From positions 1-28,544 of the forward strand of contig JBFLZW010000008.1 in the NCBI GenBank assembly GCA_040755755.1: a stretch of DNA of 28,544 nucleotides, read 5' to 3'. Source of the stretch: a bacterium. Its GTDB lineage: Bacteria; SZUA-182; DTGQ01. The translations under genes and the position numbers were made by a program. This document shows, one piece after another, positions 1 to 28,544 of this stretch (position 1 is the stretch's first letter; each line of letters opens with the position of its first letter). Under the pieces are notes generated by a model that did not search any database, was not told the DNA's origin, and saw only the letters and a list, made by a program, of their open reading frames with translations.

Positions 1-425
1 GTGCGGGAGAAATACCAACTCTTATGTAAGTGCCATTCCCCTTAATCTGCAATCGGCCTATCTCCTGTCAGTAACCGCCCGATCCTGAGCAATATCTTAC
101 TTTTTATGGACATCATACCCTTAGCTCTATCTCTCTGTCAAGGGTAGACTCTTCGGGCAGATATTTCCCATGTTGGATTTTCAAAGGCTGCTTGGTGCCA
201 CTGCAAAGGAAATCGCCATTGAGCATAGGGCTCTTTTTTATCATTCTCCCAAAAAGATGAAGACGCAGGACCAACATCGACATAGCATATAAAATTAACC
301 CGAAAAATGGCGTTTTTTCTCATCATTACCTTTAGTCAATGCCTTGCAAGCCAAAATATAGCCAAAACACGAACACCAAAAACCAAAATCCACACTCTCT
401 CAAAACCACAGCTTGCCTTCGGCCA
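1..425. other. Left flank without a convincing gene
   Basis: Beyond the end repeat this stretch holds no gene I can support. A minus-strand reading frame of 62 codons (138-326) has no recognisable family, and its only upstream purine stretch is very close to its start codon; it could be a small gene or a remnant beside a mobile element. The stretch lies downstream of the MFS gene that ends at 426, but I see no strong terminator hairpin. Confidence 0.4.
2..38. repeat. Left copy of a 37-bp end repeat
   Basis: Positions 2-38 are the exact reverse complement of 28507-28543 at the other end of the window. The copies sit at the very edges and are inverted, so this is not the direct overlap of a circular molecule. 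The simplest reading is that the assembly stopped where a dispersed repeat, probably the edge of an insertion sequence, begins on each side. No transposase is visible, so the family cannot be named. Confidence 0.85.
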
Positions 426-1853
426 TTATCCCTTTCGCTTGACGACCATCGGCCAGAGGCTTCTTACCTTTCTGCTCACCTCGGCCACAAGCTCGTTGAG
501 AACGATTCTCTCTTCGACCTCCCCTACTTCCTCGACTGAAATCAAGCGGTGGGCGGAGTACAGGCCGATTAAAAAGGCGAGGAAAAAGAAAAAGTTCCAG
601 TATTGGAAACGGACATTCTGCATGACCGGTTCGCTATTCGTCCTGGCCCAGTTTATGGTCCAGGAGATTTCGTGTCTGGCGAAAAAGTCAATAAAATTGC
701 CGCCGCTGATCGGGCCAAGCCCCATAGCCAGGGAGATGACCAGGTTGCTGGCTGCCAGATAAGCGGTTGCATACCCGCTGGGAGCCAGTTTGAGGGCGAT
801 ATTGCCGGTGCCGAGGTTGATTCCGGCTATACCGATGCCCATAGCGATATGAATGATAACCAGGAGCGGCATGGTCAAAAAGTGCTTGTCAGGCATAGTG
901 GTAAAGGCCCAGGCCAGAATGCAGGCTGCAAAGAGAATACTGCTCAGATGAAGTACCGACTTGTTGCTGAAAAGGTCAGAGACTTTGCCCCAGATCCTGA
1001 GAAAGGCCAGGTTCATGATCTGGCTTAAGACCGTAAGAGCAATGATTAACGACATATCCAACTGGAGTCTTTGCAGCATGTAAACCGTAAAAAAGGGCAT
1101 AACCAGATAGGCGGCAAAATTCCAGAAGCCCAAAAATATGAGCAGGTTTTTGAAATTTACATCCCGGAACGGCAAAAGGATCAACTGGGAAAATCCAACT
1201 TTCTCACTGCTGGAAGTCATGCGGGGCTCCGGTGTATTGGCCAGGTAGTAAACAGCGGCCAGGCCGGCCAGAAATGCACCGAAAAAGAGAAACGAATAGC
1301 CATATATTTCATGCCGCGGGAGGAGCCTTTTCCAATAGTCGATGAACAGTCCAGCCGTCAGGCTCAGAACAATGCTGAGGGCCATAGACAGGCTCAGCCG
1401 CTTTCCGAAGAAAGATCCCAGTTGGTTGCGGGGCACAAGGTCCCGCATCCAGGTGTTCCAGCTGCATCCGGATATGGCGTTAAAGATGGCATTCATTGCC
1501 AGGGCCATTACCAGGATATTCAACCCTGTCCGAGGAGAAAACAGGAGTGGAATCAGGGCAACGAGAAGCCAGAAAGCTACGGCTATTGCTGTGCAATATA
1601 CGGTTATCGGCTTTCGAACCCGGTATCTTTCGACCAGGTAGATTGCAGGAAGCTGCAGTAGCTGCGCCAGCGGGAGAATGGCCACCACGAGTCCGATCAT
1701 CGTGTTCGGAGCACCGAGCTTCAAGGCAAAGGCCACCAGAAAGACACCGCTGGTCAGAGTGGTCACGGCCTGCGTGGCCAGACCATCGTTGATAACCGCT
1801 CTCAACCCGCCCTGAATTTCTTCCTCAGTTAAGCTGTCTTTGACAGTAAACAA
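426..1853 (-). CDS. MFS transporter, copy 2 of a tandem pair
   Basis: A polytopic inner-membrane protein of 475 residues with about 12 hydrophobic segments. It resembles major facilitator superfamily permeases of the general drug/sugar efflux type; the substrate is unknown. The start is set at a TTG (1853-1851) preceded by AGGAAG seven bases upstream. This makes the N-terminus (FTVKDSLTEEE) line up with that of the upstream paralog (STVKDTLTEEE). A longer frame from another TTG at 1919 has no ribosome binding site. The two proteins align along their whole length, including the segment GVFLVAFALKLGAPN near the N-terminus and a C-terminal cytoplasmic tail of charged residues. It follows its paralog by 119 bases on the same strand, so the two are probably co-transcribed. 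The family assignment is firm; the role is not inferable. Confidence 0.85.
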   Translation of the reverse strand: MFTVKDSLTEEEIQGGLRAVINDGLATQAVTTLTSGVFLVAFALKLGAPNTMIGLVVAILPLAQLLQLPAIYLVERYRVRKPITVYCTAIAVAFWLLVALIPLLFSPRTGLNILVMALAMNAIFNAISGCSWNTWMRDLVPRNQLGSFFGKRLSLSMALSIVLSLTAGLFIDYWKRLLPRHEIYGYSFLFFGAFLAGLAAVYYLANTPEPRMTSSSEKVGFSQLILLPFRDVNFKNLLIFLGFWNFAAYLVMPFFTVYMLQRLQLDMSLIIALTVLSQIMNLAFLRIWGKVSDLFSNKSVLHLSSILFAACILAWAFTTMPDKHFLTMPLLVIIHIAMGIGIAGINLGTGNIALKLAPSGYATAYLAASNLVISLAMGLGPISGGNFIDFFARHEISWTINWARTNSEPVMQNVRFQYWNFFFFLAFLIGLYSAHRLISVEEVGEVEERIVLNELVAEVSRKVRSLWPMVVKRKG

Positions 1854-1972
1854 AATTTGTCTTCCTGTGTGCACTAATGTACAAAACCGTAACTTGTTTT
1901 TAACGCACTTACCATACAAATTTCGGTTTTTTTATCAGGAAGACCTATGAGCGAGCTTGTGCCCTGCGGGTT

Positions 1973-3490
1973 CTAATCATCAGAGTCACTGGAAGGCATT
2001 GATCCTTCCTCGACAGCTACTGGCTCGTATCTGCGCCTGCTCAAGAGAGTCTGAGCAATGAACAGGGGAAACTGGACTGCACTCCTGACGGCATCTTCCA
2101 TCTCTGATCTCAGCTCACGGAGCACAATCCTCCCTTTGGTTTCTCCGGATTCTCTGACCATGGTCAGCCGGTAGATGGAATATAAGCCGATCAGGAAGGC
2201 GAAGAAAAAGAAAAAATCCAGATGTTGGAAGTTCAGGATCTGACAGGCATGATCATTCATGGAATTTATGGATTTCAGACTCCAGGAAAATTCATACTGG
2301 GCAAAGAAATCGACAAACTTACCGCCCGTGATGGGAGCAAGAGCGGCTGCCAGGGAATTGGTGAGGTTCTTGGCAGCCAGATAAGCGGTGGCTTTTTCCT
2401 TGGGGGCCAGCTTCAGGGCAATATTGTCCGCAGCCAGAACATAACCGGCCATGGAGATGCCGGTAAAGATATGGATAACCACCAACAAGGGCAGGGTTAA
2501 CAGGTGCTTTCCCGGCATGGTGGTAAAAGTCCAGGCCAGGGTACAGGCCATGAACAAGAGCCCATTGATGCTCAGGACCGATTTGTAGCTGAAAAGGTCT
2601 GACAGCTTTCCCCAGGTTCTTAAAAAAGCAACGTTCAGTACCTGGCTCAGGGCCGTAAGAGCCATAACCAATGACATATTCAGTTGCAGCACTTTCAGCA
2701 TGTAGACCGTAAAAAAGGGAATCGCCAGATTGACGGCGAAACTCCATAAGCCCAGACATAAGATCAGGTTTCTATAGTTAGAATCCTTGAATGGCTCCAG
2801 AATCAATCTGGAAAATTTTGATTTCTCCTCTGTTATGGCCATGCGGGGTTCAGGGGTTATGGCCAGAAGATAGATCCCTGCAATACTGATCAGAAAAGCG
2901 AAGAAAAAAAGCAGTGAATAGCTCTGTACTTCATACCTCGGAAAGAACCGTTTCCCGTAATCAAGATAGAATCCGGCAGCCAGGCTTAAAGGGACACTCA
3001 CAGCCATAGCCAGGCTCAGCCGCTTTGAAAAAAAAGCCCCTAATTGGCTCTGGGGGATAAGGTCACGCATCCAGGGGTTCCAACTGCACACCGAAATCGC
3101 GCCGAAGGATGAATTGACAGCCATGGCTGCCACAAGGAAGATCAATCCGATTTTATAAGAAAAGAGGAAAGGAATTAAGGCAATGAACAGTAAGGCTATC
3201 CTGTTCAAGATGAGGGAATATACGGTAATCGCTCGCCGGTTCCGATATTTTTCAACCAGATATACTGAAGGGATCTGAAGCAGTTGTGCCAATGGAAGAA
3301 CAGCGGCCAAAAAACCGACCATCATGTTCGAAGCCCCGAGCTTCAGGGCAAAGGCGATTAAAAAAACACCTCCGGTTAACGTGCCCACAGCCTGGCTGGT
3401 CAAGCCCTCAAGAACAACCGCTCTTAGTCCGGTCCGAACTTCTTCCTCAGTTAAGGTATCTTTGACGGTGGATGTAATCTTTAGTCCCAT
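1973..3490 (-). CDS. MFS transporter, copy 1 of a tandem pair
   Basis: A 505-residue polytopic permease of the major facilitator superfamily, paralogous over its full length to the next gene on the strand. The ATG at 3490 follows GAGGAG at a good distance. Twelve membrane segments can be counted approximately. Residues 7-17 (TVKDTLTEEEV) form a short cytoplasmic lead-in, and the tail after about residue 450 is hydrophilic and ends in an acidic serine-rich stretch. It is about 30 residues longer than its paralog, mostly because of this tail. The upstream 450 bases are free of genes and should hold the promoter. Family firm, substrate unknown; tandem MFS copies often reflect divergence in substrate after duplication, which is only inference here. 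Confidence 0.87.
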   Translation of the reverse strand: MGLKITSTVKDTLTEEEVRTGLRAVVLEGLTSQAVGTLTGGVFLIAFALKLGASNMMVGFLAAVLPLAQLLQIPSVYLVEKYRNRRAITVYSLILNRIALLFIALIPFLFSYKIGLIFLVAAMAVNSSFGAISVCSWNPWMRDLIPQSQLGAFFSKRLSLAMAVSVPLSLAAGFYLDYGKRFFPRYEVQSYSLLFFFAFLISIAGIYLLAITPEPRMAITEEKSKFSRLILEPFKDSNYRNLILCLGLWSFAVNLAIPFFTVYMLKVLQLNMSLVMALTALSQVLNVAFLRTWGKLSDLFSYKSVLSINGLLFMACTLAWTFTTMPGKHLLTLPLLVVIHIFTGISMAGYVLAADNIALKLAPKEKATAYLAAKNLTNSLAAALAPITGGKFVDFFAQYEFSWSLKSINSMNDHACQILNFQHLDFFFFFAFLIGLYSIYRLTMVRESGETKGRIVLRELRSEMEDAVRSAVQFPLFIAQTLLSRRRYEPVAVEEGSMPSSDSDD

Positions 3491-3944
3491 AGTACGAGCT
3501 CCTCATTGAAGGTGGAATACCATTTATCGGAGGCTATTTTCGCAGCAGAAACATATGGTATTTGGTATTTTGGGATAATTATGATCGTGTTTTGCCTATA
3601 GGTATTGGACTCCTTCTTTGTGTAAGTTAAATTGAACCAGTTCTTGTATCAGAGGGGCTATCTTGTAGCTGAAGTGAAAAACCAGGGTGGAAAAATTACG
3701 TTCGCTACGCGAAAGGCAGACGTATCATACACTATTTTTGAGTCAATTGCGAGCAAAAAATGACATGCGTGAATAAAAAATATGAATATTAGGATAGTGA
3801 CCCTATGATCTTGAGCGATTTTTGATGAAGAGAACTCCCGTTAGTTGCCAGGAAGATATTGTTTCTATTGCTTTCTTCTTCCATTCCCTGAAAAAGGGCG
3901 ATGATTTTCTCTCTTTCTCATTGTCAAAAAACGCAGTTATCTGG
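3491..3944. other. AT-rich spacer between MFS genes and pdxJ
   Basis: No open frame here looks like a gene. The spacer contains a short perfect hairpin (TTCGC-TAC-GCGAA near 3701-3713) and AT-rich tracts. It must contain the start of the MFS transcript and the end of the pdxJ transcript, both on the minus strand, but I find neither a well-spaced promoter nor a clear terminator with a U-tract. Confidence 0.4.
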
Positions 3945-4658
3945 TTACCTGATCAGCTCTAACATTTCTCGTACAGCTTGATGTAAACCAACGAGAACCG
4001 CTTTTGCAATAATAGAATGTCCAATATTAAATTCATCGATACCCTCAATCCTCGTAACAGGAGCAACGTTCTGGTAATGCAAACCGTGTCCCATATGTAC
4101 AATCAGTCTATGATCTTGCGCCTCTTCTGCTGATTTTTTCAGGCGGGCTAATTCTTTATTCTGGTCGGTTTCGTTTTTTGCATCAGCATAAGTACCGGTG
4201 TGAAATTCTACAGCTTCTGCACCAACCTGCTTACTGCATTTTATCTGTTCTGAATCAGCTTCAATAAAAAGGCTGACAGGGATGCCACCGGCATTCAGTC
4301 TTTTGATGGTCTCTGCAATACGTTTTTCGTTGCCGACAACATCCAATCCTCCTTCTGTGGTAAGCTCCTCCCTCCGTTCAGGTACAAGGGTTACTTTATT
4401 CGGTTTAACCTTTAAGGCTATATCGATAATTTCATCCGAAGCGGCCATTTCCAGGTTCAATTTGGTTTGGATGATTTGCCTGAGGAGCAGTAAATCCCTA
4501 TCCTGAATATGTCTTCTGTCTTCCCTCAGATGGACTACAATTCCATGAGCACCTGCAAGCTCAACGATCATCGCGGCTGTGATCGGGTCAGGATAAACTG
4601 TCTTGCGTGCTTCTCGAATGGTAGCTACATGATCGATATTTACCCCTAATCTCGGCAT
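3945..4658 (-). CDS. pdxJ: Pyridoxine 5'-phosphate synthase PdxJ
   Basis: PdxJ condenses 3-amino-2-oxopropyl phosphate with 1-deoxy-D-xylulose 5-phosphate to give pyridoxine 5'-phosphate, in the DXP-dependent vitamin B6 pathway in the cytoplasm. The 237-residue product has the normal family length and the diagnostic N-terminus [18 protein letters not shown]. Residues equivalent to the E. coli catalytic set are present: His43 in [10 protein letters not shown], Glu70 in LNLEMAAS and His191 in HMGHGL. The strand loop [11 protein letters not shown] (88-98) and the sequence EFHTGTYA (151-158) also fit the TIM-barrel family. The start is the second in-frame ATG, with AGAGGAG upstream; an ATG five codons earlier would lie across that ribosome binding site. 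It stands alone, with a hairpin-containing spacer upstream. Confidence 0.97.
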
Positions 4659-4709
4659 TTTTTCTCCTCTCATTTCTTTTTAGCTTTCCAATTGCAGATG
4701 TACAGGGTT

Positions 4710-4745
4710 AGAGAGACCGGCAGTCTTGGAACTGCCGGTCTCTCT
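4710..4745 (-). terminator. 14-bp perfect hairpin after the RdgC-like pair
   Basis: A perfect 14-bp stem (AGAGAGACCGGCAG and its complement) closes an 8-base loop. It lies about 40 bases past the stop of the minus-strand gene at 4788 and before pdxJ. No U-tract follows on either strand, so it may be a pause site, an mRNA 3'-stabilising structure or a weak terminator rather than a classical intrinsic one. Confidence 0.6.
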
Positions 4746-4787
4746 GATATCAGCATTCCCACACGGGCTTTCCCCATATAACCACTC

Positions 4788-5363
4788 TTACCACGGCAAC
4801 TCCCCGCTCTCCGGCTTTTCCTCTGCCAGGGCACCTGCGCTCTGGATCCAGTCCCGGATGGCCGGAAGGTGCACGGTCATCCATTCCGGAGAAATCCGGA
4901 TCTTGATGAATTGAGAAAAGAGCTGCTCGATAATGCGAACCGCTTCCTGGATGAGGAATATCTTTTCAAAAAAGATACCATCCGGGTCCTCCCTGGTATC
5001 GAGCATGACCTTGGGAGTCTTGCAGGAGCGGAAATTCAGCCAGCAGTCATCCAGGGTAAAATGCCACTCGGCATCGTTCAGGCACATCTTGAAACTGGCC
5101 TGCGTGACTTTCTTTCCCTGGCTCAGGGCTTCACGGGCCTCCAGCATCTCGGAATGTTCTCCGTGGCAGATCACCCGCTCCACATTTTCCTGGTCATCCG
5201 TCTCCAGGGTGATTTTATTATCCAGCCAGATTTCGACCGGCTGTCCATTCTCAGGAGTGAAAACGCCCATCTGAGAATCGCTCTGAAACCATAACCAGGT
5301 CAGAAACTCACGGCCCAGGAACCTCTTTTCCCGAACAAGGCTAACCATGTCCATAGGTTTCAT
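4788..5363 (-). CDS. Partner protein of the RdgC-like gene
   Basis: A soluble 191-residue protein, rich in Trp, Glu and charged residues, without signal peptide or membrane segment. Its ATG overlaps the stop codon of the RdgC-like gene (ATGA, 4 bases), so the two are translationally coupled. The sequence contains GREFLTWLWF (18-27), HGEHSEMLEAREALSQGKKV (67-86) and a C-terminal helix ending ISPEWMTVHLPAIRDW. From memory, deltaproteobacterial genomes often carry such a protein directly after a shortened RdgC-like gene, and E. coli RdgC is one chain of about 300 residues; the pair may therefore be a split or elaborated version acting as a complex. The coupling is seen; the functional link is inference. 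No enzymatic motif is recognisable. Confidence 0.75.
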   Translation of the reverse strand: MKPMDMVSLVREKRFLGREFLTWLWFQSDSQMGVFTPENGQPVEIWLDNKITLETDDQENVERVICHGEHSEMLEAREALSQGKKVTQASFKMCLNDAEWHFTLDDCWLNFRSCKTPKVMLDTREDPDGIFFEKIFLIQEAVRIIEQLFSQFIKIRISPEWMTVHLPAIRDWIQSAGALAEEKPESGELPW

Positions 5364-6007
5364 AACCCTCCTTCCTGGTTTCCGGTGCCGGAGGACACCG
5401 GCACAAAACTTACCGGAAGGACCTGCTCCAGCAGGGCTTGTTGTCCGTCAGCCAGAATGCTCTGGGCCAGGCCGTAGGGGAACATCTGTTCCAGACCCAA
5501 CCCGAAGGTTTTTTTGTAAAGCTCCAGAAATTCCAGGCATACACCCTCATTGGTCGAAGAGAAAAAAAGCTGACCAGCCACGATATCCCAGATCATGTCA
5601 AAGCTTCGGGTATTGGGAATAGCCCTTTTGAGCAGTTGCAGCTTTACCACATCACGGATTTCCTGGCGCTGAGCCTTGGAAAGAAAATCCTTGCCCTGCT
5701 CTGACTTTATCTCCTCTTCAGCCTTGCGGCAGAAGTTTTTCAACACCTGGGCAGGAACCCGGCGGGTGTCGATCCGCAGGCTCAGGGCAATGAACTCACC
5801 TTTGAAAAACTCCTCTCCGGGGAATTCATTATCCATGACATTCATGATGTTTACCCACCCCAGGGAGCGTTCAAGGTCTGATTCCTCTTCCATTTCCCGG
5901 AAGGCATAGCGCCGGATCTCCTCGGCATACCGCTGCCGGTAATCGGCAGGTAATTGATCTTTCACCCGATAGCGGGTGAAGCTTGCTGAACTTGAAATAA
6001 ATCCCAT
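5360..6007 (-). CDS. rdgC: RdgC-like recombination-associated protein
   Basis: RdgC of E. coli is a ring-forming, nucleoid-associated DNA-binding protein that restrains RecA. This 215-residue protein has the features I associate with the shorter deltaproteobacterial RdgC-like family: N-terminal MGFISSSASFTRYRV, then RYAFREMEEESDLERSLGWV (about 34-53), LSLRIDTRRVPAQVLKNFCR, FLSKAQRQEIRDVVKLQLLK, AIPNTRSFDMIWD, FFSSTNEGVCLEFLELYKKT and a final MFPYGLA. It is clearly shorter than E. coli RdgC, and its coupled downstream gene may supply the rest. The start used here has GGAGG five bases upstream; an ATG four codons earlier has no such site. Family moderately sure; the biochemical role is transferred by family only. 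Confidence 0.8.
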   Translation of the reverse strand: MGFISSSASFTRYRVKDQLPADYRQRYAEEIRRYAFREMEEESDLERSLGWVNIMNVMDNEFPGEEFFKGEFIALSLRIDTRRVPAQVLKNFCRKAEEEIKSEQGKDFLSKAQRQEIRDVVKLQLLKRAIPNTRSFDMIWDIVAGQLFFSSTNEGVCLEFLELYKKTFGLGLEQMFPYGLAQSILADGQQALLEQVLPVSFVPVSSGTGNQEGGL

Positions 6008-6203
6008 CCTAACCTCCATACTTCGTTGATAAAATGTGCTCGGGGAAAAACCAGGGTAGCGATTCTCCTGTTCCTGGCTTCAAAAATTCTACCATTTCCT
6101 GCCTTCCGAAGCCAGGATAAAAAGTCCTTCTCATCCGAAAAACATGATAGGAACTGGTAAAATTGATGTATAATATTCTGCAAGCGGGTGAATATTAAAC
6201 TTT

Positions 6204-6290
6204 TATTCAGGAGTCAGAATTCAGAAGTCAGAAGTCAGGAGAAGATGATTACTTATTCTGAATTCTGACTCCTGACTCCTGACTTCTGAA
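6204..6290. repeat. Heptamer-based inverted repeat
   Basis: Tandem heptamers of the form TCAGGAG, TCAGAAT and TCAGAAG run rightward, and their complements return after a short gap. The arms 6207-6226 and 6256-6275 are perfect 20-bp complements, and 6228-6241 pairs perfectly with 6276-6289, so more than one fold is possible. The element lies just before the ribosome binding site of the methyltransferase gene at 6307. It resembles the short tandemly repeated heptamers scattered between genes in some bacteria. It could be a mobile palindrome or could influence the mRNA leader. Confidence 0.85.
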
Positions 6291-6306
6291 GAAAGGTGAG
6301 ATAAGG

Positions 6307-6987
6307 ATGGGAACCTTGAAGGTGGATTCCAAAAATTGGCAGGAGGTACTTTCCACGGAAAGCCGGTTAATCGCCTCGTTCTATGACCGCCGGGCCAAGG
6401 GGTATGATGCCCTGGTTCATGCCCTGTCTCTGGGATTTGATTTTCGCTACCGTAAAGTGGCTGTGCAAAGGCTCGGCCTGCGGTCCGGCTCCAGGGTGCT
6501 CGACCTTGGGTGCGGCACCGGGCTTGACCTTCCCCTGCTTTCTCATGCGGTCGGGCCGAGGGGGGAGGTGACCGGTATGGATTTGAGCCGGAAAATGCTG
6601 CATCAGGCAGAGCAGCGCATCAGGAAAAGAAATTGCTCCAATGTCTCCCTGGTTCTTGGCAATGCCCTTGCTCTTCCCTTCGCTGACAGCAGTTTCGATG
6701 CAGTTTTTTGTGATTACCTGCTCAGCACACTGCCCGCGGTCAGGGCTGTTGAGGAGGCTTTGCGGGTTGCCCGTCCGGGTGCAAACATGGTTTTTACCGA
6801 TGACCTGCTCCCATCCGGATGGTTTGCCTCACCCCTTCGGGCGGTCGGCGAATTTCTGCGGGCCGGATATTTCAATTGTGCTCTGCCCGGCATCAACCTC
6901 CTGAAAAGCCGCCTCTCAGCGGTCAGAGTGACCAGCCATCACGGAGGGTTAATCGTTATCCTCTCCGGTATCTATCAGGGGTCATGA
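6307..6987 (+). CDS. Class I SAM-dependent methyltransferase (UbiE-like)
   Basis: A 226-residue cytoplasmic methyltransferase of the Rossmann-like class I fold. The SAM-binding motif VLDLGCGTG is at residues 64-72, the acidic residue ending strand 2 follows (GMDLS, about 90-94), then NALALPFADSSFDAVF (motif II/III) and EALRVARPGANMVFTD, the usual order of UbiE/COQ5-like enzymes. The N-terminal segment ASFYDRRAKGYDALVHALS resembles the cap of quinone and lipid methyltransferases. The substrate is unknown. The ATG follows AGGTGAGATAAGG. Its stop overlaps the start of the next gene by four bases (ATGA), so the membrane protein downstream is co-translated, suggesting a membrane-associated substrate; that is inference. 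Confidence 0.88.
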   Translation: MGTLKVDSKNWQEVLSTESRLIASFYDRRAKGYDALVHALSLGFDFRYRKVAVQRLGLRSGSRVLDLGCGTGLDLPLLSHAVGPRGEVTGMDLSRKMLHQAEQRIRKRNCSNVSLVLGNALALPFADSSFDAVFCDYLLSTLPAVRAVEEALRVARPGANMVFTDDLLPSGWFASPLRAVGEFLRAGYFNCALPGINLLKSRLSAVRVTSHHGGLIVILSGIYQGS

Positions 6988-8003
6988 ATCAGAAGAGCCT
7001 AACAGCAGGATGGACCATGCGTCATTTCAGCCAGACCGGGAAACCATTCGGCAGCCAGGCCCGGAAAGTGCTGACCTGGATACTCCTGACCGAATCCATG
7101 CTCATCCTCAGTACACGGCTGGGAACCTTCCTCCATGAGTTCATCGGTCACGGAGTCACGGCCATGCTCCTTGGCGGGGATTTCGAGTCTTTCAGGCTCA
7201 CTCTGTTTGCAGGAGGAGAGGCTCGATTCAGCGGAAATTTCAGTCAGGCAGCCAGAATCGCCGTTTCCCTGGGAGGAATTGCGATCAACCTCATAACCGG
7301 CCTGGCCGCTCTCCGGCTGGCTCGAAGCCGCCGGTTATCCTTTTCTTTCCGGCTCTTTAGCCTGATTCTGGCCGGCGTGAGTATCCTGAGCCAGCTCCAG
7401 TACCTGGCTCTGGGAGCTTACTACCAGTACAGCGACCTGTCCTGCCTGGCTGACTGCCATCCGGTGGTTCTGTTCCCGACCTTGCTGGGAGGGCTCTTGG
7501 CTCTGGCGGTTTTTTCCTTCCTGATCATGAGTATCTTTTTCCAGTTTCAAGAGGCGAGCTTCCCTTCCCCACATCCTGTCAGCCGGGCTTTCATTACGTT
7601 TCTTATCCTTGGCATTCCGGTCCTGCTGTATGCCGGTTTTTACCACTGGTCCGCTATTCCCCTTGGTTCGACAGCAGCAATCATGGAATCGCGGCTTCAG
7701 GCCGAGGAAGCAGCCAGGCGGATAAAAATCGAAACCGGCACCAGCGAAGATATCGAGGAGATCAGAGAACGGCTGGAACCCCGGCCCCTTCTCCCCTGGA
7801 TCATAGCCATTTATGCGCTGACTACCCTTGCCGCACTGCTTCGACCGGCGGGGCCCTCATCCTCCCGCCAGACACTGGGGTCCTCCAGGACCGATGCGGC
7901 CCCCAAGGATTATTTTCCTCCCCTCCCCTCTTCCCTCCTCGCCACCCTGCCCTGGCTGATTGCCGCCGGCCTGGTGCTTGCCTTGATCGCCTTCCGGTTC
8001 TGA
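6984..8003 (+). CDS. Polytopic membrane protein with HE-x3-H motif (M50-like)
   Basis: A 339-residue inner-membrane protein with about seven hydrophobic segments. Near the first one it carries FLHEFIGHGVTAMLLGGD (residues 49-66), reminiscent of the zinc-binding helix of M50 site-2-type membrane peptidases followed by their GG turn. The spacing is HE-x3-H rather than the canonical HE-x2-H, so metal binding and proteolysis cannot be assumed. A hydrophilic loop with ESRLQAEEAARRI and EDIEEIRERLEPR lies around 230-265 before two last membrane segments. The ATG overlaps the stop of the methyltransferase gene and has AGGGG upstream; longer readings in this frame run inside that gene and are spurious. 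The gene ends convergently with the minus-strand block 24 bases away. Function unknown. Confidence 0.8.
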   Translation: MNQKSLTAGWTMRHFSQTGKPFGSQARKVLTWILLTESMLILSTRLGTFLHEFIGHGVTAMLLGGDFESFRLTLFAGGEARFSGNFSQAARIAVSLGGIAINLITGLAALRLARSRRLSFSFRLFSLILAGVSILSQLQYLALGAYYQYSDLSCLADCHPVVLFPTLLGGLLALAVFSFLIMSIFFQFQEASFPSPHPVSRAFITFLILGIPVLLYAGFYHWSAIPLGSTAAIMESRLQAEEAARRIKIETGTSEDIEEIRERLEPRPLLPWIIAIYALTTLAALLRPAGPSSSRQTLGSSRTDAAPKDYFPPLPSSLLATLPWLIAAGLVLALIAFRF

Positions 8004-8027
8004 TCACTGACCACTGGCCACTGGCCG

Positions 8028-8969
8028 CTAAAAGCCATCCCCTTCCGGGAGATCAACCCTCCAGATCATCCGGCCTATGCAGCCGCTCAATATTTTATTT
8101 ATCTTGCCTTCGTGAGTCGCCATGCCCTGTAAGAGGGAAAGGATTCGCTGCCGGACCGATCCTTCGTCGCCTTCATCTCCTTCCAGGTATCCGTGAAACA
8201 GGTCAAACAGGAGATCAGCTTCCGTCTCCGGATCAACCATGCTTTCATATTCATAATGCCGAAAATCGACGGAAGGCCGATACCCCATCGAATAGAGCAG
8301 GTTAAAGGCGAAAGTGATGTTGCCCCAACGATGGTCAAGCTCTTTTCCAGTGAGCTGCTGCCATACCTCCTCAACGGTATTTTGTCTCCGTTTGCCTGAC
8401 CAGGCTGCCAGAACGCACCACTGCCTGCTGGTAGAAAGAAATTTCAGGAAATTTTCCGGATCGCTGACAGCCGGGGTCATATGGGCAAACGACAGGTCAA
8501 AGGCAGAGCGAAATCCCAGTTGATCGAGGTCAGCACTTTGCCAGTCCACCAGCAGGGGAGTAATCCTGCTGGCTGCCTCTGCCGGGATATCTTCCTTCAG
8601 ACAGCCCAGCATCCCTTCGGACACATCCACCGCTGTCACCCGGGCACCGGCCTGGGCAAAAGGAATGGCAAACCTGCCGGTTCCACAGCCAAGATCCAGG
8701 ATCTTAACCCCCTCCCTGAGAATGCCTTTTTCTTTCAGGAGCATGAGCATTCCTTCTCTCATTGGATCTTTCTGAGACACATTCCACCGTTTGCTGAGAT
8801 CCTTCGACAGCTTGTCCCAGCGGTCAGCCTTGAGAAAGGCTCTGTTTACCGTTGCCTGGGCCTGTTTTTCAGCCCGTGCCCACTGCCGCATCCAGAAATT
8901 CGGGTCAAGAGGATTGTCCAAAGGGTTATCATAAGGATTTGCTTCATCCGGTCCCATGGTCAGCAACAT
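8028..8969 (-). CDS. Class I SAM-dependent methyltransferase of the metal block
   Basis: A 313-residue soluble protein with a clear SAM-binding motif ILDLGCGTGRFAIPFA at residues 90-105 and VTAVDVSEGML as the acidic strand-2 motif. A helical N-terminal extension of about 85 residues (DPNFWMRQWARAEKQAQ) precedes the fold. The substrate is not recognisable. The start chosen has AGGGGAG seven bases upstream and overlaps the 3' end of the FmdE-domain gene by 10 bases, so the two are translationally coupled. It is the last gene of the long minus-strand metal block. A neighbouring tetrapyrrole-methylase-fold gene makes corrinoid or porphyrin chemistry a possibility, which is inference only. Confidence 0.88.
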   Translation of the reverse strand: MLLTMGPDEANPYDNPLDNPLDPNFWMRQWARAEKQAQATVNRAFLKADRWDKLSKDLSKRWNVSQKDPMREGMLMLLKEKGILREGVKILDLGCGTGRFAIPFAQAGARVTAVDVSEGMLGCLKEDIPAEAASRITPLLVDWQSADLDQLGFRSAFDLSFAHMTPAVSDPENFLKFLSTSRQWCVLAAWSGKRRQNTVEEVWQQLTGKELDHRWGNITFAFNLLYSMGYRPSVDFRHYEYESMVDPETEADLLFDLFHGYLEGDEGDEGSVRQRILSLLQGMATHEGKINKILSGCIGRMIWRVDLPEGDGF

Positions 8970-9733
8970 GAGCGCTCTCCCCTCTTCTGGCTGATTCCCG
9001 AACCGTCGAGCTGAAAAAAACTGTCCTGGCGGCATGGGATGCAGACAATCTTCTCATCCCGGACCCTGGCCCGTGTTTCCATGATCTTCTCGCCACACAG
9101 CGCGCAGATGGAGCTGCGGAAAATGGGAGCATACTTTTCCGCACTTGCCTGGACTTCCTGAATGGTCAGAAGCTCCTCCTGCGGCAGGATCGCAAGCTCA
9201 TAGGATCCCCGCAGGAACAGCTTCTTTAAAAGCTCTCCCTCTTCGGCAGTTCCGCTCCGTCTGGTGATCACCTTATCGAACAGCTCCCTGGATCCGGGAT
9301 ATATCCGCTCCTGCACGCGCTCTATCGTTTCCAGGGCTTCAGGACGGACACAAACCCGAAAAGCCCTGTCTTCCCGCCTGATGAGGGTGAAAGCGTTCTT
9401 TCCCAGGTCGCGAAAGATCAGAGCATTATTGCCGAAGGTGCAGCCGGTGGTTATCTGGACGCCATCCGCAAAGCAGTTGTTGCATTCTATGATGCAGATT
9501 ACCTTTTCCATGCCATCCATCGATTCCTCGCCCAACTTGCGAACCGCCAGGCTGCCAGCCATAACACCCAGCGTCACGAAGCTGCACAAATGGCCGTGGA
9601 ATTCGGCTGCCTTTTCGATCAATCCCCTCATGTCCCGATCCTGGATCATCTGGCGGATGGATAAACGCGGATTTTGCATCATCTGCGGGATACCAGTCAA
9701 ATCGATAGTTCCGGGCATCTCTTTGGTCTCCAT
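8960..9733 (-). CDS. FmdE-domain metal-binding protein with C-terminal zinc ribbon
   Basis: FmdE was named after an extra subunit of molybdenum formylmethanofuran dehydrogenase, but bacterial FmdE proteins have no established reaction. This 257-residue protein shows the family core: FHGHLC at 45-50 and CNNCFADGVQITTGC at 84-98, whose His and Cys residues are candidate metal ligands. It ends in a zinc ribbon with Cys210-x2-Cys213 and Cys231-x2-Cys234. No export signal is present. The start is the ATG at 9733, ten bases after GGAG; an ATG three codons earlier is too close to that site, and a GTG at 9763 is the remaining alternative. The methyltransferase start lies inside its 3' end. Its place behind nickel-type genes suggests metal delivery or sensing, by context only. 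Confidence 0.87.
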   Translation of the reverse strand: METKEMPGTIDLTGIPQMMQNPRLSIRQMIQDRDMRGLIEKAAEFHGHLCSFVTLGVMAGSLAVRKLGEESMDGMEKVICIIECNNCFADGVQITTGCTFGNNALIFRDLGKNAFTLIRREDRAFRVCVRPEALETIERVQERIYPGSRELFDKVITRRSGTAEEGELLKKLFLRGSYELAILPQEELLTIQEVQASAEKYAPIFRSSICALCGEKIMETRARVRDEKIVCIPCRQDSFFQLDGSGISQKRGERSCC

Positions 9734-9893
9734 GTTCAGCATGCTCCTTTCTTGTTGGTACACTTCAACGTATGGTCAGGACTTCACCCTCAAAGAGCGT
9801 TAAACCGATTGAGTCATCAGTTTACGGGAACCAGAGCATTTGGTCAACCCATTTATGCAGGGACAGGGATAATTCCTCGATCGATTTGCTATG

Positions 9894-10355
9894 TTACTGC
9901 CTTCTCATCATCCTCGCCTGCTGGAAAAGAGCCAAACCGATAAATCCCCAGACTACGCACAGGGCCATAATTACCTTTTGCCATTTCTGCATACTTGAGG
10001 ATTGCACAGCTAATCCTGTGGTTGCCATAGTATCAGGCGACACGTGAGCCACCACACCGTGCCCCATGCCATCGCTTACAACGACCTTCCACTCTCCCCC
10101 CGTTTCCGGCAGGAAGAAGAACTGTCCTTTTTTATCGGTGCGGCCCTTTTGATATTCAATCTTCTGATCGTCCGGAGAAAAGATTTTTACTTCAGCATAA
10201 CTTATCGGCTCCCCATTATCGTATTCCACCCTGATGACCATGGCCCGAGCCAGATCTGTGGTGTAACGGGCACCATGAGCGAATACCGGATTATCCCCTG
10301 CTCCCAAAAGGAAAAGTGCGCCTGCACACAATACCATAACAAATGCCCTTTTCAT
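9894..10355 (-). CDS. NikL-like exported protein of nickel ECF systems
   Basis: A 153-residue protein with a signal peptide (about 1-26, cleavage probably after PVFA so that the mature chain starts with His-Gly), a small beta-sandwich of the carboxypeptidase-regulatory type (VRVEYDNG-like strand, then GEPISYAEVKIFSPDD, GRTDKKGQFFFLPE, WKVVVSDGMGHG), and one C-terminal membrane helix (about 126-146) ending in Arg/Lys. This order and the phrase SDGMGHG match the additional component NikL (CbiL) of nickel/cobalt ECF transporters as I know them. The family normally works with the membrane proteins NikM and NikQ and the ATPase NikO, none of which occurs in the window; an APC permease gene precedes it instead. 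The ribosome binding site is AGGAGG. Family fairly sure; transport role inferred. Confidence 0.8.
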   Translation of the reverse strand: MKRAFVMVLCAGALFLLGAGDNPVFAHGARYTTDLARAMVIRVEYDNGEPISYAEVKIFSPDDQKIEYQKGRTDKKGQFFFLPETGGEWKVVVSDGMGHGVVAHVSPDTMATTGLAVQSSSMQKWQKVIMALCVVWGFIGLALFQQARMMRRQ

Positions 10356-10404
10356 GGATTACCTCCTTTTCGCCACATTCTCAACCGGGAAATATCTTAT
10401 TATC

Positions 10405-11841
10405 TTATTCTGCACTCACTGCATCCACATCCAGAGCCAGGGCATCCGCTCCTTCCTTCTCCTTCCTGAAATATCGGTAAACCAGATAGCCCAGTCCAAT
10501 GGTTCCCAAACCATACAGAGAAACGATGAATCTGTTTCTTATTGAGTAATAGATAATCCAGAGATTACCCAGGATAAAAATCATCGGGGTAATGGGATAT
10601 CCGAATGTTTTATATTCCCGTTTTATTGAAGGATGCTTTACTCTCAGGACCACAAGGCCAACCACGGTCATCATGGCAAACAGGGAGAGGGTAAAGCCGA
10701 TATATATCAAAAGAGTATCGAATGCTGAGGTAAGAACCATAATTGAAGCAACGGCTGCCTGAAGGAAAAGGGAGTGAGCCGGTGTTTTATGAGTACTGTT
10801 GACCATCCCAAACTGCCTGAAAAAAACACCATCTTTGGCCATAGCGTAATAGACCCTGGGACCGGTTACAATCATGGCGCTGACGGCAGAAAGGATCCCA
10901 ACGGCAATTGCCACGGCAAGATATCGGCTGATGGTATTGCCGAATAAAGCGGACGCGGCTGCATCCCCGACTTCCATAATCCCGCTCATCTGAGCAGGAG
11001 GCAGGGCATAGATAAAAACAGCGTTTAACAGAAGATATAAACATATCACCAGGAATGTTCCGCCCAAAAGGGCCAGCGGAATGTTGCGGGAAGGATTTTT
11101 AATTTCTCCTCCCAGATAAACCGCCGCGTTCCATCCGCTATAGGCAAAGGAAATAAATATTAATGAAACAGCAAACTTATCCGAAAACAAAGCTCCCCAA
11201 TCCACCTGCGTGGGGAAATTATTGACTGCACCTTTGCCGAACCAAAAACCGGCGATGATAAAAAGAGCAATAAAGTAGATCTTAAATATGGTTAAGCCGT
11301 TTTGCACTCTGCTGCCAAAAAACAGGCCATAATAATGAACCAGGGAAAAGAGTACAATAATGGTTACCGCCAGCAGAGTAATCGGAGAAAGGGTGAATAT
11401 ACTGCTCCCCAGGATGGGGATAACCGCACTTTTCCCGATGGAAAGGGGAAAGGCTTTTACAAAGTAGGTGGCAAAGGCCACCGACGAGGCGGCAATGGGA
11501 GCGGAAAATCCCACTATCAGGGATATCCAGCCGGAGAGAAAGGCCATCCCTTTGCCAAAGCCTTCCCGGAGGAACACATACTCTCCGCCTGAGTGCGGAA
11601 ACATCGCACCCAATTCTCCATAACACAGAGCACCGCACAGGGCAAATACACCCCCAGACAGCCAGCAGAGAAGCATCGCGCCCGGATCGCCCAATTCCTT
11701 GATAATAAATCCTGAAGTTGTATAAATGCCGGTGCCGATCATATTGGCCACAACCAGAATAAATGCCGAAAAGAGACTCAGTTGTCTCTCCAGATGAGCG
11801 CCGGTGTGACCTTCTCCTGTTTTCCTCTTTACTCCATACAT
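10405..11841 (-). CDS. APC-superfamily amino acid permease
   Basis: A 478-residue inner-membrane transporter with about 12 helices. The unwound first helix carries NMIGTGIYTTSGFI (about 33-46), the substrate-backbone-binding motif of amino acid/polyamine/organocation (APC) permeases, and GGEYVFLREGFGK follows at 84-96, also typical of the family. Substrate is unknown. The ATG has GGAGG nine bases upstream. It lies between the NikK-like and NikL-like genes on the same strand, 130 bases after the former and about 50 before the latter, so it probably belongs to the same unit. One possibility is uptake of a metal-chelating amino acid such as histidine, or of its metal complex; this is inference from context. 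A coincidental insertion of an unrelated permease gene is the alternative. Confidence 0.9.
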   Translation of the reverse strand: MYGVKRKTGEGHTGAHLERQLSLFSAFILVVANMIGTGIYTTSGFIIKELGDPGAMLLCWLSGGVFALCGALCYGELGAMFPHSGGEYVFLREGFGKGMAFLSGWISLIVGFSAPIAASSVAFATYFVKAFPLSIGKSAVIPILGSSIFTLSPITLLAVTIIVLFSLVHYYGLFFGSRVQNGLTIFKIYFIALFIIAGFWFGKGAVNNFPTQVDWGALFSDKFAVSLIFISFAYSGWNAAVYLGGEIKNPSRNIPLALLGGTFLVICLYLLLNAVFIYALPPAQMSGIMEVGDAAASALFGNTISRYLAVAIAVGILSAVSAMIVTGPRVYYAMAKDGVFFRQFGMVNSTHKTPAHSLFLQAAVASIMVLTSAFDTLLIYIGFTLSLFAMMTVVGLVVLRVKHPSIKREYKTFGYPITPMIFILGNLWIIYYSIRNRFIVSLYGLGTIGLGYLVYRYFRKEKEGADALALDVDAVSAE

Positions 11842-11884
11842 TTACCGTTACCTCCAATCAACAAATACAATACCGGGCGAGGGA

Positions 11885-11921
11885 CGCCAGCGGGAGTGGC
11901 TTTTCAGCCACCTCCGCGGCG
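11885..11921. repeat. GC-rich extragenic palindrome
   Basis: In the 130-base gap between the DUF4198 gene and the APC permease gene, a GC-rich block contains nested stems. The outer pair is CGCC with GGCG. The inner pair is GGGAGTGGCT with AGCCACCTCC around a TTTC loop, with one offset mismatch. The base composition differs sharply from the AT-rich sequence beside it, as is usual for REP-like elements. It may also slow or attenuate transcription into the permease gene. I cannot tell from one copy. Confidence 0.5.
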
Positions 11922-11971
11922 AAGGGGTGCTGGGGTTCCCCCATACCCTTTTTCTTTCCCCGGACCTTTCT

Positions 11972-12754
11972 TCATTCAAGGCCAAGGGTCAGGGTTATTC
12001 GATAGGTGGATTTATCACATTCAGATTGATCGGGAAACGGTATCTCATGGGTGGCGGTAATGAGCCAGGGGCCCTGAGAGGTCAACTTCATCCGCACCAT
12101 CCCCTGATCGTCGCTCTCCGATTCCTGCACCCACTTGCCTTCCTGCTGCTGAGCAGTGTTTTTATCAGTAGCACTGACCTTGGCTCCGGCAAGCGGCTTG
12201 CCCTGATACACTACTTTCAAGGCTAATTCGTCACCGACTTTGAGCCTGCCGATATTCTCCGGCAAAACCATTTCAAGTGGCAGGTCGCTGACCGGAGAAG
12301 GACTGCTGGCCTTGGCACCGACATTGATCAGCACTTTGGCATTCATCGTAAACTGGAAACAGGAAACGGCATTGGGCAATGACTTTTTATTTCCCATCTT
12401 GCGGCCATCGGGAGTATTTGAGACAAAGCCCTGTTTCATTTTTATAACTACCTCATACAGCCCTTCAGTCTTGGGTGAAAAAGCATATTTCGCAGGAGCG
12501 GCTTTTTCGATCGGCAATTCCTGACCTTTGGGGTCACGGATAAAGATACGCTCGATATTCTCTTCCTTAACTGCCTCAGTATGAGGGTATTTATGCCCAA
12601 AGCCTATATCTATGGTTACATTTTCTCCTGCTTTGGGTGTGTAATTACTGGCATTCAGCCAGAGCATATGGCCTTGTGCCGCTGACACCATGCCGACCAT
12701 GCAAATCACTGCCAAAAGGATCATCCCTGTCTTTTTCACTATCGTCTTTTTCAT
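11972..12754 (-). CDS. NikK-like periplasmic DUF4198 protein
   Basis: A 260-residue exported protein. The signal peptide covers about 1-28 (twin lysines, hydrophobic core, then AAQG), leaving a mature N-terminus beginning His-Met-Leu-Trp. The body is all-beta and of DUF4198 type: NYTPKAGENVTIDIGFGHKYPH (about 37-58), ERIFIRDPKGQEL, then a second domain with LKVVYQGKPLAGAKVSATDK and DQGMVRMKLTSQGPWLITATHE. DUF4198 includes NikK, the periplasmic component linked to nickel ECF transporters; an N-terminal His exposed after cleavage and an internal GHKYPH are plausible metal ligands. The start has GGAGG five bases upstream. The gene begins 18 bases after the tetrapyrrole-methylase-fold gene, so they are co-transcribed. 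Family confident; metal identity inferred. Confidence 0.82.
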   Translation of the reverse strand: MKKTIVKKTGMILLAVICMVGMVSAAQGHMLWLNASNYTPKAGENVTIDIGFGHKYPHTEAVKEENIERIFIRDPKGQELPIEKAAPAKYAFSPKTEGLYEVVIKMKQGFVSNTPDGRKMGNKKSLPNAVSCFQFTMNAKVLINVGAKASSPSPVSDLPLEMVLPENIGRLKVGDELALKVVYQGKPLAGAKVSATDKNTAQQQEGKWVQESESDDQGMVRMKLTSQGPWLITATHEIPFPDQSECDKSTYRITLTLGLE

Positions 12755-12772
12755 TCTTTCCTCCTTCAGCTT

Positions 12773-13663
12773 TTATTTATCAGCGGCTTTATACCGGTTA
12801 GTCACAAAATCGCCGACATATATCAGGTGTTCAAAAGGAAGCTTTCCTCCCTGTGTTTTTTCCAGAATCGTATCCAGCGTGCCGTGAATGATTTCTTCTT
12901 TATCCCGGTAGCCCGCATACAGCACTATGGCTATTGGTGTCTCAGGGGGGTAATGCACCTTGAGCTTCTTCACAACTTCCGCCAGATCGAGGAACATGGT
13001 GAAAAACACCATAGTAGCCTGGTTTGCAGACAAATTCTCAATGCTGTCGGTACCGGCGTATTCTTCATTCCCGAATGAGGCGGTGAGAATGACCGAATGG
13101 GTTTTCTTTCCCGAAGTCACTCCTTTTTTCAGGGCGGCATTGGCAGCGTTGAAGCAACTGATCCCCGGCACGATTTGCGGATTCAGGTCCTCAAATGCTT
13201 CCATGTACCACATGTTCGGACCGTAGATTGTAGGGTCTCCGCTGTCCAGCACCGATACGGTTTTGCCTTCCTTGACTGCCGTGCGGATTATGGAGTTAAT
13301 TGCATTGAATTCCCTGAGCTTTTCTTCATAATTGAACCGCTTGTTCTTTTTCGCTTCTTCCGGAGTTTTCCCGTATATGCCAAAAATCCCAAACCCCGGA
13401 TCATGGATTTCCTTCCCCTGCAGGAGGATGGGGAACCTGTCCCTCATTTCCCTGGTGCAAAAAATAATATCCGAGTCCTTGATTACATTCACCGCCCGCA
13501 GGGTGATGTTATCCGGGTCCCCGCTTCCAACGCTCACCAGATAAACTTGCGTCCTTGGTGGTTCCTTTGCGGCAGCATATCCGGCTGTTCCCGACGATAC
13601 GGCCGCCATAACCATCAGCACTGCTGCAACTTGTCTCAACTTCCGGGCTAATATGATATTCAT
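12773..13663 (-). CDS. Tetrapyrrole-methylase-fold protein with signal peptide
   Basis: The CobA/CbiF-type methylase family uses SAM to methylate uroporphyrinogen III and corrin intermediates in the cytoplasm. This 296-residue protein has the family motifs: VSVGSGDPDNITLRA (44-58), SVLDSGDPTIYGP (137-149, the SAM-binding loop) and QIVPGISCFNAANAAL (163-178). Unusually, the first 32 residues form a clear Sec signal peptide (Arg/Lys-rich start, hydrophobic core, TAGYAAA before Lys-Glu), so it should be exported, where SAM is not expected. Between 85 and 125 it also has a Lys-rich insertion. AAAGGAG precedes the ATG. It sits directly between a TonB receptor and a NikK-like gene. It may bind a tetrapyrrole or metal complex rather than methylate; the fold and signal are seen, the role is inference. 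Confidence 0.85.
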   Translation of the reverse strand: MNIILARKLRQVAAVLMVMAAVSSGTAGYAAAKEPPRTQVYLVSVGSGDPDNITLRAVNVIKDSDIIFCTREMRDRFPILLQGKEIHDPGFGIFGIYGKTPEEAKKNKRFNYEEKLREFNAINSIIRTAVKEGKTVSVLDSGDPTIYGPNMWYMEAFEDLNPQIVPGISCFNAANAALKKGVTSGKKTHSVILTASFGNEEYAGTDSIENLSANQATMVFFTMFLDLAEVVKKLKVHYPPETPIAIVLYAGYRDKEEIIHGTLDTILEKTQGGKLPFEHLIYVGDFVTNRYKAADK

Positions 13664-13737
13664 GTCAATCTCCTTTCGTTTTCGCCTTCCTTCAGGCTGA
13701 TACGATACGCTGTTCAGATCAATATACTGATCCTTGG

Positions 13738-15873
13738 CTAAAATCCTACTTTTGCCGTTGCCCCGATGATTCTTCCGGGCATCGGATAGCCAAAGCGCTC
13801 TTCGTACCGTTCATTAAACAGATTTTCCGTATAGATGCCGATCTCACCATATTTTGTCACCGGGAATTTTACCTCAATGTCGGTGGTTGTATAGGAGTCA
13901 AGTTTTCTGATTTTATTGGTGTCGATAGTCTCCTGCTCACCTACGTACCTGATATTGGTACTGAATGTTCCTTCTTTCCAGGGGAAGGGAAATTTCACCT
14001 CAAAACCTGTCGTGCCCTTCCACTCAGGCATATACTCCAGCTCGTCAGTGAGCTTTGCGGTATCCATGATGTCACCTTCTTTTTTGCTCTTCTGGTAGGT
14101 GACATTCCCCCGTAACGTCATCCAGCTCATGATTTCAGCGGCTCCGTCAATCGATCCCCCGGTCAGATTAACCTTATCAATGTTATAACACCCCCTCCTC
14201 CCATCGGGGACGGAATATCTCTTGATATAGTCATTAATCATGTATTTATACAAGGAAAGCCTGGCATAGGCTTGCCGGGAAAAATCATGATTATATGTCA
14301 GTTCCACGGCATCATTCTTTTCCAGGTCCAGGGCGTTGGTATAAAGCCCTCCCAGGTATCCTTCATACCACCAATAAGCATCCGGTGCTGAAGGCGTGAG
14401 ATACTTTCTGTAGATCGATGCAGTGAGGGTATCATTTTCCGCAATTTTGACCGTCCCGGTTACCGAGGGGCTTATTCCTTCATCTTTTAAGGTTTCGTGT
14501 GATGCCAATCCCGATTCTTTGGCTTCGAAGGTATCGTACCGGACACCCGGCGTGAGCAGGAACCTGTCGGTTATGCCCCAGCTATCCTGAAGATAGTACC
14601 CCCACAGATGGCTTGCCTGTCCGTCACTGTTGGTGACAGGTCCTCTCGTACCGTACTTATAATCCACAAAATGAACATCCTGCCCTGCGGTGGCGATAAC
14701 CTTCCCTTCGATTCCCCAGATGATTTCATGATTTTTCAAAGGGAGGGTAAACTCGCCGCTCCCGCCATATGACCTGTCAGGCCTCACTGTTCTGTCAAGG
14801 ACAAGTTTTCCGTCTGAATATTTACTGTTTATCCAGCTTGCCGAATAATTTTTTTCATCCCTTTCTTCATGATTCTTGAATGCCTTAAGCTCGATCATGG
14901 CATTTTTAACCGGCTGTTTATAAGCAAAATCAAGAAGATACTTCGTCTTTTTCCAGTAAGACCCCGGACCGGGGGTTGATACCTTGCCTGCACCGGGAGA
15001 AAAGCCTTCACCATTGGAAAGTGGATAATCGCGATTTATTTTTATCTTGAATTTTGGATCGTCGGGATTACTGGAAAGCCTGTTCAGTATCTGAAAGCCG
15101 CGTTCTACATCGATGTATTGAACTCCTATGGACATCTCTGCCATGAGCGGCATATCAACAAAGAGCTTGCCCGATAAATTCTTTGCTTCATAATCGTTGT
15201 TCCAGAGGAATTCATCCGCCTTCTGGCAGCTTCCTCCAAGGGAATATCCGAAAGGACCGATTTTAAAACTGTGAGTGACCCGGTAATTCTGGATATAACT
15301 GATGTCCTCGCCTGCTCCATAATGGCTGTAAAATGAAACAGCCGGTTTTTCGGCAGGTTTTCTGGTGACGACATTGATGACTCCTCCTCCGGCATTATTG
15401 CCATACCTGACCGAGCTTCCACCTTTCATCACTTCTATCTTTTCGATGTTATCCAGAGGAATTGTGCTCCAATCAATAAAGTAGCCGCCCTGGACTCCCG
15501 CAGCATTGATCGACCTGCCGTCAATGTTCAGCATAATCCTGTTCCCTGAAAGGCCCCTGATCTTGAGCGTGTCACTCGTATCGCCGACCAAGGACCTTCT
15601 GTTCAGGTCTATCTCAGGCTCATTCTTTAAAACATCGGGAATGGTGGTATTTTTGCCCTTTTCGATAGTCCTCTCACCAACTACCGTTACAGGTTCGGTA
15701 ACAGCCTCATCTATTACCGTAATCTCATCCAGGGTAAGATGTTTTACCGCCTGTTCCTGCGGTTCCTGCTGTTCAGTACCCTGTGCGGTCTGGTCAGCAT
15801 GTGCAGTATATGCAGCCGCAACGACAATCATGGTTAAGCACAATATCCTCAGAAACTTGCATATTTTCTTCAT
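13738..15873 (-). CDS. TonB-dependent outer-membrane receptor
   Basis: A 711-residue receptor. Residues 1-26 form a signal peptide ending AHA. A likely TonB box (DEITVID) lies near 48-54. The plug domain follows, with IPDVLKNEPEIDL, LKIRGLSGNRIMLNIDGRSI, IEKIEVMKGGSSVRYGNNAG and GGVINVVTRKP. The beta-barrel ends in TENLFNERYEERFGYPMPGR and a terminal Phe, as outer-membrane proteins do. Such receptors import metal chelates, haem or cobalamin using TonB energy; here the neighbours favour nickel or cobalt complexes. The start chosen (GGAGG seven bases upstream) lies 46 bases below a conserved leader hairpin; an in-frame ATG at 15978 lies inside that hairpin and would extend the protein by 35 residues without a ribosome binding site close by. 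Confidence 0.93.
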   Translation of the reverse strand: MKKICKFLRILCLTMIVVAAAYTAHADQTAQGTEQQEPQEQAVKHLTLDEITVIDEAVTEPVTVVGERTIEKGKNTTIPDVLKNEPEIDLNRRSLVGDTSDTLKIRGLSGNRIMLNIDGRSINAAGVQGGYFIDWSTIPLDNIEKIEVMKGGSSVRYGNNAGGGVINVVTRKPAEKPAVSFYSHYGAGEDISYIQNYRVTHSFKIGPFGYSLGGSCQKADEFLWNNDYEAKNLSGKLFVDMPLMAEMSIGVQYIDVERGFQILNRLSSNPDDPKFKIKINRDYPLSNGEGFSPGAGKVSTPGPGSYWKKTKYLLDFAYKQPVKNAMIELKAFKNHEERDEKNYSASWINSKYSDGKLVLDRTVRPDRSYGGSGEFTLPLKNHEIIWGIEGKVIATAGQDVHFVDYKYGTRGPVTNSDGQASHLWGYYLQDSWGITDRFLLTPGVRYDTFEAKESGLASHETLKDEGISPSVTGTVKIAENDTLTASIYRKYLTPSAPDAYWWYEGYLGGLYTNALDLEKNDAVELTYNHDFSRQAYARLSLYKYMINDYIKRYSVPDGRRGCYNIDKVNLTGGSIDGAAEIMSWMTLRGNVTYQKSKKEGDIMDTAKLTDELEYMPEWKGTTGFEVKFPFPWKEGTFSTNIRYVGEQETIDTNKIRKLDSYTTTDIEVKFPVTKYGEIGIYTENLFNERYEERFGYPMPGRIIGATAKVGF

Positions 15874-15919
15874 TCCCGGTCCTCCAGTTAGATTTGAGTA
15901 ATAAAGCTCGCCCAGAAAC

Positions 15920-15986
15920 AAAAAAAGCCATGAAGATATCTCCTCCGGCTGTTTTTGGGCCGAAGGAAAAGCCTTCATGGCTTTTT
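15920..15986 (-). promoter_or_regulatory. Conserved leader hairpin, copy A (TonB receptor)
   Basis: On the minus strand the arms GCCATGAAG and CTTCATGGC, extended by A/T pairs, enclose GCTTT, an inner stem (TCCTTCGGC with GCCGGAGGA) and GATAT, and a run of seven U follows. It lies between the porin stop and the receptor start, 46 bases before the receptor ATG and about 105 bases after a TGGTATCAT box near 16089-16098. It can act as an intrinsic terminator, so it is a candidate attenuator of the receptor gene. See the findings for the comparison of all four copies. Confidence 0.75.
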
Positions 15987-16135
15987 ACTGCCTGATTTTA
16001 TTGACTCCTTTTCTTTCAGTAGTTATAAAATAGCTTACCTGTTCTCAGGCTTTCGTCTCTTGCTGAAAAGAAGTCAGTTATTCATTGTAAATGATACCAG
16101 TGCTGCCCTTCCTTGGAGTGTTCCCCAAAAGGATC

Positions 16136-17143
16136 CTAAAACTCAAGTCTCAACCGAAGGGTCCAGTCCTGGATCTTTGATACTTCTTCATCTTCCACTT
16201 GGGTAATCCGGTATTCAGACATAAGAGTTGCATGCTCATGAAGTTGATAATTGACACCTGCACTTGCCCGGTACTCTTCACCTATCAGTGAACCGGATTC
16301 ATAATCCTGGACTTCGTCCACACCATCGTCATACCCTTCAAACCGTCCGACCAGCTCCAGAACGGAGAGGGGCTTGAAAGCCGCGGAGATGGAATAGGCA
16401 GAATCCTCTGGACGGTTCTGATCCCTTTGCAATGCCCTGATATATTCCGCATCGAAGGTCAGTTTCTCCAGAAAGGCTGCTGACAGACTGGCACCCAGAG
16501 AATCATTGCGCTCATTCACTCCCTGCTCCGAATCAAAGTAAATACTCAGGTTGAAAAATTCCGCCGGAGCAAAGGAGGCATTGAGAATATAGTTACCAAA
16601 ATCATTTTTGAGTTCAGCATTAGGGTCGGCGAAGCGGGCCTCTCTGCCGGAGTAGCCTGCCAGGGAGACATCCATCCACTTAACCTGCTCCAGAGCCAGG
16701 GTAAAGCTTACTGCCGGGGCATTGATTTCATAAGCATCCTGGGTCAGAGGATCGCTGGTCAGGTGATTATTGAACACTCCAAAGGGAAGGCACCACTTTC
16801 CGGCCATGATGGTAAGGGGCATATCCGCAAGCTTCGACAAAGTGATAGCAGCCTCATCCACAACCAGTTGATAACTCTCTTCTTCATCCCCGCCCTCGTA
16901 TTCATAATTAACCACAGCATGAGCTGAAACATGCTCATCAAGCTCACTGTTGATGGACAACTCAAATAAATCCAGCTTGACATCACTGGAATTATCAGTA
17001 TTTTTCTGCTTTGATCCGTACAAATCCAGATCGATGGTTCCTTCAATCTCAAGCTTCTCAGCCTGTACCGTACCAACAAAGCTCAGTACACACGCAAGGA
17101 GGAGATAAATAAAAGCCGGATAAAAAATTTTCTCTTTTCTCAT
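16136..17143 (-). CDS. LbtU-like outer-membrane porin
   Basis: A 335-residue outer-membrane beta-barrel protein. A signal peptide covers about 1-28 (hydrophobic LLLACVLSFVGTVQA), and the chain ends in LRLRLEF with the C-terminal Phe required for barrel insertion. The middle segment, with KWCLPFGVFNNH and LTSDPLTQDAYE, and the strand AGYSGREARF resemble LbtU, the Legionella legiobactin receptor/porin family. That family takes up a chelate without TonB. Here it likely passes a metal or its ligand into the periplasm, judged from its place beside the TonB receptor. The ATG chosen has AAGGGAG upstream; an in-frame codon ten residues earlier lacks one. Its own promoter and leader hairpin lie upstream. 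Porin assignment fairly sure, substrate inferred. Confidence 0.82.
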   Translation of the reverse strand: MRKEKIFYPAFIYLLLACVLSFVGTVQAEKLEIEGTIDLDLYGSKQKNTDNSSDVKLDLFELSINSELDEHVSAHAVVNYEYEGGDEEESYQLVVDEAAITLSKLADMPLTIMAGKWCLPFGVFNNHLTSDPLTQDAYEINAPAVSFTLALEQVKWMDVSLAGYSGREARFADPNAELKNDFGNYILNASFAPAEFFNLSIYFDSEQGVNERNDSLGASLSAAFLEKLTFDAEYIRALQRDQNRPEDSAYSISAAFKPLSVLELVGRFEGYDDGVDEVQDYESGSLIGEEYRASAGVNYQLHEHATLMSEYRITQVEDEEVSKIQDWTLRLRLEF

Positions 17144-17230
17144 TCTTTCTCCCTTTCTGATTCCTTTTCTCACTTGAACCTATTGTACGCGGTCTCTTGA
17201 AATTATGGGTAATTAAGCCCGCCCATAAAC

Positions 17231-17299
17231 AAAAAAAGCCATGAAGATACTCTCATCCGGCTGTTTCCTGGCCGGTGAAAAAGCCTTCATGGCTTTTTT
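17231..17299 (-). promoter_or_regulatory. Conserved leader hairpin, copy B (LbtU-like porin)
   Basis: Same arms as copy A (GCCATGAAG/CTTCATGGC). The inner stem is CCGGC/GCCGG, with AGAGTAT on its 3' side (GAGATAT in copy A), and a seven-U tail follows on the minus strand. It lies 87 bases before the porin start codon and about 97 bases after a good promoter at 17399-17427. It shares most of its upstream leader with copy A, so the two leaders are probably duplicates. Confidence 0.75.
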
Positions 17300-17398
17300 A
17301 TAACCTGACTTTTATTTCGCCTTCTTTTCTTTCTGTGATCGGAAATAACTTGCTTTTGTTTAGTCTTTCGCTCCTTCTCGAAGCAATTATTGCTATAA

Positions 17399-17427
17399 TA
17401 AATACCAACTGATTCTCTTTTTGTCAA
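17399..17427 (-). promoter_or_regulatory. Sigma-70-type promoter for the porin gene
   Basis: On the minus strand TTGACA (17427-17422) and TATTTA (17404-17399) are separated by 17 bases. The -10 is preceded by TTGG, shared with the promoter at 19087-19115 and with a box near 16096. It lies directly beyond the terminator of the His-rich gene, so the porin has its own transcript. Confidence 0.65.
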
Positions 17428-17457
17428 GGGAAAACTTCCAACCTGATTGTCCCTTCC

Positions 17458-17496
17458 AAAGAGCCGGTACCTTCAAAAAGAGGCTACCGGCTCTTT
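17458..17496 (-). terminator. Terminator of the His-rich peptide gene
   Basis: A perfect 12-bp stem (AAAGAGCCGGTA and its complement) with a 15-base loop starts 15 bases past the stop codon at 17511. The A/T ends of the stem give a short U-run on both strands. It separates the His-rich transcript from the porin promoter. Confidence 0.75.
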
Positions 17497-17510
17497 TCCA
17501 GGGTTCAGTT

Positions 17511-17732
17511 TTAATGCTGATGGCTATGTTGTTCGTCGTGATGCTGATGATCAGTGTGGAGTGAACCATGCTCGCCTGCTGTCAGGTGCACGTGTTCATG
17601 ACTGTGAGTTACTGTTCCGGCGGTGTGTTCATGCTCGTGAGACCAGTCACCATGTTTGTGTACATGAGAATGACGGGATTCAGGATGAGTATGCTCGTGA
17701 GTATGTTTTTCATGTTTCTCATGATGCGACAT
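17511..17732 (-). CDS. Histidine-rich metal-binding peptide
   Basis: A 73-residue cytoplasmic peptide in which about two fifths of the residues are His, mixed with Glu, Thr, Ser and Lys, for example MSHHEKHEKHTHEHTHPE at the start and HHDEQHSHQH at the end. There is no Cys, signal peptide or membrane segment. It resembles, in composition only, the nickel-storage proteins Hpn and Hpn-like of Helicobacter and the His-rich tails of nickel chaperones such as HypB and SlyD. Nickel, cobalt or zinc buffering is the likely role. Two overlapping purine-rich sites (AGGAGGTGAAAGGAG) precede the ATG. It has its own promoter (17852-17880) and its own terminator, so it is expressed alone. The AT-rich leader between them can fold through AGGGG and CCCCT blocks near 17755-17805. 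Confidence 0.85.
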   Translation of the reverse strand: MSHHEKHEKHTHEHTHPESRHSHVHKHGDWSHEHEHTAGTVTHSHEHVHLTAGEHGSLHTDHQHHDEQHSHQH

Positions 17733-17851
17733 ACTCCTTTCACCTCCTTTCGTGAAATTCTCCCCTCTACATCAATCAAGGGGGCTTATATCACCCCTCT
17801 ATCATAAGATGGAAAAATAATTTGAAAGAGGCATATTATATTTTGTTGCTT

Positions 17852-17880
17852 ATAATAACGGATCTCATCATTTAGTGCAA
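17852..17880 (-). promoter_or_regulatory. Sigma-70-type promoter for the His-rich peptide
   Basis: On the minus strand TTGCAC (17880-17875) and TATTAT (17857-17852) are separated by exactly 17 bases, and transcription would begin about 110 bases before the His-rich gene. Hairpin copy C lies upstream of this promoter, not in the leader it would produce. Confidence 0.65.
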
Positions 17881-17922
17881 CTATTATCTTTAAAATATTA
17901 AAAAGCGATAGCTTTAAGGAAT

Positions 17923-17980
17923 AAAAAAAGCCATGAAGGAACCCCGGTCTCTGAACCGGAAGATAAGCCTTCATGGCTTT
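17923..17980 (-). terminator. Conserved hairpin, copy C (after cooT)
   Basis: The arms GCCATGAAGG/CCTTCATGGC enclose an inner stem (TTCCGGT with ACCGGGG), and seven U follow on the minus strand but not on the plus strand. It lies about 60 bases after the cooT stop and before the promoter of the His-rich gene. Here it best fits a 3' terminator of the DUF3842-cooT transcript, or an attenuator for read-through into the His-rich gene. Same family as copies A, B and D. Confidence 0.7.
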
Positions 17981-17998
17981 GATACTTCTAACTATTAC

Positions 17999-18037
17999 TC
18001 CATTTCGGGCATCTTGTCCTCCATTTCGGGCATCTTG
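17999..18037 (-). repeat. 21-bp period direct repeat downstream of cooT
   Basis: An identical 18-base sequence occurs at 17999-18016 and 18020-18037, a 21-base period. On the minus strand, just after the cooT stop, it reads ATG CCC GAA ATG GAG GAC AAG and repeats, giving the tiny frame MPEMEDKMPEME and a stop, in another frame than cooT. With no ribosome binding site it may be a relic of a longer CooT tail or only a DNA repeat. The rest of the 309-base gap to the His-rich gene holds hairpin C and a promoter. Confidence 0.6.
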
Positions 18038-18041
18038 CCGG

Positions 18042-18236
18042 TTATTCCGTTTTCTCAAGAATAATCTTATGATCGATTAACGAAATTTTTTTAATTTTCC
18101 CCTGTAAAATTTTTTGATCGCCGAATATATCGACAATTAACAAACTATTTTCAGTCTCAGGTTGAATCACATCTACCGATTCCATAAAAAGTTCTTCATT
18201 CCCTTCCGTTTCAACATAGGCATTTGCTTCGCACAT
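18042..18236 (-). CDS. cooT: CooT-family nickel-binding protein
   Basis: CooT is a small cytoplasmic nickel chaperone linked to maturation of the nickel CO dehydrogenase; related proteins occur widely in anaerobes. The 64-residue product starts MCEANAYV, the family signature in which Cys2 is the nickel ligand. It continues with EELFMESVDVIQPE, VDIFGDQKILQGKIKKISLIDHKIILE, matching the small beta-barrel of the family from end to end. The start is put at 18236 because of the conserved MCEA; a GTG four codons earlier is closer to GAGAGAAA and remains possible. The start lies 26 bases inside the DUF3842 gene, so the two are translationally coupled. No CO dehydrogenase or hydrogenase gene is in the window. 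Confidence 0.88.
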   Translation of the reverse strand: MCEANAYVETEGNEELFMESVDVIQPETENSLLIVDIFGDQKILQGKIKKISLIDHKIILEKTE

Positions 18237-18660
18237 GATTTTTTTCACTTTCTCTCATTTCCTTAATCTTTTGAATGAGTTTATCAGTCAGATGCGGCAG
18301 CGGCTCGCCTTGATGGCCGATAAGGGAAACATCCTCTATGGGAAGAGGTAATAAGAGTTTCCAGGCCCTGCTGTTGGCAATAGCCTCCGCCATTTTTGGG
18401 GTTAGTTCTCCCAGCATGGAATTTGCCATGATCACATTAACCGTTCCGATAATAACGTCTACACGATCAGCAACATACATGATTGCATTTTCTCCGGAAG
18501 CACCCCGGTTTGCCTTGGCTTTCATCATAACCGAAGTAGCCAGAGAATTCGTACCGAGGGCGATGATTTCCAGAGACTGAAATTCCACCTCCTCTCTGAG
18601 CCGTTTGATGACGTAACTCCCGATACCACCAGCATGTCCATCGACAACCGCTATGATCAA
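18211..18660 (-). CDS. DUF3842 family protein
   Basis: A 149-residue soluble protein of unknown function. It has the full DUF3842 pattern: AVVDGHAGGIGSYVIKRLRE near the N-terminus, a nucleotide-fold-like glycine loop. Then follow EIIALGTNSLATSVMMKAKA, GASGENAIMYVADRVDVIIG, IMANSMLGELTPKMAEAI, and LLPLPIEDVSLIG. In genomes I know of it is often next to CooT, as here. The start is taken at a TTG (18660) eight bases after AGGAGGG, which also gives the family's usual short N-terminus. An ATG at 18687 would add nine residues but has no such site. Its 3' end overlaps cooT by 26 bases. Transcription probably starts at 19087-19115, leaving a leader of about 400 bases with two hairpins. Confidence 0.82.
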   Translation of the reverse strand: MIIAVVDGHAGGIGSYVIKRLREEVEFQSLEIIALGTNSLATSVMMKAKANRGASGENAIMYVADRVDVIIGTVNVIMANSMLGELTPKMAEAIANSRAWKLLLPLPIEDVSLIGHQGEPLPHLTDKLIQKIKEMRESEKNHVRSKCLC

Positions 18661-18729
18661 CAGATTGCCCTCCTCATGATAGTCCATACCCGGTCACTGA
18701 ATATCCCCTCATAAAAAGCTGCCTGCGGC

Positions 18730-18759
18730 GGGCTACATCCATTGGTTTGGATGTAGCCC
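18730..18759 (-). promoter_or_regulatory. 12-bp hairpin in the DUF3842-cooT leader
   Basis: A perfect 12-bp stem (GGGCTACATCCA and its complement) closes a 6-base loop about 70 bases before the chosen DUF3842 start. On the minus strand it is followed by a GC-rich dozen bases and then TTTTT, so it could terminate or pause. The remaining 662-base gap up to 19322 otherwise holds hairpin D, two divergent promoter-like sites and no further gene I can support. Confidence 0.5.
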
Positions 18760-18927
18760 TATCCATAAGGGAAATAATGAATCCCACCACGATGATGGAA
18801 TCGTGATGGCTGATGAACATAACCCCGGCTTAAAAGTACCGGTGGTTCTGTGATTGTTCCTGGTTCACCGTCATCAGCAGTCACTTCCTGTTTTTCCGGA
18901 GAATAAACCCTCCATCTCCGGAAAAAC

Positions 18928-18980
18928 AAAAAGCCATGAAAGCTTTCGGATATTCCGTCCGAAAAAAGCCTTCATGGCTT
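18928..18980 (-). promoter_or_regulatory. Conserved leader hairpin, copy D (DUF3842-cooT)
   Basis: The arms pair over 14 bp (GCCATGAAGGCTTT with AAAGCTTTCATGGC, one G-U), with inner stem TCGGA/TCCGA and a U-tract on the minus strand only. No minus-strand gene lies upstream, since the next gene to the right is on the plus strand. Copy D therefore cannot be an ordinary 3' terminator and must sit in the leader of the DUF3842-cooT transcript, about 104 bases after its promoter. This is the copy that most strongly indicates regulation. Confidence 0.75.
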
Positions 18981-19086
18981 AAATGGCTTAAATAATTACA
19001 ACCTTCTCCCTTGCACTTGAGGGAAAGGATATCTCTTTTTACCTCTCCCACTTCTTCGTGAGATTGATTTTGAGTAATTTCTGTAA

Positions 19087-19115
19087 TTAATACCAAGAGA
19101 AGTTGTTCTTGTCAA
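19087..19115 (-). promoter_or_regulatory. Sigma-70-type promoter for DUF3842-cooT
   Basis: On the minus strand a perfect TTGACA (19115-19110) is followed after exactly 17 bases by TATTAA (19092-19087), again preceded by TTGG. The match to the porin promoter in both boxes and in the TTGGTATT junction suggests the same kind of control for both. Confidence 0.7.
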
Positions 19116-19252
19116 GAGATTTATTCTTTCCGGCAGCTCACCCCAAATGCGTTCTGGGGGTCAACGACCGCATTGCCTTCAGATATTTATGTAACATCCT
19201 GAATCTTCACCAATAGCGGAGGAGAATCAATTTATCCTGGTGAATTATTTGC

Positions 19253-19282
19253 TTGACGTGTCGATAAATTTATTGATACACT
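19253..19282 (+). promoter_or_regulatory. Promoter with overlapping operator-like palindrome
   Basis: TTGACG (19253-19258) and TACACT (19277-19282), 18 bases apart, could drive the HTH gene at 19323. Between them lies an inverted repeat (19258-19279) centred on AAATTT with 9 of 11 positions paired. A repressor bound there would block the promoter; the HTH protein encoded downstream is the obvious candidate, by inference. Confidence 0.45.
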
Positions 19283-19322
19283 ATGATAGTTCACGAAATA
19301 TTTAACCAATAAAGGGAAAATC

Positions 19323-19514
19323 ATGGAACCTAAATTTTATACAATCAAAGAAGTAGCTCAATTACTGAGAGTAAGCGAGCTATGGGTAAGGCGAAGGATG
19401 GATAAAGGCGAAATCCCTTCTTTCAAACTTGGCCGAAAAAGGCTCTTTAAAAAAGAAGAGATTGAGCAATGGATTGAGTCTCAAAAGGATGAAGCAAAGG
19501 CAGCCACAAGATGA
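19323..19514 (+). CDS. Excisionase-family helix-turn-helix protein
   Basis: A 63-residue DNA-binding protein of the HTH_17/excisionase (MerR-like) type: YTIKEVAQLLRVSELWVRRR (helix-turn-helix, about 6-25), then MDKGEIPSFKLGRKRLFKKEEIEQWI, the small wing in which a Gly-Arg-Lys loop and a Trp near the end are typical. Members of this family act as phage or integrative-element excision factors, or as small regulators in toxin-antitoxin and other accessory loci. AAAGGG lies upstream of the ATG. Its last codons overlap the start of the next gene (ATGA). No integrase is present in the window, so a regulator role, possibly autoregulation at the palindrome upstream, is as likely as excision. Confidence 0.88.
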   Translation: MEPKFYTIKEVAQLLRVSELWVRRRMDKGEIPSFKLGRKRLFKKEEIEQWIESQKDEAKAATR

Positions 19515-19819
19515 GCACTATTACCCAGGGAATAGAACTGTTCAGTATCTTCGCGGAGACCTGGGGCAAAGAAAAAGCTCAGGTTATAGTGCGAGATATT
19601 GAAGCAATCATAGACTCTCGTAAACATGATCTTGCTACCAAGGGGGATATCCTGGAAGTAAAAAGGGACATCCTGGAAGTGAAAAGAGAAATCAAAGAAC
19701 TTGAGTTGAAAATAGAGCAGGCGAAATCCAGCACGATTAAATGGGTAGTCGGCTGGATGGTCGGTCTTATCATTGCTCAAACAGCAGCAATTACCACTAT
19801 ATTCTTGCTTCTCAAGTAG
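19511..19819 (+). CDS. Coiled-coil protein with C-terminal membrane anchor
   Basis: A 102-residue protein, coupled by a 4-base overlap to the HTH gene. The N-terminal helix (about 5-35) is followed by a coiled coil made of repeated heptads: DILEVKR twice, then EIKELEL and KIEQAKS (about 46-73). A single membrane helix follows (about 76-100, WVVGWMVGLIIAQTAAITTIFLLL). The layout recalls the DUF1640/CCDC90 group, of unknown function in bacteria. The two DILEVKR heptads are encoded by a 21-base near-identical DNA duplication, so the coil has recently grown or varies in length. The ribosome binding site is weak, consistent with translational coupling. Function not known. Confidence 0.8.
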   Translation: MSTITQGIELFSIFAETWGKEKAQVIVRDIEAIIDSRKHDLATKGDILEVKRDILEVKREIKELELKIEQAKSSTIKWVVGWMVGLIIAQTAAITTIFLLLK

Positions 19820-19849
19820 AAGGAAAATTATAAGTAGAAGGAAAATTAT
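19814..19849 (+). repeat. 18-bp perfect tandem duplication at a stop codon
   Basis: The unit AAGTAGAAGGAAAATTAT occurs twice without a gap. The first copy contains the stop codon of the coiled-coil gene (TAG at 19817-19819), so the duplication extends the 3' untranslated region. Its unit contains GAAGGA, a possible ribosome binding site, but no gene begins at a suitable distance. Confidence 0.85.
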
Positions 19850-20011
19850 AATGCGAATTAAGGGTTAAAAACCATCAAGAACAGAGCAGCAGATAGCTTA
19901 CCAAAGACATGTACCATTAACCCATTATACGATCGCACCTTGGAGGCGATTTGGATAGGAGGCTTTGTCTGCATAGGCTTCTCCCCGGTACAATAAAAAG
20001 AGAGGTTACAG

Positions 20012-22393
20012 TTGAAGAGAGTTAATGTTACTATTTTAAACATACTCTTAATCTGCTTAACCTTTTTTCCTGCTATTTTTTTGTCTCAGGAAGAAGTATG
20101 TTCGGGAAGCCAGAATTTTTACTCTGTTGCATACTACCCTGCAATATGGCTGAACCAGTCCCCGGAAGTTACTGCCTGGCAGTATTACCTGCCAAATTCA
20201 AATCAAAGTTACCCGCACAATCTCAATCAATATATAGTTGACACTCTGTATGCTGCTTCGAGCGGTCGATATCAGTATTGGAATCCTTTTGTCTATTCAT
20301 CGGGAAGCACATCATGCCTAGATGATATTCTCAGGGCTGTTTTTGGAGAAGTAGTCAATACCGACCTGTGGGCTGCCTGGTACAAACCGGGAGCTTTTCA
20401 ACCTGGCTGGCCAGGCATCGTTCCAGCGGCAGGGTATTTGTCGTGGCCGGGATATTTCTCCTGGCCCTGGACAGAGCCTGAGCCTGAATATCCTCAAGCA
20501 AAACAGATCGATCCTGCAGATGGAGTTACTCTGATTAATGAGCTGGCCATGTTCGAAACGCTGGCTTGTGTGGGTGATGTACCTGGCGCTCTCAGCGTCC
20601 GCGAAGTAAAATTTTTAATCACCGGAGTTGATACCGAGAACCCTGTTGTTTACTTTTACAATACGAAAAAGCATGTCTATCACTTTTTCTTCGCTCAAGA
20701 TGTCTTACAAATGTATACCGACCTCAATAAATTCAATTCGGAAACCTACTTTACCGACCATAACCGGAAAAATCTTGCCGGTTCTCTGATTGCCTACAGC
20801 AATTATCAGCCTGAAACCGGCGGAAAAGGGATTTATGCTCTTGAATTCTGGCCCACTGATCCGGTGAAGTTTAAATTTGTCAAGATTGCCTATGATCTTA
20901 TAACCGCCAAAATGCCTTTTGCCAGGTCGAACATTGCCTATCATGCTGTTGGAGAGATTCAACGGAATTTATTTGAGCAAGAGAAAGCCGAATATGAAAA
21001 TTCTTCCGTAAAAACCATCAGCAGTGAAGAGCTTTTTGGAAATACCGCTTACAGCCCGCTGAATCCTGGAGAAGCATACGGGCTTCTCAGGGTAATCAAA
21101 AGCAACGAGGCTGTAACGGCTAAAGACATCGTCATCTTCAGAACGGCTCCCAATGACCTGACTCATGTGGCGGGAATTATCACCGAAACACCCCAGACAC
21201 CCCTTTCGCATATCAATTTGAAAGCCAACCAGAATAATACCCCGAATGTGTACATAAAGAATGCTTCGACCCATCCTGATATCGCTCCTTTCATTGGCCA
21301 ATATGTGCATTTCCAGGTGACTCCCGATGGGTTCACCATCGAACCGGCGAGTCAGGACGATGTTGATGCTTTCTTTGAATCGATCCGGCCGTCCGAGCCT
21401 CAGTTCCCCATAAGAGATTTGAGCGTGACAGCAATAGCAGCTTTGAGTGACATCGGGGAATCAGATTTTACGGCTTACGGAGTAAAAGCGGCCAATGTTG
21501 CGGAACTTGCCAAATTTCTTCCCAGGGAAATGGTTCCCGATGGTTTTGCCGTGCCCTTTTATTTTTATGACGAGTTTATGAAATATAACAATTTTTACCA
21601 GAGAGCCAGAGAGATGATGGCTGATGAGGCATTTAGAACCGATGCCCAGGCACGCGAGGCAGCTCTCGCTGCCTTCAGGAAAAAAATAAAGAAGGGCAGT
21701 GTGCCCTGGTGGATGGATCAAGAGCTGCAAGCGGTTTATAATAATCTCAGAAGCCGTGATTCCACACGAGATGTTCGGGCCCGCTCAAGCACAAACAACG
21801 AAGATTTAGAAGGATTTAACGGTGCCGGCCTCTATGAATCCTATACCCATACACCGGACGAGGGCCGGTTTATTAATACTATCCGCCAGGTGTGGGCAAG
21901 TCTTTGGACGTATCGGGCTTTTGAAGAAAGAGAATTTTACCGCATAGATCACTTCCAGGCTGCAATGGGTGTCCTTATCCATCATAATTACTCGAATGAG
22001 CTTGCCAATGGAGTTGCGGTGACAAAAAATATTTTTGATCCAAATTGGGAAGGATTCTATGTAAATGTCCAGGTTGGGGAAGACCTGGTTACGAATCCGG
22101 AAGAAGAATCTATTCCCGATGAATTTCTGGTTGCCAGGATTCCAGCTTCAAACTGGGAAATCAAATATGAAATTCTGTCCATTCGGCGTTCAAATAAAAC
22201 GAAAAATGGAGAGAATGTAATGAGTGATCAGCATATACAGCAGCTTATCCGTGCAATGGCTGATATCCACAGTTACTTTAGAGGAGTCTATCAAATACCT
22301 GACGAGGATATGGACTTTGCAATGGACATCGAATTTAAGGTTACCCGGGACAATGAGTTGCAGATTAAGCAGGCCCGTCCCTGGATCGATTAG
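20012..22393 (+). CDS. Exported dikinase-like protein, glucan-water-dikinase domain order
   Basis: A 793-residue protein. Residues 1-25 form a hydrophobic signal sequence (LLICLTFFPAIFLS). About 30-370 is an extracytoplasmic domain rich in Tyr, Trp and Pro that I do not recognise. Next comes a phosphohistidine swivel domain with TPLSHINLKANQNN, where His400 aligns with the catalytic His of PEP-utilising enzymes. Last is a PPDK/PEP-synthase-type nucleotide-binding domain: YGVKAANVAELAKF (about 490-503), RSSTNNEDLEGFNGAGLYES (591-610), then VWASLWTYRAFEERE and a closing QARPW. Swivel before ATP domain is the order of alpha-glucan water dikinase, the reverse of PEP synthase. Such enzymes need ATP, so export is odd. 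The start is a TTG with GAGG six bases upstream. The 3' end overlaps the convergent radical SAM gene by 29 bases. Confidence 0.8.
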   Translation: MKRVNVTILNILLICLTFFPAIFLSQEEVCSGSQNFYSVAYYPAIWLNQSPEVTAWQYYLPNSNQSYPHNLNQYIVDTLYAASSGRYQYWNPFVYSSGSTSCLDDILRAVFGEVVNTDLWAAWYKPGAFQPGWPGIVPAAGYLSWPGYFSWPWTEPEPEYPQAKQIDPADGVTLINELAMFETLACVGDVPGALSVREVKFLITGVDTENPVVYFYNTKKHVYHFFFAQDVLQMYTDLNKFNSETYFTDHNRKNLAGSLIAYSNYQPETGGKGIYALEFWPTDPVKFKFVKIAYDLITAKMPFARSNIAYHAVGEIQRNLFEQEKAEYENSSVKTISSEELFGNTAYSPLNPGEAYGLLRVIKSNEAVTAKDIVIFRTAPNDLTHVAGIITETPQTPLSHINLKANQNNTPNVYIKNASTHPDIAPFIGQYVHFQVTPDGFTIEPASQDDVDAFFESIRPSEPQFPIRDLSVTAIAALSDIGESDFTAYGVKAANVAELAKFLPREMVPDGFAVPFYFYDEFMKYNNFYQRAREMMADEAFRTDAQAREAALAAFRKKIKKGSVPWWMDQELQAVYNNLRSRDSTRDVRARSSTNNEDLEGFNGAGLYESYTHTPDEGRFINTIRQVWASLWTYRAFEEREFYRIDHFQAAMGVLIHHNYSNELANGVAVTKNIFDPNWEGFYVNVQVGEDLVTNPEEESIPDEFLVARIPASNWEIKYEILSIRRSNKTKNGENVMSDQHIQQLIRAMADIHSYFRGVYQIPDEDMDFAMDIEFKVTRDNELQIKQARPWID

Positions 22394-23354
22394 CGAATCC
22401 CTCGACACTACCCCCACCCCTTTTCTGCCCCTGGGAAGTCTCTTTCCACTTCTGCCCCTGCCGGATGTCTCTTTCCGCCAGTGCCTGCTCGATCTTCCGG
22501 CGGTTTTCGCTTCCATTCAGGGCCCAGGCCGGAGCAAGCAGCTCATCTGGGTGGGGATCACTGATAAGCCTTTGGATAACCATATCAGAAGGAAGGTATT
22601 GAATGAATTCGCACAGGATGTCGATATACTCCTCTCTGGTGAGACAGCAATACTCGCCCCGCTGATACAGAGCGGCCAGGGGAGTGCCTTTAATTACATA
22701 CAGAAGATGGATTTTAATCCCGTGGATGGCAAGCTGTGAGAGCTTGCAGGCAGTATCGATCATATCGGACTTTTCTTCTCCGGGCAGGCCGAGGATGACA
22801 TGGACACAGATGTTAATACCTTTGCGGCTGTTGGCCAGGTTAACGGCATCGAGGAATTCTCTGGTTCCGTGTCCGCGATTGATTCTGTGCAGGGTTTGAT
22901 CATGGAAGGATTGCAGCCCCAGTTCGAGCCAGACAAGATGATCCTGCGCATAGCTTTCCAGAAGGTCCACGATCCCGGAATCGATACAGTCAGGCCGGGT
23001 GCCGATGCAAAGACCCACGACCCCTTCAACGGATAAAGCTTCCTCGTACAGGCGCTTGAGGGTTTGCAGTGGAGCATAGGTATTGCTGAAGGATTGAAAG
23101 TAGGCCAGGAACTTTCTGGCCTTGTAGCGCTGGCTGATCGACTGCTGCTGGCGCAGGATCTGCTCTCGCACCGAAAGACCGGCCAGGGCCTGCCCTGTGC
23201 CTGAGCCTTTCTGATTGCAGAAAATGCAGCCGCCGGTGGACCGCGTGCCGTCACGATTGGGGCAGGTGAAACCTGCATCGATGGTAATCTTCTGTACCCG
23301 CTCGGCGTAAAGGTTCCGCAGATAGGTGTTAAAATCGTAAATCCTGTCGCTCAT
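22365..23354 (-). CDS. TIGR01212-family radical SAM protein (YhcC-like)
   Basis: A 329-residue radical SAM enzyme of the YhcC/TIGR01212 family, related to the Elp3-type oxidoreductases; its substrate is not established. The cluster motif is CPNRDGTRSTGGCIFC (Cys-x11-Cys-x2-Cys, about 31-46), the family's own variant of the radical SAM site. Further family landmarks are FLAYFQSFSNTYAP, VVGLCIGTRPDCI, WLELGLQSFHDQTL, HVILGLPGEEKSDM and GIKIHLLYVIKGTPLA. The start matches the family N-terminus (MSDRIYDFNTYLRNLY); an upstream ATG at 23423 lacks a binding site. The last 30 residues, basic and Gly/Gln-rich, lie on an imperfect tandem DNA duplication and overlap the dikinase gene, so this tail is probably recent. 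It is divergent from mnmG. Confidence 0.92.
   Translation of the reverse strand: MSDRIYDFNTYLRNLYAERVQKITIDAGFTCPNRDGTRSTGGCIFCNQKGSGTGQALAGLSVREQILRQQQSISQRYKARKFLAYFQSFSNTYAPLQTLKRLYEEALSVEGVVGLCIGTRPDCIDSGIVDLLESYAQDHLVWLELGLQSFHDQTLHRINRGHGTREFLDAVNLANSRKGINICVHVILGLPGEEKSDMIDTACKLSQLAIHGIKIHLLYVIKGTPLAALYQRGEYCCLTREEYIDILCEFIQYLPSDMVIQRLISDPHPDELLAPAWALNGSENRRKIEQALAERDIRQGQKWKETSQGQKRGGGSVEGFANRSRDGPA
22423..22476. repeat. Imperfect tandem duplication in the 3' end of the radical SAM gene
   Basis: Two units of about 26 bases (22423-22447 and 22450-22476) share TTCTGCCCCTG and TCTCTTTCC with small differences between. They differ by two bases in length, so the second copy is read in another frame; the duplication arose at DNA level and not as a protein repeat. 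It lengthens the C-terminus past the usual family end. Confidence 0.65.
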
Positions 23355-23392
23355 CCAGTGCCGCAACTCCTGTGGTTGGTTCTTCTTTCGAT

Positions 23393-23421
23393 TTGCTTCC
23401 GGAGCTTCATTGTAGTATAAC
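23393..23421 (+). promoter_or_regulatory. Candidate promoter for mnmG
   Basis: TTGCTT (23393-23398) and TATAAC (23416-23421) are 17 bases apart, about 60 bases before the mnmG start. They lie in the short divergent region between mnmG and the radical SAM gene, a suitable place for the mnmG promoter. Confidence 0.5.
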
Positions 23422-23478
23422 ATAGTGATAACCTGGCCGTATACCAGGAATTTCCATCAAAAGAATGCAGGGAGGACA

Positions 23479-25377
23479 ATGTCATTGAAGTATGATGTAA
23501 TTGTGGTCGGAGCAGGGCATGCCGGGTGTGAGGCTGCCCTGGCCAGTGCCAGGATGGGCTGCCGGACGCTTCTTCTGACCATGAATCTTGACGGTATTGC
23601 CTATATGGCTTGCAGTCCGTCCATTGGCGGGCTTGGCAAGGGTAATCTGGTACGGGAGATCGACGCCCTGGGCGGTGAAATGGGCAGGGTGTCGGACAGG
23701 ACAACCATCCAGTTCAAGATTCTGAATACCAGCAAGGGTCCGGCGGTCCAGGGATCCAGGGCCCAGAACGATAAGCTCCGCTACCATATGGCCATGAAGG
23801 AAGTCCTGGAAAAGGCCAGCCGCCTGCACATCTGCCAGGGAATGGTTGACAGGCTGCTGGTGGATGGTCACCGGGTTTTTGGAGTAAAGACCAGGCTTCA
23901 GGGCGAGATCCTGGCTCAGACAGTGGTGTTGGCTACCGGAACCTATCTTCGCGGCCTGGTCCATGTCGGGACCGAGAGTTTCCCTGCCGGCCGGGCCGGT
24001 GAGTTTTCCGCCGAAGGGCTGGCCGACGATTTATTGAAAATTGGCTTTCAGATCGGACGGCTGAAGACCGGAACCCCTCCCCGGCTGCGGGCCTCGACCA
24101 TCGATTTTTCCGTGATGACCCGCCAGGAGGGTGATGATTCCCCCCGGCCCTTTTCCTCGTCCACAACGCGCCTTGATCTTCCGCAACTGCCCTGCCATCT
24201 CACCCAGACGAACGAGAAAACTCATGATCTGATCCGGAAAAACATTCACCTCTCGCCTCTCTACAATGGAACGATTACCGGCATCTCGGCCCGCTATTGC
24301 CCCTCCCTTGAAGACAAGGTCATGAAATTCCCTGAGCGGCAGAGCCATCACGTGATCATCGAGCCCGAAGGACTGGAAACCGAGGAGATGTATGCAAGCG
24401 GCCTTGGCAACAGCCTCCCCTATGAAATTCAACTGGGTATTGTCCACTCGGTCAGGGGGCTCGAGGAGGCTGAAGTCATGAGACCGGCCTATGCCATCGA
24501 GTATGATTTTATCTTTCCCACCCAACTCAAGCCCACCCTGGAAACCAAGCTGATCCAGGGCCTTTACCTGGCCGGTCAGATCAACGGCACCTCAGGCTAT
24601 GAGGAGGCCGCAGCTCAGGGGCTGTGGGCCGGAATCAATGCCGCCCAGGCGGTGCGGGGCGATGAGCCTTTTATCCTTGACCGGTCGCAAGGCTATATGG
24701 GCGTTCTGGTGGATGACCTGGTTACTCGGGGAACGCGCGAGCCCTACCGGATGTTCACCTCACGGGCCGAATACCGGCTGCTCCTGCGGGAGGACAATGC
24801 GGACCTTCGGCTGGCGGAAAAAGGACACCGGCTTGGCCTGATCAGCAGGGAGCGCTACGAGCAGGTCAGGGAAAAAGAAGAGGCTATCCGCCGGGGGCTG
24901 GAAAAACTCGGTTCGATCAGAGTCCTGCCCAATGCCGGAACAAACCAGACCCTGGCCGGATTAGGATCAGCCCCGCTGCAAAAGGTGGTCACTCTGGCGG
25001 AAATCCTGCGGCGTCCCGAGCTGACTTTTTCTGACCTCACGGCTTTTGCAGCCTGCCAGGAGGGTGAGTGCCTGAGCGGTATGGACCCGGAAGTTGTGCG
25101 CCAGATCGAGATCCAGGTAAAATATGACGGCTATATCCAGCGGCAGATGCAGGAGATCAGGCAGTTTCAGAGCCTGGAAAAAGTCAGGATCCCGCCTGAC
25201 CTCGACTACCGGCGCCTGTCCGGCCTGTCCAATGAGCTGAAGCAAAAGCTTACCGAAATCCGGCCTCTCTCCCTTGGCCAGGCTTCCCGCATTTCAGGAA
25301 TGACCCCGGCGGCTATCTCCGTGCTGATGATCCACCTGAAGACCAGGAAGGCAGTGGACAAACCCCAGGCAGTATAA
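23479..25377 (+). CDS. mnmG: tRNA uridine-5-carboxymethylaminomethyl synthesis enzyme MnmG
   Basis: MnmG (GidA) is an FAD protein that works with MnmE to add the carboxymethylaminomethyl group to U34 of certain tRNAs. The 632-residue chain is complete. It opens with the FAD dinucleotide fold [15 protein letters not shown] (about 5-19). It continues with the family signatures [90 protein letters not shown] and [20 protein letters not shown]. The C-terminal domain ends [29 protein letters not shown]-type sequence, needed for MnmE contact. The start is preceded by GGGAGG; earlier in-frame codons have no family support. Its stop is one base from the convergent MscS stop, so there is no room for a separate terminator. 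Confidence 0.98.
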
Positions 25378-25378
25378 C

Positions 25379-26227
25379 TTAGCCCTCCCTCTCTTCCTCC
25401 TCTACGCTGCTCTTTGGCCATTCTTCCTGGGTAAAGGGTTCCCCGTTTCCATAAAGGTCATATTTCCTGAAGAGTCTCTTGGCCCTTTTGGTGATATCGC
25501 TGATAAACATCTTTTCATACTTGGCATTCCTGACATAAGCTTTGACCTGTATCCGGGTAAGGGGGATATCGCCTGACAGGACATCGGCGGCAAGGACGAC
25601 GAGCGGCTTGGCAGGCTCGATGAGATCGGAGCTTAAAGCTGCCAGCCGGCTGCATTCCAGTGCCTTTTGGGGATCGGTGTTGATCGGCAGGTAAAAATCA
25701 GCCAGAACCGGCGACGATGATTCACCCAAATTAGCATTGGTAACCGTGGTATTCAGCAGTTGGGAATTCGGAACAATGATCAGGGTATCGTTATACGCCC
25801 TGATTTTGGTGGACCGCAGGCCGATAGACTGCACCACTCCTTCCATATCGTTGATCATGATCCGGTCTCCCTCCTGATAGAGCTTGTCTGACCAGATAAC
25901 CATGGAACCGAACAGGTTCTTGATCAGCTCCTGAGCTGCAAGCCCTACGGCAACTCCCGCCGAGGTAGCGGCGGCAAAAAGGATCTCCTTGGGGGGCGAG
26001 AGGATGTCGAAGCAGACATAAATGCCGAAGCTCCAGACAAGTATGCGGGCCAGCGGTATCCAATAGCGCAGGTGGCGTATCCACAGCGTCTGCTGCTCGA
26101 TCAGGGCCAGACTTATCTTCAGCAGGAGTTGACTCAGGAGATAAGTTATCAGGAGAACAGCGAGAACTGCTAACACCTGAAAGTATGACAGCTTGAAGCC
26201 TTCCATTAATATTTTCAAATTATCCAT
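25379..26227 (-). CDS. Small-conductance mechanosensitive channel (MscS family)
   Basis: A 282-residue inner-membrane channel that opens under membrane tension and lets solutes leave during osmotic downshock. Two hydrophobic helices (about 14-36 and 55-76) lead to the pore helix, AAATSAGVAVGLAAQELIKNLFGSMVIW in short pieces around 85-112, with the Gly/Ala packing pattern typical of MscS TM3. Next follow the beta domain (QEGDRIMINDMEGVVQSIGL, STKIRAYNDTLIIVPNSQL) and an alpha/beta C-terminal domain with an acidic tail. The start has AGGAAG upstream. It begins ten bases after the 671-residue gene ends, so the two form an operon, which suggests a functional link to that unusual protein. Confidence 0.93.
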   Translation of the reverse strand: MDNLKILMEGFKLSYFQVLAVLAVLLITYLLSQLLLKISLALIEQQTLWIRHLRYWIPLARILVWSFGIYVCFDILSPPKEILFAAATSAGVAVGLAAQELIKNLFGSMVIWSDKLYQEGDRIMINDMEGVVQSIGLRSTKIRAYNDTLIIVPNSQLLNTTVTNANLGESSSPVLADFYLPINTDPQKALECSRLAALSSDLIEPAKPLVVLAADVLSGDIPLTRIQVKAYVRNAKYEKMFISDITKRAKRLFRKYDLYGNGEPFTQEEWPKSSVEEEEREG

Positions 26228-26237
26228 AATCTTCCTG

Positions 26238-28253
26238 TTAAACGAGGTTGATCTGCATCAGGTAATCCCGTAAGCTTCCGTACAATTCCGGACGTATCGA
26301 GTAGCGGGTCCCCCGGGAAATCAGGAGTCCCATGTTATGCAGGTTGTGAATTGCCATCCTGGTCCGGGGAATGTCCGCCCTGTTAATGGCCTCGATTTCA
26401 AGGTAAGGGTGCATGAGGATTTTTTTGAGTATTATCAGCTCCTTCAAAGCAAGGGAGTGAAAGTATTCCCTGGGGTTTGGCAGGTTATAGCTGAGCATGA
26501 TCCGGTCATTATCAACCGGGGTTACGCACCGCAGGAATATTCGCAGTCCCACGCCGGGAATACCGGAGCTGATCTGGTAAAGACTGGCCCAGAAGAGTGC
26601 CTCATTGCTATACTCGAACTGGAAGCCGGAAATCAGCATCCTCTTTTCTATGATGCTTTTGAAAGAGGAAAATTCATACTTGCTGAGGTTGATTTCGAAC
26701 AGGAACCGCGAGAAAGCCGGAATGGCGGCCCGGATATATTCGGCAACTATTTGATTGACCGAGATCACCATAAGCTTTGAGGAATTCATGACCTGCTCGA
26801 CAAGGTGCATGGCCAGGGCAAGATTTTCCTCATCGATCAGGAGCATGCGCTCGAAATTATCCAGAAAGACAATCGGCTCGTCGAAGCCGGGCAGCTCTTT
26901 GAGAGGCCGGGTTATGGTATGCCGGTAAATTTTGTATTTCCGGTCCCGGAAATGAGTAGTGAGCAGGTAGCCGATCATGCCGAAGCTGCCGGTCATATGG
27001 TCTGTCAGAAACAGGAGATTTCCGGTGTGGTTCTGATCGTAGTGGGTCTTGAGCAGGGTGATCACGGCCAGGACCTGGGGCGGAATCACCAGCAGGGCAG
27101 GATTTTTCCTGTCCAGAATAACCTCTGAAAGCTGGGCCGGTACCCGGGGAGTCTCCAGCCAGCGGGGGTCCACGGTCAGACTCTTGGCATGGACTTTGGC
27201 TTTGTGGGTTATGCCCATGGCCGGCTTCAGCTTTTCATTGATAAGCTGAAAATACCAGGCTTCGCCCCTGGCGGTTGCCTGGTGAAGCTGACTTTTATTC
27301 GTCTCACTTACGGTATGGGCCGCTTTTTTAAGCCCTCGCAGGATAAATTTTCTCCGTACCTTTGGCCATGAGCTCTGTTTGAGCTGAACGACCGTATCCA
27401 TGGCTGTCGATGCATTGGCCAGGGAACGTTTCCGGGAACGGCTGATTTGCTCACGAGCCTCCTGATAAAATCTGTCTATCCACCTGGCGGAACGTTGATT
27501 ATAAACTTCCGCGAAGGAAGAGGATTCCTTTTCATCCGTATCCCCTGCCAGGTAAGCCTGGAAAGCCTCCAGATTGTTGACTACCGTCTGGATCGACTTA
27601 TTGAGGCTCCCCAGCAGTTGCTCCGTCTCTCTTCTGTGGTTTTCCACAATCGCCTTGCGAAGCACACCGATAACGCTCTCGCTCGATATCCACTCGCGAG
27701 GGAACAGGATGGACATACTCCGGACAACAGGAACAGACCATCTGCCTGAAGGCAGGTGAGAGAGCAGGTCGGGAAAGTCGCCGGTTCTGAATTCAGGCTT
27801 CAGCAGCCGGTGGTTTACCAGGTTTTCCTTCAGCAGATCAAGGGATGATTGCAGGTCATCATAGTCTTTCTCAATAGCCTGCCGTATCGGGTCCCTGCAC
27901 TCCAGAAGCTTGCGAAGCCAGACATAAAACTGCCGGGTTTGCTCATATATTCTCTCACGGTTCCTGAGTAAGAGGAGGTTAAGACGCAACCGCCGGGAAG
28001 AAAAACAGGTCAAAGGATATTTCCACCGGGGAATCAGCCTCGCCTGGTTTGAAGGCTCAACGAATCCGGCACAGTGACAGGGCTCCCATTTTCTGATAAC
28101 CTTCAGCTCCATCATGACAATCCGCCTGAGATGCCGGTAGTTCTGATCGAGCCATTCCCTCCCTTCCCGGGTATGGACAAGGGAGCTTTTTCCCTCGATC
28201 AGCTCAAGAAACCGCTCGGTATGATGAAAAGGTGTATCGAGACTGACTTCCAT
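26238..28253 (-). CDS. Unrecognised protein with AAA-like core and winged-helix end
   Basis: A 671-residue cytoplasmic protein I do not recognise. The first 330 residues are mostly helical and basic, with Cys-x-Cys at 58-60 (EPCHCAG). The centre looks like a degraded P-loop domain: LLFLTDHMTGSFGMIGYLL (about 412-430) sits where a Walker A motif would be but lacks Gly-Lys-Thr/Ser, EPIVFLDNFERMLLID (about 457-472) resembles Walker B, and MVISVNQIVAEYI resembles sensor 1. The last 80 residues (LKELIILKKILMHPYLEIEA, IPRTRMAIHNLHNMGLLISR) look like a winged helix. AAGGA precedes the ATG, which starts MEVSLDTPFHH. It is the first gene of a two-gene unit with the MscS channel. It may bind nucleic acid or act as a scaffold; function unknown. 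Confidence 0.75.
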   Translation of the reverse strand: MEVSLDTPFHHTERFLELIEGKSSLVHTREGREWLDQNYRHLRRIVMMELKVIRKWEPCHCAGFVEPSNQARLIPRWKYPLTCFSSRRLRLNLLLLRNRERIYEQTRQFYVWLRKLLECRDPIRQAIEKDYDDLQSSLDLLKENLVNHRLLKPEFRTGDFPDLLSHLPSGRWSVPVVRSMSILFPREWISSESVIGVLRKAIVENHRRETEQLLGSLNKSIQTVVNNLEAFQAYLAGDTDEKESSSFAEVYNQRSARWIDRFYQEAREQISRSRKRSLANASTAMDTVVQLKQSSWPKVRRKFILRGLKKAAHTVSETNKSQLHQATARGEAWYFQLINEKLKPAMGITHKAKVHAKSLTVDPRWLETPRVPAQLSEVILDRKNPALLVIPPQVLAVITLLKTHYDQNHTGNLLFLTDHMTGSFGMIGYLLTTHFRDRKYKIYRHTITRPLKELPGFDEPIVFLDNFERMLLIDEENLALAMHLVEQVMNSSKLMVISVNQIVAEYIRAAIPAFSRFLFEINLSKYEFSSFKSIIEKRMLISGFQFEYSNEALFWASLYQISSGIPGVGLRIFLRCVTPVDNDRIMLSYNLPNPREYFHSLALKELIILKKILMHPYLEIEAINRADIPRTRMAIHNLHNMGLLISRGTRYSIRPELYGSLRDYLMQINLV

Positions 28254-28506
28254 GATTTTCCTTCCATAATGCCATCATAATGAAAGGCTTTTTGTTGTAA
28301 GAAACCAAAACTTCTCTTTGAAAGAGATATCCTACAAAAGGAGCACCGGAAAGGTCAAGGAGTTTTTTGTGATCCTGGGCATGGTAAGCGATTATTCCAA
28401 CACCCCCATGTCTTGATGGTAAATATTCTGAAGATCATATCCAATATAGTGTAGTGACGGGTTCTTTTTGGATTATGAAATAGAGGGTAGTCAAAGACGC
28501 TAAAAT
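28254..28506. other. Right flank without a recognised gene
   Basis: This flank should contain the promoter of the 671-residue gene and otherwise the approach to a repeat edge. The sequence is AT-rich, without a frame I can support. No convincing promoter pair stands out. Transcription into the window from the right cannot be judged. Confidence 0.4.
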
Positions 28507-28543
28507 GAATGGCACTTACATAAGAGTTGGTATTTCTCCCGCA
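28507..28543. repeat. Right copy of the 37-bp end repeat
   Basis: Exact reverse complement of positions 2-38. The bases just inside the two copies differ, so the shared unit ends there. Its presence at both edges points to a dispersed element, most likely an insertion sequence end, that interrupts the assembly on each side. Confidence 0.85.
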
Positions 28544-28544
28544 G

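Follow-up and report, generated by a model that had tools for sequence, protein, structure and literature searches.

The window, a 28,544-nt stretch of bacterial DNA, contains a block of nickel/cobalt genes with four similar hairpins, which raises the question of whether these hairpins merely end transcripts or control the genes beside them. A preliminary description, made from the sequence alone, had proposed that they are an undescribed attenuator or riboswitch-like RNA restricted to this block.

Hairpin copies in the nickel/cobalt gene block

The four hairpins are present where the preliminary description had put them (Table 1). The arms that it gave as common to all copies, GCCATGAAG, are exact on both sides of copies A, B, and C, but the plus-strand left arm of copy D is GCCATGAAA, which reads as a G-U pair in the transcript. 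Its remaining observations on structure stand: the inner stems differ in sequence between copies while keeping their pairing, and all four copies run into TTTTT on the minus strand, while C and D do not on the plus strand. On the sense strand, an invariant GGCTT follows the 5′ arm, beyond the stem arms, and the 5′ arm is therefore able to fold on itself.

A covariance model built from the copies in this genome yielded 11 genomic matches (E<1e-12; next best 0.25), exactly four of them in the window. The element is thus confined to the block only as far as the window extends, and seven further copies lie on other contigs (five on C33, the others on C2 and C30). All 11 precede metal-uptake or metal-handling genes. 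Copies A, B, and D had been placed before genes and copy C after cooT, which is correct; however, C is also upstream of a His-rich 73-aa ORF that had not been seen. The cooT product meets the criteria for CooT family membership, with Cys2 invariant in the nine sequences compared.

Table 1. Elements, predicted leader features, and genes of the block, in window positions.
Feature	Position	Strand	Evidence
TonB-dependent receptor gene, downstream of copy A	13738..15873	-	PF00593 E=7.2e-30, PF07715 E=4.4e-22
Copy A, terminator/attenuator element before TonB receptor gene	15921..15985	-	covariance model E=4.8e-16; fold -35.7 kcal/mol
P2 mini-hairpin of copy A, AAGCC-AUGAA-GGCUU, mutually exclusive with terminator	15969..15983	-	exact match; -5.0 kcal/mol
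Porin-like gene, downstream of copy B	16136..17143	-	PF13609 E=5.5e-05, under family cut-off
Copy B, element before porin gene	17232..17297	-	covariance model E=1.9e-16; -30.5 kcal/mol
P2 mini-hairpin of copy B	17281..17295	-	exact match
P1 hairpin of copy B, GCUUC-GAGAA-GGAGC	17370..17384	-	predicted leader fold
Promoter-like TTGACA-N17-TATTTA before copy B	17399..17427	-	sequence; TTGACA enriched upstream of related elements
73-aa His-rich ORF (unannotated), downstream of copy C	17511..17732	-	read from sequence; no Pfam match
Copy C, element between cooT and His-rich ORF	17924..17981	-	covariance model E=1.0e-14; -27.5 kcal/mol
P2 mini-hairpin of copy C	17965..17979	-	exact match
cooT, CO dehydrogenase accessory nickel-binding protein family	18042..18236	-	PF10133 E=2e-23; PDB 6FAN E=2.5e-14
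DUF3842 gene	18211..18687	-	PF12953 E=3.8e-49
Copy D, element before DUF3842-cooT	18927..18982	-	covariance model E=1.5e-15; -27.4 kcal/mol
P2 mini-hairpin of copy D	18966..18980	-	exact match
P1-like hairpin of copy D, UCUCAC-GAAGAA-GUGGGA	19046..19063	-	predicted leader fold
Promoter-like TTGACA-N17-TATTAA before copy D	19087..19115	-	sequence

Anatomy of the leader RNA

The element core reads AAGCC-ANGAA-GGCUU...UUCN'UGGCUUUUU. Each copy forms an intrinsic terminator, but its 5′ arm, AAGCCANGAAGGCUU, can alternatively fold into a mini-hairpin (P2) with the loop ANGAA; P2 and the terminator overlap in every copy, and the two folds are mutually exclusive. All four window copies meet the criteria for an intrinsic terminator, with a hairpin of -27 to -36 kcal/mol followed by a U-tract, versus a predicted -14 to -21 kcal/mol when P2 is forced.

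The P2 loop is nearly invariant in 90 aligned copies (A in 89, G in 90, A in 88, A in 89); GAA occurs in 88 of them, and GGA solely in the variants L043 and L212. The terminator stem covaries. All four bases occur at the variable loop base N, whose pairings are C-G (40), U-A (36), and U-G (4), never C-A, with G-C and A-U pairs also seen (L219, L220), and three-strand changes are found in L043, L209, and L212. A lack of covariation in further copies was to have argued against a selected RNA; the stems do covary across the added copies. By itself, P2 is worth just -5 kcal/mol, which counts against an attenuator.

A second hairpin, P1, lies upstream of P2; its stems are unrelated between leaders, while its loop is the same C-(A)NGAA-G. 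Sought solely as loops of 4-5 nt, and found as ANGAA or NGAA, P1 with a GAA loop is present in 55 of 104 leaders, compared with 9 for the next best trinucleotide, a mean of 2 in shuffles, and 9 in the downstream control. Among these 55, the closing pair is C-G in 40, and there are 32 different 4-nt stems. P1 is separated from P2 by 4-113 nt, mostly 25-40 or 55-80.

Two features of P1 weigh against the attenuator model: this spacing is loose for a single dimer, and about half of the leaders have no clear P1. Six leaders with strong promoters hinted that an inner hairpin (P3) might stand in for P1 in short leaders, yet overall the replacement is not significant (6/14 vs 18/34). We also dropped the idea that a leader peptide begins at the AUG of the loop, since ACG takes its place in many copies and the frame, judged by eye, differs between A and B.

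Gene context, spread, and NikR

A pattern scan of genome contigs found at least 119 stretches, which come from Desulfobacterota, Nitrospirota, Bacillota, Spirochaetota, and Synergistota, so that the element is present in five phyla or more. Carriers that have been cultured include Desulfonema magnum, Thermodesulfovibrio sp. N1, Alkalibaculum sporogenes, and Desulfacinum hydrothermale. Considering only the 93 copies with at least 1.5 kb of downstream sequence, 78 have a gene of a nickel/cobalt uptake or maturation cluster downstream on the same strand (elsewhere: 21). When copies were picked by covariance-model score instead, 25 of 30 preceded nickel/cobalt genes. TonB receptors are downstream of the element in 39 cases, vs upstream in 3 and opposite in 5. 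Elsewhere, the genes that follow also include CbiM/NikM, CbiQ, DUF4198/NikK, ExbB/D, nickel-type solute-binding proteins, CooT, and DUF3842. The model search of other genomes, which the preliminary description had suggested as a check, thus gave matches that precede metal genes and are not scattered; together with the stem covariation, this gene context supports its inference of an attenuator or riboswitch-like RNA. TTGACA is found in 40 of 81 regions upstream of elements (3.3 expected), and AGGAGG follows the element in 21 (2.2 expected). No transcription-factor cluster was recognized among the common neighbors as an adjoining regulator gene.

The element and NikR largely exclude each other. 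In Desulfobacterota, NikR is encoded by 4 of 39 element carriers vs 62 of 109 non-carriers (p=2e-7, not phylogeny-corrected), and 2 of 57 genomes with the element have it. Within the phylum of the window, the sole genome without the element is the sole genome with NikR; no NikR gene was found in G000. Because of this inverse relationship, the metal is probably nickel, although the nickel response itself is untested. The element marks nickel-uptake operons and offers a sequence handle for finding nickel genes in anaerobes, such as those for outer-membrane receptors. A leader RNA seems to decide whether nickel-uptake genes are read in many anaerobes that lack NikR; there are no expression data.

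Proposed mechanism and comparison with known systems

We propose that genes for the uptake and handling of nickel, and possibly also of cobalt, carry the elements in their 5′ leaders as transcription attenuators, which a loop-binding factor reads and which do the job of NikR; in the absence of expression or binding data, we assign this a probability of roughly 0.6. On the basis of the anatomy, we favor a two-hairpin antiterminator, whose shared ANGAA loop some factor reads, over a compact metal-binding aptamer. When nickel is short, an unidentified trans-acting factor would recognize the P1 and P2 loops, although the sign of the response is not known. Once bound, it would keep P2 in place along with either P1 or the inner hairpin and so block the terminator, and the uptake genes would be read. 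With plentiful nickel, we infer that the factor would release, the more stable terminator would form, and transcription would stop. The broader claim, that a two-hairpin ANGAA antitermination RNA with an unknown nickel-sensing, RNA-binding reader is a widespread, undescribed form of nickel control that takes the place of NikR in anaerobes from several phyla, has in our judgment an even chance of being right. The element predicts such a new RNA-reading nickel sensor.

Could the copies be plain terminators or a mobile palindrome without any regulatory role? All copies form strong hairpins followed by a U-tract, genomes hold many of them, and copy C directly follows cooT too. However, the copies keep one orientation before metal genes, the loop of the second hairpin is conserved, and the element occurs in distant phyla with unrelated flanks, so we hold this to be very improbable; for the mobile palindrome, gene association, orientation, and covariation all weigh against it. 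An RNA that binds nickel or a nickel complex itself, switching between P2 and the terminator without protein, is unlikely but not dismissed. No partner protein was found in every carrier (CooT is missing in 8/49 and ANTAR in 37/54), and the core sequence is strongly conserved across carriers in several phyla, as would suit direct sensing. In P1, though, conservation is limited to the loop and closing pair, with stems and linkers unconstrained, unlike a metal-binding pocket, and there is neither a multi-way junction nor a match to the NiCo riboswitch.

If a protein reads the loops, CooT, a small nickel-binding dimer, is a candidate and a special case of the attenuator model, for which there are no binding data and which we find rather doubtful. 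Its own gene is among the targets (between D and C in the window, and directly before an element in G193, G136, and G179), and COG1532 was formerly labeled a predicted RNA-binding protein. CooT occurs in 41 of 49 carriers of the pattern-found set, and in Desulfobacterota in 34 of 39 carriers vs 53 of 109 non-carriers (p=2e-5, not phylogeny-corrected), but a nickel lifestyle alone could explain this co-occurrence, and many genomes have CooT without the element. Its absence from the remaining eight carriers, among them the isolates Desulfacinum hydrothermale and Phascolarctobacterium sp. ET69, rules it out as an obligatory reader. The structural model of CooT has good matches among CooT entries but only weak ones among other folds, and therefore gives no support for RNA binding; CsrA did not turn up in the structural matches, although this leaves a CsrA-like fold possible. 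Ordinary targets of ANTAR-domain proteins (E. faecalis eut, Klebsiella nasF) have an identical plan, two small hairpins with a common loop motif, the second overlapping an intrinsic terminator, so that binding would antiterminate (PMC3369931, PMC8934654). The element meets this plan in about half of its copies, those with a clear P1, and ANTAR genes occur in 17 of 54 carriers, including 5 of the 8 without CooT. Yet where ANTAR targets have hexaloops with A1 and G4, the element has pentaloops (ANGAA) or tetraloops (NGAA) closed by a C-G pair; its linkers extend far beyond the 5-12 nt of eut, and its regulon is nickel. No ANTAR domain was found in carriers G000, G001, G002, G003, and G007; recovery in 17 genomes indicates that the search could detect ANTAR, and the lack of the gene in complete carrier genomes speaks against this reading. 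With loop and linker wrong and the gene absent, we reject ANTAR as the reader and give the idea very little credence.

Rfam does not include this RNA family: at gathering score, the Rfam covariance models matched neither the window nor the elements of 20 related loci, and a relaxed scan returned nothing relevant, consistent with the earlier statement that the hairpin fits no familiar riboswitch class, neither cobalamin nor NiCo. The literature searched contains no description of the element, but an earlier listing without a name remains possible, in particular in a 2017 survey of 224 candidate RNAs. The NiCo (czcD) riboswitch is likewise an RNA leader tied to nickel/cobalt homeostasis; unlike it, the element is placed before uptake genes. 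CsrA/RsmA binding hairpins are also small and often paired, with a similarly short A-N-G-x-A loop, but CsrA sites require GGA, and the near-universal GAA of the element does not meet the ANGGA criterion. NikR, a DNA-binding repressor with the deltaproteobacterial operator GTGTTAC-N13/14-GTAACAC (PMC545781), shares the element's apparent job of controlling nickel uptake genes such as nikMNQO; the element differs in that its signal is an RNA leader, in carriers from which NikR is mostly absent.

Copies of the element in the genome of origin

The four window hairpins (copies A to D) lie where the preliminary description placed them, and in gene sense (minus strand) each reads AAGCCATGAAGGCTT, a variable inner hairpin and TTCATGGCTTTTT. 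A covariance model built from the 11 copies of this genome (R1) returned 11 strong copies from its 5.26 Mb (E<1e-12; next best match, 0.25): four on the window contig C8, five on C33, and one each on C2 and C30. R1 found only the four within the window, as had been stated, and the genes named downstream of copies A (TonB receptor), B (porin), and D (DUF3842-cooT) are indeed there. Copy C does follow cooT, but it also lies upstream of a 73-residue His-rich ORF that had been overlooked; this ORF has no match in Pfam and is possibly a nickel store or chaperone. The other seven copies (E to K) are listed in the table.

Between copy D and DUF3842 is a second structured leader segment (GTGGTGGGATTCATTATTT...GGGCTACATCC/GGATGTAGCCC...GCAGGCAGCTTTTT), which has no match in Rfam. 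Among the loci compared, it recurs only in related ones of the same family (L006, 8540-8640; L020; L079). Locus L006 also carries a truncated cooT remnant (8655-8747) a little upstream of copy G, pointing to an origin of the locus as a rearranged duplicate of the cooT operon in the window.

Features of the window and the genes that follow copies E to K
Feature	Position	Strand	Remark
His-rich ORF, 73 aa	17511-17732	minus	downstream of copy C; strong ribosome-binding site
P1 of copy B, GCUUC-GAGAA-GGAGC	17370-17384	minus	predicted fold
P1 of copy D, hexaloop version	19046-19063	minus	predicted fold
Second leader segment	18700-18830	minus	
Repeat block, TCAGGAGTCAGAATTCAGAA...	6207-6290		overlapping direct and inverted repeats
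Methyltransferase-FmdE and TP_methylase-DUF4198 genes	8028-9763 and 11972-13663	minus	near TonB receptor
Copy E			upstream of methyltransferase gene
Copy F			upstream of FmdE-family gene
Copy G			upstream of Trep_Strep-like membrane protein, then TrmO gene with His-rich tail and ABC ATPase
Copy H			upstream of TonB receptor with ABC transporter
Copy I			upstream of Mg-chelatase-type ATPases
Copy J			upstream of 623-aa protein, then ExbB
Copy K			upstream of TonB plug protein, then FmdE-containing protein

Distribution and downstream genes

The element core is present in eight of nine genomes of the window's small phylum. Across 84,980 named species, an exact-pattern scan for the core yielded at least 119 stretches, which belong to Desulfobacterota, Nitrospirota, Bacillota, Treponema, and Synergistes; Bacillota among the matches listed include Thermovorax, Alkalibaculum, Desulfovirgula, and Phascolarctobacterium. 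Because L091 (Aquificota) and L123 both sit within long reading frames, we took them as chance matches and left them out. A broader model (R2) detected the element in 39 of 148 Desulfobacterota genomes. Tandem elements, two or three per region, occur in L046 (1431-1559), L209 (1441-1552), L212 (1501-1615), and contig C46 of genome G193.

For 73 copies, the first gene 3' of the element encodes a TonB plug (12), CbiM (11), PDGLE (4), OprB (4), DUF4198 (3), ExbB (3), an ECF S component (3), SBP_bac_5 (2), or DUF3842 (2), while second genes include DUF4198 (7), PDGLE (6), TonB, ExbB/D, CbiQ, and one CODH/prismane. When all neighbours of 124 copies were clustered, 41 loci had TonB receptors nearby (39 downstream in the element's orientation, 3 upstream, 5 opposite), 27 had CbiM, 23 DUF4198, and 20 CbiQ. 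Where the downstream sequence extends for at least 1.5 kb (93 copies), 78 copies are followed on the same strand by a gene from a cluster tied to nickel/cobalt uptake or maturation; some of the remainder precede other metal or ECF transporters, e.g., FecCD (L106) and an ECF component (L074). Such a gene is also within 1.5 kb at 25 of 30 loci picked by R2 score rather than exact pattern, a few of which are shared with the pattern-found set. In one of these, G193, the element follows cooT and precedes CbiM, paralleling copy C. Other elements, too, have genes similar to the window's methyltransferase-FmdE and TP_methylase-DUF4198 genes nearby, a hint that uptake may run via a nickel chelator or a tetrapyrrole.

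Alternative folds and loop conservation

All 11 copies of the genome have an unchanged GGCTT behind the 5' arm, though it often lacks a partner in the terminator; AAGCC-ANGAA-GGCUU can therefore fold as a mini-hairpin, P2, which is mutually exclusive with the terminator. The pattern scan accepted any base combination at the variable loop base, where pattern-found copies have C-G (40), U-A (36), U-G (4), and no C-A. Among 90 model-aligned, place-deduplicated copies, nearly all have the loop A-N-G-A-A, G-C and A-U are also seen at the variable base, and the whole-stem variants AAACC/GGTTT and AAGTC/GACT change all three strands together. This count is cleaner than the pair count (96.7% paired cells vs. 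93.7% in shuffles; seven pairs with two-sided changes), since the alignment for the latter was fitted to structure and contains reverse-strand matches of palindromic copies.

Of 104 distinct leaders, 55 carry upstream of the element a hairpin, P1, with a loop ending in GAA (at a score threshold of 10). The most frequent of the other 63 trinucleotides reaches 9, shuffled sequence gives 2, and sequence downstream of the element 9. Of the 32 pentaloops of P1, 28 start with A, and a C-G pair closes the loop in 40 of the 55 hairpins; the rest of the stem is diverse, and the spacing is 4-113 nt. The copy A leader has no convincing P1 and the copy C leader has none. The terminator's inner hairpin also prefers GAA loops (35 of 119; next, 14). 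That it stands in for an absent P1 was not supported by a significant test, and we rejected the idea.

Candidate readers and comparison with known regulators

The element is a real leader RNA that is under selection, occurs widely, and has no family in Rfam. The best reading is that it attenuates nickel genes, with the sensor unidentified; the direction of the nickel effect is an inference from the role of these genes in uptake. Since the terminator is predicted to be more stable (-27 to -36 kcal/mol) than the forced P2 state (-14 to -21 kcal/mol), P2 would need help to win, which a factor reading ANGAA loops would give. The small nickel-binding protein CooT is enriched in carriers, being encoded by 34 of 39 carriers and 53 of 109 non-carriers among Desulfobacterota (p=2e-5), and by 41 of 49 carriers in the pattern-found set; it is missing from some isolates, and nothing in its structural matches spoke for RNA binding.

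The usual nickel regulator, NikR, is found in 4 of the 39 carriers vs. 62 of the 109 other Desulfobacterota genomes (Fisher p=2e-7) and, in a second set, in two of 57 genomes bearing the element. G004, the sole genome of the window's phylum without an element match, is also the sole one there with NikR. None of these figures takes phylogenetic relatedness into account, and in a draft genome a gene may simply have been missed. An earlier survey (PMC2667541) had inferred that nickel uptake is controlled independently of NikR in some cases, and the NikR operators of deltaproteobacteria are unlike the element in sequence (PMC545781). ANTAR itself does not fit as the reader, but the proposed ANGAA-loop factor would have a role like that of ANTAR antiterminator proteins on hexaloops.
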